Source: Allobosea sp. 117 (GTDB lineage Bacteria; Pseudomonadota; Alphaproteobacteria; Rhizobiales; Xanthobacteraceae). From it: 64,000 nucleotides of DNA. Location: the NCBI RefSeq assembly GCF_000702305.1, contig NZ_JNLC01000001.1, positions 1-64,000 of the forward strand, read 5' to 3'. The notes beneath the pieces were generated by a model. That model did no database searches. It saw only the letters and a list, made by a program, of their open reading frames with translations, and was not told where the DNA came from. Made by a program: the position numbers and the translations under genes. Positions 1 to 64,000 of the stretch are shown here, in pieces. Within the stretch, counting starts at the first letter, position 1. Each line of letters begins with the position of its first letter.

Positions 1-411
1 TGCACCACCTTTCATCACCCGGTGCAGGCGATCGGCCGGAGCGGTCCGGCCCGGTGCCCCGCGCGCCCTTCATCCCCGAAGGACGCAAGGTGCCTCATCC
101 ACACCCCCGGCCCGTCAGGGCGCGGGGCGATTGGTGCTGGGGGAGAGGCCATCGCGTCACCTTCTCCGCCGCCCGGAACAGGCCTCCGTCATGCTGAGGT
201 GCCGGCCATCGGGCCGGCCTCGAAGCACGCAGGCGGGTGCCACGAGCCAAGGCCAGCGCCCTGCACCGGCCGTCTGCGCGTCCCTCAAAGCTCGCTGCGC
301 GAGCGCCTCGGGATGACGAGATGGTGAGCCGTCCCGCGATCCCGGAGCGGCCGCTGGGCGCGCGGAAGCGTCAAGGACACGACACCGAGGCGGTAAGTTG
401 GGAACCCGATC
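1..411. other. Non-coding stretch upstream/downstream of the glycosyltransferase
   Basis: I see no gene I can support here. The short open frames are arginine/proline-rich, have no ribosome-binding site and resemble no family I know. The only structure is the imperfect inverted repeat at 188-317, listed separately. The stretch lies beyond the 3' end of the minus-strand glycosyltransferase gene, so it is probably a terminator and repeat region. Confidence 0.5.
188..317. repeat. Intergenic imperfect inverted repeat (GTCAT..GAGG / CCTC..ATGAC type)
   Basis: The left module starts GTCATGCTGAGGTGC at 188 and contains CCTCGAAGCA. The right module ends GCGCCTCGGGATGAC at 317 and is its approximate reverse complement, so the whole can fold into one long imperfect hairpin. 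The left module strongly resembles the element at 62993-63032. Elements of this sort are common between genes in Hyphomicrobiales genomes; their function is unknown to me. Confidence 0.6.
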
Positions 412-1575
412 CTATTCCGCCCAGAGCCGCGCATAGACGGCGTTGATGCGGCGGGCCTCCTCGGCGATGGAGTGCTCCTCCAGCGCCTGCGTCCGCGCCG
501 ATTCCTCCATGGCGCGGCGGGCATTGTCGCCCTGGTCCATATAGGCGGCGATGGCGGCGGCCATGGCGGAGACGTTGCCCGGCGGCACCAGCGTTCCCGT
601 CACCCCCTCGGCGATGAGCTCGGGGAACGCGCCGACCGTGGTGGCGACCACCGGCACGCCGCACGCCATCGCCTCCAGAGGGGTGACGCCGAAGCCCTCC
701 CAGCGCTGGGGCGACACATAGAGGTCTAGGGCGCGGTACCAGGCCGGCGTCTGCGACGTGGCGACCTCGCCGGGCATCAGGATGCGGTCGGCGAGGCCGG
801 CGTCAGCGATGCGGCGGCGCAGATCCTGCTCGAACTCGCCATGCTGGCCGGTGGCGCGGCCGAGCACCACGCCGCCCCAGTCCGGCCGGGCGGGGAGCAC
901 CTCGATGAGCGCGTCGACAAAGACGTCGGTGCCCTTCTGACGGCGCACGCGCCCGAAGCAACCGACCATGCGGAGTGGCGGCAGGCCGAGCGCGGCGCGG
1001 GCCTCGGCGCGGTCCGCCGCCGGGCGGAAGGTCTCGGTGTCGATGCCGTGCAGGATGACCGTCGAGGGCCGCTCGAGATAGTCGGCGGTGGCGCCGGAGG
1101 TCGAGATCACCGCGTCCATGCGGGAGATCAGGAACCTGGTCCAGCGCGTGTGATGGCGCTGCGAGGCGGAGGTGAAGACGAGCCTCAGCGGCATGCGCAG
1201 CAGGTCGCGCAGCACGACGCCGGCCAGCATCTCGACATTGCGCCGGGCGTGCCAGATGCGCCGGGCGTGCCGCTTCGGCCGTCGCCACAGGGCGGGGAGC
1301 TGATGCCAGCCGATGCGCGGCACGCCGGGCGCGAGGTTCGGCCCGAGCGCGGCGATGCCGACCTCGCCGGCCTGCACCGGCACCACGCGCTCCAGCGTCG
1401 CGGTGACGCCGGACAGGCGGCGCTTGAAGTTCGGCGCCACGACGTCGATCTCGGCCATATCGCGAACGGCGACGTCGGGCACGGCCGCGTCGGGCATGGC
1501 CGGCGCGGCGTCCGCCCGGTCCCCGTCGGCATTGCTCAGCGCGTTCGCCATGGCAACGCTCGCCCCCCGTGGCAT
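412..1575 (-). CDS. Family 4 glycosyltransferase, LpsB/LpcC-like LPS core mannosyltransferase
   Basis: This is a GT-B fold glycosyltransferase, probably cytoplasmic, adding a sugar (mannose in characterised LpsB/LpcC relatives) to the lipopolysaccharide core. The N-terminal half carries VVAPNFKRRLSGVT near residue 46, which is typical of LpsB-type enzymes. The C-terminal half has the nucleotide-sugar motif EGFGVTPLEAMACG near residue 300 (E-x7-E). The 387-residue frame is about 35 residues longer at the N-terminus than family members, so the ATG at 1551 or the one at residue 41 may be the true start. It begins 3 nt after the outer-membrane gene stop and is probably co-transcribed with it. LPS specificity is inferred from motif resemblance only. 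Confidence 0.8.
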   Translation of the reverse strand: MPRGASVAMANALSNADGDRADAAPAMPDAAVPDVAVRDMAEIDVVAPNFKRRLSGVTATLERVVPVQAGEVGIAALGPNLAPGVPRIGWHQLPALWRRPKRHARRIWHARRNVEMLAGVVLRDLLRMPLRLVFTSASQRHHTRWTRFLISRMDAVISTSGATADYLERPSTVILHGIDTETFRPAADRAEARAALGLPPLRMVGCFGRVRRQKGTDVFVDALIEVLPARPDWGGVVLGRATGQHGEFEQDLRRRIADAGLADRILMPGEVATSQTPAWYRALDLYVSPQRWEGFGVTPLEAMACGVPVVATTVGAFPELIAEGVTGTLVPPGNVSAMAAAIAAYMDQGDNARRAMEESARTQALEEHSIAEEARRINAVYARLWAE

Positions 1576-1578
1576 CTC

Positions 1579-2844
1579 TCAGAACGGCAGGGCGAGGCCG
1601 CCCGTCACCGTGTGCTGCTGGTTCTCCGGCGCGATGTCGCCGCTGTAGCGCAGCGCGCTACGCCAGCGCGACTCGGCGAAGGCCGCGTCGAAGCCGGCCC
1701 GCACCACCAGCGAATTCTCCGCCAGCGGCACGCCGGCGACCGGCACCGGGCCGTCGGCACCGAAGAGCAGAAGCGGATCGACGTCGCCGACGACGTGCTG
1801 CCAGCCGAGGTCGAGGCGCGGCGTCACCAGCGCGGCGCCGAGATCGAGCGTGCCGGAAAGGCGCAGGCCAATCACCGTGAAGGGCCAGGCCGCCTCCTGC
1901 GTCGCGGTGAGGCCGGTCGCGCCGTCGGCCAGGCTGTCGAGCTGCACCCAGGAGGCGCCGGCGGCGCCATAGGGGGCGAGCGAGACGGCATCGCCGAGCA
2001 CATAGACATAGCTGAGCTCGGCCCGTGCCTCGGCATAGCCGGCGGTGACCTCGGCACCGTCCGCGAAGCCGGCGTCGAGCCTGGAGGCGGCCGGCGCGGC
2101 GAAGGCGGCGAGCGGGTCGGCGACGGTGCCGTATTCATAGGCTATGAGGCCGGAGGCCTGCCAATTGTCCTCCCGCGTCACCGCGTAGAAGGCCGAGCGC
2201 CAGTCCTCCGCCTCAAGCCGCCCGTCGCCGCCGTCGATGGCGAAGCGCGAGCGTATCCAGCCGCCGGCGAGGCCGATGGCGAGGTCCTCGTCGAGCGGCA
2301 GCTCGATGCCGGCGAGGTCGCCGTCGGCGCCGGCCGGATCCGGCAGGACCGCGTCGAAGGGCAGGGCGGTGCCGAGCGCGCGGCTCCAGATGAAGTTCGG
2401 CTCGATGCGCGCGGCGGGAGCGGGGCGGGCGGTGAGGTCGGCGCCCGGTCCGCCGAGGCTGCGGTCGAGCACGGTGAAGGGATTGGCGTCGCCGGAATCG
2501 GGATCGGGCGCGTAGCCGAGGGTCTTCTCCGGCGCGCCGCCGCGCAGGCGGTCCGGGATATCGCCGGTACGGGACGGGGAGGCGAGGCATTCGCGGGGCA
2601 GCGGCCAAGCGATGGTGACGTCCGGCGACCAGGTCGCGGTGCTGGCGGGCAGGCCGGCGCGGTCTGCGGGCTGGGCCATCATCTCGCTGCCCGGCAGCCG
2701 GGTCTCGGCGCCCGGCGGGGGCGGCGGCGAGGCGCAGGGAAAGCGCATCTCAAAGCGCGGTTCGGCGTATGCCCCGCCCTGCGCGAGCACGACGATGGTC
2801 GCCGTTGCCGCGGTGAGACAAGCGGTGCGCCTGAGGTGCCGCAT
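1579..2844 (-). CDS. Exported outer-membrane beta-barrel protein with autotransporter-type domain
   Basis: The start at 2844 begins MRHLRRTACLTAAT, a basic then hydrophobic signal peptide ending near AYA-EP; the open frame extends 56 codons upstream but that part is not signal-like. The product is 421 residues. A proline-rich N-terminal region (PPPPPG near residue 40) is followed by alternating hydrophobic beta-strand segments from about residue 150. The protein ends in Phe, as barrel proteins recognised by BamA usually do. The last 150 residues (LDLGWQHVVGDV, ending GLALPF) resemble the autotransporter barrel domain. The passenger is short and unrecognised, so its role is unknown. It sits upstream of the glycosyltransferase, consistent with a cell-envelope operon. 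Confidence 0.7.
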   Translation of the reverse strand: MRHLRRTACLTAATATIVVLAQGGAYAEPRFEMRFPCASPPPPPGAETRLPGSEMMAQPADRAGLPASTATWSPDVTIAWPLPRECLASPSRTGDIPDRLRGGAPEKTLGYAPDPDSGDANPFTVLDRSLGGPGADLTARPAPAARIEPNFIWSRALGTALPFDAVLPDPAGADGDLAGIELPLDEDLAIGLAGGWIRSRFAIDGGDGRLEAEDWRSAFYAVTREDNWQASGLIAYEYGTVADPLAAFAAPAASRLDAGFADGAEVTAGYAEARAELSYVYVLGDAVSLAPYGAAGASWVQLDSLADGATGLTATQEAAWPFTVIGLRLSGTLDLGAALVTPRLDLGWQHVVGDVDPLLLFGADGPVPVAGVPLAENSLVVRAGFDAAFAESRWRSALRYSGDIAPENQQHTVTGGLALPF

Positions 2845-3179
2845 TCGTCTGTCCCCACACAAACCCACACCGACGTCGCACGGCAGGCCGACGACCTTTG
2901 CGCGAGACGATCCCCCCATTCCCGCAACGGCTGCCGCGCCCGCGAAGAAAGCGCGGGGCGCAGGCAACCACGTGCGGGCAGGCAGGTCAATCGGCGAAGA
3001 AGGTTCCGTCAAGGAATCGTTAACGCTCGGAAGGATGCGGATGGAGGCCGTGGCGGGCGGTCGCGGGCACCGTCATGTCCGGCCCGGTATCCGCGTCCCG
3101 CCGAGGCCGGCAACCAAAGACGTGAATGGCCGGGACGAGCCCGGCCATGACGAAAGTTGTCCTGAATCTCGAGGATCCG
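2845..3179. other. Intergenic region between greA and the barrel gene
   Basis: There are 335 nt between the greA stop and the barrel-protein start. It holds the palindromic repeat at 3071-3152. The remainder must contain the promoter of the minus-strand barrel gene, but I cannot point to a convincing -35/-10 pair. No small gene is supportable. Confidence 0.5.
3071..3152. repeat. Intergenic palindromic repeat (GGCCGGGACGAGCCCGGCC type)
   Basis: A perfect 9-bp stem ATGGCCGGG/CCCGGCCAT with a 5-nt loop lies at 3126-3148. An outer arm CGTCATGTCCGG at 3071-3082 pairs with CCGGCCATGACG at 3141-3152 with one mismatch. So two alternative foldings share the right arm. It lies 28 nt past the greA stop and may also act as a transcription-terminating or RNA-stabilising hairpin, although no T-run follows on the greA strand. 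Confidence 0.65.
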
Positions 3180-3653
3180 TCAGACGAACCGCACCTCGGT
3201 GATCTCGTAGGAACGGGCGCCCCGCGGGGTGACCACCTCGACCGAGGAGCCGGATTTCTTGCCGATGAGCGCCCGCGCCATTGGCGAGGAGATGGAGATG
3301 CGCCCGGCCTTGGCGTCGGCTTCCATGTCGCCGACGATCTGCCACACGCGCTGCTCCTCGGTGTCCTCATCGATCAGCGTCACGGTCGCGCCGAATTTCA
3401 CGATGTCGCCCGAGAGTTTGGTCACGTCGATGATGTCGGCGCGCGACAGCTTGTCCTCGAGCTCGGCGATCCGGCCCTCGTTCAGCGCCTGCTGTTCCTT
3501 GGCCGCGTGATATTCGGCATTCTCCGAAAGGTCGCCATGCGAACGCGCCTCGGCGATCGCCGCGATGATGCGCGGACGCTCAACCTGCTGGCGCTCCTTC
3601 AGTTCCAGTTCGAGCGCGGCATGACCCTTCGGGGTCATCGGTATCTTTTCCAT
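3180..3653 (-). CDS. greA: Transcription elongation factor GreA
   Basis: GreA rescues backtracked RNA polymerase by stimulating transcript cleavage through the secondary channel. The 157-residue protein has the usual length. The N-terminal antiparallel coiled coil includes the acidic tip [13 protein letters not shown] near residues 41-53, with the family-conserved D41 and E44. The C-terminal FKBP-like domain includes [14 protein letters not shown] near 121-134. A strong GGGAGG lies about 10 nt before the ATG. It is 129 nt downstream of carB on the same strand. Confidence 0.97.
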
Positions 3654-3698
3654 AGGTCTTCCGACCTCCCTAAAGGCAATCGCGCCCCCGCGGCAGGC

Positions 3699-3725
3699 CT
3701 TCGACGTCCTTCATGGACATCGAAG
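3699..3725 (-). other. Hairpin in the carB-greA spacer
   Basis: CTTCGACGTCC and GGACATCGAAG form an 11-bp stem with one mismatch and a 5-nt loop. There is no T-run, so it is not an obvious intrinsic terminator. It could be an RNA-processing or stabilising element between carB and greA. Confidence 0.35.
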
Positions 3726-3782
3726 TCCTCCCGCGACGGCGGCGGTGTTCGGTGGGCGCCGTCGTCCAGGCCGCTACAGCGG

Positions 3783-7118
<3,336 letters not shown>

Positions 7119-7350
7119 CGGATCCCGTGCGGCTCGCGCATTCCACCGGGCACACGAAAAAGGACGCGCGAGTGACGCGTCCTTGGCTGGACCCGGGTCA
7201 ATTTCTTGGCGCGGGAGGCTCCCGCGCGACGGCTCGTCTAAACGTGGCGCCTCCCATAGACCAGATTCCCCGGAGGGGGAAGGGCGGCATGCGACGCCCC
7301 GCCGTCGGCCGCCGCCGAAGCCCGCTTGACGGCGGCGTTCATTCTCCACT
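7119..7350 (-). promoter_or_regulatory. carB 5' leader with candidate attenuator
   Basis: Read on the minus strand, the region holds a 34-codon open frame (7342 to the TAG at 7238), then a perfect 8-bp hairpin GCGCGGGA/TCCCGCGC (7209-7227), then a terminator-like hairpin (7157-7184), then the carB start at 7118. GGGAGGC inside the short frame (7249-7255) can instead pair with GCCTCCC (7213-7219), which would break the first hairpin. Such mutually exclusive structures suggest attenuation or a sensing leader RNA. The short frame has no convincing ribosome-binding site, so translation is doubtful. Confidence 0.45.
7157..7184 (-). terminator. Intrinsic-terminator-like hairpin in the carB leader
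   Basis: On the minus strand AAGGACGCG pairs perfectly with CGCGTCCTT (9 bp, 7-nt loop), and the right arm runs into TTTTT. It lies 39-66 nt before the carB start and points towards carB. It would therefore stop carB transcription unless disrupted, or end a separate short upstream RNA. Confidence 0.6.
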
Positions 7351-7376
7351 ATTCGATAGTCGTTGAAATATCGGAT
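7351..7376 (+). promoter_or_regulatory. Candidate ArsR operator
   Basis: ATTCGATA and TATCGGAT form an imperfect inverted repeat (7 of 8 positions) separated by 10 nt. It ends 7 nt before the arsR start. Position and AT-rich symmetry suit autoregulation by the ArsR-family protein. It may also influence the divergent carB leader. Confidence 0.45.
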
Positions 7377-7383
7377 TGATGAG

Positions 7384-7722
7384 ATGGACGCCGCCACCGT
7401 GGTGGATGCTTTGGCCGCGCTCGCCCACGAGCACCGGCTCGCCGCCTTCCGCCTGCTGGTGGAGGCGGGACCCGCCGGGCTGCCGGCGGGAACGATCGCT
7501 GAGCGCCTCGGCATCGCGCCGTCATCCCTGACCTTCCACACACGAGAGCTCATGCAGGCCCGTCTCGTCACCCAGCGCCGGGTCAGCCGGCAGCTCTTCT
7601 ACGCGGCGAATTTCGACGCGATGAACGATGTCCTCGGCTACCTGACCGAGAATTGCTGCGCCGGCGAGGCCTGCGGGCTCGAATGCGGCCCGACCGGATC
7701 GGCCGGCAGCGCGGCGCGATAG
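7384..7722 (+). CDS. ArsR/SmtB-family transcriptional regulator
   Basis: This is a 112-residue winged-helix repressor that probably releases DNA on binding arsenite or a similar thiophilic metal. The HTH covers roughly residues 30-65 ([26 protein letters not shown]). The C-terminal Cys cluster [13 protein letters not shown] near residues 88-100 is a plausible sensor site. The ATG at 7384 fits family N-termini better than an in-frame TTG at 7363. No arsenic-resistance gene follows; the 3' end instead runs into a broken cupin gene on the other strand, so the natural target may have been lost. Confidence 0.85.
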
Positions 7723-7796
7723 ATCAGCACCGGCAGATGCGGGTTGTTGGGCACGCCGCCGGAAGGTGAAAGGACCAGCGTTTCAGGTTCCGACAT
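7718..7796 (-). pseudogene. 5' remnant of a YjlB-like cupin gene
   Basis: From an ATG at 7796 with a good upstream ribosome-binding site (GGGAGA), about 27 codons read MSEPETLVLSPSGG then [16 protein letters not shown]. This matches the characteristic N-terminus of YjlB-type cupin proteins (PNNPxLPVLLY). Resemblance stops where the frame meets the arsR 3' end, and the rest of the cupin (about 130 residues expected) is absent. A deletion probably joined the two genes. The family assignment is from memory of the motif. Confidence 0.6.
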
Positions 7797-7859
7797 GGTG
7801 CGATCTCCCGCGTCCGCGGACACAACCCGGCGCCGGTCCCGCGGTTCCCGCCGGAAGCC

Positions 7860-8273
7860 TCAGCCCTTCCTTTCGTCGAACAGCCGGCGGGAGGATTCGA
7901 TGCGGTCGAGGTTCTTCTCGGCCCAGATCCACACGCCGCAGAAGGCCTCCGCGAGGCTGAGGCCGAGATCGGTCAGCCGGTACTCGACCTTGGGCGGGAT
8001 CACCGGATGGACGGTGCGGACCACCAGCCCGTCACGCTCCATCTGACGGAGCGTCTGCGTCAGCATCTTCTGGCTGATATTGCCGGCAAGCTCGCCGATG
8101 CGGGTGAAGCGCAGCTCGCCATGCTCGGTCAGCACCTCGAGGATGATCATCGTCCATTTGTCGGCGACGCGGCCGATGAGCTCGTTCACCAGCGCCTCGA
8201 CGCGCGGATCGGTCGGCGCCGACGCGCCGTCGGGATGCGCGTGGGGCGAGGGGCGGGCACTTGTAGAGACCAT
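7860..8273 (-). CDS. HxlR-family transcriptional regulator
   Basis: This is a winged-helix regulator of the HxlR/YodB type, often sensing electrophiles or quinones. The start chosen at 8273 (MVSTSARPS) has GGAG 9 nt upstream; an ATG at 8285 is also possible. The DNA-binding domain includes RVADKWTMIILEVLTEHGELRFTRI and NISQKMLTQTLRQMERDGLV. YodB-type regulators use a conserved Cys near the N-terminus; here the only Cys (FCGVW) is near the C-terminus, so the sensing mechanism may differ. It is divergent from the dehydrogenase at 8382, its likely target. Confidence 0.88.
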   Translation of the reverse strand: MVSTSARPSPHAHPDGASAPTDPRVEALVNELIGRVADKWTMIILEVLTEHGELRFTRIGELAGNISQKMLTQTLRQMERDGLVVRTVHPVIPPKVEYRLTDLGLSLAEAFCGVWIWAEKNLDRIESSRRLFDERKG

Positions 8274-8312
8274 GACGCTCTCCATCAGGTAAGTATAGAT
8301 ATTTTGGGTGCC

Positions 8313-8327
8313 TACTTTCTATCAGTA
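8313..8327. promoter_or_regulatory. Candidate HxlR operator TACT-N7-AGTA
   Basis: TACT at 8313-8316 and AGTA at 8324-8327 are spaced by exactly 7 nt, the arrangement known for YodB/HxlR-family operators. It lies between the divergent regulator and dehydrogenase genes. A further AGTATAG at about 8291 might be a second half-site. Confidence 0.5.
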
Positions 8328-8381
8328 AGTGACGTTCATATAACACGCCGCATCGCAGACACCAGCATCCGGGAGACAGTC

Positions 8382-9137
8382 ATGAACATCACCGGCAACA
8401 CCATTCTCGTCACCGGCGGCAATGCCGGCATCGGCCGCGCGCTCGCCGAGGCGCTGCAGGCGGAAGGCAACAGGATCATCATCACCGGCCGTCGCGAAGA
8501 CACGCTGAAGGCCACCGCCACCGCCAATCCGGGCATGGACTGGCGCGTGCTCGACATGGCGGATGCGGGCGCGGTTGCCGCCTTCGGCGCCGCGGTCACG
8601 AAGGACTACCCGGCGCTGAACGTCGTCATCAACAATGCCGGCATCATGGTCACCGAGGACTGGACCGCCGATGCGGTCGACCTCGCGGTGGCGGAGGCGA
8701 CGATCGCGACCAATCTGCTCGGGCCGATCCGGCTCACTGCGGCGCTGCTGCCGCATCTGCGCCGCCAGCCGGACGCCACGGTCATCACCGTGTCGTCAGG
8801 CCTCGCCTTCGTGCCGCTGACGATCACGCCGACCTACAACGCGACCAAGGCGGCGATCCATTCCTGGAGCCAGTCGCTGCGCCACCAGTTGCGCGGCACC
8901 ACGGTCGGGGTGATCGAGATCGTGCCGCCGGCGGTGGCGACCGACCTGATGCCGGGGCATGCGGCGAACCCGAACTCGATGCCGCTCGCCGACTTCATCA
9001 GCGAGACGGTCGAGCAGCTCAAGGCGCACCCGAAGGGACCCGAGAACCGCGTAAAGCGGGTCGAGTTCCTGCGCGGCGCCGAGGCGCGGGGCGACTATGA
9101 GGCGGTGTTCGGCATGCTGAACGACGGCGCGCACTGA
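8382..9137 (+). CDS. Short-chain dehydrogenase/reductase (SDR)
   Basis: This is a 251-residue Rossmann-fold NAD(P)-dependent oxidoreductase. It has the cofactor motif TGGNAGIG near residue 11, NNAG near 85, a catalytic Ser (VSSG near 138) and YNATK near 152. GGGAGA precedes the ATG at 8382; the longer upstream frame is antisense to the regulator and is not coding. The divergent HxlR gene and operator suggest induction by a reactive carbonyl or quinone. The substrate is unknown. Confidence 0.93.
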   Translation: MNITGNTILVTGGNAGIGRALAEALQAEGNRIIITGRREDTLKATATANPGMDWRVLDMADAGAVAAFGAAVTKDYPALNVVINNAGIMVTEDWTADAVDLAVAEATIATNLLGPIRLTAALLPHLRRQPDATVITVSSGLAFVPLTITPTYNATKAAIHSWSQSLRHQLRGTTVGVIEIVPPAVATDLMPGHAANPNSMPLADFISETVEQLKAHPKGPENRVKRVEFLRGAEARGDYEAVFGMLNDGAH

Positions 9138-9150
9138 GACGGTGGACGCG

Positions 9151-10068
9151 TCAGGCGTATTTCCGCGCTAGGCCGACGCACAGTACGACGGCGCCGGTCG
9201 CTGCAACCATGGTCCACGCGACCGGCTCGCCGAGCAGCAGCCCGGCGAGCGCAAGGCCGAAGAACGGCTGCAGCAATTGCAACTGCCCGACGCGGGCGAT
9301 GCCGCCGCGCGCGAGGCCGCGATACCAGAACACGAAGCCGACCAGCATGCTGAACACCGAGACATAGCCGAGCCCGACATAGGCCGGCATGCCGATGTCC
9401 TGCCACGAGGCGGGCAGCGTCAGCAGGGTCAACAGCGCCATCAGCGGCGCGGCGAGCACCAATGCCCAGGAGATGACCTGCCAGCCGCCGAGCCGGCGCG
9501 CGAGCTTGCCGCCCTCGGCATAGCCGAGACCGCACAGCAGGATGGCGGCGATCATCGACAGATCGCCCATAGGCGAGCCCGAGCCGCCGCCCGACAGCGC
9601 GAAGGCCACCACGGTGGCGCTGCCGAGAATTGAGAACAGCCAGAACAGCGGTTTCGGCCGCTCGCCGCCGCGCAGCACGCCGAACACGGCGGTTGAGAGC
9701 GGCAACAGCCCGATGAACACGATCGAATGCGCCGAGGTCATGTGCCGGAGCGCCAGCGCGGTGAGCAGCGGGAAGCCGATTACCACCCCCAGCGCGACCA
9801 CGGTGAGCGAGGCGAGGTCCTTTCCGGACGGCCGCGGCTGTCGCAGCGCGAAGAGCAGGACGGCGGCGAGCAGCGCCGCGATCAGGGCGCGTGCCGAGGT
9901 GAGGAACAACGGCGTGAAGCCGGCGACCGCCACCCGCGTCGCCGGCAGCGAGCCGCTGAAGATGATGACGCCGAGCAGGCCGCTTCCCCAGCCGTCGAAG
10001 GCGCCCGGCTCGATCCGTGTGGTCGCGATCGCGCGCGTTTCGACCGATTCGGCGTCCACCATTGCCAC
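9151..10068 (-). CDS. EamA/DMT-superfamily transporter
   Basis: This inner-membrane protein of 305 residues has about ten hydrophobic helices arranged as two EamA repeats (roughly residues 28-160 and 168-300), the normal length for drug/metabolite exporters. The substrate cannot be read from sequence. It is divergent from the MocR regulator at 10179, with a perfect palindrome between them, so it is probably the regulator's target. A start two codons later (ATG at 10062) is equally possible. Confidence 0.9.
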   Translation of the reverse strand: MAMVDAESVETRAIATTRIEPGAFDGWGSGLLGVIIFSGSLPATRVAVAGFTPLFLTSARALIAALLAAVLLFALRQPRPSGKDLASLTVVALGVVIGFPLLTALALRHMTSAHSIVFIGLLPLSTAVFGVLRGGERPKPLFWLFSILGSATVVAFALSGGGSGSPMGDLSMIAAILLCGLGYAEGGKLARRLGGWQVISWALVLAAPLMALLTLLTLPASWQDIGMPAYVGLGYVSVFSMLVGFVFWYRGLARGGIARVGQLQLLQPFFGLALAGLLLGEPVAWTMVAATGAVVLCVGLARKYA

Positions 10069-10137
10069 GTGTTCCTCGCTTCGGGCCCTCCTTCAGGCAA
10101 TAGGCGCTTTGCGCTGGCCGCGACAGCCACGGAACGG

Positions 10138-10157
10138 TACAGTTTGGTCAAACTGTA
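10138..10157. promoter_or_regulatory. Perfect 9-bp inverted repeat between EamA and MocR genes
   Basis: The arms TACAGTTTG and CAAACTGTA are exact reverse complements separated by GT. The site lies midway in the only divergent promoter region of the transporter/regulator pair. It is therefore a strong candidate MocR operator overlapping one or both promoters. Confidence 0.65.
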
Positions 10158-10178
10158 TGGATAAAGGAATCCGAACGG

Positions 10179-11603
10179 TTGACGCGCTCCCGACCCATCC
10201 TCCCGCGCAGCAATACGCGGACCGCCGATGTCATGGCGTCGATCCGCGCCCGGGTGGCGAGCCGTGCGCTCGCCGCCGGCGACCGGCTGCCCTCGATCCG
10301 CCGCTTCGCCGCGACCATGGGCGTTTCGCCCTCGACGGTGGTCGAGGCCTATGACCGCCTCGTCGCCGAGGGACTGATCCGGGCGCGGCCGGGGTCGGGC
10401 TTCTACGTCTCGGCGACCGCCCTGCCGCCGCTGGCGCCGGCAGCGGACAGACCGCCGCGCGAGCGTGCGGTCGATCCGTTCTGGGTCTCGCGCCAGTCGC
10501 TCGATGCCGATCCGACCGCGCTGAAGCCGGGCTGCGGCTGGCTGCCTGCCGACTGGATGCCGGTCGAGGCGCTGCGCCGCGCGGCGCGGGGGCTGGCGCG
10601 CGCGGACGAGGCCCTTCTCGCCGACTATGGAAGCACGCGCGGCTCCCCGGCATTGCGCCGGCTGCTGCTGGGCAGGCTTGCCGGCGAGGGGCTCGATCTT
10701 TCGGCCGATCAGCTCATGCTGACCTCGTCCGGCACGCAGGCCATCGACCTCATCTGTCGCCATCGGCTCACCCCCGGCGACGCGGTGCTGGTCGACGATC
10801 CCTGCTATTTCAATTTCCGCGCACTGCTGCGGGCCCATCAGGCGAGGATCGTCAGCGTGCCCTACACCGCCTCGGGGCCGGACATCGCGGCGTTCGAGGC
10901 GGCGCTCGTCCGCGAGCGTCCGCGCCTCTACATCACCAATTCCGCGCTGCATAACCCGACGGGCGCTACCCTTTCGGCGTCCACCGCCCATCGCCTGCTC
11001 AACCTCGCCGCCGCTCATGACCTGACGGTGGTGGAGGACGACATCTTCGCCGAATTCGAGCCGGAGAGCTCGGTGCGGCTCGCCGCGCTTGACGGGCTCA
11101 GCCGGGTCATCCGGATCGGCAGCTTCTCGAAGACGCTCTCCGCTTCGGTGCGCTGCGGCTATGTCGCGGCGCGGGCCGACATCGTCGCCGATCTCGTCGA
11201 CCTTCAGGTCGCGACCAGCTTCGGTGGTCCGAGCCCGGTGGCGACGGAACTGATCGCCAGCGTCCTTTCCGGGGGCGGCTATCGCAGGCACATCGAGGAA
11301 CTGCGCCGGCGGCTCGCGAAGGCGCGGCGCGACATCGCCGAAAGCCTGCGGGGGCTCGGCATCGAGCCGTGGCTGATGCCGCGCGGCGGCTTCTATCTGT
11401 GGTGCCGGCTGCCGGAGGAGCGCGATTCCGCCGAGGTCGCCCGCGCGGCGCTGGCGGAGAGCGTCGTGCTGGCGCCCGGCAACGTGTTCAGCGCCTCACA
11501 GTTCGCCGGGGCCTTCATGCGCTTCAACGTCGCCCAATGCGGCGATCCACGTCTCATGGCGACGCTTGCGCGGGCTCTCGGCCGCGATGCCGGCCCGGCG
11601 TGA
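10179..11603 (+). CDS. MocR/PdxR-type GntR-aminotransferase fusion regulator
   Basis: The protein is 474 residues. The N-terminal GntR winged helix covers roughly residues 15-75 (LPSIRRFAATMGVSPSTVVEAYDRL). A fold-type I PLP aminotransferase-like domain follows, with the PLP-lysine motif SFSKTLS near residue 310 and the substrate-Arg region MRFNVAQ near the C-terminus. MocR proteins sense PLP or an amino-acid-like effector. Translation appears to start at TTG 10179, with AAGGA 9 nt upstream; no in-frame ATG precedes the conserved domain. Its likely target is the divergent EamA transporter. Confidence 0.9.
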   Translation: MTRSRPILPRSNTRTADVMASIRARVASRALAAGDRLPSIRRFAATMGVSPSTVVEAYDRLVAEGLIRARPGSGFYVSATALPPLAPAADRPPRERAVDPFWVSRQSLDADPTALKPGCGWLPADWMPVEALRRAARGLARADEALLADYGSTRGSPALRRLLLGRLAGEGLDLSADQLMLTSSGTQAIDLICRHRLTPGDAVLVDDPCYFNFRALLRAHQARIVSVPYTASGPDIAAFEAALVRERPRLYITNSALHNPTGATLSASTAHRLLNLAAAHDLTVVEDDIFAEFEPESSVRLAALDGLSRVIRIGSFSKTLSASVRCGYVAARADIVADLVDLQVATSFGGPSPVATELIASVLSGGGYRRHIEELRRRLAKARRDIAESLRGLGIEPWLMPRGGFYLWCRLPEERDSAEVARAALAESVVLAPGNVFSASQFAGAFMRFNVAQCGDPRLMATLARALGRDAGPA

Positions 11604-11610
11604 GCGGTGC

Positions 11611-12828
11611 TCACGCCACCTTCTTGTTCTTCGCGATCATCTCGACGAAGCGGTCGAACAGGTAGTGGCTGTCCTGCGGGCCGGGGCTCGCCTCGGGGTG
11701 GTACTGCACCGAGAACACCGGCCTGTCGGTAAGCTGGATGCCGGCATTCGAGCCGTCGAACAGCGAGACATGCGTTTCCTCGGCATTGGCCGGCAGGCTG
11801 TCGCGGTCGACCGCGAAGCCGTGGTTCATCGAGGTGATCTCGACCTTGCCAGTGGTCTGGTCCTTCACCGGGTGGTTCGCGCCGTGGTGGCCCTGGTGCA
11901 TCTTCATGGTGCGCCCGCCGACCGCGAGGCCGATCATCTGGTGGCCGAGGCAGATGCCGAAGGTCGGTACGCCGCGCGCGATGATCTCGCGGATCACCGG
12001 CACCGCATATTCGCCGGTCGCCGCCGGATCGCCGGGGCCGTTCGACAGGAACACGCCGTCCGGGGCCAGCGCGAGGATGTCCTCGGCCGAGGTGGTCGCC
12101 GGCACCACCGTCACCTTGCAGCCGGCGCGGGCGAGCAGGCGCAGGATGTTGCGCTTGATGCCGTAATCGACGGCGACGACGTGGTGCGCCGGCGCGGTCT
12201 GGCGGCCATAGCCCTCCGGCCACTGCCAGGGCGTCTCGTCCCAGGTGAAGCGCTGGGCGCTGGTCACCATCGGCACGAGGTCCATGCCGACGAGGCCGGG
12301 CCACTCGGCCGCCTCCTTCTTCAGCGCCGGCAGGTCGAACCGGCCGTCCGGCGCATGGGCGATCACCGCGTTCGGCATGCCCTTGTCGCGGATCAGCGCG
12401 GTGAGCGCGCGGGTGTCGAGCCCGGCAATGCCGATGATGCCGCGCGCCTTCAGCCACAGGTCGAAGTTGCGCGTGGCGCGATAGTTCGAGGGATCGGTGA
12501 TGGAGGAGTGCAGCACCACCCCGCGCACGCCCGAGGCGCCGGCCATCGAGACGGTCTCGATGTCCTCTTCGTTGGTGCCGACATTGCCGATGTGCGGGAA
12601 GGTGAAGGTGATGATCTGGCCGGCATAGGAGGGATCGGTGAGGATCTCCTGATAGCCGGTCATGGCCGTGTTGAAGCATACCTCGCCCACCGCATGGCCG
12701 GCAGCGCCGAGGCCGAAGCCTTCGAGCACCGTGCCGTCGGCGAGCACGAGAATGGCGGTGGCCGTGGGCTCTGCCCACACGTCGCCGGCGGCGCCAGCGC
12801 CGCTGATGTGGTCTTGTTCCTGCGTCAT
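11611..12828 (-). CDS. carA: Carbamoyl-phosphate synthase small subunit
   Basis: CarA is the glutamine amidotransferase subunit that hydrolyses glutamine and channels ammonia to CarB. The 405-residue protein starts MTQEQDH at 12828; the upstream frame is not family-like. The N-terminal CPSase-small domain includes FNTAMTGYQEILTDPSYAGQ. The C-terminal class I GATase has the nucleophile in GICLGHQMIG and the His/Glu pair in QYHPEASPGP. Its 3' end lies 7 nt from the convergent MocR gene. It is divergent from yqeY. Confidence 0.98.
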   Translation of the reverse strand: MTQEQDHISGAGAAGDVWAEPTATAILVLADGTVLEGFGLGAAGHAVGEVCFNTAMTGYQEILTDPSYAGQIITFTFPHIGNVGTNEEDIETVSMAGASGVRGVVLHSSITDPSNYRATRNFDLWLKARGIIGIAGLDTRALTALIRDKGMPNAVIAHAPDGRFDLPALKKEAAEWPGLVGMDLVPMVTSAQRFTWDETPWQWPEGYGRQTAPAHHVVAVDYGIKRNILRLLARAGCKVTVVPATTSAEDILALAPDGVFLSNGPGDPAATGEYAVPVIREIIARGVPTFGICLGHQMIGLAVGGRTMKMHQGHHGANHPVKDQTTGKVEITSMNHGFAVDRDSLPANAEETHVSLFDGSNAGIQLTDRPVFSVQYHPEASPGPQDSHYLFDRFVEMIAKNKKVA

Positions 12829-12949
12829 GGGTGCCCTAATTAGTCGTTCGCCGCGGCGGACGCCAGCGCGAAGCGTGCAGGCTAGACCCGAGAATCGTGA
12901 ATGACCGGTCTTTGCCGGCGGCGACTCACAGAACCAGAACGAGGCATAT

Positions 12950-13408
12950 GTGCTGCGCGACGTGATCAACGCATCGCTGAAGGATGCGCTCAAGGCCCAG
13001 GACAAACGGCGGCTCGGCACGCTGCGGCTCATCAATGCGGCCATTAAGGACCGCGACATCGATGCGCGCGGCCATGGCCGCGACCCGCTGTCGGACGACG
13101 AACTGCTCGGCCTGCTGACCAAGATGATCAAGCAGCGCGAGGAATCCGCGAAGATCTACGAGGAGGCGGGACGCGCCGACCTGTCGACGCAGGAGCGCGA
13201 GGAGATCGACGTCATCCTCGGCTTCCTGCCGAAGCAGATGAACGACGCCGAATCGAAGGCCGCCATCGCCGCCGTCATCGCCGAGATCGGCGCCCATGGC
13301 CTGAAGGACATGGGCCGCACCATGGCGGCGCTGAAGGAGCGCTATACTGGGGTAATGGACTTCGGCAAGGCGAGCGGCACGGTCAAGGAACTGCTGACCG
13401 CCGGCTGA
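12950..13408 (+). CDS. GatB/YqeY-domain protein
   Basis: This 152-residue YqeY-like protein contains the C-terminal tRNA-binding type domain of GatB (LRDVINASLKDALKAQDKRRLGTLRLINAAIKD at the start). The exact function is uncertain; links to tRNA-dependent amidation and aminoacyl-tRNA quality have been suggested for the family. The start is GTG at 12950, preceded by GAGG 5 nt upstream, and gives the family-typical N-terminus (M/V)LRDxI. It commonly lies next to dnaG/rpoD in alphaproteobacteria, as here. Confidence 0.93.
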   Translation: MLRDVINASLKDALKAQDKRRLGTLRLINAAIKDRDIDARGHGRDPLSDDELLGLLTKMIKQREESAKIYEEAGRADLSTQEREEIDVILGFLPKQMNDAESKAAIAAVIAEIGAHGLKDMGRTMAALKERYTGVMDFGKASGTVKELLTAG

Positions 13409-13439
13409 GGACGCGCCACCTCCGAAGATCGGCATCGCC

Positions 13440-14162
13440 ATGGCCCAGTCCCCCGAATCGCATCGCGGCGGCGCGGTGCTGACGCTCGACGGCGTGCGCC
13501 GCGGCGCGCTCGCCATGGGGCCGGTGCTGATTCCCATCTTCGTCTTCGGCGCGGCCTTCGGCATCGCGGCGCGCGGCGCCGGCCTCGAGGGATGGGCGGC
13601 GGCGCTGATGAGCGCCGTCGTGTTCGCCGGCGCCTCGCAATTCGCGGTGCTCGACCTGTGGCAGACGCCGGTGCCGTGGGTGCCGCTGCTCCTGGCGACC
13701 TTCGCCATCAATGCGCGGCATCTGCTGCTCGGCGCGTCGCTGCGCATGCTGACGCGGGGACTGGCGGCGTGGAAGCGCTACGCCGCCATGCTGGTGCTGA
13801 GCGATCTCAACTGGGCGGCGCTGATCGCGGCGGAGGCGCGGGGCGAGCGTGACCTCGGCTATCTGGTCGGCGGCGGCCTCGCCATGTGGGTGGTGTGGCT
13901 GGGGGCCACCGTCCTCGGTGCGGTGGCCGGCGGGCTCACCCTCGCCGACGTCCAGCGCTACGGCCTCGACCTCGTGCTGGTGGTGTTCTTCACCACCACG
14001 CTGGTGGGCCTGCACCGCAAGCGGATCGACGATCTGCCCTGGCTGGTCGCCGGCCTCGCCGCGCTGGCGGCGGTGTGGTGGCTGCCGCCGAACTGGCATG
14101 TTCTGGTCGGCGGCCTTGCCGGCGGCATCGCCGGCCTGATCCAGCACGGGCGGCGCCCATGA
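13440..14162 (+). CDS. azlC: AzlC-family branched-chain amino acid exporter subunit
   Basis: This 240-residue inner-membrane protein has about seven hydrophobic helices and the AzlC hallmarks GAAFGIAARGAGL and FAGASQFAVLDLW near residues 40-70. It works with the small AzlD subunit in export of branched-chain amino acids and analogues. It overlaps azlD by an ATGA junction, so the two are translationally coupled. Confidence 0.93.
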   Translation: MAQSPESHRGGAVLTLDGVRRGALAMGPVLIPIFVFGAAFGIAARGAGLEGWAAALMSAVVFAGASQFAVLDLWQTPVPWVPLLLATFAINARHLLLGASLRMLTRGLAAWKRYAAMLVLSDLNWAALIAAEARGERDLGYLVGGGLAMWVVWLGATVLGAVAGGLTLADVQRYGLDLVLVVFFTTTLVGLHRKRIDDLPWLVAGLAALAAVWWLPPNWHVLVGGLAGGIAGLIQHGRRP

Positions 14163-14464
14163 GCACGAACGATGCCGTGCTGGTCATCCTGGCGATGGCG
14201 CTGGTGACCTACGCGACCCGCGCGGGCGGCCTCTGGCTGGTGGGCTTCATGCCGATGTCGCCCCGGCTGGAGGCCTTCCTGCGCTATCTGGCGGGCGCCG
14301 TGCTGGTCGCCATCGTGGTGCCGGCGACGGTGCGCGGCGGCGCCGCCGCCTTCGTCGCGGTCGGCACCACGCTCCTCGCCGTGCTACTCATGCGCCGCGC
14401 GCTGCCCGCCATGGCGCTCGGCATTCTCGCCGCCGCGCTCTACCGCGGCTATGCTGGAGTGTGA
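14159..14464 (+). CDS. azlD: AzlD-family transporter small subunit
   Basis: The product has 101 residues and four hydrophobic segments. ATRAGGLWLVG near residue 20 and the length are typical of AzlD. The start ATG at 14159 overlaps the azlC stop. It forms the partner of AzlC. It ends 85 nt before dnaG. Confidence 0.93.
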   Translation: MSTNDAVLVILAMALVTYATRAGGLWLVGFMPMSPRLEAFLRYLAGAVLVAIVVPATVRGGAAAFVAVGTTLLAVLLMRRALPAMALGILAAALYRGYAGV

Positions 14465-14549
14465 AGAGCGGGGAAAAGGCCCGCGCGCAGGCGCGCCGCA
14501 GTTCCACGCCGTGCGACCGTCAATCCCGAGCCGAGACATCCGAATCGTC

Positions 14550-16478
14550 ATGCGCTTCCCGCCCTCGTTCCTCGACGAGATACGCACCCGCCTCCCGGTC
14601 TCGGAGGTGGTGGGAAAGCGCGTGCAGCTCAGGAAGCAGGGCCGCGAGTGGCGCGGGCTCTCGCCCTTCAACCCGGAGAAGACGCCGTCCTTCTATGTCA
14701 ACGACCAGAAGGGTTTTTACCACTGCTTCTCATCGGGCAAGCACGGTGACCAGTTCGACTTCCTGATGGAGACCGAGGGCCTCGCCTTCCCCGAGGCGGT
14801 AGAGCGGCTCGCCAATATGGCCGGCGTGCCGATGCCGGCGGTCTCGCGCGAGGAGGAGGCGAAGGAGACCCGGCGCAAGACGCTGCACGAGGTGATGGAG
14901 CTCGCCGCCAAATATTTCGAGGCGACGCTGCAGGGCCGCGCCGGCGCCAAAGGCCGCGGCTATCTCGCCGATCGCGGCCTCGGCCCGCCGACGCAGGCGC
15001 GTTTCCGGCTCGGCTATGCGAGCCCCGAGCGCTTCGCGCTGAAGGAGGCGCTGGGGGCCAGGGGCGTGCCGGTCGAGGACATGGTCGAGGCGGGGCTGCT
15101 GGTCCATGGCGACGACATTCCGGTGCCGTATGACCGTTTCCGCGACCGGGTGATGTTCCCCATCACCGACCTGCGCGGGCGTGTCGTCGCCTTTGGCGGG
15201 CGGGCGCTGGAGAAGGATGTCGCCGCCAAATATCTCAACTCGCCGGAGACCTCGCTCTTCCACAAGGGCTCGCTGCTCTATAACGGTTTCGGTGCCCGTG
15301 CGGCCGCCCACAAGGGCGCGCCGGTGATCGTCGCCGAGGGCTATGTCGACGTCATCGCGCTGGTGGAAGCGGGCTTTCCCGGCGCGGTCGCGCCGCTCGG
15401 CACCGCGCTGACCGAGGAGCAACTGGCGCTGGCGTGGAAGATGGCGCCGGAGCCGGTGCTGCTGTTCGATGGCGACAAGGCGGGTCGCCGCGCCGCCTGG
15501 CGGGCGCTTGATCTCGCTTTGCCGCATCTGAAGCCCGGCGTGAGCCTCGGCTTCGGCACCCTCCCCGAGGGGCAGGATCCCGACGATCTGGTGCGCAAGG
15601 GCGGGCGCGAGGCGGTCGAGGCCGTGCTGGCGCAGGCGCGACCGCTCGCCGACGTGCTGTGGTCGCGCGAGACGGAGGCCGGCAGTTTCGAGACGCCCGA
15701 GCGCCGCGCGGCGCTGGAAGCGCGGATCGGCGAGATCATCAGCGTGATCCAGGACGAGACGGTGCGCCGGCATTATCGCAGCGAATTGATGGAGCGGTTC
15801 CGCCGTCTCTTCGCGCCGACCTCCGCCAATGCCGGTGGCTCGCGGCGCGGGACGGGGGATTATCGCGGCGGAACCGGCCGGGCAGGGGACCGGCGCGGCG
15901 GCAATGTCCGCGAGGCGATCGGCATGCGCGGCGAGAGCCTGCGGCGCTCGGCGCTGCTGCGCGGCACGGCGGCGGAGATTCCGCGCAACGAGGCGCTGCT
16001 GCTGTTCGCCGTGCTCAACCATCCCTGGCTGCTCGACGACGGCGCCGAGGAACTGGCCGACCTGCCGTTCCTCAACCGCGAGGCCGACCAACTGCGCCGG
16101 GCGCTGCTCGACGCGCATATGGAAGGCGAGGCCGAGGATCGCGAGCGTCTTGGCGCGCGGCTTGCTTCCGAAAAGCTCGACGGAGCGGTCGCCCGCGTGC
16201 ATGCGGTAGCGGTGGCGCGGCACGACTGGCCGACCTTCGCCGATGCAGGCCGGGCGGACGTCGCGTTGTGGTGGCGGCAGCGCACGGCCTTGCACCGGCG
16301 CTCGCACGCTCTATCTAAGGAGCTCAAGGAAGCCGAGAAAGCGCTGGCCGACGACCCCACGGAGGTCAACTGGGCACGCTTCCTCGATGTTCAAAATCGA
16401 ATCGCGGCTCTTGACGGAACCGAAGCTTTGGTAGAGGGGTTCGGCGCCGCGTCGGGCCGTCCGGTGCGGTCGATGTAA
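14550..16478 (+). CDS. dnaG: DNA primase with degenerate CHC2 zinc motif
   Basis: DnaG synthesises RNA primers at the replication fork. The start at 14550 gives [17 protein letters not shown], the usual N-terminus, and 642 residues. The N-terminal zinc-binding module, the Toprim domain ([15 protein letters not shown] near 260, [20 protein letters not shown] near 310) and a C-terminal helicase-binding region from about 480 are visible. The zinc motif is unusual: where typical bacterial primases have C-P-F-H and C-x2-C, this one has S38-P-F-N41 and C59-x2-S62. Three of four ligands are therefore absent, although the surrounding fold ([14 protein letters not shown]) is conserved. It is followed by rpoD. 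Confidence 0.97.
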
Positions 16479-16696
16479 GGAATCTGGGTCGCCCGCCCGC
16501 GAGCGTCGTGTACGCCGTGGAGCGTGTGGCCCTGTTTGCGTCGGTCGTCCGTCGGGCGTCGACGTGCGGTTGGTCAGGGTTAACGCGCGGTCGGGACGAG
16601 GCGGTCACTCGTCCTGTCAGTTGGTTGTCTGGGCGGAGCGGATGGCGTCCGCCGCGCGTCGCGGCCGAATGGCCCCGGCGGTCAAGGAGCACATGC

Positions 16697-18691
<1,995 letters not shown>

Positions 18692-18707
18692 GGACGCGAA
18701 GCCGCTC

Positions 18708-19139
18708 ATGGCTCGCAGGGAAACATCGGGGGCGGCGCCCCGGACGGAACGTCCGGCGCCGCCCCTTTCGTTTTTCCGGCGTCTCGGCCAGCCTTACACC
18801 ACGCGACGCGTCTTCTTCGGGCGCCTCGGCAACGCGGTCGCGATCTGGTTCGCGATCATGCTGTTCGGCCTGGCCGTCGGCATGGCCGGCTATTCGGGCT
18901 TCGAGGGGATGGGTCTCACCGAGGCCTATCTCAATGCCGCGATGATCCTCTCCGGCATGGGACCGGTCTCCGAACTCCACACCGAGGCCGGCAAGATCTT
19001 CGCCGGTTCCTACGCCATCTTCTCCGGTCTCGTCATCGTGCTGGCGACCGGCGTCGTGCTCTCGCCGATCGTCCACCATGTGCTGCATGTCTTCCACGCC
19101 GACATGGACGATGACGGCCGGCCGGACGAGCCGAACTGA
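18708..19139 (+). CDS. Conserved two-helix membrane protein of unknown function
   Basis: The 143-residue protein has a basic, proline-rich N-terminus, a first hydrophobic helix at about residues 43-62, the motif LNAAMILSGMGPV near 79-91, and a second helix at about 104-122, ending in an acidic/His-rich tail. The region between the helices could form a re-entrant loop, but I do not recognise a function. It starts 17 nt after rpoD. Codons 8-23 coincide with a strong terminator-like hairpin and T-run, and there is no ATG, GTG or TTG between that hairpin and the first helix. Expression therefore appears to need read-through from rpoD. Confidence 0.75.
   Translation: MARRETSGAAPRTERPAPPLSFFRRLGQPYTTRRVFFGRLGNAVAIWFAIMLFGLAVGMAGYSGFEGMGLTEAYLNAAMILSGMGPVSELHTEAGKIFAGSYAIFSGLVIVLATGVVLSPIVHHVLHVFHADMDDDGRPDEPN
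18729..18775 (+). terminator. Strong rho-independent terminator after rpoD
   Basis: GGGGCGGCG plus CCGGAC (18729-18745, with a 2-nt CC bulge) pairs with GTCCGG plus CGCCGCCCC (18751-18765). This gives 15 bp around a 5-nt loop, followed directly by TTTCGTTTTT. It lies 38 nt past the rpoD stop but inside the first codons of the next open frame. Confidence 0.8.
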
Positions 19140-19142
19140 CGC

Positions 19143-19625
19143 TCACAGCGTCTTCGCCAGCGCCACCAACTGATCCAGCGCGGTGGCCCAGCCCTGGTGG
19201 AAACCCATCTCCTCGTGCTGCTTGCGCGCGGCTTCGTCCTTGTGGACAGCGCGGGCGATGTAGAGCGTCCCGGTCGCGGTCGGGCTGATGGCGACCGAGC
19301 CGGTCATGAAGCCTTCGCCGGTGGGGCGATAACCCGGTCCGAGCGCGTCAGTGAACACCAGCAGGCTCTGCGGCACGACGGCGAGCACGCAGCCGGTGCT
19401 GTCGTGCCGCTCGCCGTTCGGTCCTTCCATCACCGTGCGGAATCTGCCGCCGGGCCTGAGATCGAGCTCGCAGGCGGTGGTCCGCCATGGGGCCGGAGTG
19501 AACCACTTCATCAGCAGCTCCGGTTCGGTCCACGCCCGCCAGACCAGATGTGGAGGAACGTCCACCTCTCGCCTCAGCTCGAGATCGAGTGCCGGGTCGA
19601 AGACGGTTTCCGGGGTAGGCATCAT
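19143..19625 (-). CDS. AHSA1/SRPBCC-family protein
   Basis: This 160-residue START-like helix-grip protein of the Aha1_N/AHSA1 type contains VDVPPHLVWRAWTEPELLMKWFTPAPW near residues 18-45 and GFHQGWATALDQLVAL near the end. These proteins bind hydrophobic ligands; the function here is unknown. The ATG at 19625 overlaps the ArsR stop (ATGA), so the two genes are translationally coupled. The ArsR plus AHSA1 pair is a recurrent bacterial module. Confidence 0.9.
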   Translation of the reverse strand: MMPTPETVFDPALDLELRREVDVPPHLVWRAWTEPELLMKWFTPAPWRTTACELDLRPGGRFRTVMEGPNGERHDSTGCVLAVVPQSLLVFTDALGPGYRPTGEGFMTGSVAISPTATGTLYIARAVHKDEAARKQHEEMGFHQGWATALDQLVALAKTL

Positions 19626-19966
19626 CGCGTTTCCTCCTGGTTCTTCAGTTGCAGCAGCAGGGCGTCGAGCTGGTCGAGCCGCTGCGTCCAGAGCGAGCGC
19701 TGGGCCTCGAGCCAATGGCCAGCGGCCGCCAACGGCTCGGCGCGCAAGGTGCAGGTCCGTACCCGTCCGACTTTGCGTGTGGCGACCAGCCCGCTGTCCT
19801 CCAGTACTTTCAGATGCTGGAGGAAGCTCGGCAGCGCCATCTCGAAGGGACGGGCGAGATCGCTCACCGACGCCGGCCCGCGGCCCAATGCTTCCAGCAC
19901 CGCGCGACGGGTCGGATCGGAAAGGGCGCGGAAGGTGTCGTCGAGGGCGGGTTGCGCGGCCATCAT
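19622..19966 (-). CDS. ArsR-family regulator paired with AHSA1 protein
   Basis: This is a 114-residue winged-helix protein of the non-metal-sensing ArsR subgroup (ALDDTFRALSDPTRRAVLEALGRGPASVSDLARPFEMALPSFLQHLKVLEDSGLV). It lacks the Cys cluster of metal sensors. It probably represses its own operon through the palindrome at 19989-20012. The start may be either of two adjacent ATGs (19966 or 19963). Confidence 0.92.
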   Translation of the reverse strand: MMAAQPALDDTFRALSDPTRRAVLEALGRGPASVSDLARPFEMALPSFLQHLKVLEDSGLVATRKVGRVRTCTLRAEPLAAAGHWLEAQRSLWTQRLDQLDALLLQLKNQEETR

Positions 19967-19988
19967 GACGCAAGGTTATGCCGGGAAA

Positions 19989-20012
19989 ATAGTTAGGTCA
20001 ATGCCTAACTAT
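19989..20012. promoter_or_regulatory. ArsR operator: perfect inverted repeat
   Basis: ATAGTTAGG and CCTAACTAT are exact reverse complements separated by TCAATG. The site lies 23 nt upstream of the arsR start, in the divergent space shared with the PfpI gene. GTTAGG/CCTAAC half-sites are typical for ArsR regulators of AHSA1 genes. Confidence 0.7.
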
Positions 20013-20096
20013 ATGCGTGTCGCGGCTTCGGCGCGGAACGATCGATGCGCCCGGTCATTGTCTTCCGAGGGGCATCACCAACCATGGAGAACGATC

Positions 20097-20660
20097 ATGC
20101 CGGGACCACTGGAGGGTAAGCGCATTCTCATTCTGGCGGCCAACGGCTTCGAGCAGTCCGAGCTCGAAGTGCCGCGCGACCGGCTGCGCGAGGCCGGCGC
20201 TACGGTCGACGTGGTTTCGCCCGAGACGGGGGAGATCAAAGGCTGGCAGATGAAGGACTGGGGCCGGCCGGTGAAGGTCGACAAACCGCTGAGCGAGGCG
20301 CGCGAGGCCGACTATGACGCGATCGTACTGCCGGGCGGCCAGATCAACCCCGACCTGTTGCGCGTCAACAAGGACGCCCTGAAGCTGATCAAGGCCTTCT
20401 ACGATGCGGGCAAGGCGGTCGCCGCCGTCTGCCATGCGCCGTGGCTGCTGGTCGAGACCGGGATCGCCAAAGGGCGCCGGATGACGTCCTACCAGTCGAT
20501 CAAGACGGATGTGATCAACGCCGGCGGGCGCTGGGAGGATGCCTCCGTAGTGGCGGACGCGGGCGTCGTAACCTCGCGCAATCCCGGTGATCTGGAGGAT
20601 TTCTGCCGCAAGATCATCGAGGAGATTCGTGAGGGCCGGCATCAGCGTCAGGCCGCGTGA
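20097..20660 (+). CDS. DJ-1/PfpI-family protein
   Basis: This 187-residue class I glutamine-amidotransferase-like protein of the PfpI/YhbO type has the nucleophile-elbow Cys in AVCHAPWLL near residue 113 and ANGFEQSELEVP near 15. Relatives are described as glyoxalases, deglycases or stress peptidases; the reaction here cannot be decided from sequence. The start at 20097 has GGAGA upstream. It is divergent from the ArsR-AHSA1 pair and precedes mbfA. Confidence 0.9.
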   Translation: MPGPLEGKRILILAANGFEQSELEVPRDRLREAGATVDVVSPETGEIKGWQMKDWGRPVKVDKPLSEAREADYDAIVLPGGQINPDLLRVNKDALKLIKAFYDAGKAVAAVCHAPWLLVETGIAKGRRMTSYQSIKTDVINAGGRWEDASVVADAGVVTSRNPGDLEDFCRKIIEEIREGRHQRQAA

Positions 20661-20797
20661 GGGATGGCGACCTCGGCGTCCGATGAGATCCACTGACGGC
20701 GGGCGGCTGACGGGCCGCCCGTCGCGTTCGGCAGCCGAGGCGCGCGGACAATCCGGAAGGGTACGACTTGCTGCGGTGCCGCGTGGCGGATATATAG

Positions 20798-20814
20798 TTT
20801 AGATCAATTCTAAA
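20798..20814 (+). promoter_or_regulatory. Iron control element (Irr-box-like) upstream of mbfA
   Basis: TTTAGATCAATTCTAAA matches the ICE consensus TTTAGAA-N3-TTCTAAA bound by Irr in rhizobia with one mismatch (A to T at position 7). It ends 15 nt before the mbfA ATG. Irr repression of mbfA under low iron is known in Bradyrhizobium and Agrobacterium; its operation here is an inference. Confidence 0.65.
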
Positions 20815-20829
20815 TTATGAAATCCAGCC

Positions 20830-21807
20830 ATGCTCCCCAGTTTCGGTTCCCGCCGCCGCTTCTCCGATCTTTCGGAGGCCGAAGTCCTAGCGCTTGCCAT
20901 CTCCTCGGAGGAGGATGACGGGCGCATCTACGCCACTTATGCCGAGCGTCTTCGCGCCGACTATCCCGACACCGCCTCCACCTTCGACGCCATGGCGGCG
21001 GAGGAGGACCGGCACCGCTCGCTGTTGATCAGTGAGTTCGAGCGGCGCTTCGGCAAGGTCATCCCGCTCATCCGGCGCGAGCACGTGGCCGGCTACTACA
21101 CGCGCCGGCCGGTCTGGCTCGTCGAGAACCTCGGCATCGACCGCATCCGAGGGGAGGCGGCACGGATGGAGGACGACGCGGCGGAGTTCTATGTCCACGC
21201 CGCGCAGGCCAGCACCGATCCCGGCACGCGGCGCCTGCTCGGCGATCTGGCGGCGGCCGAGCGCCAGCATTACGACATGGCCGAGCACATGGAGACCGCT
21301 CGCACCGGCACCGAGGCGCGTGAGGAAGAAGACGACCGCGCACGACGGCAATTCGTCCTCACCTGGGTGCAGCCGGGCCTTGCCGGGCTGATGGACGGCT
21401 CGGTCTCGACGCTGGCGCCGATCTTCGCCACCGCCTTCGCGACCCAGAGCTCATGGACGACACTGCAGGTCGGCCTCGCCGCCGCGCTGGGCGCCGGCAT
21501 CTCCATGGGCTTCACCGAGGCGGCGCATGACGACGGGGTCATCTCCGGGCGCGGCTCGCCGATCAAGCGCGGCATCGCCTCGGGCGTGATGACCGCGATC
21601 GGCGGGCTCGGCCACGCGCTGCCCTATCTGATCCCGGACTTCTGGACGGCGACGATCATCGCGGTGGCGGTCGTGTTCGTCGAGCTCTGGGCGATCGCCT
21701 TCATCCAGAACCGCTACATGGAGACGCCGTTCCTGCGCTCGGTGGTGCAGGTGGTCATCGGCGGCCTGCTGGTGCTGGCGACCGGCATCTTCATCGGCGG
21801 CAGCTAG
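20830..21807 (+). CDS. mbfA: Membrane-bound ferritin MbfA, iron exporter
   Basis: MbfA exports iron and protects against iron and peroxide stress. The 325-residue protein combines an N-terminal rubrerythrin/ferritin-like four-helix domain (residues about 10-150, with AAEEDRHRSLL and AAERQHYDMAEH each giving E-x-x-H) and a C-terminal VIT1/CCC1-type membrane domain. The latter includes PGLAGLMDGSVSTLAPIFATAFATQ near 185, and GISMGFTEAAHDDG near 225. Length and fusion match rhizobial MbfA. An ICE-like site abuts the start, suggesting Irr control. The stop codon overlaps the first bases of an intergenic repeat. Confidence 0.93.
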   Translation: MLPSFGSRRRFSDLSEAEVLALAISSEEDDGRIYATYAERLRADYPDTASTFDAMAAEEDRHRSLLISEFERRFGKVIPLIRREHVAGYYTRRPVWLVENLGIDRIRGEAARMEDDAAEFYVHAAQASTDPGTRRLLGDLAAAERQHYDMAEHMETARTGTEAREEEDDRARRQFVLTWVQPGLAGLMDGSVSTLAPIFATAFATQSSWTTLQVGLAAALGAGISMGFTEAAHDDGVISGRGSPIKRGIASGVMTAIGGLGHALPYLIPDFWTATIIAVAVVFVELWAIAFIQNRYMETPFLRSVVQVVIGGLLVLATGIFIGGS

Positions 21808-21917
21808 AGCCCTTTCCGATCAGGTGGAATCCCCTGATCGATAAGAAAGTGCTCTATTTCAATACGTTGGAGCATGTTCTCATCGCGAAAGTCTCTCAAC
21901 TTTCGCGGAACATGCTT
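21806..21917. repeat. Two-hairpin intergenic repeat, copy 1
   Basis: This ~110-bp element is about 85% identical by eye to 36677-36789. Hairpin A is CGATCAGGTG/CCCCTGATCG (21817-21840, one mismatch, GAAT loop). Hairpin B is AGCATGTTC plus CGCGAAAGT, pairing with ACTTTCGCG plus GAACATGCT (21871-21916, with TCAT bulged). The copies differ by base-pair-preserving changes in both hairpins. It starts inside the mbfA stop codon. Confidence 0.85.
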
Positions 21918-21931
21918 CAGCCGCCGCGCCC

Positions 21932-22063
21932 TCACTCGCCAGGAATGGGGTTGTGCTTCCGGCGCGCCTCGGCGGTGCGCAGGTCGGTGATGATCAGCGT
22001 CGCCATGAAGCCGCCGAAGGCGAGCAGCGTGATGGCGAGAAAGATGATGGTCTCTGTCGGCAT
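21932..22063 (-). CDS. Small single-helix membrane protein (43 residues)
   Basis: The frame MPTETIIFLAITLLAFGG... has one clear transmembrane helix (about residues 5-26) and a charged C-terminal tail (DLRTAEARRKHNPIPGE). AAGGAGG lies about 8 nt before the ATG at 22063. It is divergent from the superoxide dismutase gene and lies just past mbfA. The function is unknown; short single-helix proteins of this style are common but poorly annotated. Confidence 0.65.
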   Translation of the reverse strand: MPTETIIFLAITLLAFGGFMATLIITDLRTAEARRKHNPIPGE

Positions 22064-22231
22064 TGGGGCATTCCTCCTTGAATCGGAGGCAGCTTCCGAC
22101 GCGGCCGGCGCCATCGCCTTGCGGAAGATCAAACTGCGGTGAGACCGTCCGGCGGGTGGAACGCGCCAGCGCCACGCAGGTTGGCAGAGAGCGCCTTCAG
22201 AAGGCGCCGTTCCAGCGGACAGGAGACCGCC

Positions 22232-22906
22232 ATGCTCGACCGTCGCACGCTTCTCGCCGCCAGTGGCACCGTCGCTGCGGCGGCGCTGTTCCGCCCGCAC
22301 ATCGCCCGCGCCGCCGCGCCCTTCGCCCAGCCGCCGCTGCCCTATGAGGAAAGCGCGCTCGCTCCGACCATCTCGGCGCGCACCGTCGGGCTGCATTACG
22401 GCAAGCACCACAAGGGCTATTTCGACAAGCTGAACAAGCTTGTCGACGGGAAGCCCTATGCCGGGATGACGCTCGAGGAGGTGATCGTCGAAGCCAAGAA
22501 GGCGGGCGACACCGCGGTCTTCAACAATGCCGGGCAGGCGTGGAACCACAATTTCTACTGGGCCCAGTTCGAGGGCGGCGCGGCCGCGCCGCCGCGGGCG
22601 CTGGTCCAGGCGGCCGAGCGCGATTTCGGCGGCTTCGACGCGCTGAAGGCGAAGATGGTGGAGGTCGGCGACGGCGTGTTCGGCACCGGCTGGGTCTGGC
22701 TGGTGCGCGACGGCGACAAGCTCGCCATCCTTGGCCTGCAGGATGCTGGCAACCCGGTCGCCGAAGGCAAGGCGCCGCTGGTCGGCGTCGACGTGTGGGA
22801 GCACGCCTATTACCTCGACTGGGAGAACCGCCGGACCGCACATATCAAGGCGGTGCTGGACGATCGGGTGAACTGGTCCGCAGTCGGCGAGAAGCTGGCC
22901 GGGTAG
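22232..22906 (+). CDS. Exported superoxide dismutase, Fe-type
   Basis: The enzyme converts superoxide to peroxide and oxygen. The 224-residue precursor has a Tat-like signal (MLDRRTLLAASG, then a hydrophobic stretch to about residue 27), so it probably acts in the periplasm. Metal ligands are visible: His in LHYGKHHKGYF, His in AWNHNFYW, Asp and His in DVWEHAYYLDW. The Gln in NNAGQAWNH and the DAGNPV segment resemble iron rather than manganese enzymes. AGGAGA precedes the ATG at 22232. The neighbours mbfA and PfpI fit an iron/oxidative-stress context. Confidence 0.93.
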   Translation: MLDRRTLLAASGTVAAAALFRPHIARAAAPFAQPPLPYEESALAPTISARTVGLHYGKHHKGYFDKLNKLVDGKPYAGMTLEEVIVEAKKAGDTAVFNNAGQAWNHNFYWAQFEGGAAAPPRALVQAAERDFGGFDALKAKMVEVGDGVFGTGWVWLVRDGDKLAILGLQDAGNPVAEGKAPLVGVDVWEHAYYLDWENRRTAHIKAVLDDRVNWSAVGEKLAG

Positions 22907-22918
22907 GGCGGCTTGCGC

Positions 22919-24274
22919 TCAGGCGCCGTCCGAGCGGCCGTCTTGCGGGGCGAGCGGATCGACGTCCTCGACAGCCTCTTCGCGGGGCGCCGCAGGATAG
23001 CGCGAGGCGGCGGGCGGCGTTTCAACCGGCGCGGGTGAGGGGGCGGAGGTGCGCCTCATATCGGCCTCGGGAACGCCGACCATGCCGACCGGCGCGGCGG
23101 GCACCAGTTCGTGGCTGGCCTTGCGCGCATCCTGGGTCGGCGACTTGCGATGCATGCGCCACAGCACGAACAGCAGCAGCGACGTGTAGCAGACGCTCAT
23201 GAAGAGGAAGAGCGCACCCGGTCCGAACTGCGCCATGCCGATCGAGGCGATGGACGGGCCGGCCACCGAACCGATGCCATAGGCGAGCAGGATGCCGGCG
23301 GCGGTCTCGACCGCCTCTTCAGGCGCCGTGCGGTCATAGGCATGGGCGGCGGCGAGGGAATAGGCCGGGAGTGCCAGCGCGCCGAAGAACAGGCCCAGCG
23401 CACTCAGGCCCGCGAGGCCGGCTGACACCAGACCGAGCGTCAGGGAGGCGAGCACCGCGCCGACGAGGATGATGGCGAGGACCCGGCGTCGGTCCATGCG
23501 GTCGGAAAGGCGACCCACTGGCCACTGCGCCAGCGCGCCGGCCACCACGATGGCGCTCATGAAGGTCGCGGCGGCATCGGCGGTGAGGCCGCGCCCGATG
23601 CCGAAGATCGGCCCGAGACTCCACAGCGAGCCGTTGGTGAGGCCGATGACGAAGCACCCGACCATCGCCACCGGCGCTGCGCGCAGCAGGCGGATGGGGC
23701 GAATGCGCGCCGCCTCTATCGGCGAGGGCTGGCCGGTGCGCGAGATGGTGACGGGCAGCGTCGAGACCGCGAACAGCAGCGAGGCCACCGTGAAGAGCTC
23801 GAAGCCGCGCACCGGATAGACGGTGATCAGCATCTGGCCGGCGGTGAGCGCGGCATAGTCGACCATGACGTAGACCGACATGACGTAGCCGCGCGTCTGG
23901 TTCGTCGCGCGGTCGTTCAGCCAGCTCTCGATGACGAGATAGAGGCCGGCGAAGCAGAAGCCGGTGATAGTGCGCAGCACGAACCACACCGGCGGGGCAA
24001 ACCACAGCGAATGGGCGAGCATGGCGGCGATCGCCGCCGAGGTCAGCGCCGCATAGGCGCGGATATGGCCGGCGCGCCGCACCAGCCGCGGCACCAGCAG
24101 GCAGCCGAGCACGAAGCCGAGGTAATAACAGGAACCCAGTATACCGAGATTGACGGCGCTGAAGCCCTCGAACGCGCCGCGCAGCGGCAACAGCGTGTTC
24201 TGCAGGCCGCTGCCGGTGACGAGGAAGAACACGCCGAGCAGCAGCGCGACGACAGGGCCGAGAGTCTGGGCCAT
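22919..24274 (-). CDS. Major facilitator superfamily transporter (YcaD-like)
   Basis: This 451-residue inner-membrane carrier has about twelve helices. LGSCYYLGFVLGCLLVPRLVRRAGHIRAYA near residues 46-75 holds the MFS loop 2-3 motif, and SWLNDRATNQTRGYVMSVYMV-like sequence lies near 120; this style matches YcaD-type MFS proteins. A hydrophilic, proline-rich C-terminal extension of about 70 residues is not part of the fold. The substrate is unknown. It is convergent with the SOD gene. Confidence 0.88.
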   Translation of the reverse strand: MAQTLGPVVALLLGVFFLVTGSGLQNTLLPLRGAFEGFSAVNLGILGSCYYLGFVLGCLLVPRLVRRAGHIRAYAALTSAAIAAMLAHSLWFAPPVWFVLRTITGFCFAGLYLVIESWLNDRATNQTRGYVMSVYVMVDYAALTAGQMLITVYPVRGFELFTVASLLFAVSTLPVTISRTGQPSPIEAARIRPIRLLRAAPVAMVGCFVIGLTNGSLWSLGPIFGIGRGLTADAAATFMSAIVVAGALAQWPVGRLSDRMDRRRVLAIILVGAVLASLTLGLVSAGLAGLSALGLFFGALALPAYSLAAAHAYDRTAPEEAVETAAGILLAYGIGSVAGPSIASIGMAQFGPGALFLFMSVCYTSLLLFVLWRMHRKSPTQDARKASHELVPAAPVGMVGVPEADMRRTSAPSPAPVETPPAASRYPAAPREEAVEDVDPLAPQDGRSDGA

Positions 24275-24392
24275 GATGGAACCGGTGATGCGTGAGGCCT
24301 GCGGCGCCGCAAGGGGCGCGCAGGGGTTCGGTTAGACCCGAACCAAGGCATTGTCGAGATGGCCGTTGGGCTTGTGGGACACGTGACGAAAC

Positions 24393-25307
24393 ATGGTTGA
24401 TGGACCGGTGAAACTGACCTCGCCGCTGATGTCGGCACAGATCGCGCCGCTCGGCGCCGAACTGGTACGCCTTGCGGATGCGGAAGGGCGCGAACTGCTG
24501 TGGAACGGCGATCCCGCCTTCTGGAGCGGGCGGGCGCCGCTGCTCTTCCCGATCGTCGGGCGCCTGCCGGGGGACGAGCTGAGGCACGAGGGCGTCGCCT
24601 ATCCTATGGCGCAGCACGGCCTCGCCCGCCGGCGCAGCTTCGCACTGGTCGAGGCTGACCCCGGCCGCGCGCTGTTCCGGCTGGAGGCGGACGAGGAGAC
24701 GCGCCGGCAATATCCCTTCGCCTTCCGGCTGGACGTGACCTACACGCTCGCCGAGGCGACACTGTCGATCGAGGCGAAGGTGATCAACACGGGGGTGGTG
24801 CCGCTGCCGGCGAGCTTCGGCTTCCATCCCGCCTTCCGCTGGCCGCTGCCTTACGGGGGGACGCGCGCTGACCACGTGCTCATCTTCGAGAAGGCTGAGG
24901 TGGCGCCGATCCACCGTCCCGTCGGCGGCCTGCTCTCGCGCGCAACCGAGCCGAACCCGGCGATCGAGGCGGTGTTCACGCCGACCGATGCGATGTTCGA
25001 GCGCGACGCGCTGATCTTCACGCAGGTCCGCTCGCGCCATGTGCGCTTCGGTGTGCCGGGCGAGCCGGGACTGGAGGTCGCCTTTCCCGGCATGCCGCAG
25101 CTCGGCATCTGGTCGAAGCCGGGCGCGCCGTTCCTGTGCATCGAGCCATGGTTCGGCTATGCGAGCCCGGAGGGGGACGAGGGGCCCTTCATCGAGAAGC
25201 CCGGCCTCGCGCATATTCCGCCCGGTGCCGAGCAGAGCTTCGCCATGTCGGTGCGCTGGCTGCCAGACGTGGGCCGTGAAAGCGGCGCGAGTCTGCATTC
25301 ACCTTGA
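24393..25307 (+). CDS. Aldose 1-epimerase family protein
   Basis: This 304-residue beta-sandwich mutarotase-like protein resembles LacX/YeaD-type members (LLWNGDPAFWSGRAPLLFPIVGRL near residues 34-57). A catalytic-type His occurs in QHGLARRR and in SFGFHPAFRWPL, and a Glu in CIEPWFGYAS. It probably interconverts sugar anomers; which sugar is not evident. It is divergent from the MFS gene. Confidence 0.88.
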   Translation: MVDGPVKLTSPLMSAQIAPLGAELVRLADAEGRELLWNGDPAFWSGRAPLLFPIVGRLPGDELRHEGVAYPMAQHGLARRRSFALVEADPGRALFRLEADEETRRQYPFAFRLDVTYTLAEATLSIEAKVINTGVVPLPASFGFHPAFRWPLPYGGTRADHVLIFEKAEVAPIHRPVGGLLSRATEPNPAIEAVFTPTDAMFERDALIFTQVRSRHVRFGVPGEPGLEVAFPGMPQLGIWSKPGAPFLCIEPWFGYASPEGDEGPFIEKPGLAHIPPGAEQSFAMSVRWLPDVGRESGASLHSP

Positions 25308-25344
25308 CCCGGCCGGAATGCGCCCGCCGCAGGCCGGCTGAGGA

Positions 25345-26391
25345 TCAGACGAGGCGCAGATTGCGGCGGCCGGCATCGTCCGGCGGCTGCCATGCCATCA
25401 CGCGGTCGCGTCCGCCATGCTTGGCCTCGTAGAGCGCGCTGTCGGCCGCCGCCACCAGCGCGGCGGTGCTGGCGTCGCGCCCGGCGAAGGTCGCCACGCC
25501 GATGCTGGCGGTCACCCTGGCCTGGGTGGGATGGGGAATGGCGGCCTGCTCCAGAAGCCGACGGACGAGCTCGCCGATGTGCCGCGCGCCGGCGGCGTCG
25601 GTGTCCGGCAGGACGACGGCGAATTCCTCGCCGCCATAGCGGCACACCGCGTCGTAGGGGCGCGAGACCGCGCCGGCGAGAAGGCCACCGAGCCGGCGCA
25701 GCACATCGTCGCCGGCGGGATGGCCGAGCCGGTCGTTGAGCGTCTTGAAATGGTCGATGTCGATCAGCAGCAGCGACAGCGGCATCTCGGTCCGCCGGGC
25801 GCGGCGCACGGCCCGGTCGAGCGCGTCGTCGAAGCCGCGCCGGTTGGCGAGGCCGGTCAGAGCGTCGACGCGGGACAGGCGCGTCAGTTCGAAATTGAGC
25901 TTCCACAGCTCGATCTCGTCGACGGCGATCGCCGCTAGCTCGATCAGCGGGGTGAGGTCGAAGGCCTGCTCGTCCCCGGGGTCGCGGCGCATCACGCACA
26001 TCGAGCCCAGCACCAGATTGGGCTCCATGACGAGCGGTACGCCGGCGTAGAAGCGCAGCGAGAGGCGCGGCACCACCGGGTGACCCTGCAGGCGCGGATC
26101 GGTCCTGAGGTCGCCGACCACCAGCGGCCTGCCGCTCTGGACGATCATGTTGCAGATGCTGTCCTCGCGCACGATGAAGGGCGCGATGTCCTCGGAATTG
26201 ACCGACTTCATCCACTGGAAGCCGCTGTCGACCAGCCCGATGAAGGCGACGTCGGCCTGATAGAAGCGGGTGGCGAGCCGGGTCAGCCGCTCGAAGCGCT
26301 CGTCGCGGCCGGTATCCATGATGTTGCAGGCGGCGAGGACTTGGAGGCGTTCGGCCTCGTTCGCCGGCGGTTCAGGCAGCTTCCACACCAT
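25345..26391 (-). CDS. GAF-GGDEF diguanylate cyclase
   Basis: The 348-residue protein makes cyclic di-GMP. An N-terminal GAF domain (about residues 20-160, with DVAFIGLVDSGFQWMKS) may sense a small ligand or redox state. A GGDEF domain follows (about 175-335), with LTGLANRRGF, the metal-binding LIDIDHFK and the active-site RYGGEEF. RPYD lies five residues before GGEEF and matches the RxxD inhibitory site, so product inhibition is likely. There is no membrane segment, so it is cytoplasmic. It lies just downstream of the trehalose operon on the same strand. Confidence 0.95.
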   Translation of the reverse strand: MVWKLPEPPANEAERLQVLAACNIMDTGRDERFERLTRLATRFYQADVAFIGLVDSGFQWMKSVNSEDIAPFIVREDSICNMIVQSGRPLVVGDLRTDPRLQGHPVVPRLSLRFYAGVPLVMEPNLVLGSMCVMRRDPGDEQAFDLTPLIELAAIAVDEIELWKLNFELTRLSRVDALTGLANRRGFDDALDRAVRRARRTEMPLSLLLIDIDHFKTLNDRLGHPAGDDVLRRLGGLLAGAVSRPYDAVCRYGGEEFAVVLPDTDAAGARHIGELVRRLLEQAAIPHPTQARVTASIGVATFAGRDASTAALVAAADSALYEAKHGGRDRVMAWQPPDDAGRRNLRLV

Positions 26392-26409
26392 GGCATCGCT
26401 CTCGGCTAT

Positions 26410-27804
26410 TCAGGCAGCCCGGCGCTCCGGCCCCTCGGGGAGCGGAGTTTCGCTCGAAAGGTCTGAAAGGAAGGTGTCGCACCAGGCGTGAATCGTATTG
26501 GACGACACCTTGTCCATGTTGGCCCGCCAGCGTTCCAGCCGTTCCTCGAGTGGCATGGTGAGCGCGAGGTCGAAGGTCTCGGCCATGCCCTCCACGTCAT
26601 AGGGGTTCACGAGCAGGGCGCCGGTGAGCTCGTCGGCCGCGCCGGCGAAGCGCGAGAGCACCAGCACGCCGGGGTCCTCGGGATCCTGCGCGGCGACATA
26701 CTCCTTGGCGACCAGGTTCATTCCGTCGCGCAGCGGCGTGACGAGGCCGAGGCGCGCGGTGCGGTAGATGGCCGCCAGCGTCGCACGCGGAAACGGCTTG
26801 TTGAGATAGCGCAGCGGCACCCAGTCGAATTCGGCATAGCGCCCGTTGATGGCGCCGGCCGATTCCTCCAGCTCGCGCCGCAGCGCCTGATATTCGGCCA
26901 CCTCGCCGCGGCTGACCGGGGCGATCTGCATCATCGTGACGTGCGAGCGGTGCTGCGGGTAGCGCTCCAGCAGGTTCTCGAAGGCGTGGAACTTGTTCGG
27001 CAGGCCCTTGGAATAGTCGAGCCGGTCGACCCCGACGGCGAGCGCCCGGCCGGCGAGGCTCGCCAGCAGGCGCTGGGTGTCCTCGCTGTTGGCGGCGGCC
27101 TCGGCGTCGGTCACGAAGGCCTTGGCGTCGATGCCGATCGGATAGGCGGAGACCCGAAAACGCCGCTCCCTGATGCCGACCACGCCGCCCGGGCCGATCC
27201 AGCCCTTCGCCTCGGCGGAGATGTAGGTCAGCAGGGCCCGCACATCGTGTGCGGTCTGCAGGCCGACGAGGTCGTATTGCGACAGGTCGCTGACCAGCGC
27301 CGCGTGGGAAGGCAGCGAGTAGAACACCTCGGGCGTCGGCCACGGAATGTGGTGGAAATAGCCGATCCGGCCGCCGAAGCCGAGCTTGCGCAGCTCTGCG
27401 GCCAGCGGGATGAAGTGATAGTCATGCACCCAGACGATGTCGCTGGGCTTCAGCAGCGGCATTAGAGAGCGCGCGAAGGTCTGGTTGACGCGCCGGTAGC
27501 CCTCGAAGTCGCTGCGGCGGAACGACAGGGCGCCGAGCCGGTAATGGCAGAGCGGCCAGAGCGTACCGTTGGCATAGCCGGCGTAATGCGCGCGCTGGTC
27601 CTCGGGATCGAGCGTCTGCAAGGCATAGGTGACGCGCCCGCTCTTCATCAGCTTGGGCGCCTGGGGCGGGTTGACCTCGGTCTCGCCGCTCCAGCCGAAC
27701 CAGAGTCCACCCCGCCGGCTGAGCGCCTCGCGCAGGGCGACGGCGAGGCCGCCGGCCTTGGCTGCGCGCTCCTTCGGAGACGCGACGCGGTTCGATACGA
27801 TCAC
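26410..27804 (-). CDS. otsA: Trehalose-6-phosphate synthase
   Basis: OtsA transfers glucose from UDP-glucose to glucose-6-phosphate. It is a GT20 enzyme of 464 residues from the GTG at 27804, which overlaps the GH15 stop (GTGA). Motifs include [49 protein letters not shown] and [19 protein letters not shown] four codons upstream (27816) would give the family-like N-terminus [12 protein letters not shown] and has GGGAGG 7 nt before it, so it may be the real start. It is the last gene of an otsB-GH15-otsA operon. Confidence 0.95.
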
Positions 27805-29597
27805 GAGCCTCGCCAGAACGCTTCCTCCCACGTCTTGGACAGCCGCATCGCGGTGTCGATCAGGCCGACCATCGAATAGGTCTGGGGGATGTTCCCCCAC
27901 AGCTCGAGGGTCCGGTTGTCGATGTCCTCGGAAAGCAGGCCGGCGCTGTTGCGGCGCGCCAGCAGGCTTTCGAACATCGCGCGCGCCTCGTCCCGGCGGC
28001 CGATCATGTCGAGCGCGCCCGCATACCAGAACGAACAGATGGTGAAGGAGGTTTCCGGCACCCCGAAATCGTCCTCGCCGGCATAGCGCATCAGATAGCC
28101 GTTGCGTTTCAGCTCGCGACCGACAGCGTCGACGGTGGCGACGTAGCGCGGGTCGTCCGGACGTACAAAGCCGAGTTCGGCGAGCAGCAGCAGGCTGGCG
28201 TCGAGCTGGCCGTTCTCGTCGGCGTCGACGAAGCTGCCCATCTCCTCGTTCCAGGCGAATTCGAGGATGCGGGCGCGGATGGTGTTGGCGTTCTCGGCCC
28301 AGAACTGCGCGCGGTCCGAGAGCCCGAGCACGCGGGCGATGCGGGCGAGCCGGTCGCAGGCCGCCCAGCTCATTGCGGCCGAGTAGGTGTGCACACGCCG
28401 CTTGCCGCGCAGCTCCCACAGGCCGGCATCGGGCTCGAAAGCGTGTTCGACCGCCCGCGTGCCGACCCCTTCCAGCAGGCGGAACAGCGCCTCGTCGCCG
28501 CGATTAGGCAGGCGGCGGTCGAAGAACATCTGCGCCGCAGCCAGCACGACATGGCCATAGCCGTCGTTCTGCACCTGCTCGGCGGCCTGGTTGCCGACGC
28601 GCACCGGCCCCATGCCGCGATAGCCCGCGAGCCCTTCCGCAAAGCCTTCCTCAAGCGTCGTGCCGGGCACGATGGAATAGACTGGCGCCAGCCGGCCGGA
28701 CGGTTCGGAGGCGATCACCGTGGTGAGATAGCGGATGAAGTCCTCCATCGTCCGGGTGGCGCCAAGCTGATTCAGCGCGCGGACGGTGAAGTAAGAATCG
28801 CGCAGCCAGCAGTGCCGGTAGTCCCAGTTGCGGATGGAATGCGGCGCCTCGGGAACCGAGGTGGTGAGCGCCGCGACGATGCCGCCGGTCTCCTCATAAG
28901 CGCAGAGCTTGAGCGAGATAGCGGCGCGGATCACCGCGTCCTGCCACTCGAAGGGAACCGAGAGGTAGCGGACCCATTCGTACCAGTAGTCGCGGGTCTT
29001 CTCCTCGAATGAGCGGGCGGTCTCGGAAAGGCCGGCGGCGAAGGGCTCGTCCGGACCGAGCACGATGGTCGCCGCCTTGCTCAGCACGAAGGGCCGCTCC
29101 TCCATCAGATAGACGATGGGCAGGTCGGTGGTCGCGCGAATTGTGACGTCGCCGCCGGAGAAGCGGATGTGGTTGCTGCCGCGCACCGGCGTCGGCTTCT
29201 GCCGACCCCAGTCGAAATGCGGGCGCAGGCGCACGGTGATCCGGCAGGTGCCGCCAAGCGGCTCGATGCGCCGCGCCAGCATCGCCGGGCGGTAGATGCG
29301 GTCATAGAGCTTGAAGCGCGGTGCGAAGTCGGTGATGCGCAGCTTGCCGCCCCGCGCATCCTCGACGATCGTCTCGATGATCGCGGTGTTCTCGACATAG
29401 CGGCGGCTGATATGGGTGGCGCCGTCCACCTCGATGTCGAAGAAGCCGCTCGACGGCTCCTCGCCGCCAAGCAGGCTGGAGAAGATCGGATCGCCGTCGA
29501 TCCGCGGCCAGCAGCACCAGGCGAGGCGGCCGGAGCGGTCGATCAGCGCGGCGATGGTGCCGTTGCCGATGGCGGCGAGGTCGAGATCCGCGCTCAC
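27801..29597 (-). CDS. Glycoside hydrolase family 15 protein (trehalase/glucoamylase-like)
   Basis: The 598-residue cytoplasmic protein has an N-terminal beta-sandwich (about 1-200) and a C-terminal alpha/alpha barrel. Likely catalytic acids lie in DAGLWELRG and PETSFTICSFWYAG. The core barrel motif RNWDYRHCWLRDSYF is present. Bacterial GH15 proteins include trehalases and glucan hydrolases. Its place between otsB and otsA, with a 4-nt GTGA overlap on each side, favours trehalose turnover, but this is inferred from context. Start is GTG at 29597. Confidence 0.9.
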   Translation of the reverse strand: MSADLDLAAIGNGTIAALIDRSGRLAWCCWPRIDGDPIFSSLLGGEEPSSGFFDIEVDGATHISRRYVENTAIIETIVEDARGGKLRITDFAPRFKLYDRIYRPAMLARRIEPLGGTCRITVRLRPHFDWGRQKPTPVRGSNHIRFSGGDVTIRATTDLPIVYLMEERPFVLSKAATIVLGPDEPFAAGLSETARSFEEKTRDYWYEWVRYLSVPFEWQDAVIRAAISLKLCAYEETGGIVAALTTSVPEAPHSIRNWDYRHCWLRDSYFTVRALNQLGATRTMEDFIRYLTTVIASEPSGRLAPVYSIVPGTTLEEGFAEGLAGYRGMGPVRVGNQAAEQVQNDGYGHVVLAAAQMFFDRRLPNRGDEALFRLLEGVGTRAVEHAFEPDAGLWELRGKRRVHTYSAAMSWAACDRLARIARVLGLSDRAQFWAENANTIRARILEFAWNEEMGSFVDADENGQLDASLLLLAELGFVRPDDPRYVATVDAVGRELKRNGYLMRYAGEDDFGVPETSFTICSFWYAGALDMIGRRDEARAMFESLLARRNSAGLLSEDIDNRTLELWGNIPQTYSMVGLIDTAMRLSKTWEEAFWRGS

Positions 29598-30358
29598 GAT
29601 GTCACCGCCTCCAGCGCCTGCGGGATGCGGTGCAGCCAGGAGCGCACCTCCACCGGGCCGGCGAAGTGATGATCGGCCTGCCGCGTCGGGCGCGGGCCGA
29701 CCGCCACCGCGATGCCGCCGGCGGCGCGGGCGGCGCGGAAGCCGTCTTCGTCGGTCACGTCGTCGCCGACGAAGACCGGCGTGCGGCGGGCGAACACCGC
29801 CGTCTTGAGGAACTGGTCGACCGCGGTGCCCTTGTCGTGGCCATGCTCGCGCACCTCGATGACGAAGCGGCCCTTGAGGAATTCGACGTCGGGGTCGAGC
29901 CCGCGGCCGAGCTCAACAACGCGCTCCATCACCGCATCGCCGAACTCCGGCACGGCGCGGAAATGCACGGCGAGGGACAACGCCTTGTGCTCGACGAAGA
30001 CGCCCGGCCAGGAGGCGAGATGCACCTTCAGCGCCTCTTCGAGCGGCGCACGCCATTTCGGCATGGGGATGGGCACCGCCGGCGTATCGGGAGCGAGGCG
30101 CAGCTCGGAGCCGTGCTGGCCGGCCGCGGCGAGCCTGGCGGGGGCGAGCTTCTCGTCCATCCAGTCGATGGTGCGGCCTGAGACCAGCGCCACCGCGCCG
30201 TTGAGCGCCTTCTGCACCGCCATCAGCCGTTCGGGAAGGTCCTTCGGTATGAACACCCCTTCGGGGTGGTCGGCGTGCTCGATGAGCGTGCCGTCGATGT
30301 CGAGGAAGAGCGCCCAGTCGGGCCGTGGTGAGAGGGACATGCCGTTTCCCGATGCCAT
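29594..30358 (-). CDS. otsB: Trehalose-6-phosphate phosphatase
   Basis: OtsB removes phosphate from trehalose-6-phosphate. It is a HAD-superfamily enzyme of 254 residues. Motifs are the nucleophile FLDIDGTLIEHADHPE near residue 17, VSGRTIDWMDE near 59, and GDDVTDEDGF near 207. The start may be the ATG at 30358 or the one six codons later at 30340 (MSLSPRPDW). It is the first gene of the trehalose operon; its promoter should lie in the 312-nt gap shared with ettA. Confidence 0.95.
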   Translation of the reverse strand: MASGNGMSLSPRPDWALFLDIDGTLIEHADHPEGVFIPKDLPERLMAVQKALNGAVALVSGRTIDWMDEKLAPARLAAAGQHGSELRLAPDTPAVPIPMPKWRAPLEEALKVHLASWPGVFVEHKALSLAVHFRAVPEFGDAVMERVVELGRGLDPDVEFLKGRFVIEVREHGHDKGTAVDQFLKTAVFARRTPVFVGDDVTDEDGFRAARAAGGIAVAVGPRPTRQADHHFAGPVEVRSWLHRIPQALEAVTS

Positions 30359-30670
30359 TCCGATCGCTGCACCGACCTATAGACGCTGGAGGGCCCGGCG
30401 CGGTGGTAATCCACGCCTCGCAGCAAGAGCGGCCATTGCGATGCAGCATCACGGTAACGCGGTATCGGAGCGCCTGTTCCATCGATGCGGCCGGAAAAGC
30501 GCGCCGCGCGGGGTGCGGACGCGCGGATACGGAGTCCGTCTATGGCGCGCGCCCTTGCCCCTTCGGGGCGCGGAAGCTACATAGCGCCCGACCCCATTTT
30601 CCCGCTGCGATACGGCTCCGCCATCACGCGCCGGCGCGGCCCGAAGCCCTTGCGACGAGGCACCCCCGAC
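30359..30670. other. Divergent intergenic region otsB/ettA
   Basis: There are 312 nt without a supportable gene. It must carry the promoters of the minus-strand trehalose operon and the plus-strand ettA gene. I see no clear operator palindrome or riboswitch-like structure. Open frames across it lack ribosome-binding sites and family resemblance. Confidence 0.5.
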
Positions 30671-32326
30671 ATGGCTTCCTATCAGTACGTCTATCACATG
30701 CACGGCATGACCAAGGCCTATCCGGGCGGCAAGAAGGTGCTGGAGAACATCCATCTCTCCTTCTACCCGGACGCCAAGATCGGCGTGCTCGGCCCGAACG
30801 GCGCGGGCAAGTCGACCCTGCTGAAGATCATGGCCGGCATCGACAAGGACTTCTCGGGCGAGGCCTGGGTCGCCGAGGGCGCGCGCGTCGGCTACCTGTC
30901 GCAGGAGCCGCAGCTCGATCCCACCAAGAGCGTGCGCGAGAACGTGATGGACGGCGTTGCCAAGCAGAAGGCGATCCTCGACCGCTACAACGAACTCGCC
31001 ATGAACTACTCGGACGAGACGGCGGACGAGATGACCGCCCTGCAGGACGAGATCGAGGCGCAGGGCCTGTGGGACCTTGATTCCAAGGTCGACCAGGCGA
31101 TGGATTCGCTCGGCTGCCCGGCTGACGACGCTGACGTTTCCAAGCTGTCGGGCGGCGAGCGCCGCCGCGTCGCGCTGTGCCGCCTGCTGCTGGAGCAGCC
31201 CGAGCTCCTCCTCCTCGACGAGCCCACCAACCATCTCGACGCCGAGACGGTGAACTGGCTGGAAGGGCATCTGCGCACCTATCCGGGCGCGATCCTGATC
31301 GTCACCCACGACCGCTACTTCCTCGACAACGTGACGAGCTGGATCCTCGAGCTCGATCGCGGCCGCGGCATCCCGTACGAGGGCAACTATTCCTCGTGGC
31401 TGACGCAGAAGCAGAAGCGCATGAAGCAGGAAGGCCGCGAGGAGGAGGCGCGCCAGCGCGCGCTCGCCGCCGAGCAGGAGTGGATCGCGGCGTCCCCGAA
31501 GGCGCGCCAGGCCAAGAACAAGGCCCGCATCCAGCGCTATGACGAGCTCGTCAAGAAGGCCTCCGAGAAGGCGCCGACCACCGCGCAGATCATCATCCCG
31601 ATCGCCGAGCGGCTCGGCCAGAACGTCATCGACTTCAACGGGCTGACCAAGGGCTTCGGTGACCGGCTGCTGATCGACGACCTGTCGTTCAAGCTGCCGC
31701 CCGGCGGCATCGTCGGCGTCATCGGCCCGAACGGCGCCGGCAAGACTACGCTGTTCCGCATGATCAACGGCCTCGACAAGCCCGATGCCGGCACCATCAC
31801 CATCGGCGAGAGCGTGCAGCTCGGCTATGTCGACCAGAGCCGCGACGCGCTCGACGACAAGAAGACCGTCTGGGAGGAAATCTCGGGCGGCAACGAGGTG
31901 CTTTACCTCGGCAAGCGCGAGATCAATTCGCGCGCCTATTGCGGCGCCTTCAACTTCAAGGGCGGCGACCAGCAGAAGAAGGTCGGCATGCTCTCGGGCG
32001 GCGAGCGCAACCGCGTGCATCTCGCCCGGATTCTCCAGAAAGGCGCCAATGTGCTGCTTCTGGACGAGCCGACCAACGACCTCGACGTCGAGACGCTGCG
32101 CGCGCTGGAAGAGGCGCTGGAGGATTTCGCCGGCTGCGCGGTCATCATCAGCCATGACCGCTTCTTCCTCGACCGCATCGCCACCCACATCCTCGCCTTC
32201 GAGGGTGACAGCCATGTCGAGTGGTTCGAAGGCAACTTCGCCGATTACGAAGAGGATAAGAAGCGTCGCCTCGGCACGGATTCGATCATCCCGCACCGGC
32301 TGAAGTACAAGAAGTTCACGCGGTGA
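30671..32326 (+). CDS. ettA: Energy-dependent translational throttle protein EttA (ABC-F)
   Basis: EttA binds the ribosomal E site and gates translation elongation according to ATP/ADP. The 551-residue soluble protein has two ABC ATPase domains, with Walker [10 protein letters not shown] and GPNGAGKTT, signature [10 protein letters not shown] and [10 protein letters not shown], and Walker [13 protein letters not shown] and [12 protein letters not shown]. The charged linker ([21 protein letters not shown]) is the ABC-F interdomain region. Length and C-terminus ([15 protein letters not shown]) match EttA rather than other ABC-F proteins. There are no membrane segments. Confidence 0.97.
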
Positions 32327-32345
32327 CGGACGGAAGGGGGTGGCG

Positions 32346-33122
32346 ATGCGTCAGGCAAACGAAGACTGGAAGCCGACCCTCTATCTGAAGTTCGAGGATG
32401 AGCGCACGCGCCCCTCGCGCGATCTCGTCGCGCAGGTGCCGCTGGAGCGCCCGCGCCTCGCGGTGGATGTTGGCTGCGGGCCGGGCAACTCCACCGAGCT
32501 GCTGGCGCAGCGCTGGCCGCAGGCCGAGGTGATCGGCATCGATTCCTCGCCCAACATGGTGAAGCAGGCGAGCGAGCGCATGCCCTCGCTCCGCTTCGAG
32601 GTCGCCGACGTCGCCACCTGGCAGCCGGCGGCCGGCACCGACCTCATCTTCGGCAATGCCGTGTTCCAGTGGGTGCCGGACCATCTCATCGTGTTCGAGC
32701 GGCTGCTCGACACGCTCCCCGAGGGCGGCGTGCTGGCCGTGCAGATGCCGGATAATGTCGAGGAGCCCTCGCACCGGCTGATGCGCGAGACCGCCGCTTC
32801 CGGCCCTTGGGCGGGCAAGCTCGCCAATGCCTCGCGCGACGTGCTGCCGACGGTCGGCGAATATTACGACCGCCTGAAGCCGCACGCACAGCGCGTGGAG
32901 ATCTGGCACACCAACTACAACCACGCGCTGGACGGCGCGCCGGCGATCGTCGAGTGGTTCAAGTCGACGGCGCTGAGGACCTATCTGTCTGCGCTCGACT
33001 CCAGCGAGCAGGCGGCTTTCCTCGATGCCTACACCGCCCGTATCACCGAGGCCTATCCGGCACGGGTGGATGGCAAGGTGCTGCTGCGCTTCCCGCGCCT
33101 GTTCATCGTGGCGGTACGGTAG
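32346..33122 (+). CDS. tam: Trans-aconitate 2-methyltransferase
   Basis: Tam methylates trans-aconitate, a by-product that inhibits the citric acid cycle, using S-adenosylmethionine. The 258-residue class I methyltransferase has [20 protein letters not shown] (SAM loop) near residue 40 and [12 protein letters not shown] near 100, both typical of Tam. The ATG at 32346 has GGAAGGGG just upstream; a GTG two codons earlier is also possible. It follows ettA by 19 nt. Confidence 0.93.
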
Positions 33123-33190
33123 GGGGCTTCGCCGGCTTCAGGATGGTGCCGGCGGTTCCCTTCACGGCGGGCTTCGGCTATTGCGAAAAG

Positions 33191-34399
33191 ATGCGCCGCC
33201 TGCTCATCGCTCTCGCGCTGACGCTCGCCGTCACGCCCGCCCACGCCGATCCCGGCTTCGACCGCTGGCTGGCTGCGCAATGGCCGGCGGCGCAGCAGCT
33301 GGGCATCTCGCGTGCCACCTACGAGCGCGAGACGCGGGGTCTGGAGCCGGATTACGGGCTGCCCGACCTTGCCATCCCCGGCAAGCCGAAGAAGCCGGAC
33401 GGGCAGGCCGAATTCGTGCAGACGCCGGCCGCCTATGTCTCTGACGCGACCATCGGCAAGCTCGCCGCGCGCGGACGGCAGATCGCCCGCCAATATGCAG
33501 GCGAACTTTCCGCTATCGAGAAGCGCTTCGGCGTGCCGGGCAGTGTGGTGCTGGCCATCTGGGCGCGCGAGACCGCCTATGGCACGGCCAAGCTGAACTA
33601 CGACGCGCTCCGCGTGCTGGCGACGCAGGGCTATGTCGGCCGGCGCAAGGAGCAGTTCCGCGAGGAATTCCTCTATGCGCTGAAGGTGCTCGACGAGGGC
33701 CATGTCAGCCGCGGCCAGATGAAGAGCTCATGGGCCGGGGCGATGGGGCTGACCCAGTTCCTGCCCTCCGACTATCTGCGCTACGGCGTCGACCTCGACG
33801 GCGACGGCACCGCCAATATCTGGACCTCGGTGCCAGAGGCGCTGGCGGCGACCGCGAGCCTGCTTGCCGAGAAGGGCTGGCAGCGCGGCAAGCGCTGGGG
33901 CTATGAGGTCCGCGTGCCGCGCGGCTTCGACTGCACGCAGGCCGAGCCCGATGTGACAGCGAGCATCGGTGAATGGCTGAAGCGCGGCGTCACCATCGCC
34001 GATGGGCGCAAGGTGCCGGCGTCGGCGCTCGCCGACGAGGCCTCGATCATCATGCCGGCGGGGCCGTTCGGGCCGGCCTTCCTCACGCCGAAGAACTATT
34101 TCGTGCTGAAGGGCTACAATTTCGCGGATCTCTACGTGCTGTTCGTCGGCCATCTGGCGGACCGCATCGAGGACGACCGGCCCTTCGCTCAGGGATGGCA
34201 GGACATCCGCCTCGTGAAGACGCGCGACCTCGAATACATGCAGAAGGTGCTCACCCAGCGCGGCTTCTACGACGAGAAGATCGACGGCAAAGCCGGCATG
34301 AAGACCCGCGCCGCGCTCGGCGCCTACCAGAAGGCGAACGGCCTCGCGCTGGACTGCTGGCCTACCCAGGCGCTGCTGGAGCATATGCGCGGCGGGTGA
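33191..34399 (+). CDS. Lytic murein transglycosylase (MltB-like, SLT_2 domain)
   Basis: The enzyme cleaves peptidoglycan glycan strands to 1,6-anhydro ends in the periplasm. The 402-residue precursor starts MRRLLIALALTL, a signal peptide ending near AHA-DP. The SLT_2 domain covers about residues 25-320, with the catalytic Glu in AIWARETAYGT and SSWAGAMGLTQFLPSDY. A peptidoglycan-binding domain ends the protein (TQRGFYDEKIDGKAGMKTRAAL). No lipobox is seen, so it is probably soluble. An in-frame ATG at 33143 lacks the signal character. Confidence 0.94.
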   Translation: MRRLLIALALTLAVTPAHADPGFDRWLAAQWPAAQQLGISRATYERETRGLEPDYGLPDLAIPGKPKKPDGQAEFVQTPAAYVSDATIGKLAARGRQIARQYAGELSAIEKRFGVPGSVVLAIWARETAYGTAKLNYDALRVLATQGYVGRRKEQFREEFLYALKVLDEGHVSRGQMKSSWAGAMGLTQFLPSDYLRYGVDLDGDGTANIWTSVPEALAATASLLAEKGWQRGKRWGYEVRVPRGFDCTQAEPDVTASIGEWLKRGVTIADGRKVPASALADEASIIMPAGPFGPAFLTPKNYFVLKGYNFADLYVLFVGHLADRIEDDRPFAQGWQDIRLVKTRDLEYMQKVLTQRGFYDEKIDGKAGMKTRAALGAYQKANGLALDCWPTQALLEHMRGG

Positions 34400-34411
34400 G
34401 GGCGCCCGCCG

Positions 34412-34537
34412 TTAGCCTGCCACCCGCGCGAGCGCCGCTTCCGAAGCGGGACCCGCTCCCGCGGGCAGATGGGCGGAGATCGCGCTGATCGCCACCGCAT
34501 AGGCAAGGACGATGACGATAAGCATGCGCGCGGTCAT
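34412..34537 (-). CDS. Possible 41-residue secreted or membrane peptide
   Basis: The frame MTARMLIVIVLAYAVAISAI... has a hydrophobic N-terminal helix (about residues 4-22) and an Ala/Gly-rich tail. GGGGAG lies about 8 nt before the ATG. It fills the gap between the transglycosylase and the beta-lactamase. I do not recognise it; the start signal and hydrophobic profile are the only support. Confidence 0.4.
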   Translation of the reverse strand: MTARMLIVIVLAYAVAISAISAHLPAGAGPASEAALARVAG

Positions 34538-34682
34538 GAGCGGCTCCCCTGTCGTTCGCCATGGCGACGTCATGGGAAAAGCTACCGGGCGCCGCCCGGC
34601 GACGACATCATCCGCAGGCGTGGGCGGCTGACACGTCGATATCGGCGCCTCATCCGTTGGTTGGTGGCGGGCGCCGCTGCGA

Positions 34683-35483
34683 TCACTTCAGGCGGTCGAG
34701 CATCCCCGGCAGCTCCGCCAGCATCGCGTCGCGGGCGCGGAAGCTGGTCGGCGTGTCTTGCTGCTTCTCGTCGCGTTCCAGTTTCGCGAAGGTCACCGAG
34801 CGCCCGTCCTTCTGCGCCCAGCCGACAAACCAGCCATAGGGCCGCCCGCGCACCGGCTTGCCTTGCTTGTCGAGGGCAAAGCCCATGCCGGTCTTGCCGT
34901 GTACCTGCCAGCCATTGGCGGTGTCGGGGAAGCGGCTGATCGCGGCGGTCATCTCCACCGCCCGCGTCGACACCGGCAGCTCTCCGCGCAACATGCGGCC
35001 GAGGAAGCCGAGCTGCTCCAGCGGCGAGATGGCGAGGGAGGTGGAGAGCCAGGCCTGCGTCAGCCCGTCATCCTTGCCTCTCGTGCCGGACACGTCCTCA
35101 TTGCCGTAGCCGAAACCCTCAACATACCGCCGGAACCGCTCCATGCCGAGCCGGGCCGTGATCTGCTGCGAGTACCAGACCACGGATTCCTTCATCCACC
35201 AGGTCGGATCGGTGTCGCGCTTCCATTCTTCGCGCCAGTCGGCATAGCCCGGCTTGAACGGCCAGACGGGGTAGCGCGCGTCGGTCAATATGCCGGCGTC
35301 ATAGCCCATTAGCGCGATGGCGATCTTGAAGGTGGAGGCGGGGGTGACGCGGCCGGCGCACTCGCCCTTCTGCTCGATCACGCTACCCGTCCGCGCGTCC
35401 GCGAGCGCCGTGCAGACGGTCTTCGCCTCGGCGGGGAACGCCGCGAGGAGAAAGGCGAGGGCGGCAGCGAGACGCGGGAACAT
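34683..35483 (-). CDS. Class D beta-lactamase (OXA-like)
   Basis: The predicted periplasmic serine enzyme opens beta-lactam rings. The 266-residue precursor has a signal peptide (FPRLAAALAFLLAAFPAEA). All class D motifs are visible: S50-T-F-K53 (nucleophile and carbamylated Lys), S-V-V in MKESVVWYSQQ, Y-G-N in GFGYGNEDVSG, and K-T-G in VHGKTGMGF. WWMKESVVWYSQ also resembles BlaR/MecR sensor domains, but there is no membrane-sensor module, so an enzyme is likelier. No mobile element is adjacent and composition looks native, so it seems an intrinsic chromosomal gene. Hydrolytic spectrum cannot be predicted. Confidence 0.9.
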   Translation of the reverse strand: MFPRLAAALAFLLAAFPAEAKTVCTALADARTGSVIEQKGECAGRVTPASTFKIAIALMGYDAGILTDARYPVWPFKPGYADWREEWKRDTDPTWWMKESVVWYSQQITARLGMERFRRYVEGFGYGNEDVSGTRGKDDGLTQAWLSTSLAISPLEQLGFLGRMLRGELPVSTRAVEMTAAISRFPDTANGWQVHGKTGMGFALDKQGKPVRGRPYGWFVGWAQKDGRSVTFAKLERDEKQQDTPTSFRARDAMLAELPGMLDRLK

Positions 35484-35596
35484 AGCGGCGGCTTATGGCT
35501 GGCGGGGAGGGAACTCGATCACCGCGGCATGGCGACAATCCGGCGATGGTGGGACAATCCACCGCCGCCGCCATTCATCACCTCGGCATGCGGCTG

Positions 35597-36604
35597 TCAC
35601 CTCAGGTCCTTGCCGGCGCCGAGATCGCGGGCGGTGAGCCAGAACACCTCGCCCTCGCTGTCCTCGGTGTCGAGCCAGAGGAAGGGCAGGTGGGGGTATT
35701 CCTCGTCGAGGATCTCGCGCCCGGTGCCGATCTCGCAGATGAGCCCGCCCGCGCGCGCCAGATGCGCCGGCGCCTCGGCGAGGATGCGACGCACGATGTC
35801 GAGCCCGTCCGGTCCGCCGGCGAAGGCGAGGCTCGGCTCATGGCGGTATTCCGCCGGCAGCGCCGCCATAGCTTCGGCGTCGACATAGGGCGGGTTGGTG
35901 ATGATCAGGTCGTAGCGGCGGCCCTTGAGCGGCGCGAAGAGATCACCCTCGAACAGGGCGATGCGATCGGCGAGGCCGTGTTCGGTGACATTCTCGCGGG
36001 CCAGCGACAGCGCCGCCGGCGACAGGTCGACGGCGTCGACCTCGGCATTCGGGAAGGTGAGGGCGGCAAGGATGGCAAGGCTGCCGCCGCCGGTGCAGAG
36101 GTCCAGCACGCGCTCCACCGCATCGGGGTCCGGGACGAGCGAGAAACCCTCGCCACCGAACAGGCCGCCGGCCAGCAGTTCGCCGATGAAGGAGCGCGGC
36201 ACGATGGCGCGTTCGTCGCTGCGGAAGGGCACGCCCCGGATATAGGTGCGCCCCAGCAGATAGGCGGCCGGCTTGCGGCTGGTGCAGCGTTCCTCGATCA
36301 GCTCGGCGAGGCGCGCGCGCTCCGCGCGGGTGAGGCGGGCGTCGAGCCACGGGTCGAGCGCATCGACCGGCAGATGGAGCCCCTCCAGCACGATGAAGGC
36401 GGCCTCGTCCAGCGCCGTGGTGGTGCCATGACCGAACACGATTTCGGCCGCGTTGAAGCGGCTCACCGCATAGCGCACGAAGTCGCGCACCGTCCTCAGA
36501 TCGTCCGCCGCCGTCACGCCTGCCTCCTCGAAACGAGGGCGCAGCAGCAGCACGCCGCGCCACGGAATGCAAGACGGCTGGGCCGCGTCATCCTCCTGAG
36601 ACAT
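35597..36604 (-). CDS. prmB: Ribosomal protein L3 N5-glutamine methyltransferase PrmB
   Basis: PrmB methylates a glutamine of ribosomal protein L3 using S-adenosylmethionine. The 335-residue protein has an N-terminal helical substrate-recognition domain (YAVSRFNAAEIVFGHGT near 50) and a Rossmann methyltransferase domain. The SAM motif is VLDLCTGGGSLAILAA near 180 and the catalytic motif is TNPPYVDAEAM near 250. Length and RSFIGELL favour PrmB over PrmC. Confidence 0.93.
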   Translation of the reverse strand: MSQEDDAAQPSCIPWRGVLLLRPRFEEAGVTAADDLRTVRDFVRYAVSRFNAAEIVFGHGTTTALDEAAFIVLEGLHLPVDALDPWLDARLTRAERARLAELIEERCTSRKPAAYLLGRTYIRGVPFRSDERAIVPRSFIGELLAGGLFGGEGFSLVPDPDAVERVLDLCTGGGSLAILAALTFPNAEVDAVDLSPAALSLARENVTEHGLADRIALFEGDLFAPLKGRRYDLIITNPPYVDAEAMAALPAEYRHEPSLAFAGGPDGLDIVRRILAEAPAHLARAGGLICEIGTGREILDEEYPHLPFLWLDTEDSEGEVFWLTARDLGAGKDLR

Positions 36605-36676
36605 GGAGGCGGCAGGGAACGCGCGCGCAGGCGCAGGGACGGAGCGCGGGCGAGCGCCGCGTGCTATGCCTTCGCG

Positions 36677-36789
36677 AGAGCCCTTTCCGATCGGGTGGAA
36701 TCACCCGATCGACAAGAAAGTGCTCTCACTCAATAGCTTGGAGCATGTTCTCGTCGCAAAAGTCTCTCAACTTTTGCGGAACATGCTCT
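36677..36789. repeat. Two-hairpin intergenic repeat, copy 2
   Basis: This is the second copy of the 21806-21917 element, in the same orientation. Hairpin A here is a perfect 10-bp stem, CGATCGGGTG/CACCCGATCG (36688-36711) with GAAT loop. Hairpin B is AGCATGTTC plus CGCAAAAGT, pairing with ACTTTTGCG plus GAACATGCT (36742-36787). It lies 18 nt before the ATG of the 94-residue protein gene and may be in its leader. Confidence 0.85.
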
Positions 36790-36807
36790 GACCAGGAGGA
36801 GCGAGCC

Positions 36808-37092
36808 ATGGCCGAAACCCCCGCCGACGAGATCACGCTGCGTATCGACCACGATGTCGCCCTGGTGCTGTTCGAGTTCCTCTCGCGCACCATCGACGAC
36901 GAGGACGGCGAGGCGCTGCTCGACTTCGTGGAGGACGAGGCCGAAATCCCGGCGCTGTGGGCGCTGATGGCCGGGCTCGAGAGCGTGCTGACCGAGCCGA
37001 TGGCGGCGGATTACGAGCGCAAGGTCGATGCCGCGCGCCGGACGGTGCTGAAGCGTCTCGGCGGCGCGTTCTCCGGAGAGGATGGGGAATGA
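36808..37092 (+). CDS. Conserved hypothetical protein (94 residues)
   Basis: This small acidic soluble protein (ETPADEITLRIDHDVALVLFEFLSRTIDDEDG) is predicted to be mainly helical. AGGAGG lies close upstream of the ATG at 36808. The stop overlaps the O-methyltransferase start (ATGA), so they are translationally coupled. I do not recognise a functional family. Confidence 0.8.
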   Translation: MAETPADEITLRIDHDVALVLFEFLSRTIDDEDGEALLDFVEDEAEIPALWALMAGLESVLTEPMAADYERKVDAARRTVLKRLGGAFSGEDGE

Positions 37093-37760
37093 GCAGCGAG
37101 GCGCTCTGGGTCGAGGTCGACGACTACATCACCGGCCATCTCGTGCCGTCCGAGCCCGCCCTTGAAGCCGCGCTGGCGGCGAGCGAGGCGGCCGGGCTGC
37201 CCGCGATCAACGTCGCGCCCAACCAGGGCAAGATGCTGATGCTGCTCGCCATGCTGAGCGGCGCGCGGCGCATTCTGGAGATCGGTACGCTGGGCGGTTA
37301 TTCCACCATTTGGCTCGCCAAGGCGCTGCCGCCGGGTGGCCGGCTGATCACGCTCGAGGCGGTGCCGCTGCATGCGCAGGTGGCGCAGGCCAATATCGCG
37401 CGGGCGGGCTTCGCCGATGTGGTGGAGGTGCGGCTCGGGGCGGCGCTCGACACGCTGGCCGATCTGGTAGTGGCGGGCGAGGCGCCGTTCGACCTCGTCT
37501 TCATCGACGCCGACAAGCAGAACACGCCGAACTATCTCGCCTTCGCGCTGAAGCTGACGCGGCCCGGCAGCCTGATCGTCGCCGACAATGTTGTGCGCGA
37601 CGGCGCCATCGTCGATCCCACCGATGATGATCCCCGGGTCGCGGGCGTGCGCGGCTTCTACGAGCTGGCGGCAGCCGAGCCGCGGCTGACGGCGACGGCG
37701 GTGCAGACGGTCGGGCTCAAGGGCTACGACGGCTTCGCGCTGGCGCTGGTGACGGGCTGA
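37089..37760 (+). CDS. Class I O-methyltransferase (COMT-like)
   Basis: The 223-residue SAM-dependent O-methyltransferase of the bacterial caffeoyl-CoA/catechol type has the SAM loop LEIGTLGGYSTIWLA near residue 60, metal-binding DLVFIDADKQNTPNY near 135, and VADNVVRDGAIVDP near 165 (metal-ligand Asp-Asn). It is likely to methylate a catechol-like hydroxyl with a divalent metal; the substrate is unknown. It overlaps the upstream hypothetical gene by 4 nt. Confidence 0.92.
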   Translation: MSSEALWVEVDDYITGHLVPSEPALEAALAASEAAGLPAINVAPNQGKMLMLLAMLSGARRILEIGTLGGYSTIWLAKALPPGGRLITLEAVPLHAQVAQANIARAGFADVVEVRLGAALDTLADLVVAGEAPFDLVFIDADKQNTPNYLAFALKLTRPGSLIVADNVVRDGAIVDPTDDDPRVAGVRGFYELAAAEPRLTATAVQTVGLKGYDGFALALVTG

Positions 37761-37826
37761 GGCCTGCTATCCCGGCTCGATGCCGGCATGACGGCGGTCG
37801 GGCGGGAATGGTGCCAGGTCGCGCCG

Positions 37827-38717
37827 TCAGTTCGGCGTCGCCAGCTTCGGGGCGAGCTCGGCCGAGGCCGGCGTTGTGCCGATGCGTTCGCCGGTCTTTC
37901 CGCCGGTCTTGCTGTCGAGGCTGGAGCCCGGCTTCGGCGCCGCCTCGGCGGAGCGCTGCTGCGCCTCGACATTGGCGCCGATCGAGCGCGCGAGGTCGCG
38001 GGCGAGGCAGTCATAGCTCCAGTCGTTCATGTGGAAGCTGTCCTTGGCGAGGAACGCCTCGAACGGCATGCCGCCTCGCTCGTGCCAGTCGCGCATCAGC
38101 GCGAAGCGGTGGAACACCGGCACCGCCTCCTCGGCGGCCACGGTGTTCATTAGCTTCACCATCGGGCCGGAATCGGCGTCAGCGATGACGCGCGGCGCGT
38201 ATTGCGGATCGATGATGACGAAGTCGGAGCCGATCTGGCGGGTACGCCGGATCGCCTCGCGCAATATGCTCTCGGCAGTGCCGAGGCCATTGTCGCGGAA
38301 CATCGCGTTCACGCCGCCCTGCCACAGCACCACGGCGGGCTTGAGTGAGACGACGTCGGCGTCGAAGCGGGCGATCATCTCGGGCTGGTCCTGCCCGTTG
38401 ATGCCGCGATTGACCACCCGGATGTCGCGGCCCGGATAGCGCTCGCGCAGCAGCGCTTCGAGGCGGCTCGGATAGGAGGCCTGGGCCGAACTCGCGCCGG
38501 CCCCGGCGGTCGAGGACGAGCCGATCGCCACGATCACCACAGGCTGGTCGCCGGCAAGCCGCGCCGCGAGCTTCGTCAGCGGCATGTCGAGCTTGGTCAG
38601 CGCGGTGCTCGCCGGGCAGGCGGCGGGCAGCAGCGAGGCCGCCGCTGCGGGCGGCACGGCGAGGGCAAGCCCGGCGAGGGTGGCGCCGGCGAGGAAGGTG
38701 GCTGCGCGTGTGCTCAT
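37827..38717 (-). CDS. Exported SGNH/GDSL-family hydrolase
   Basis: The 296-residue precursor has a signal peptide (TFLAGATLAGLALAVPPAAAA). SGNH blocks are visible: catalytic Ser in VAIGSSSTAGAG near residue 67, Gly block NRGINGQDQ near 104, the Asn region WQGGVNAMF near 132, and Asp/His in KDSFHMNDW near 230. The C-terminal 60 residues are low-complexity (Ala/Pro/Gly/Lys) and may extend into the cell wall. It ends the HdeD-OpgC-SGNH-SGNH operon and starts 2 nt after the second SGNH gene. It may be an acyl esterase or transferase acting on periplasmic glucans (inference). Confidence 0.85.
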   Translation of the reverse strand: MSTRAATFLAGATLAGLALAVPPAAAASLLPAACPASTALTKLDMPLTKLAARLAGDQPVVIVAIGSSSTAGAGASSAQASYPSRLEALLRERYPGRDIRVVNRGINGQDQPEMIARFDADVVSLKPAVVLWQGGVNAMFRDNGLGTAESILREAIRRTRQIGSDFVIIDPQYAPRVIADADSGPMVKLMNTVAAEEAVPVFHRFALMRDWHERGGMPFEAFLAKDSFHMNDWSYDCLARDLARSIGANVEAQQRSAEAAPKPGSSLDSKTGGKTGERIGTTPASAELAPKLATPN

Positions 38718-38719
38718 AC

Positions 38720-39580
38720 TCAGAGGGACCCGGAGGTTTTGACGTCGACGCCGTCCGCGATCATGCGGACCAGCAGGCGGCCGATGCAGCGATGGACGTT
38801 GTTGAACAGGGAAGGGCTCGCCCTCAGCGCGTCGAAGTCGAACACGCTCTCCTCGTCCCAGTAGCGCATCAGCGCGTAGCGGTCGAAGAGTGGCACGCCG
38901 TTCGAGCGCGCCACCCAGCGCAGCGTCGAGACATAGGGCGAGACGTCGAAGGCGAAGTCGGTGCGCGGTGAATATTGCGGGCTGATCAGCACGACGTCGA
39001 CATTTGCCGCGCGGGCGATGCTGAGGCCGGTATCGACGCCAGCGCCGAAGTCGTCGACGTCGACGCCTCGAATGGCGTCGTAGGTGCCGGTCTGCCAGAT
39101 GAGCAGCGCCGGCTTGCTCTGGGCGATGAGGGCGGGCAGCAACGAGACGATCGCCTCGGCGGTCAGGCGCGGCTCGGAATGGGTGACGACCTCGACATTG
39201 CCCTCGGGGTAGCGGGCGACGAGGCCGGCCTTGATGTAGGTCTGGAAACTGCGGGGCATTCCGTCTGCGCTTTTGCCATCCGCGGATTTGCCGTCGGCGG
39301 GCTTGCCGCCCGCGGTCACGGCGGGCGGGGTGCCCACCGGCGTCTTGGCGGCGCTGTTGAGCACCAGGATGGTGGTCGGTGTGCGCTGCTTCAGCGAGGC
39401 GGCGAGGAAGGGCAGCCGGAAGCCGGCGCGGAGCAGCGTCGCCGGAGCGGAGCAGGCGGGCTCCTCCGCCGCGCGCACGGGAACGCCCGCCGCGACCAGC
39501 AGCGCGAAAGCGAGCGAAAAAACCAACCCCGTGCGTGCCACTCTCGACCGCGCGTTTGCATCATCCCTTGCGCGCGGCAT
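38720..39580 (-). CDS. SGNH-hydrolase-like exported protein with degenerate active site
   Basis: From the ATG at 39580 the precursor has 286 residues, with a signal-type helix (TGLVFSLAFALLVAAGVPVRA). It resembles its downstream neighbour in order (LLIWQTGTYDAIRG, VVLISPQYSPRTDF, DRYALMRYWD), but the nucleophile block reads ILVLNSAAKT rather than G-x-S. A short tandem repeat (KPADG-KSADG-KSADG) follows near residue 90. The His in NNVHRCIGRL may be retained. The start overlaps the opgC end by about 20 nt. It could be an inactive or altered partner of the other SGNH protein. Confidence 0.75.
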   Translation of the reverse strand: MPRARDDANARSRVARTGLVFSLAFALLVAAGVPVRAAEEPACSAPATLLRAGFRLPFLAASLKQRTPTTILVLNSAAKTPVGTPPAVTAGGKPADGKSADGKSADGMPRSFQTYIKAGLVARYPEGNVEVVTHSEPRLTAEAIVSLLPALIAQSKPALLIWQTGTYDAIRGVDVDDFGAGVDTGLSIARAANVDVVLISPQYSPRTDFAFDVSPYVSTLRWVARSNGVPLFDRYALMRYWDEESVFDFDALRASPSLFNNVHRCIGRLLVRMIADGVDVKTSGSL

Positions 39581-40856
39581 GCACGCGCTCGACGCGAGCA
39601 TACCACGACAGCAGGATGGACAGACCAACCATAAGCATGATGCCGGTGACGCTGAGCAGGATCTGCATAGAAAGCGTGCCGACGATCTCGTTGAGCACGA
39701 AATGTGCGGCGAAAGAAAGGAAGACCCCGAAACAGAAGATCTCGAGCGAGTTCTGCCCGCACAGGATCATCGGCCGCAGCAGCGGCGAGCGCAGGCCGGA
39801 CCATTGCTCGGGAACGAGCCGCACCACGACGATGGCCAGCGCCAGGAAGTGCAGCAGCCTGAGCGGGGCGAGGTCGGTCTTGCTGATCGGGTAGATCCAT
39901 TCGCCGATGCTCTCGGGTACCAGCCCTTCGAGCGGAGGCCACCACCAGCTCACCACCACCGCCAGCGAGACGAGGAGATAGGCGAGGGCGGCGGTGAAGA
40001 CGAGGCGCGACTGCACGAGGAAGGACAGCCGGTCGCTGCCGCCGATGCCGCACCAGGCGCCGAAGGCGAACAGGAACTGCCAGGCGAAGGGGTTGAAGAA
40101 CCACATGCGGTCGTCGGGATAGCCCGGCAGGTTCCAGCCGAGCTGGCCGGCGCACAGATGGAGGACAAAGGAGGCGAGCAGCGTCAGGTCGGACCGCCGC
40201 TTGAGGCACCAGAGCACGAGCGGAAAGCTCGCCATCAGCACGATGTAGAGCGGCAGCACGTCCATGTTGGCCGGGCGGAACTTCAGGAGCAGCGCCTGCA
40301 CCAGCGCCACGTCCGGCTCGGAGAGGAATTGCAGCGCGCCCATCTCCTCGGCGTAGAGCGGATTGGAGAAGCGGCCGATGACGTAGGAGATCTCGGCGAG
40401 GTAGACGACGAACAGGAAGATGAAGGCGACGTAGAGCTGCCAGGCCCGGCGCAATATGCGCGCGGAGGTGACGAAGCTGCCGTGCTGCTCCATCTGCCGG
40501 CCATAGACCATGGCGGCGGTGTAGCCGGAGATGAAAACGAAGATCTCGGTGGCGTCCGAGAAGCCGAAATTGCGGGTTGTGAACCAGTTCAGCACGTTGT
40601 TCGGGATGTGGTTCAGGAAGATGAACCACAGCGCGAGGCCGCGGAACAGGTCGAGCCGCAGATCGCGCCCACTGACGGCGGGCGCGGTCTCGGGAACATT
40701 CGGCTCCGCGGCGCCGGGTTCCTGCGGCGCGGGGACGGCGGCGGTGGGTGGCGCAGCCGCGTCGGTCTCGGGCGAGGACGCGGGCCGGTAAGCGGCGCTG
40801 ATGGCGGCTCCGGCCTGTGCCTCCTTCCTCATCCCGACGGGCGTGCGCGCGTCCAC
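39561..40856 (-). CDS. opgC: OpgC-family membrane acyltransferase
   Basis: OpgC proteins add succinyl groups to osmoregulated periplasmic glucans. The 431-residue protein has a cytoplasmic, proline/alanine-rich N-terminus (about 1-60), then about ten helices. The hallmarks are RDLRLDLFRGLALWFIFLNHIPNNVLNWFTTRNFGFSDATEIFVFISGYTAAMVYG (residues about 63-118). The GTG start at 40856 is favoured because GGAGG lies 5 nt upstream; an ATG eight codons later is possible. It follows the HdeD-like gene by 10 nt and overlaps the next SGNH gene, so glucan modification by this operon is likely. Confidence 0.88.
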   Translation of the reverse strand: MDARTPVGMRKEAQAGAAISAAYRPASSPETDAAAPPTAAVPAPQEPGAAEPNVPETAPAVSGRDLRLDLFRGLALWFIFLNHIPNNVLNWFTTRNFGFSDATEIFVFISGYTAAMVYGRQMEQHGSFVTSARILRRAWQLYVAFIFLFVVYLAEISYVIGRFSNPLYAEEMGALQFLSEPDVALVQALLLKFRPANMDVLPLYIVLMASFPLVLWCLKRRSDLTLLASFVLHLCAGQLGWNLPGYPDDRMWFFNPFAWQFLFAFGAWCGIGGSDRLSFLVQSRLVFTAALAYLLVSLAVVVSWWWPPLEGLVPESIGEWIYPISKTDLAPLRLLHFLALAIVVVRLVPEQWSGLRSPLLRPMILCGQNSLEIFCFGVFLSFAAHFVLNEIVGTLSMQILLSVTGIMLMVGLSILLSWYARVERVHAARKG

Positions 40857-40866
40857 CTGCCCTCCG

Positions 40867-41445
40867 TCACTTCTTGAGGCGCAGACCGAGCAGCAGCACG
40901 GCGACGCCGTTGAACAGCAGGTCGATGCCGAGGAAGAGGCCGAGGATCCAGACCGAGTTCACCGGCCAGCGGATCATGATCTCGATGCCGAGCAGCAGCG
41001 TGATGGCGGCCGAGAAGGCGAGCCAGCCCCAGCCCTCATGCGGACGGAGCTGGAAGGCGGCGATGCCGCGGAAGATGCCGGCGACGACGAGCGAGACGCC
41101 GAGCACCAGCGTGAACACGCCGGCCGCCAGCAGCGGGTTGTTGAACACCATGGCGCCGGCGACGAGATAGAGCACGCCGGCGAGCAGCCAGAAGAAGAAT
41201 GCGCCCCAGCCCTTCACGCCGAAGGCATGGAAGATCTGGCCGACCCCGGCCACCGCCATCATCACGCCGATATAGAGCACCGACACCAGCGTGCCGAGCA
41301 TCAGATTGGCGAGGGCGATGAGGCCGGCGATTATCATCAACGCGCCGAGCGCGACGAACCATCCCCATTTGGCGCGCAGCGTGCTCAATTGTCCGGCAAG
41401 CGAGCCGGCCGGCGTCGGCGACAGCGAATCCGTCGGAAGAGACAT
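40867..41445 (-). CDS. HdeD-family (DUF308) membrane protein
   Basis: This 192-residue inner-membrane protein has six helices in three pairs, the normal HdeD/DUF308 pattern (WGWFVALGALMIIAGLIALAN near residue 27). HdeD is associated with acid resistance in E. coli; the molecular role is unclear. The start MSLPTDS at 41445 is chosen because the upstream frame is not hydrophobic or conserved. It heads the opgC operon. Confidence 0.88.
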   Translation of the reverse strand: MSLPTDSLSPTPAGSLAGQLSTLRAKWGWFVALGALMIIAGLIALANLMLGTLVSVLYIGVMMAVAGVGQIFHAFGVKGWGAFFFWLLAGVLYLVAGAMVFNNPLLAAGVFTLVLGVSLVVAGIFRGIAAFQLRPHEGWGWLAFSAAITLLLGIEIMIRWPVNSVWILGLFLGIDLLFNGVAVLLLGLRLKK

Positions 41446-41610
41446 TGGACTGATCCCCAGTGTGCACGTCCGGCAACCGGCGAAACCAGAACGCTTCTGG
41501 CCGACCTCTGTTCCGGGCGACTCGTCCCATGCGAGCGGCGCCATGTTACAGCCGGACCATCGGACGGTCTGTAGGTGGTTCACAGGATCGCCGACCAAGG
41601 AGGAGAGAAG

Positions 41611-42243
41611 ATGGCCGAGGCAGAACTCTTCGCGGACATGGCCTTCCCTGCCGCTTCCGCCGTGCCGGCGCGGCGCCTGAAGGCCCGGCTCGCGCGGCTC
41701 CTCGTCGCCGACGGGGAAGGATTCGCGACGCGGGACGTGCCGCGGCTGGCGCTCGAGCTCGACGGCATTCCGGGCGACCGGCACCACGGCGCTTCGCGGC
41801 CGGCGGATTCGCGTGTGCCGTGGTATCCGCGCGGCGCGCCGATCCGCAACAGCCGGCAGGTGTCGATGGTGGCGGCGGACGAGCTCGGCGAGGTTGCCCG
41901 CCGGCTCGCCATCCCCGAGCTCCGGCCGGAATGGATCGGCGCCAATCTGGTGGTCGAGGGCGTGCGGCGCCTGACGCTGCTGCCGGCCGGCACGCGGCTG
42001 CATTTCCCCGGCGGGGCGGCGCTGGCGGTGGAGGGCGAGAACGCGCCGTGCCGCCATGCCGGCGCATCGGTCGCAGCCGCGCTCGGTCTTGGTGGCGATG
42101 CGGCGGCGCAACTGGCGCTGGCCTTCGTCGAGGCGGCGCGGGGCTGGCGCGGGCTGGTCGGCTGGGTAGAGCGCGCGGGCGAGATCATCGCCGGGGACGA
42201 GATCAGCCTGCGCGTGCCGGCCCAGCGACTATGGCGCGGGTAG
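41611..42243 (+). CDS. MOSC-domain protein
   Basis: This 210-residue protein with a beta-barrel MOSC fold is related to the C-terminal domain of molybdenum cofactor sulfurase and YiiM. GIPGDRHHGA near residue 54, EWIGANLVVEG near 109 and the conserved Cys in ENAPCRHAG near 147 are visible. It may deliver sulfur or act in molybdoenzyme-type reduction; the specific partner is unknown. AAGGAGGAG precedes the ATG at 41611. Confidence 0.9.
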   Translation: MAEAELFADMAFPAASAVPARRLKARLARLLVADGEGFATRDVPRLALELDGIPGDRHHGASRPADSRVPWYPRGAPIRNSRQVSMVAADELGEVARRLAIPELRPEWIGANLVVEGVRRLTLLPAGTRLHFPGGAALAVEGENAPCRHAGASVAAALGLGGDAAAQLALAFVEAARGWRGLVGWVERAGEIIAGDEISLRVPAQRLWRG

Positions 42244-42281
42244 CGTCCCCGGCGCGAGCCCCATCTCGGGAGGCAGACGAA

Positions 42282-42306
42282 AATGCCCGGCGCGAGGCCG
42301 GGCATT
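42282..42306 (-). terminator. Intrinsic terminator after the L,D-transpeptidase gene
   Basis: A perfect 10-bp stem AATGCCCGGC/GCCGGGCATT with a 5-nt loop is followed on the minus strand by TTTC. It lies 32 nt past the transpeptidase stop and between convergent genes, so it may serve both directions, though the T-run suits the minus strand. Confidence 0.6.
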
Positions 42307-42337
42307 GGATCGTCTCAAGTCCAGCAATCGCCGGAGA

Positions 42338-43462
42338 TCACCGGGTGGCAACGCCGCCGGGATCGGTGCCGGGCAGCGGCTCGGGCGTGCTGGCCGCAGT
42401 CTTGGCCGGCGGGTTGCCCGGGAGCACCACCACGCGGGTGCCGATCTTCACCTTGTCGTACAGGGCCTCGACATCCTCGTTGAGCATGCGGATGCAGCCC
42501 GAGGACATGAACTGGCCGATGGTCGAGGGCTGGTTGGTGCCGTGGATGCGGTAGATGGTGCCGCCCAGATACATGGTGCGCGCGCCGAGCGGGTTGCCCG
42601 GGCCGCCGGCCATGAAGCGCGGCAGATAGGGCTGGCGCTCGATCATCTCCGCCGGCGGACGCCAGTCGGCCCATTCCTTCTTACCGGAAATCTTCTCGGT
42701 GCCGGCCCAGGTGAAGCCCTCGCGGCCGACGCCGATGCCGTAGCGCTCGGCCTTGCCGCCGCCCAACACGTAATAGAGATAGGTGTTCGGCGTATCGATG
42801 ATGATGGTGCCGGCCGGCTCCTTCGACACATAGTCGACGACCTGGCGCTTGAGGTTGGCCGGCAGCTCCTTAGGCGGGCCTTCCTCGGGCTGGTCTTCCG
42901 GCGGCAGCATCGCCACCGTCGAGCCGTTGGCGCCCGAGGCGCTGCTGTCGTAGCCGCCGCCATAGGGCGCGGCCGAGCTGACGGGGGCTGGAGGCGCATA
43001 GCCGCCATTCGCCGGCGGCTGGGCCGGATAGGCGGCCTGCTGCTGCGGCGCCTGCTGATAGGTGGGCGCGTTGCCGTAGGGCGAACTCATGCCCGCCGGC
43101 TGCTGCCCGGAATAGGCGCCTGCCGGATAGCCGGAACGCGAATAGCTCGGCGGCTGGGTCGCGGCCGGCGGAGCCTGATTCGGAGCGCCATAGCCCGGCG
43201 CCGGCGCGGCGGCGACCGGCGGCGCGTAGACGCCGCCCGGCTGCGCATAGGGCGCGTTCGCGGGCGGGGCGGCGACCGGGCCGGTCGATGCGGAGGTTCC
43301 ATAGGGATCGTAAGCGGCCGGAACCTCGACATTGTCCGCCGGCGGCGCGTAGGTCGGCTCGGCGCTCTGCTCGGGCGGATAATACTGGGCGCTGGCGACC
43401 CCGATCGATGCAACCATCGAGAGGGCGACGGCGGAGGCGAAACCAAGGCGAAGGGCCATCAT
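42338..43462 (-). CDS. L,D-transpeptidase (YkuD) with long proline-rich linker
   Basis: The enzyme forms 3-3 peptidoglycan cross-links or attaches proteins to the wall in the periplasm. The 374-residue precursor starts at 43462 (MMALRLGFASAVALSM), with signal cleavage near SAQ. A low-complexity Pro/Ala/Tyr/Gln-rich segment spans about residues 25-190, longer than in simple family members, and may span the wall. The YkuD domain (about 215-350) carries the catalytic His and Cys in IYRIHGTN and MSSGCIRMLN. The first 19 codons of the longer frame are not needed. Confidence 0.94.
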   Translation of the reverse strand: MMALRLGFASAVALSMVASIGVASAQYYPPEQSAEPTYAPPADNVEVPAAYDPYGTSASTGPVAAPPANAPYAQPGGVYAPPVAAAPAPGYGAPNQAPPAATQPPSYSRSGYPAGAYSGQQPAGMSSPYGNAPTYQQAPQQQAAYPAQPPANGGYAPPAPVSSAAPYGGGYDSSASGANGSTVAMLPPEDQPEEGPPKELPANLKRQVVDYVSKEPAGTIIIDTPNTYLYYVLGGGKAERYGIGVGREGFTWAGTEKISGKKEWADWRPPAEMIERQPYLPRFMAGGPGNPLGARTMYLGGTIYRIHGTNQPSTIGQFMSSGCIRMLNEDVEALYDKVKIGTRVVVLPGNPPAKTAASTPEPLPGTDPGGVATR

Positions 43463-43653
43463 CGAGCCTGCGTTCACTGTTCCGGAGTGTTGTTGACCTT
43501 GCAGATGACGCAGGAACAAGGCGGGTTCAAGACCAGAACTGCCCTGTCTGTGTCACGGATGTGTCAGATATGCGTACAGCGCAGAGGCGATGCAGGCCTG
43601 CAACACTCCTGCCGCCTGTGCCGCCTTCATTAACCCAGTCTGCCGACGCTCCA

Positions 43654-44241
43654 TTAACCAAAGCTTGCTTGCTCGCCGCTTTCGCGCCTTTGCCGCCAGC
43701 CGACCACCGCCTCGGGGATCGCGTCGGTCGAGGCGAAATAGGGCTTGATGTCGAGCAGCGGCGTGCCGTCGAGGCAATCGAGGCCGACCACCGAAAGGTG
43801 GTTGCCATCGATGCCGAGCAGACGCACGGCGCTCATCGCGATCGGATTCGGCCGTGCCGGCGAGCGCAGCGCAAACGTGCCGCGCCCCGTCCCATAATGG
43901 CGGGGTGTCTGGACGAGCAGGTCGCGCGGCGCACGGTCCATGAAATAGAGCAGCCAGAGATGCGTCGTGCCGTCGAGGTCCTTCAGCGCGGGCGCGAAGG
44001 CGGGATCGAGCTCGACGGTGCAGACGGCATCCGATTCGCGCCCGTTCTTCGGGCAGGCGGCGCGCTCGGTCCAGGGCGTGCGGATGCGGCCGATGAAATA
44101 GAGTCCGGCGTCGAAGGAGGGCGGCAGGTCGACGGCGATCTCGCCGGGGCGGGGGCCGAACTCCGGGTAGGGACCGGCGCCGGGGGGCGCTTCGTCGTCT
44201 GCTTCCATGTCGCCCGCTCCCATCGGCCTGATCGTGCTCAT
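43654..44241 (-). CDS. trmO: tRNA (N6-threonylcarbamoyladenosine37-N6)-methyltransferase TrmO
   Basis: TrmO (TsaA-like) methylates t6A37 of certain threonine tRNAs using S-adenosylmethionine. The 195-residue protein has FIGRIRTPWTERAACPKNG near residue 49, HLWLLYFMDRA near 93, and the family core SPARPNPIAMSAVRLLGI plus GLDCLDGTPLLDIKPY near 126-167. The first ~35 residues are extra and variable; in-frame ATGs at residues 7 and 12 could be used. It is divergent from the ArsR-methyltransferase gene. Confidence 0.9.
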   Translation of the reverse strand: MSTIRPMGAGDMEADDEAPPGAGPYPEFGPRPGEIAVDLPPSFDAGLYFIGRIRTPWTERAACPKNGRESDAVCTVELDPAFAPALKDLDGTTHLWLLYFMDRAPRDLLVQTPRHYGTGRGTFALRSPARPNPIAMSAVRLLGIDGNHLSVVGLDCLDGTPLLDIKPYFASTDAIPEAVVGWRQRRESGEQASFG

Positions 44242-44300
44242 CGTCCATCCGCACGGATACGGGTCGCGCAGTCAGCCCTTGCGCAGTTGATCGAAAAGAC

Positions 44301-44316
44301 ATAAAGATATCTTTAT
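44301..44316 (+). promoter_or_regulatory. Perfect 16-bp palindrome, operator of the methionine-cycle regulator
   Basis: ATAAAGAT and ATCTTTAT abut as exact reverse complements, 19 nt before the GTG start of the ArsR-methyltransferase gene. AT-richness and symmetry are typical for an ArsR dimer. It probably mediates autoregulation and control of metF, and perhaps of trmO on the other strand. Confidence 0.65.
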
Positions 44317-44335
44317 ATCTGTTTTCGAGGCCGCC

Positions 44336-45343
44336 GTGTCCGGATCGCTCCTCAGTTTCGCGCTGCTGCTCGACGGCCTCAAGGCGGCCGGCGAGGATAC
44401 GCGCCTGCGCCTTCTGGCGCTGATGAGCGAGGGCGAACTCACGGTCTCCGAGCTTACCGACATTCTCGGCCAGTCGCAGCCTCGGATTTCGCGCCATCTC
44501 AAGCTTCTGGCCGAGGCGGGGCTGGTCGAGCGGTTCCGCGAGGCGAGCTGGGTGTTCTACCGCCGTGCCACCGACGCGCCCGGCGCCGCGCTCACCGACG
44601 CCCTGATCGCGCTCATGGATTTCGACGATCCCGTGCTCGCCCGCGACCGTGAGCGGCTCGCCGAGGTGCGCGCCGCCCGCGCCGCCCATGCGCAGGCCTA
44701 TTTCCGCGCCCATGCCCATGAGTGGGACGCCATCCGCCGCCTGCACGTGCCGGAGGCGGAGGTCGAGAGCGCCATCCAGAAGATACTGCAAGGCGTTGAA
44801 ATCTCGTCGCTCCTCGATCTCGGCACCGGCACGGGCCGCATCCTCGAATTATTCGCTGGCGAGATCGAGCGCGGCGTCGGCATCGATCTGTCGGCCGACA
44901 TGCTGGCCGTCGCCCGCGCCAATCTGGAGCGCGCGGGAGCCCGGAACTGTACGGTGCGGCAGGGGGATATCTACAATCTCGCGCTGCCGCGCGACGCCTT
45001 CGATGTGGTGATCGTGCATCAGGTGCTGCATTTCCTCGAGGATGCACCGCGCGCTTTGAGAGAAGCGGCGCGGGTGCTCCGGCCCGGCGGGCGGCTGCTG
45101 GTGGTCGATTTCGCGCCGCATGACCTCGAATTCCTGCGCGAGGAGCAGGCGCATCGCCGCCTCGGCTTCGCGCCGGAGACCGTCGAGGGCTGGCTCGCCG
45201 GCGCCGGGCTGGCGCCGCAGGCGTATCGACAGCTCGCCCCGCAGGCGGACGGCAAGCTCACCGTCTCGCTCTGGCTCGCCCGCGATCCGCGCATTCTTCT
45301 CGCCGAAGGCGAAAACACCAATAAGCATAAGGAGGTCGCCTGA
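44336..45343 (+). CDS. ArsR-family regulator fused to SAM-dependent methyltransferase domain
   Basis: The 335-residue protein has an N-terminal winged helix (about 8-95, GELTVSELTDILGQSQPRISRHLKLLAEAGLV) and a C-terminal class I methyltransferase domain (about 140-300, SLLDLGTGTGRILELFAG; GGRLLVVDFAPHDLEFLREE). There is no Cys metal site in the HTH part. Placed 1 nt into metF (TGATG overlap) and near metH, it probably senses SAM or S-adenosylhomocysteine through the methyltransferase fold, like SahR-type regulators (inference). The start is GTG at 44336. Catalytic activity may be absent. Confidence 0.9.
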   Translation: MSGSLLSFALLLDGLKAAGEDTRLRLLALMSEGELTVSELTDILGQSQPRISRHLKLLAEAGLVERFREASWVFYRRATDAPGAALTDALIALMDFDDPVLARDRERLAEVRAARAAHAQAYFRAHAHEWDAIRRLHVPEAEVESAIQKILQGVEISSLLDLGTGTGRILELFAGEIERGVGIDLSADMLAVARANLERAGARNCTVRQGDIYNLALPRDAFDVVIVHQVLHFLEDAPRALREAARVLRPGGRLLVVDFAPHDLEFLREEQAHRRLGFAPETVEGWLAGAGLAPQAYRQLAPQADGKLTVSLWLARDPRILLAEGENTNKHKEVA

Positions 45344-46260
45344 TGTCGTCCGAGGTGGAGCGCCGCAGCCGCCGGAGTGGCGGGCGGCCGATATCCGTGT
45401 CCTTCGAGTTCTTCCCGCCGAAGACGCCGGAGATGGAGGCGACTCTGTGGAATTCGGTGACGCGGCTCGCACCGCTGGCGCCGAAATTCGTCTCGGTCAC
45501 CTACGGCGCCGGCGGCTCGACGCGCGAGCGCACCCACGCCACGGTCGAGCGGATCGTGAAGGAGACGCGCCTCGCTCCCGCCGCCCATCTGACCTGCGTC
45601 GCCGCCTCGAAAGCAGAGGTCGACGAGGTGGTACGCGGCTATTGGGATGCCGGCGTGCGCCATATCGTGGCGCTGCGCGGCGATCCGCCGGGCGGCGTCG
45701 GCCATGCCTATGAGCCGCACCCGCAGGGCTACCGGACCTCGGCCGATCTGGTGGCCGGCCTGCGGCACATCGCCAATTTCGAGGTGTCGGTCTCGGCCTA
45801 TCCGGAAAAGCATCCCGAAAGCCCGTCCTTCGACACCGATCTCGACATCCTCGCCGCCAAGGTCGAGGCCGGCGCGAGCCGGGCGATCACCCAGTGCTTC
45901 TTCGATAACGACCTCTATTTCCGCTATCTCGACAAGGTGCAGGCGCGCGGCATTGACGTGCCGGTGGTGCCGGGCATCCTGCCGGTGAGCAATTTCAAGC
46001 AGGCGAGGAACTTCGCTGAGAAGACCGGCACTTATATGCCGGCCTGGCTTGCCGGGCGGTTCGAGGGGCTCGACGACGATCCCGAGACGCGCAAGCTGAT
46101 CGCGGCGGCGGTCGCGGCCGAGCAAGTGTTCGACCTCGTCGACCGCGGCGTGACGGAGTTCCACTTCTACACGCTGAACCGCGCCGACCTCGTCTACGCG
46201 ATCTGCCACCTGCTCGGCGTGCGCCCGCCGCTCGCCGTGGAGGGGCAGGCAGCGGCGTGA
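45343..46260 (+). CDS. metF: 5,10-methylenetetrahydrofolate reductase
   Basis: MetF makes 5-methyl-THF, the methyl donor for MetH. The 305-residue TIM-barrel flavoprotein has SFEFFPPKTPEME near residue 20 (catalytic Glu), VSVTYGAGGSTRERT near 51, HLTCV near 81, RHIVALRGDPP near 106 and QCFFDNDLYFRYLDK near 186. A textbook AAGGAGGT precedes the ATG. It overlaps the regulator stop by 1 nt, so the pair is an operon. Confidence 0.97.
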   Translation: MSSEVERRSRRSGGRPISVSFEFFPPKTPEMEATLWNSVTRLAPLAPKFVSVTYGAGGSTRERTHATVERIVKETRLAPAAHLTCVAASKAEVDEVVRGYWDAGVRHIVALRGDPPGGVGHAYEPHPQGYRTSADLVAGLRHIANFEVSVSAYPEKHPESPSFDTDLDILAAKVEAGASRAITQCFFDNDLYFRYLDKVQARGIDVPVVPGILPVSNFKQARNFAEKTGTYMPAWLAGRFEGLDDDPETRKLIAAAVAAEQVFDLVDRGVTEFHFYTLNRADLVYAICHLLGVRPPLAVEGQAAA

Positions 46261-46270
46261 GGGTCTAGGT

Positions 46271-46305
46271 CCCCTCACCCCAACCCTCTCCCCGACGGGC
46301 AGAGG
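46271..46305. repeat. 35-bp direct repeat, left flank of the DUF559 gene
   Basis: It starts CCCCTCACCC and matches 46665-46699 at 32 of 35 positions. Its first ten bases also pair perfectly with GGGTGAGGGG at 46321-46330, forming the arms of a larger hairpin that ends 3 nt before the DUF559 start codon. Confidence 0.85.
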
Positions 46306-46333
46306 TCGGCTCGAAGAGCCGGGTGAGGGGGCG

Positions 46334-46705
46334 TTGAGCGATCGAATTGAGAGAGCCAGACGTCTGCGCCGAGACCAGACGGAAGTCGAACAGCTCCTCC
46401 GGTCGCATCTTCGGGATCGGCGGCTGGACGGTTGGAAGTTTCGACGGCAAGCACCAATTGACTGCTTCTTCGTCGACTTCCTCTGCCCCGACGCCAAACT
46501 GGTGATCGAACTCGACGGTGGCCAGCATACCGACGAGAACGACGCTGAAAGGACACGGATGATCGAAGCCTGTGGCTATCTGGTCATCCGTTTCTGGAAT
46601 AACGACGTACTGACGAACATAGACGGCGTTCTACTGCGCATTCTTGAGAACCTGCGCGGTGGCACCCCTCACCCCCACCCTCTCCCCGTCGGGGAGAGGG
46701 AGTAG
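46334..46705 (+). CDS. DUF559 endonuclease-like protein in a repeat-bounded cassette
   Basis: This 123-residue DUF559 protein is distantly related to Vsr and other PD-(D/E)XK nucleases. The N-terminus [39 protein letters not shown] is typical. The putative catalytic core is [21 protein letters not shown] (Asp, then E-x-D-G-x-Q-H), then [13 protein letters not shown]. Start is TTG at 46334, with GGTGAGGGGG from the left repeat as the only Shine-Dalgarno-like sequence. The last ~14 codons ([12 protein letters not shown]) are encoded by the right repeat. It splits metF from metH. The biological role of DUF559 is not established. Confidence 0.85.
46665..46700. repeat. 35-bp direct repeat with perfect hairpin, right flank of the DUF559 gene
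   Basis: It matches the left copy at 46271-46305. It contains a perfect 10-bp stem CCCTCTCCCC/GGGGAGAGGG with loop GTC at 46678-46700. It lies inside the DUF559 3' coding end and terminates 19 nt before the metH start. Confidence 0.85.
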
Positions 46706-46718
46706 AAAGTGCTCCGCC

Positions 46719-50459
<3,741 letters not shown>

Positions 50460-50489
50460 GGCCGGCGAAACGGAAGTGGCAGTGAGGTC

Positions 50490-51299
50490 ATGGCAGTGCG
50501 GACGGGGCGGACCTTCCACAGGGTCCTGAAGTGGGGGCTCCTCGTCCTTATCGTCTGGGCCGCTGCCGCCTATGTGCTGCTGCCCATCGCCTGGACCCAC
50601 TACGAGCATCAGCCGAAGCTCGCCGACAGGCCGATGGTGACGCGCACCGGGCAGGGCATCCCCGGCGACCCGATCAATGTCGGGCTGGTCGGCTCGAAGG
50701 CCGACATCATCCGCGCCATGTACGCCGCCGGCTGGCGGCCGGCCGATCCGGTGACCCTGCGCTCCAGCATCGAGATCATCGGCTCGGTGCTGCTCGACCG
50801 TCCGGACCCGCAGGCGCCGGTCAGCCCGCTCTATTATGACGGCCGCATCGAGGACCTCGCCTTCGAGAAGGAGATCGGCCGCAGCGCCGACCGGCGCGAC
50901 CATGTCCGCTTCTGGCAGGTGCTGGAGAAGGGCGAGGAGGGGCGGCCGATGTGGCTCGGCTCGGCCACCTATGACCGCGGCGTCGGTCTCAGCCACTATA
51001 CCGGGCAGGTGACGCACCATATCGGCCCCGACGTCGACGCGGTGCGCGACCTGCTGATCGACGATCTCAAGGCCGCCCATATGGTGCAGGCGACCTATCA
51101 GGTGACGGGCGTCGGCCCGACGCTGAACGGCCGCAACGGCGGCGGCGACCGCTACTACACCGATGGCGAGGTGTGGATCGCCCGGCTGATGCCGAACGGC
51201 GAGACCAACCCGAAGCCGCCGGAAGTGATTCCTCCGCCGGCTCTGGTCGGCTTCAAGGATGCAGTCTGGCAGGGCCTTGCGGGCCTCGCCGGCTCCTGA
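50490..51299 (+). CDS. LssY C-terminal domain protein
   Basis: This 269-residue protein has one N-terminal membrane anchor (VLKWGLLVLIVWAAAAYVLLPIAW) and an extracytoplasmic LssY_C domain: DPINVGLVGSKADIIRAMYAAGWRPADPVTLRSS near residue 60, PVSPLYYDGRIEDLAFEKEIG near 110, and RDHVRFWQV near 131. The domain is named after Legionella type I secretion-associated LssY; its function is unknown. It follows metH by 30 nt and may be co-transcribed. Confidence 0.85.
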   Translation: MAVRTGRTFHRVLKWGLLVLIVWAAAAYVLLPIAWTHYEHQPKLADRPMVTRTGQGIPGDPINVGLVGSKADIIRAMYAAGWRPADPVTLRSSIEIIGSVLLDRPDPQAPVSPLYYDGRIEDLAFEKEIGRSADRRDHVRFWQVLEKGEEGRPMWLGSATYDRGVGLSHYTGQVTHHIGPDVDAVRDLLIDDLKAAHMVQATYQVTGVGPTLNGRNGGGDRYYTDGEVWIARLMPNGETNPKPPEVIPPPALVGFKDAVWQGLAGLAGS

Positions 51300-51314
51300 T
51301 CGGGCGGTCCGGCC

Positions 51315-52325
51315 TCACTGGGAGGCCGGCTGCCAGATGGTGGCGACGGCGGTGTCGACCGGCTTCGGCAGCAGGCCCGCCTCGAGGAAGACGTCGGCGA
51401 TCTTCTGCTGCTCGGAGAGGCCGGCCTTGGTGACGGCGCCGACGGCATAGCTGCGCCGGCCATTCGCTACCTCGATCGCCGCGGCGTCGATATTCCAGAG
51501 CCCTGCCAGCAGCGCGGCGGCGTCCTTCGGATTCGCCTTCACCCAGGCGCCGGTCGCCTTGAGCTTGTCGAACAGCACGGCGAGCACCGGCGCGCCCTCC
51601 GCCGCGAAGGCCTCCGAGGCGAGATAATAGCGCTTGTAGTTGGCGAGGCCGCCCGAGCCATCGGCCAGCACCTTCGCGCTGGACTGCGCCTGCGCGGTGG
51701 CGAGGAAGGGGTCCCACGCCACCCAGGCGTCGACATTGCCGCCGGCGAAGGCGGCGCGGCCGTCGGCGGGCGCGAGATAGGCGGGATCGATGTCCTTGAA
51801 GGACAGCCCGCCCTTGGCGAGGGCGGCGATCAGCAGATAGTGGCTGCCCGCCCCCTTGGTCACGGCGACGCGCTTGCCCTTCAGGTCGGCGAGGCTCGTG
51901 ATAGCGGAATCCTTCGCCACGAGGATCGCCTGCGCGGTGGGGGAGGCCGCCTCCTCGGCGTAGAAGACCAGCTTGGCGCCCGCGGCCTGCGCGAAGACCG
52001 GCACGGTGTCGGCGACGTCGGCGCTGACGTCGATCTTGCCGATGTTCAGCGCTTCGAGCAGCGGCAGGCCGCTGGTGAATTCGTGCCAGGTCACCTTCAC
52101 GCCGAGCGGCGCCAACGCCTTCTCGAGTTCGCCATTGGCCCTCAAAATGGCGATGAGCGTCGAGGAGCGCTGATAGCCGATCCTCACCGTATCGGGCGGC
52201 GCGGCAATGGCGCCGCCGAGACCGAAGCCAAGGCTCACGCCAAGGCCGAATGCGGCGCCAGCCATATGCAGCACGGAACGGCGGCTGGGCCTGACAAGCA
52301 GGCGCGCCTGGGGCGGAAGGCTCAT
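51315..52325 (-). CDS. Aliphatic sulfonate ABC transporter substrate-binding protein (SsuA-like)
   Basis: The 336-residue periplasmic binding protein starts at 52325 with TAGGAGAT about 8 nt upstream. It has a Tat-like signal (RPSRRSVLHMAGAAFG) ending near AIAA. The SsuA/TauA-type fold shows VRIGYQRSSTLIAILRANGELEKAL near 50, VSADVADTVPVFAQAAGA near 100 and VAWDPFLATAQ near 210. No ssuB/ssuC genes adjoin, so it is an orphan binding protein that must share a transporter encoded elsewhere. The ligand is inferred from family. Confidence 0.9.
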   Translation of the reverse strand: MSLPPQARLLVRPSRRSVLHMAGAAFGLGVSLGFGLGGAIAAPPDTVRIGYQRSSTLIAILRANGELEKALAPLGVKVTWHEFTSGLPLLEALNIGKIDVSADVADTVPVFAQAAGAKLVFYAEEAASPTAQAILVAKDSAITSLADLKGKRVAVTKGAGSHYLLIAALAKGGLSFKDIDPAYLAPADGRAAFAGGNVDAWVAWDPFLATAQAQSSAKVLADGSGGLANYKRYYLASEAFAAEGAPVLAVLFDKLKATGAWVKANPKDAAALLAGLWNIDAAAIEVANGRRSYAVGAVTKAGLSEQQKIADVFLEAGLLPKPVDTAVATIWQPASQ

Positions 52326-52438
52326 CGCGAAATCTCCTAATAGTTCATCGAAAAAATAGTCTAATTGGAAATACGTAAATGCCAAGAGCCAGCCGGCTCC
52401 GGCACGCGTCAATGGCTGGAGATGGTCCAAACGCAAGA

Positions 52439-52462
52439 CGCCGGAGGATCGCTCCTCCGGCG
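52439..52462 (-). terminator. Hairpin, possible terminator of the 27-residue peptide gene
   Basis: A perfect 10-bp stem CGCCGGAGGA/TCCTCCGGCG with a 4-nt loop. On the minus strand it is followed by TCTTGCGTTT, a weak T-rich tract. It lies 83 nt past the stop of the small peptide gene. Confidence 0.4.
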
Positions 52463-52544
52463 CCTGCCGCTCGCTGTTCCCCCGCGGCTTGTCCCGATGA
52501 ACCGCAATGCGGATGTTCTTGTTTCTGGCGTGGGCAACTCGGAA

Positions 52545-52628
52545 TCAGAACATGCCGAAGATCATGGCGCCGACAAAGGCGAAGGCGGCGCAGATCGCCA
52601 ACATGTTGAGTTTGTAAGCGATACTCAT
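52545..52628 (-). CDS. 27-residue membrane peptide
   Basis: The frame MSIAYKLNMLAICAAFAFVG... to MFGMF-like end is almost entirely one hydrophobic helix. GAGGAGG lies 8 nt before the ATG at 52628, one of the best ribosome-binding sites in the window. It stands alone in the gap between the SsuA-like gene and the amidase. No function is recognisable. It is too short for usual gene finders. Confidence 0.6.
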   Translation of the reverse strand: MSIAYKLNMLAICAAFAFVGAMIFGMF

Positions 52629-52808
52629 GGTGATCGCCTCCTCATCGCTCAACATGAAATGAAGCGTAACAGCCTGTGAGGACCGCCGGGAAGACGCATA
52701 ATGTGCTGCGCCGCCGAAGCGGGGGCCTCTTCTCGTGACGCAGTGCGTGAAGTGCCTGAACGCGCTTGCCCATCGGCCGGTCGCCCCCCGAGAAATCCTG
52801 CGCGGTGG

Positions 52809-54122
52809 TCAGCGTTCCACGATGGCGCGTTCGAGGAAGGCGGCGGCCGCGAGCAGCGCGCGGTCGCGGCCGAAGCGGCCGACGAGCTGAACGCCGATCG
52901 GCAGGCCCGTCGGGCCGCTCAACCCGGCCACGTTCACGCAGGGCGAGCCCATCAGCGTCCAGAGCCGGTTGAAGACCGGCGAGCCGGTGCTGGCATGGCC
53001 TTCCGGCGCCTCGCCGGTTGCGGCGAAGGTGAGCACGGCATCGAAATCCCGTGTGGCGTCGGCCAGCGCGTGACGGGCGCGGCGGGCCGCGCGGCGGGCC
53101 GCGTCATAGGCGTCCGGCGTGACGTTCCTCGCGTCGTCGAGATAGGCGGAGAGCTGCGGCGAGAGGCGGTCGCGGTGCCGATCCCACTCGTCGGCAAGCG
53201 CGTGCGCAGCCTCGAAAGCCTGGATGACGGCGTGGGTGTCGTCGCCGGTCTCGACCTCGTCGGGCAGCATGAGGGTCTTCATCCGTGCGCCGGCTCTCGC
53301 CGCTGCCGAGGCGGCTTCCTCCAATGCGAGGCGGGCGGCTGGCGACGCCTGGTCGGCGCGAGCCGTGAACACCAGCGCGATGCGAGGAGCACTGGCGGCC
53401 TCGTCAAGCTGCAGGTCGCGCCCGGTGATCGCGCTTGCGGCGAAGGCGGCATCGGCGACACGCGCGGCGAACAGGCCGACTGTGTCGAGCGACCACGCGA
53501 ACGGCTTCACGCCCACGGTCGGAATGAGCTTGAAGGACGGCTTGTATCCGGTCACGCCGCAATAAGCCGCCGGGCGGATGACCGAGCCCGCGGTCTGGGT
53601 GCCGACAGCGATGGGCAGCATGCCGGCAGCCACCGCCGCCGCCGATCCGGCCGAGGAACCGCCCGGCGAATGTGCAAGCCGCCGCGGATTGCGGGTCGCC
53701 GCCGGCTGCATGAAGGCGAGCTCGGTCGTCGCGGTCTTGCCGGCGATGATGCCGCCGGCGCGCCGGGTCATGCGCACCACCGTCGCGTCGCTCGCCGGCC
53801 GGTGTCCGGCGAAGACCGGCGAGCCGCGCCCCGTCGGCAGGTCGGCGGTGTCGATGATGTCCTTCACGCCGACGGGCAGGCCGGCAAGCGGCAGCTCGGC
53901 AAGTCCCGGCAGGCGCGCCTGTGCCCGCAGCGCCTCGGCATCGAAGGCGGCGAAGGCCGCGACATCCGCTTCATGGGCCTCGATGGTCGCGATGCAGCGT
54001 TCGGCGAGGTCGGCAGGGGTGAGGCGCCCGGCGCGGATTTCCCCGGCGAGCGTCGCGGCGTGGAGCAGCGGCGCTTCGCGGATCTCCAGGGGCGTTCGGG
54101 CGGCGGCGGGTGCATCCATCAT
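52809..54122 (-). CDS. Amidase signature family enzyme
   Basis: This 437-residue amidohydrolase has the Ser-cisSer-Lys triad motifs: Lys in GVKDIIDTADL near residue 87, cis-Ser in HSPGGSSAGSAAAVAAG near 150, and nucleophile Ser in GTQTAGSVIRPA near 174. It resembles AtzF/GatA-like amidases without a transamidosome context, so it hydrolyses a small amide of unknown identity. It is divergent from pdxY. Confidence 0.92.
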   Translation of the reverse strand: MMDAPAAARTPLEIREAPLLHAATLAGEIRAGRLTPADLAERCIATIEAHEADVAAFAAFDAEALRAQARLPGLAELPLAGLPVGVKDIIDTADLPTGRGSPVFAGHRPASDATVVRMTRRAGGIIAGKTATTELAFMQPAATRNPRRLAHSPGGSSAGSAAAVAAGMLPIAVGTQTAGSVIRPAAYCGVTGYKPSFKLIPTVGVKPFAWSLDTVGLFAARVADAAFAASAITGRDLQLDEAASAPRIALVFTARADQASPAARLALEEAASAAARAGARMKTLMLPDEVETGDDTHAVIQAFEAAHALADEWDRHRDRLSPQLSAYLDDARNVTPDAYDAARRAARRARHALADATRDFDAVLTFAATGEAPEGHASTGSPVFNRLWTLMGSPCVNVAGLSGPTGLPIGVQLVGRFGRDRALLAAAAFLERAIVER

Positions 54123-54280
54123 GGGCGCGCTCTCGCATGCGTGCCGCGTGCTGACAAGGCCCCTATGGCGCCGGCGCCACGCATCACGCCAACAATATGA
54201 ATCGGCTCACGTAAATTCGTTTGAGCGCTTGCCTTCGGGGGCTTATGCGCGGATCGTTGGCAGGCTGTGGGGCGCGTACA

Positions 54281-55129
54281 ATGAATATTCTCTCGATCCA
54301 GTCGTGGGTTGCCTATGGTCATGTGGGCAACGCGTCGGCGATGTTTCCCATCCAGCGGCTGGGCCATGAGGTGTGGGGCATTCATACCGTCCAGTTCTCC
54401 AACCATACCGGCTATGGCGCCTGGCGCGGCGAGGTGTTCAGCGCCGGGCTGATCCGCGAGCTGGTCGGCGGCATGGAGGATCGCAACGTCCTGCCGCGCT
54501 GTGACGGCGTGCTCTCCGGCTATATGGGCGCGGCTGATATCGGCGAGGCCATTCTGGACACGGTCGGCCGAGTGAAGGCGGCGAACAGCGCCGCGCATTA
54601 TTGCTGCGATCCGGTGATCGGCGACGTGGGCCGCGGCGTCTTTGTGCGTCCCGGCATTCCCGAGTTCATGCGCGAGCGCGCGGTGCCGGCGGCCGATCTC
54701 ATCACGCCGAACCAGTTCGAGCTCGATTATCTGTCCGGCCGCACCACGGCGACGCTTTCCGACGCCATCGCCGCCTGCGACGCCGTGCACGCCACCGGCC
54801 CGCGCGTCATCCTCGTCACCAGCCTTCATACGGAGGATACGCCGGCCGATTCCATCGACCTGATGGCGTCCGGCCCCGACGGGCGCTTCCGGGTGCGCAC
54901 GCCGAAGCTCGACATCTCGGTGAACGGCGCGGGCGATGCCATCGCGGCCCTGTTCTTCGTGCACTGGAAGACCTCGCACTCCACCGCCGAGGCGCTCTCC
55001 AAGGCAGCATCATCCGCTTATGGTCTGCTGGCCCGCACCGCCGCGGCCGGCTCGCGCGAGATCCTCACCGTCGCCGCGCAGGACGAATTCGTCACGCCGT
55101 CCCGCCTGTTCACACCGGAGAAGCTCTGA
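54281..55129 (+). CDS. pdxY: Pyridoxal kinase PdxY
   Basis: The enzyme phosphorylates pyridoxal to PLP in vitamin B6 salvage. This ribokinase-fold protein of 282 residues starts [28 protein letters not shown] (B6-binding N-terminus). [16 protein letters not shown] near 108 and the anion-hole/catalytic Asp in [13 protein letters not shown] near 220 are visible. It is followed by a PhzF gene 5 nt downstream. Both may form a short operon with the Nudix gene. Confidence 0.95.
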
Positions 55130-55134
55130 CCGCC

Positions 55135-56043
55135 ATGGCCGCCGCCATTTCCCGACGCTACGTCACCCTCGACGTCTTCACCGATCGCGCGCTGTCGGGC
55201 AATCCGCTGGCCGTGGTGCTCGAGCCCGAAGGGCTGGATGGCAACCAGATGCAGGCCATCGCCCGCGAATTCAACCTGTCCGAGACGGTCTTCGTGCTGC
55301 CGCCCTCCGGCGAGGAGAGCCGGGCGAAGCTGCGCATCTTCACCATCAATCACGAGCTGCCCTTCGCCGGCCATCCCACGGTCGGGGCGGCGGTGCTGCT
55401 GGCCACGCTCGACAAGGTGACGACTAGCACGGATTTCGTGCTGGAGGAGAATGTCGGCCCGGTGCCGTGCCATGTGACGGTGAAGGGCGAGCGCTTCGGC
55501 AGCGCCACCTTCGCGGTGCCGCGCCTGCCGGAGATCGTCGATCCCGCGCCGGTGAGCGTTGAGGCCTGCGCGCAGGCCCTGGGGCTGGATGTGTGGGACA
55601 TCGGCTTCGACGGCTACGTGCCGGTCGTCGCCTCGGCCGGCGTGCCCTTCATGTGCATCCCGCTCGCTTCGCGCTCAGCGCTGGCGCGCATCAGCCCGAG
55701 CGCGGGGCGGCTGATCGGCACCTTCGGCGGCTCGGCGGATTCCGTCTACGTCTTCTGCCGTGACGAGGACGGGGAGGGCGATTTCCGCGCCCGCATGTTC
55801 GCCGCCAATATGGGCATCGACGAGGATCCGGCGACCGGCTCGGCCGCCGCCTCGCTGGCGGCGGTGCTGATGGCCGGGGAGAAGCCGGGCGACGGCTTCC
55901 ATGCCTTCGACATTCTCCAGGGCGTCGAGATGGGGCGGCCGAGCCTCGTGCATCTGGGCCTCGAGGTCACCGGCGGCGCCCTCGCCGGAGTGACCATCGG
56001 CGGCAGCGCGATCATCCTGTCGGAAGGTGTGATCCACATCTGA
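55135..56043 (+). CDS. PhzF-family isomerase/epimerase-like protein
   Basis: The 302-residue protein has two related beta-barrel halves. DVFTDRALSGNPLAVVLE near residue 13, the catalytic-type Glu in REFNLSETVFVL near 48, NHELPFAGHPTVGAA near 75 and DEDPATGSAAASLAA near 235 are visible. PhzF itself is an isomerase in phenazine synthesis, but this chromosome region has no other phz genes, so the reaction is unknown. Confidence 0.92.
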   Translation: MAAAISRRYVTLDVFTDRALSGNPLAVVLEPEGLDGNQMQAIAREFNLSETVFVLPPSGEESRAKLRIFTINHELPFAGHPTVGAAVLLATLDKVTTSTDFVLEENVGPVPCHVTVKGERFGSATFAVPRLPEIVDPAPVSVEACAQALGLDVWDIGFDGYVPVVASAGVPFMCIPLASRSALARISPSAGRLIGTFGGSADSVYVFCRDEDGEGDFRARMFAANMGIDEDPATGSAAASLAAVLMAGEKPGDGFHAFDILQGVEMGRPSLVHLGLEVTGGALAGVTIGGSAIILSEGVIHI

Positions 56044-56068
56044 CCCGGACGCGTGAAGGAGCCCGCGC

Positions 56069-56782
56069 ATGGATGTCATCGCGCTCGACCGCGCCGAGGT
56101 GACGCTCGACCCTCGTCCGTGGCAGTTCGGTGCGGAGCGGCAGGCCGAGATCGACGCGCATTATGCGGGTCTCCAGCGGGCCAATCCGAGCCTCTGGAAC
56201 GGCCGGATCCTGCTGCTCGGCGAACATCGCGTCGAGGGGCGGGTGTTCTCCGGCAGCTACCGCGCGACCGATTTCGCCACCCTGCTTTGGTGGCGTGACA
56301 ACGGTTTTCCCGAGCCGGCGATGAAGAATGCCTTCGCCATGGGCGCGCTGGTCGGCGCGGATGGCGCCTATGTGCTCGGCCGCATGGCGGCATGGACCGC
56401 GAATGCCGGGCGCATCTATTTCGCATCAGGTACGCCGGAGCCTTCCGATGTGTTGGCCGACGGCCGCGTCGATCTCGAAGGCAGCGTGACGCGCGAGCTG
56501 GCCGAGGAGACCGGTCTTACTTCCTCCGATGTGGTGCTCGATCCGGGCTGGCACGTGGTGCTGGCGGGCCCGCGCGTCGCCTTCATGCGGCGGCTCGTCG
56601 CGCCGGTGAGCGCGGAAGAGCTGGCGGCACGGATCCGCGCGCATATCGCGCGGGAGGAACGCTCCGAGCTCGACGACGCGGTCGTCGTGCGCTCGCCGGA
56701 CGATATCAGCGGCGCCATGCCGGAGTTCGTCGGCGCCTATCTGCGCGCAATGTGGGGTGGATGGGCCGCTGACGCCGGGTGA
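56069..56782 (+). CDS. Nudix hydrolase
   Basis: The 237-residue protein has an N-terminal region (about 1-115) and a Nudix fold with the box GRVDLEGSVTRELAEETGLTSSD near residues 130-152 (RELAEETG core intact). It likely hydrolyses a nucleoside-diphosphate-linked compound; substrate unknown. It lies 25 nt after the PhzF gene. Confidence 0.88.
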   Translation: MDVIALDRAEVTLDPRPWQFGAERQAEIDAHYAGLQRANPSLWNGRILLLGEHRVEGRVFSGSYRATDFATLLWWRDNGFPEPAMKNAFAMGALVGADGAYVLGRMAAWTANAGRIYFASGTPEPSDVLADGRVDLEGSVTRELAEETGLTSSDVVLDPGWHVVLAGPRVAFMRRLVAPVSAEELAARIRAHIAREERSELDDAVVVRSPDDISGAMPEFVGAYLRAMWGGWAADAG

Positions 56783-56888
56783 CAGCGGGCGCGGAATAGT
56801 TCGAAAATGGCACGCCGCTCGCATGAGGGATCGGCTTCACGGGGACCCGCAGTCCGGGCGCGCCCGTCCTTAGTCGGGGAGAGAAGAG

Positions 56889-57941
56889 ATGGTGCTCAAG
56901 TCGTCGCGGTCCGGCCTGTCGCGGGTTCTGCCGCTTTTTTCGTCAGGAACGATCGATCGGCGTCAGTTGCTGGCTTTCGGCGTGGGGGCGGCGGCGTTTT
57001 CCGCGCTGGGCGGGCCCGCTTTCGCGCAGAAGGCCAAGCCGATCAAGGTGGCGGCCATCTACACGGTGCCGGTTGAGCAGCAATGGGTCTCGCGCATCCA
57101 CAAGGCGCTCAAGGCCGCCGAGGCGCGCGGCGACATCACCTACAAATTCTCCGAGAACGTCGCCAACACTGATTATGAGCGCGTGATGCGCCAGTACTCG
57201 CAAGAGGGCGCCGACCTCGTGGTCGGCGAGGTGTTCGCGGTCGAGCGCCCGGCCCGCAAGGTGGCGGCGGACTATCCCAAGACCGCCTATCTGATGGGCT
57301 CCTCCTTCGGGCCGACCAAGCCGAACTTCTCGGTGTTCGACAACTTCATCCACGAGCCGTCCTTCCTGACCGGCATGGTGGCGGGCAAGGCGACCAAGTC
57401 GAACGTCATCGGCCTCGTCGGCGGATATGCGATCCCCGAGGTCAACCGGCTGATGCAGGCCTTCATGGAAGGCGCCAAGTCGGTGAATCCGAACGTGAAG
57501 TTCCTCGTGACCTTCATCAACTCATGGTACGACCCGCCGAAAGCCAAGGAGGCCGCCTTCGCCCAGATCGACAAGGGCGCGGACGTGCTCTACGCCGAGC
57601 GCTTCGGCGTCTCGGACGCCGCCAAGGAACGCGGCGTGAAGGCGATCGGCAACGTCATCGACACCTCCTCCCAGTATCCGGGCACGATCATCGCCTCGGC
57701 GCTGTGGCAGATGGAGCCAACCATCGACAAGGCGATCAAGGAGGTCATCGAGGGCAGCTTCGTCGCCGCCGATTACGGCCCCTACAGCTATATGGCCGAG
57801 GGCGGCGCGAGCCTCGCCCCGCTCGACCCGAAGCTGGTGCCGCCGGAGGTCATCGAGCTGGTGCTGGCGAAGGAAAAGGAGATCAAGGACGGCCTGTTCC
57901 GCGTCAATGTGAACGACGCGGAGCCCAAGCCGACCCTGTGA
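56889..57941 (+). CDS. BMP-family ABC transporter substrate-binding protein
   Basis: The 350-residue periplasmic binding protein has a Tat-type signal (TIDRRQLLAFGVGAAAFSALGGPAFA). The PnrA/BMP fold shows KVAAIYTVPVEQQWVSRIHKAL near 53, AYLMGSSFGPTKPNFSVFDNF near 135 and DVLYAERFGVSDAAKERGVKAIGN near 235. BMP proteins bind nucleosides or nucleobases. It heads the importer operon that ends in a cytosine-deaminase-like gene. A repeat separates it from the ATPase gene. Confidence 0.93.
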   Translation: MVLKSSRSGLSRVLPLFSSGTIDRRQLLAFGVGAAAFSALGGPAFAQKAKPIKVAAIYTVPVEQQWVSRIHKALKAAEARGDITYKFSENVANTDYERVMRQYSQEGADLVVGEVFAVERPARKVAADYPKTAYLMGSSFGPTKPNFSVFDNFIHEPSFLTGMVAGKATKSNVIGLVGGYAIPEVNRLMQAFMEGAKSVNPNVKFLVTFINSWYDPPKAKEAAFAQIDKGADVLYAERFGVSDAAKERGVKAIGNVIDTSSQYPGTIIASALWQMEPTIDKAIKEVIEGSFVAADYGPYSYMAEGGASLAPLDPKLVPPEVIELVLAKEKEIKDGLFRVNVNDAEPKPTL

Positions 57942-57954
57942 CGACTGCCTTGTT

Positions 57955-58058
57955 CGTCATCCCGGCCGAAGCCTGAAGGGCGTAGAGCCGGGATCGCGTC
58001 AAGCGAGCCAATGTCCCCTGCGATCCCGGATCGCCGCGATGCGGCGTCCGGGATGACG
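57955..58058. repeat. Nested inverted repeat inside the importer operon
   Basis: The outer arms CGTCATCCCGG (57955-57965) and CCGGGATGACG (58048-58058) are exact complements. The inner arms CCGGGATCGC (57988-57997) and GCGATCCCGG (58020-58029) are also exact. The result is a long two-step hairpin between the binding-protein stop and the ATPase start. Similar GTCATCCCGG elements are common in related genomes. It may tune the ratio of binding protein to transporter mRNA. Confidence 0.8.
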
Positions 58059-58076
58059 GGGATGAGAAGGTTCTCC

Positions 58077-59624
58077 ATGCATCCCGACCCTCGCCCGCTC
58101 GTCCTGTCGCTCGCCGGCATCACCAAGCGCTTCGGCCCGCTGGTCGCCAACGACGCGATCGATCTCGACGTGCGCGCCGGCGAGATCGTCGCGCTGCTCG
58201 GCGAGAACGGCGCCGGCAAGACGACGCTGATGAGCATCCTGTTTGGCCACTATGTCGCCGACGAAGGCGAGGTCTTCGTTGCTGGTGCGGACGGCAGGCT
58301 GGCGCCTCTGCCCGGCGGCTCGGCCGAGGCTGCGCTGCAGGCTGGCATCGGCATGGTCCACCAGCATTTCGCGCTCGCCGAGAACCTCACGGGCCTCGAG
58401 AACATCCTGCTCGGCACGATGCCGCTCTGGAAGCTGTCGCTCGGCCGCCGCGCGGCGCGGGCGCGCATCGAGGCGCTGATGGTCGAATCCGGCCTGCAGG
58501 CCGATATCGACACGCCGGTCGGCCGGCTCTCGGTCGGCGAACAGCAGCGCATCGAGATATTGAAGGCGCTCTACCGCAATGTGCGGGTGCTGATCCTCGA
58601 TGAGCCCACGGCGGTGCTCACTCCGCAGGAGGCGGACGGGCTGTTCGCCACCGTGCGCCGGCTCGCCGAAAAGGGGCTGGCGGTGATCTTCATCAGCCAC
58701 AAGCTGCACGAGGTGCTGGCGCTGTGCGAGCGCGTCGTCGTGCTGCGTGGCGGCGCCAAGGTGGCGGACCGGCCGACCGCCGGCGCCGACCGGGCCATGC
58801 TGGCCGAGTTGATGATCGGCCGCGCCATCCCCGCACGGGAGCGCGTGCCGGGCGCGCCCGGCGCGGCGGTTCTGCGGCTTGCCGGTGTCTATGTCGGCCG
58901 GCCGGGCGAGCGCGATCGGCTGGAGCATGCCGGCCTTGAGGTTCGAAGCGGGGAGATCGTCGGCATTGCCGGCGTGTCCGGCAACGGGCAGGGGGCGCTT
59001 GCCGCACTCGTCGCCGGTCTCGCGGCGGCGCGCGCGGGGCGGGTGGAGATCGCCGGCGAGGCCGTCACCGGGGCCGATCCGTTGGCGCGGCTGCGTGCCG
59101 GCGTCGGCCGCATCCCGGAGGATCGCCACCGCGACGGCACCATCGGCGGGCTGACCATCGCCGAGAATTATGTGCTGGAGACCATTGGCGCGCCGGAGAA
59201 CCAGCGCGGCGGCCTCGTGCGGCGCGCCGAGATCCGCGCCCGGGCGAGCGCCGCGATCAAGGCCTATGACGTGCGCTGCCCTGGGCCTGACGCAGCAATC
59301 CGCTCGCTGTCCGGTGGCAACATGCAGAAGGTGGTGCTCGCCCGCGTGCTGGAGCGGGCGCCGAAGCTGGTGCTGGCCCACCAGCCGACGCGCGGCCTCG
59401 ACATCGGCGCCACCACCGACGTGCACCGGCGGCTGCTTGCGGCACGGGCGCGCGGCGCGGGCGTGTTGCTGATCTCTGAGGACCTCGACGAGCTTTTCGC
59501 GCTCTCCGACCGCATCGCGGTGATCCATGCCGGGCATCTCTCGGCTGCCATGCCGACCGATGGGCTCGATGTGCGCACGGTCGGCCTGATGATGGCCGGC
59601 CACGGACTGGAGGACGCGGCGTGA
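58077..59624 (+). CDS. ABC transporter ATP-binding protein (two-NBD, BMP-type)
   Basis: The 515-residue protein has two fused ATPase domains of the RbsA/NupO type. Walker A is GENGAGKTT in the first; the second is degenerate, GVSGNGQGA. Signatures are LSVGEQQRIEI and LSGGNMQKVVLA. Walker B is LILDEPTAVL and LVLAHQPTRGLD; the second has His where catalytic Glu is expected, which is usual for this family. AGAAGG precedes the ATG at 58077. It powers the nucleobase/nucleoside importer with the next two permeases. Confidence 0.95.
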   Translation: MHPDPRPLVLSLAGITKRFGPLVANDAIDLDVRAGEIVALLGENGAGKTTLMSILFGHYVADEGEVFVAGADGRLAPLPGGSAEAALQAGIGMVHQHFALAENLTGLENILLGTMPLWKLSLGRRAARARIEALMVESGLQADIDTPVGRLSVGEQQRIEILKALYRNVRVLILDEPTAVLTPQEADGLFATVRRLAEKGLAVIFISHKLHEVLALCERVVVLRGGAKVADRPTAGADRAMLAELMIGRAIPARERVPGAPGAAVLRLAGVYVGRPGERDRLEHAGLEVRSGEIVGIAGVSGNGQGALAALVAGLAAARAGRVEIAGEAVTGADPLARLRAGVGRIPEDRHRDGTIGGLTIAENYVLETIGAPENQRGGLVRRAEIRARASAAIKAYDVRCPGPDAAIRSLSGGNMQKVVLARVLERAPKLVLAHQPTRGLDIGATTDVHRRLLAARARGAGVLLISEDLDELFALSDRIAVIHAGHLSAAMPTDGLDVRTVGLMMAGHGLEDAA

Positions 59625-59637
59625 ACGGGGAGCGTAC

Positions 59638-60705
59638 ATGATCCGCTTCGTCCCGCGCGAACGCACGCCGGTCTGGCTCAGCCTCGCCGTTTCCATCGGT
59701 GCGGGGTGCGCGGCCTTGCTGCTGACCATGATCCCTCTCGCTCTGTCCGGTGCGCCGGTCTTCAGTGCCTTCGCGCTGATGGCGGAAGGGGCGGCCGGCT
59801 CCGGCTTCGCGCTGGCCGAGACGCTGACGCGGGCGACGCCACTCATCTTCACCGGTCTCGCCGCTGCCGTCGCCTTCCGCGCCAAGCTCTGGAACATTGG
59901 CGCGGAGGGCCAGCTCTACGCCGGTGCGCTGGCGGCGGTCGCCATTGGTGCGGGGGCGATCACCGCGCCGCCCTATCTCCTCGTGCCGCTGGTGCTGATC
60001 GGCGCGGCGGCGGCCGGCGCGATGCTGCTGCTCCTGCCGGTGCTGTTCAAGACCCGCTTCGGAGCCGACGAGGTGGTGGTGACGTTGCTGATGAACTTCG
60101 TCGTGCTGCTCTTCGTGCAGATGATGCTCGAAGGCCCGATGAAGGACGAGATGGCGCTCGGCTGGCCGCAATCCGCGCCGCTGGTCGACGAGGCGACGCT
60201 GCCCAAGCTGTTCGAAGGGCTGCGCCTGCACTCAGGGCTGATCCTGGCGCTCGCCTGCGCCGTGGGCCTGCATGTCTTCATCACACGCACGGTCTGGGGC
60301 TTCCGCATCCGGGCAGTTGGCGAAAACGCCCGGGCGGCGCGCTATGCCGGTCTGCCGGTCGGGCTGTCCATGGCTCTGGTCGGGGCGATCTCCGGTGGGC
60401 TCGCGGGGCTTGCCGGCGCCAGCGAGGTGGCCGGGCTGAAGGGGTATCTGACCGCCGATCTCTCGCCCGGCTTCGGCTATGCCGGCATCGTGGTGGCGAC
60501 GCTCGCCAACCTCTCGCCGCTCGGCGTGGTGCCCGCCGCGATCTTCGTCGCCGGCGTGTTCGTCGGCGCGGATTCGATGAGCCGGGCGATCGGCGTGTCG
60601 AACTACCTCGCCGATCTCGTCGTCTCCTTCGCGCTGCTCTGCGTGCTGGTGGGCGGGCTCGTGACGCGCTTCCGTATCGTCTATGTCCGCCGGAGCGCCG
60701 CGTGA
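59638..60705 (+). CDS. ABC transporter permease 1 (BMP-type importer)
   Basis: This 355-residue inner-membrane permease of the BPD_transp_2 family has about ten helices, with the coupling-region motif GVSNYLADLVVSFALLCVLVGGL near the C-terminus and NIGAEGQLYAGAL near residue 85. GGGGAG precedes the ATG. Its stop overlaps the next permease start (TGATG). Confidence 0.94.
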   Translation: MIRFVPRERTPVWLSLAVSIGAGCAALLLTMIPLALSGAPVFSAFALMAEGAAGSGFALAETLTRATPLIFTGLAAAVAFRAKLWNIGAEGQLYAGALAAVAIGAGAITAPPYLLVPLVLIGAAAAGAMLLLLPVLFKTRFGADEVVVTLLMNFVVLLFVQMMLEGPMKDEMALGWPQSAPLVDEATLPKLFEGLRLHSGLILALACAVGLHVFITRTVWGFRIRAVGENARAARYAGLPVGLSMALVGAISGGLAGLAGASEVAGLKGYLTADLSPGFGYAGIVVATLANLSPLGVVPAAIFVAGVFVGADSMSRAIGVSNYLADLVVSFALLCVLVGGLVTRFRIVYVRRSAA

Positions 60706-61652
60706 TGTGGTGGGACGCGTTTGACATCCTCCTGCAGGCGAATTTCTGGGCGGCGACCATCCGCATCGCGACGCCGCTGATCTTCGGCGTGCTCGGTGCG
60801 CTGATCTGCGAGCGGGCGGGCGTGCTGAACCTCGGCATCGAGGGCATCTTCGTCGCCGGCGCCATGGCCGGCTGGCTGGCCGTCTATCTGGGGCTGTCGC
60901 TGTGGGGCGGCGTCGTGGTGGCGGCGCTGGTCGGGGCGGCTTTCGGGCTGATCCACGGCACGCTGACCGTGCCTCTCGGCCTGTCGCAGCATGTGACGGG
61001 CATCGGCGTGACGCTGCTCGCTACGTCCGCCGCCTATTTCGGCTATCGCGTCGCCTTCCCCAATGTGGCGACGCCGCCGCGCATCGAGCCTTTTCCGACG
61101 CTCGATGTGCCGTTGCTGCGCGACCTGCCTTTCATCGGGCCGATCGCCGGCCAGCAGACCGCCTTCACCGTGCTCGCCTTCCTGTGCGTCGCCGTCGTCG
61201 CCTTCGTGCTGGCGCGCACGCCGCTCGGCCTGTCGCTGCGTGCCGTCGGCGACAATCCGGAGGCGGTGGAGGCGCAGGGTCTCTCGGTGGTCGGGCTGCG
61301 CATAGGCGCGGTGATGGCCGGCTCGGCGCTGATGGCGCTGGGCGGCGCCTTCCTCACGCTTTCCGCCTTCAACGCCTTCTATTTCGGCATGATCAACGGG
61401 CGCGGCTGGGTGTGCATCGCGCTCACCGTCTTCGCCTCGTGGCGACCGGGGAAGGCGCTGCTCGGCGCGCTGCTGTTCGGCGCGCTCGACGCTTACCAGC
61501 TCCGCATTCAGACCATCGCCGGCGGCATGGTGCCGAGCCAGATTTTCCTGATGCTGCCCTATCTCTTCTCCATCGCGGCTCTGGTACTGGTGGCGCGGCG
61601 CGCCGACTATCCGCGCGCGCTGATGAAACCGTACTTCAAGGGCCAGAGATGA
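60705..61652 (+). CDS. ABC transporter permease 2 (BMP-type importer)
   Basis: This 315-residue permease has about nine helices. ICERAGVLNLGIEGIFVAGAMAG near residue 34 and LSLRAVGDNPEAVEAQGLSV near 173 are typical of the second permease of nucleoside BMP transporters. It is coupled by overlap to genes on both sides (TGATG and ATGA). Confidence 0.94.
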   Translation: MWWDAFDILLQANFWAATIRIATPLIFGVLGALICERAGVLNLGIEGIFVAGAMAGWLAVYLGLSLWGGVVVAALVGAAFGLIHGTLTVPLGLSQHVTGIGVTLLATSAAYFGYRVAFPNVATPPRIEPFPTLDVPLLRDLPFIGPIAGQQTAFTVLAFLCVAVVAFVLARTPLGLSLRAVGDNPEAVEAQGLSVVGLRIGAVMAGSALMALGGAFLTLSAFNAFYFGMINGRGWVCIALTVFASWRPGKALLGALLFGALDAYQLRIQTIAGGMVPSQIFLMLPYLFSIAALVLVARRADYPRALMKPYFKGQR

Positions 61653-62950
61653 GCGTCGACCTGCTGCTCCGCAACGCCACCCTGCCGGACGGGCGGACCG
61701 GCATCGACATCGCCTGCGAGGGCGGAAAGATCGTCGGCGTCGAGCGCGGCATCGAGGCCGAGGCCGGGCAGGTGATCGACGCGGACGGGCGCCTCGTCGC
61801 GCCGCCCTTCGTCGACGTGCATTTCCACATGGACGCGACGCTCTCGCTCGGCCTGCCGCGCATGAACCAGTCTGGCACCCTGCTCGAAGGCATCGCGCTG
61901 TGGGGTGAGCTCAAGCCGTTGCTGACCCACGAGGCGGTGATCGAGCGGGCACTGCGCTATTGCGACCTCGCGGTGAGCCAGGGGCTGCTCGCCATACGCA
62001 GCCATGTCGATATTTGCGACGACCGGCTGCTGGCGGTCGAGGCGCTGCTCGACGTGCGCGAGAAGGTCAAGGATTACATAGACCTACAGCTCGTCGCCTT
62101 TCCGCAGGACGGCTATTTCCGCTCGCCGAACGCGGCCGCCAATCTCGAACGCGCGCTCGACATGGGTATCGACGTGGTTGGCGGCATCCCGCATTTCGAG
62201 CGCACCATGGCGGACGGCGCCGCTTCGCTGAAAATCCTGTGCGAGATCGCCGCCGCGCGCGGGCTGCTGGTCGACATCCATTGCGACGAGACGGACGACC
62301 CGCTTTCCCGCCACATCGAGGCGCTGAGCTACGAGACGCAGCGTCTGGGGTTGCAGGGCAGGGTGGCCGGCTCGCACCTCACCTCCATGCACTCCATGGA
62401 CAACTACTATGTCTCGAAGCTGATCCCGCTGATGGTCGAGGCTGGCGTGCACGCCATCGCCAACCCGTTGATCAACATCACGCTTCAGGGCCGGCACGAC
62501 ACCTATCCCAAGCGCCGGGGGCAGACACGGGTGCCCGAGCTGCGTGCCGCCGGCGTCAACGTCGCCTTCGGGCACGACTGCGTCATGGACCCCTGGTACT
62601 CGCTCGGCTCGGGCGACATGCTGGAAGTGGCGCACATGGCGCTTCATGTCGGGCAGATGACCTCGCGCGCGGCTATGACCTGGTGCTTCGAGGCGGTGAC
62701 CACCAATCCGGCACGCATCATGGGGCTGGAGGGATACGGGCTGGAGCCGGGCTGCAACGCCGATTTCGTGGTGCTGCAGGCGGCCGACCCGATCGAGGCG
62801 ATCCGGCTCAAGGCGGCACGGCTGTTCGTGATCCGGCGCGGGCAGGTGATCGCCGAGGGCGTGCCGCGCGTCTCCGCGCTGAACCTTCCGGGCCGGCCGG
62901 GGCTGGTTGATCCGGCGGCCTATGCGCCGAAGGCCGGCGGCGTCTCGTAG
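61649..62950 (+). CDS. Cytosine deaminase-like amidohydrolase
   Basis: The 433-residue metallo-dependent hydrolase resembles CodA, which converts cytosine to uracil. Metal and active-site motifs are visible: VDVHFHMD (H-x-H) near residue 56, HCDETDD near 210, SHLTSMHSM near 243 and FGHDCVMDPW near 308 (catalytic Asp). The ATG overlaps the permease stop. Its place at the end of the importer operon suggests deamination of the imported base. Other pyrimidine-like substrates remain possible. Confidence 0.9.
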   Translation: MSVDLLLRNATLPDGRTGIDIACEGGKIVGVERGIEAEAGQVIDADGRLVAPPFVDVHFHMDATLSLGLPRMNQSGTLLEGIALWGELKPLLTHEAVIERALRYCDLAVSQGLLAIRSHVDICDDRLLAVEALLDVREKVKDYIDLQLVAFPQDGYFRSPNAAANLERALDMGIDVVGGIPHFERTMADGAASLKILCEIAAARGLLVDIHCDETDDPLSRHIEALSYETQRLGLQGRVAGSHLTSMHSMDNYYVSKLIPLMVEAGVHAIANPLINITLQGRHDTYPKRRGQTRVPELRAAGVNVAFGHDCVMDPWYSLGSGDMLEVAHMALHVGQMTSRAAMTWCFEAVTTNPARIMGLEGYGLEPGCNADFVVLQAADPIEAIRLKAARLFVIRRGQVIAEGVPRVSALNLPGRPGLVDPAAYAPKAGGVS

Positions 62951-62992
62951 AACGGGCGGAAGCGACGGTTTTCGTAGAGCCAACAATAGCGA

Positions 62993-63032
62993 CGTCATCC
63001 TGAGGTGCGAGCGGAGCGAGCCTCGAAGGATA
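62993..63032. repeat. Intergenic CGTCATCCTGAGG...CCTCGAAGGAT repeat
   Basis: The element reads CGTCATCCTGAGGTGC, then CCTCGAAGGATAACGGTG, with GAGG and CCTC as complementary inner ends. It resembles the left half of 188-317 and is of a kind common in Hyphomicrobiales intergenic DNA. It lies between convergent genes. Confidence 0.65.
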
Positions 63033-63095
63033 ACGGTGACTGTGGGTGAGGCGCCGAGGCTTCTGCGCCGCGCCTCCCCGCGCGGCCGGATGGGC

Positions 63096-63923
63096 TTAAT
63101 GCCCCGGCAGCACCAGCACGGTCGGCTTTGCGGGCAGTGTTGCGCGGGAGAGGGTGATCCGCGGACCGGGATTGCGCGCGACCGCGTATTTGCTGTCGCC
63201 GAGCCGGTTCAGGAAGCGGTTCAGCGTGCTCTCGTTGAAATAGTGCATGGGGATTACGAGCGGCGCCTCCAGCGCTTTGAGCACCTCCACCATGCCGTCG
63301 ACGTCGAGCGTGTAGCTGCCGTCGACCGGGGCCAGCACCACATCGATGCGGCCGAGGACGGCGATGTCGTCCTCAGTCAGCGTGTGGTGCAGATGCCCGA
63401 GATGGGCGATGCACAGGTCGGCGGCGCGAAACACGAAGATCGAGTTGCCGAACTTCTCGGTGCCGCCATTGTAGTCGCGGATGTTGGTCGGCACGTTGCC
63501 GACCCAGAGATCGCCGACATCGAGATTGTAGCGCGCCGGCGTGCCGTCCGCGTCGGCCCAGCCCTTCAGCACGTGCTCGATGCCGGGATCGGGCACGTTG
63601 GTGTAGTGGGTGGAATGCGCGTGGTTCATCGTGGCGACGCGCGGCACGATGTCGGGGCGGACATGATCGTTGTAGTCGGTCAGCGCCGTCACGCCTCCGG
63701 GCGTCTCGATCAGGAAGGTCGAGTGCCCGATATAGGTGAGGCTGACCTCGGTCGGCTGGAGCGCGGCCAGCCTGAAGGCCGGTGGGATCTCCATCGGCGG
63801 GAACTGCGCCACCATCTTGGGGCAGCGTTCGGCCTCGGCGCGGGCGGCGGTCGGCGCGGCGAGATGGACGGTCAGGATGGTCAGTGCGGTCAGTGTCGTC
63901 GCTACGAGGCCCCTGCCGATCAT
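63096..63923 (-). CDS. Exported metallo-beta-lactamase-fold hydrolase (UlaG-like)
   Basis: The 275-residue precursor has a signal peptide (GLVATTLTALTILTVHLAAPTAARA). The MBL fold shows LTYIGHSTFLIETPGGVTALTDY near residue 61 and the metal region TMNHAHSTHYTN near 98. There the usual H-x-H-x-D-H reads H-x-H-x-x-H with Thr instead of Asp. AHLGHLHHTL, APVDGSYTLD and PMHYFNE follow. It resembles UlaG-type phosphoesterases more than true beta-lactamases. The substrate is unknown. Confidence 0.85.
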   Translation of the reverse strand: MIGRGLVATTLTALTILTVHLAAPTAARAEAERCPKMVAQFPPMEIPPAFRLAALQPTEVSLTYIGHSTFLIETPGGVTALTDYNDHVRPDIVPRVATMNHAHSTHYTNVPDPGIEHVLKGWADADGTPARYNLDVGDLWVGNVPTNIRDYNGGTEKFGNSIFVFRAADLCIAHLGHLHHTLTEDDIAVLGRIDVVLAPVDGSYTLDVDGMVEVLKALEAPLVIPMHYFNESTLNRFLNRLGDSKYAVARNPGPRITLSRATLPAKPTVLVLPGH

Positions 63924-63947
63924 GCGCCACTCCCGTAAGGTCGGGTC

Positions 63948-64000
63948 ATGATCGACATTGCTGCGCTGCGGCGCGAGTCACGATTTCGCGTTTGCGATGC
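63948..64000 (+). CDS. Possible start of a gene cut by the window edge
   Basis: An ATG at 63948 opens a frame (MIDIAALRRESRFRVCDA) that is still open at the window end, with AAGG 8 nt upstream. It is divergent from the metallo-hydrolase gene. Too little is present to assign a family. Confidence 0.3.
   Translation, partial: MIDIAALRRESRFRVCD

What the first reader, a model, noticed from the sequence alone, without database searches (positions are those of the whole stretch)
46261..46718. Repeat-bounded DUF559 cassette inserted between metF and metH
A DUF559 gene sits between 35-bp direct repeats (32/35 identical) that start 394 bp apart. Removing one repeat unit would leave a 64-nt metF-metH spacer. 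The left repeat forms a hairpin with GGGTGAGGGG and supplies the only Shine-Dalgarno-like sequence for the TTG start. The right repeat is itself a perfect hairpin and encodes the C-terminal tail [15 protein letters not shown]559 is related to PD-(D/E)XK nucleases such as Vsr. From memory, many DUF559 proteins elsewhere end in the same PHPxPLPxGE tail, implying repeat and gene travel together, much like REP sequences with RAYT transposases. This could be a small, undescribed mobile or repeat-propagating unit.
Basis: partly seen in the sequence, partly recalled or inferred. Interest (0 to 1): 0.75.

Follow-up and report, generated by a model that had tools for sequence, protein, structure and literature searches.

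The report
Nuclease gene between Box C repeats
A small bacterial nuclease gene of unknown role sits between two inward-facing copies of an old orphan DNA repeat (Box C), the two go together in many bacterial groups, and so the nuclease is a strong candidate for the enzyme that keeps or spreads these repeats.

Summary
But this is not a direct-repeat cassette: the DUF559 gene lies between INWARD-facing hairpin repeats that match E. coli Box C/PIT/TM, a triplex-forming orphan repeat (PMC4666352). In related genomes, inverted repeats flank 75 of 86 high-scoring DUF559 genes but 0 of 29 low-scoring ones; in a broad set 61 of 76 loci, against 0 of 152 control positions. Genome-wide copy number follows the repeat flavour beside the resident nuclease. 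Flavour follows the protein clade even at unrelated sites (61 of 75, 19.5 expected). Head and stem co-vary, keeping triplex symmetry. E. coli ycjD is DUF559 with Box C on its 3' side. No RAYT-type transposase was found in the genus; 21 found elsewhere lack these repeats. Here the insertion is one old, inherited, often decaying site, not a recent jump. Best reading: a RAYT-like system in which a Vsr/homing-type nuclease partners Box C. The partnership is well supported; recognition, cutting and spreading are inferred.

The parts
45343..46260 (+). metF (upstream neighbour)
   Evidence: Pfam PF02219 E 8e-93
46271..46280 (+). outward-facing head CCCCTCACCC of the left repeat (extra in this genome)
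   Evidence: not attached to the left hairpin in G013, G014, G016, G001
46284..46305 (.). central hairpin of the left Box C unit
46306..46330 (-). hairpin linker plus inward-facing head GGGTGAGGGG of the left Box C unit; also the purine-rich stretch before the TTG start
46334..46705 (+). DUF559 nuclease gene (TTG start), the only DUF559 found in this genome
   Evidence: dN/dS median 0.14 over 11 genus copies
46665..46700 (+). right Box C unit, short-linker type: inward head 46665-46674, hairpin arms 46678-46687 and 46691-46700; overlaps the 3' end of the gene and encodes its tail
46719..50459 (+). metH (downstream neighbour)
   Evidence: Pfam domains

Best explanation
The DUF559 gene is the resident nuclease of a Box C repeat family. 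It occupies the spacer of an inverted pair of Box C units whose heads face the gene. It acts in trans on cognate Box C units, which can fold into hairpin and (by their symmetry) intrastrand triplex structures, and it nicks or cuts them so that Box C units or pairs are copied to new intergenic sites. The gene itself does not multiply and is inherited vertically for long periods. This works like the REPIN-RAYT system but with a Vsr/homing-endonuclease-type nuclease instead of a tyrosine transposase. Shown: the flanking architecture, co-occurrence, flavour matching, co-variation of head and stem, purifying selection on the gene, presence/absence of a Box C pair at one orthologous E. coli site. 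Inferred: recognition of Box C by the protein, cleavage, copying.
Against: No binding, cleavage or transposition was shown. Outside the genus, 8 of 34 genomes without high-scoring or partial DUF559 hold 3 or more repeats and 5 of 37 with it hold fewer than 3. Within the genus, copy numbers overlap widely (median 17 in 18 carriers, 10 in 12 others; counts). The window's own genome has only 2 strict copies beyond the flanking ones. E. coli ycjD has no recognisable unit on its 5' side. The Nitrospinota, Daviesbacteria and Legionella loci of the broad set scored below the cut. No target-site duplication or clean boundary was seen at the E. coli hrpB-mrcB site. Solo pairs are head-to-head in some genomes and tail-to-tail in others, e.g. 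G079. Flavours were defined after seeing the loci, F2 and F4 patterns partly overlap, and genomes are not phylogenetically independent.
Confidence: 0.6

Rival explanations
1. Host-serving nuclease: DUF559 is a repair or structure-processing enzyme (Vsr-like) that recognises triplex/hairpin DNA; Box C units are its binding or regulatory sites and persist for the host, without being spread by it.
For: The DUF559-containing protein VsrA of Caulobacter is needed for the SOS response of cells lacking the cytosine methylase ScmA and is proposed to do mismatch repair (PMC12907096, passages); fold like Vsr; dN/dS 0.14; long vertical inheritance at metF-metH.
Against: At this site the gene is uninterrupted in only 11 of 30 genus genomes and 12 more hold remnants; in 2012 of 5375 matched E. 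coli genomes no place covers 80% of the 1.8-kb ycjD region; several DUF559 paralogues per genome with different repeat flavours fit a selfish pairing better.
Confidence: 0.2
2. Homing-endonuclease-like element: the nuclease cuts empty Box C pairs at the head-to-head junction and the gene copies itself in by recombination, so the gene is the mobile part.
Against: No near-identical gene copies within a genome among those compared: 75 paralogue pairs, mean identity 0.475, maximum 0.72, whereas repeats reach dozens of copies; in the genus the gene stays at one site.
Confidence: 0.13
3. Box C is mobilised by another enzyme (RAYT/TIRYT) and DUF559 is a passenger. TIRs of TIRYT transposases share the motif GGGGWSAS (PMC3733652), which GGGGTGAG fits.
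For: Motif resemblance only.
Against: Y1 transposase in 16 of 101 genomes, none in the genus; 0 of 21 Y1 loci carry Box C-like units within the roughly 1.5 kb fetched on each side.
Confidence: 0.05
4. Chance or shared hot spots: DUF559 and Box C merely collect in the same permissive intergenic sites.
For: One intergenic site holds different repeat families in different species, so hot spots exist.
Against: Inward orientation, flavour matching, and Box C heads beside only 1 of 28 genes of another small nuclease family, GIY-YIG.
Confidence: 0.02

Closest known systems
REP/REPIN-RAYT systems (REPtrons)
   Same: Small gene flanked by inverted REPs; enzyme and repeat co-vary; cognate repeat abundance follows the enzyme; gene evolves faster than a neighbour; repeats often in inverted pairs (features as in the abstracts of PMC2817692 and PMC3116915).
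   Different: Enzyme is a DUF559 nuclease of the PD-(D/E)XK/Vsr kind, not a Y1 HUH transposase; repeat lacks the GTAG tag and is built as a triplex motif.
Box C / PIT / TM_ECO intrastrand triplex repeats of E. coli and over 260 other genomes
   Same: Same sequence plan, including inverted pairs of two types (PMC4666352; outline, passages, sections 15 and 18 and part of Table 1 seen).
   Different: That paper reports no link to mobile elements or gene classes; its main text has no occurrence of nuclease, DUF or Vsr. The resident nuclease is the addition here.
Vsr and EDxHD homing endonucleases (I-Bth0305I); Caulobacter VsrA
   Same: Fold; VsrA contains DUF559 (PMC12907096, passages).
   Different: Flanking repeat partnership; no mismatch-repair or homing activity tested here.
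CGTC-tagged REPs
   Same: Orphan REP class of mainly Alphaproteobacteria said to lack a dedicated transposase (PMC3733652 abstract).
   Different: Other sequence; appears to go with GIY-YIG nucleases instead (partial test).

Membership tests
Box C / PIT / TM triplex repeat | Y-arm, loop, R-arm, short linker, third strand (CCCTCTCCC..GGGAGAGGG-3 nt-GGGTGAGGG) | tested here: met
   Right unit on the minus strand CCCTCTCCCC-GAC-GGGGAGAGGG-TGG-GGGTGAGGGG
Box C / PIT / TM triplex repeat | Head and stem keep mirror symmetry (triplex-capable) | tested here: met
   129 of 138 short-linker units 8/8; 48% with stems permuted, 24.7% between different stems
Box C / PIT / TM triplex repeat | Triplex formed in solution | not testable with these tools
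   Reported for the E. coli motif in PMC4666352 (abstract), not for this copy
REP-RAYT system | Gene flanked by two inverted REPs | tested here: met
   both nearest units inward in 58 of 86 and 44 of 76 loci, 0 of 152 controls
REP-RAYT system | Enzyme is a Y1 (HUH) tyrosine transposase | tested here: not met
   Protein is DUF559, Vsr/homing fold; no PF01797 match in the 30 genus genomes
REP-RAYT system | GTAG tag at the repeat | tested here: not met
   Window units read directly: head is GGGTGAGGGG
REP-RAYT system | Enzyme and repeat co-vary | tested here: met
REP-RAYT system | Cognate repeat abundance follows the enzyme | tested here: met
   across genera; weak inside the own genus (same call)
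REP-RAYT system | Enzyme gene evolves faster than neighbours | tested here: met
   One neighbour tested. In the 10 other genus genomes with an uninterrupted copy DUF559 is 70-81% identical to the window's, the metH N-terminus 84-94%
REP-RAYT system | Repeats shown to transpose | not testable with these tools
   Only presence/absence at one E. coli site
EDxHD homing endonuclease | EDxHD/Vsr-type catalytic fold and residues | tested here: met
EDxHD homing endonuclease | Gene copies itself into cognate empty sites | tested here: inconclusive
   No near-identical paralogues (maximum identity 0.72 in 75 pairs); no direct test
Vsr mismatch endonuclease | T:G mismatch nicking in methylated motifs | not testable with these tools
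Insertion sequence / transposon | Recent insertion with near-identical copies and target-site duplication | tested here: not met
   One DUF559 in this genome, a single old site in the genus; no duplication seen at one E. coli Box C pair

The most novel reading that the evidence does not exclude
Box C and DUF559 form a second, ancient, cross-phylum class of repeat-propagating system whose enzyme reads an intrastrand DNA triplex rather than a simple hairpin. With RAYT-GTAG and (tentatively) GIY-YIG-CGTC it shows a general rule: unrelated small nucleases have each acquired their own REP family and drive it in trans.
Probability: 0.4. Interest if true: 0.92.

Novelty: new variant of a known kind. 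Interest (0 to 1): 0.8.

Why it matters
Box C has been an orphan repeat since the 1990s, seen in E. coli and hundreds of genomes, tied to genome instability but, in the paper seen, to no gene. DUF559 is a widespread family whose Pfam entry is still 'unknown function'. Pairing them turns two open questions into one set of ordinary tests in E. coli K-12. If spreading is confirmed, REP propagation is not a RAYT speciality but something several nuclease families do, possibly by reading DNA triplexes.

Tried and rejected
Direct-repeat excision cassette: rejected, since the repeats form an inverted, inward-facing pair and the direct identity comes from an extra head in this genome. Recent mobility in this genus: rejected. 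RAYT as the partner: rejected for this genus, unsupported elsewhere. MITE derived from the DUF559 element by internal deletion: looked at by eye only, no shared interior sequence noticed.

Faulty or uninformative versions: one search printed about ten loci on the wrong strand (a tie in my strand test); orientation was recounted. One search allowed one mismatch and so confused head with stem, and its downstream edge in the broad set was misplaced; replaced. Mirror-symmetry test: one search mixed two unit types (8/8 in 0.404 observed, 0.145 control), fixed the register and gave no excess (0.701 observed, 0.726 permuted); lets the register vary equally in data and control.

Grouping: high-scoring (E <= 6.5e-24, about full length: 87, of which 86 had enough flank), low-scoring (E >= 2.8e-20: 29), partial (14). 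The lists were written after one search had shown the flank scores, though they follow the Pfam values. Six weak or partial places were not fetched (G062:C91, G050:C251, G090:C12, G039:C31, G040:C39, G096:C30). In one search two of 77 loci had no flavour and were dropped; four of 80 loci had too little flank; two of 30.

Full report
WHAT IS THERE. The window holds metF (45343-46260), a 123-aa TTG-start ORF (46334-46705) and metH (from 46719). The ORF is Pfam DUF559 (E 2e-38) and is the only DUF559 found in the 4.64-Mb genome. The 35-nt repeats at 46271 and 46665 are as described. The genus is that of Ancylobacter tetraedralis: same-genus genome G004 has a contig of 547,928 bases with DUF559 at the same place as the record with that title.

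ANATOMY. Reading the flanks of 30 DUF559 loci side by side suggests a rule with few exceptions (L015 is one): the gene is preceded by [hairpin ... GGGTGAGGGG] and followed by [CCCCTCACCC ... hairpin], or by other flavours of the same plan, so the conserved head of each repeat faces the gene. In this genus the left unit has a small hairpin between head and stem and the right unit a 3-nt linker. The right unit supplies the C-terminal tail; such tails occur in 35 of 74 broad ORFs and 30 of 86 related ones, 1 of 29 low-scoring DUF559.

IS IT MORE THAN CHANCE. In 101 genomes of genus, family and order, DUF559 was found in 66. I used 130 places. An inverted repeat shared by the two 200-nt flanks (score 14 or more) is present in 75 of 86 high-scoring, about full-length DUF559 genes and 0 of 29 low-scoring ones, which act as an internal control. 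A wider set of 80 loci came from GTDB contigs; 76 had enough flank: 61 positive, against 0 of 152 control positions in the same loci. Positive loci include Alpha-, Beta- and Gammaproteobacteria, Desulfobacterales, a Rickettsiales single-cell genome and records titled Chloroflexi, Kuenenia and Gastranaerophilales; the Nitrospinota, Daviesbacteria and Legionella loci scored 9, 11 and 8. Many are metagenome bins, so single labels may be wrong. These 80 are the best matches to the query, not a random sample. The nearest recognised unit faces inward in 136 flanks, outward in 6 and is missing in 30 in relatives; 104, 12 and 36 in the broad set; 1 unit in 304 control flanks.

FLAVOURS AND COPY NUMBER. 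The repeat differs between loci but mostly agrees on the two sides of a gene: F1 CCCTCACCC/CCTCTCCC, F2 CCCCACCC/ACCCTCCCC, F4 CCCCCTCCC/CCCTCCCCC and others. Three flavours were counted in the same 101 genomes; the reversed pattern, as control, gave one match in all three searches together. With DUF559-flanking copies removed, the medians for genomes with a DUF559 of that flavour, with DUF559 of other flavours only, and with none are F1 20 (n 39), 1.5 (n 16), 0 (n 46); F2 11 (21), 0 (34), 0 (46); F4 8 (15), 0 (40), 0 (46). Outside the genus, 32 of 37 genomes with DUF559 and 8 of 34 without hold 3 or more copies. Exceptions exist both ways: G100 has 27 F1 copies and no DUF559 match; G078, G081 and G087 have DUF559 and no further copies of these patterns. 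Inside the genus the numbers overlap (median 17 in 18 carriers, 10 in 12 others, from the listing). Flavours were defined after reading the loci, and a one-mismatch F2 match also catches some F4 units.

FLAVOUR FOLLOWS THE PROTEIN, NOT THE PLACE. Among 77 loci in 38 genomes (own genus represented by G000 only), repeats are more like those of the nearest protein relative in another genome than like those of the own paralogues in 48 of 57 cases; Mantel rho 0.22, 0 of 999 permutations as high. Leaving out pairs with homologous neighbours, the nearest protein relative has the same flavour in 61 of 75, 19.5 expected. Within-genome paralogues are old: mean identity 0.475, maximum 0.72 in 75 pairs. 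So the repeats multiply while the gene does not, as described for RAYTs and unlike insertion sequences.

THE REPEAT IS BOX C. A literature search by sequence (30 of 71 papers listed) led to PMC4666352, which describes Box C/PIT/TM_ECO, an intrastrand triplex repeat with 23 copies in E. coli MG1655, two types that pair in inverted order, and presence in more than 260 genomes (outline, passages, sections 15 and 18 and part of Table 1 read). The right unit of the window fits it on the minus strand. The paper finds no link with mobile elements or gene classes. Its motif 9 lies between fabI and ycjD, and ycjD is annotated DUF559. The MG1655 sequence shows ycjD ending in a decayed Box C unit (...NRRSPSP-stop), with the intact motif about 170 nt further on; on its 5' side there is an unrelated palindrome and no unit that I recognise. 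Across flavours, head and stem change together so that triplex mirror symmetry is kept: 129 of 138 units (found in 354 flanks) match 8 of 8, against 48% (at most 57%) with stems permuted and 24.7% between different stems (two earlier forms of the test were mixed or wrong in register). This points to the triplex-capable form, not only the hairpin, as what is conserved.

HISTORY OF THIS COPY. In 30 genomes of the genus the metF-metH spacer holds an uninterrupted DUF559 in 11, a split or truncated one in 7 (G002, G003, G007, G008, G015, G021, G026), a small remnant in 2 (G025, G029), only the right repeat in 3 (G019, G023, G028) and neither in 7. metF-DUF559-metH also occurs in G034, G056 and G058. 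The intact copies are under purifying selection (dN/dS median 0.14, range 0.06-0.35, 55 pairs, median dS 1.21), and the protein changes faster than its neighbour metH (70-81% against 84-94% identity in the same ten genomes). So it is an old, selected, but dispensable gene at one site.

DISPERSAL. A solo pair of the own genome (L005) has, read by eye, counterparts at the same spot in G006, G027, G016 and G004 and remnants in G003 and G024, while many others carry a different repeat type there. In E. coli the hrpB-mrcB spacer has a full head-to-head pair in MG1655 and an O157:H7 strain, a single hairpin in an O26:H11 strain, and no Box C in two others; the empty form shows no simple target duplication. 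A place covering at least 80% of the ycjD region exists in 3363 of 5375 genomes with a match; in DSM 30083 and APEC37 efflux genes stand beside fabI or sapF instead.

RIVALS. A RAYT partner was not found in this genus and is unsupported elsewhere (0 of 21). Homing by the gene itself is possible from the fold but does not fit the lack of similar paralogues. A host-serving repair role is the strongest rival and is not exclusive with the partnership.

NOVELTY. I found no report of the DUF559-Box C link in searches by family name (14 papers, titles and abstract openings, plus passages of one), by REP/RAYT and nuclease terms, by repeat sequence and by ycjD/Box C. Several listings were capped (30 of 71, 20 of 35, 15 of 350 and 15 of 30), and the library holds open-licence papers only. 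The kind (REP plus partner enzyme) is known, as PMC2817692 (abstract) sets out: inverted flanking REPs, co-evolution, abundance following the enzyme, fast evolution. All four are met here with a different enzyme and a different repeat, hence 'new variant of a known kind'.

Noticed in passing
L348-L377 (GIY-YIG loci): Small GIY-YIG nuclease genes show a parallel pattern: 18 of 28 have inverted repeats in their flanks (1 of 28 control positions), 12 of 28 have CGTCAT/ATGACG on both sides (about 0.27 expected per side); Box C heads near 1 of 28. They may be the partner of the CGTC REPs that are said to lack a transposase (PMC3733652).
   Followed up: partly
L300-L329, intergenic site of L005: By eye, the same intergenic spot carries Box C pairs in some species of the genus and CGTC-type or other palindromic repeats in others: a repeat hot spot with turnover.
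   Followed up: partly
L029, L032, L076, L087, L095, L097, L102; L037, L081, L083, L085, L104, L106: DUF559 with its repeats recurs at the same spacers in several genera; the neighbouring gene starts look by eye like pheS-pheT and glyQ-glyS (gene names recalled, not searched). Synteny clusters.
   Followed up: partly
L010 (G071): DUF559 lies between two stretches that match different parts of metH (aa 140-353 and 361-400), as if inside or between parts of a split metH.
   Followed up: no
metF-metH spacer of G006, G009, G010, G018, G028 and others: A small unrelated ORF (starting MSEPDN..) stands between metF and metH, with or without DUF559 beside it (read by eye).
   Followed up: no
L278:6980-8700: Downstream of E. 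coli ycjD a stretch repeats part of the gene's 3' end, followed by a degraded repeat, as if an element end had been duplicated.
   Followed up: no
G079: Solo Box C pairs listed there are mostly tail-to-tail with a nearly constant start-to-start spacing of 113-116 nt, a MITE-like family, unlike the mostly head-to-head pairs of G070.
   Followed up: no
L333 (E. coli APEC37) and L332 (DSM 30083): Where K-12 has ycjD between sapF and fabI, these strains have efflux-transporter genes beside sapF or fabI.
   Followed up: no
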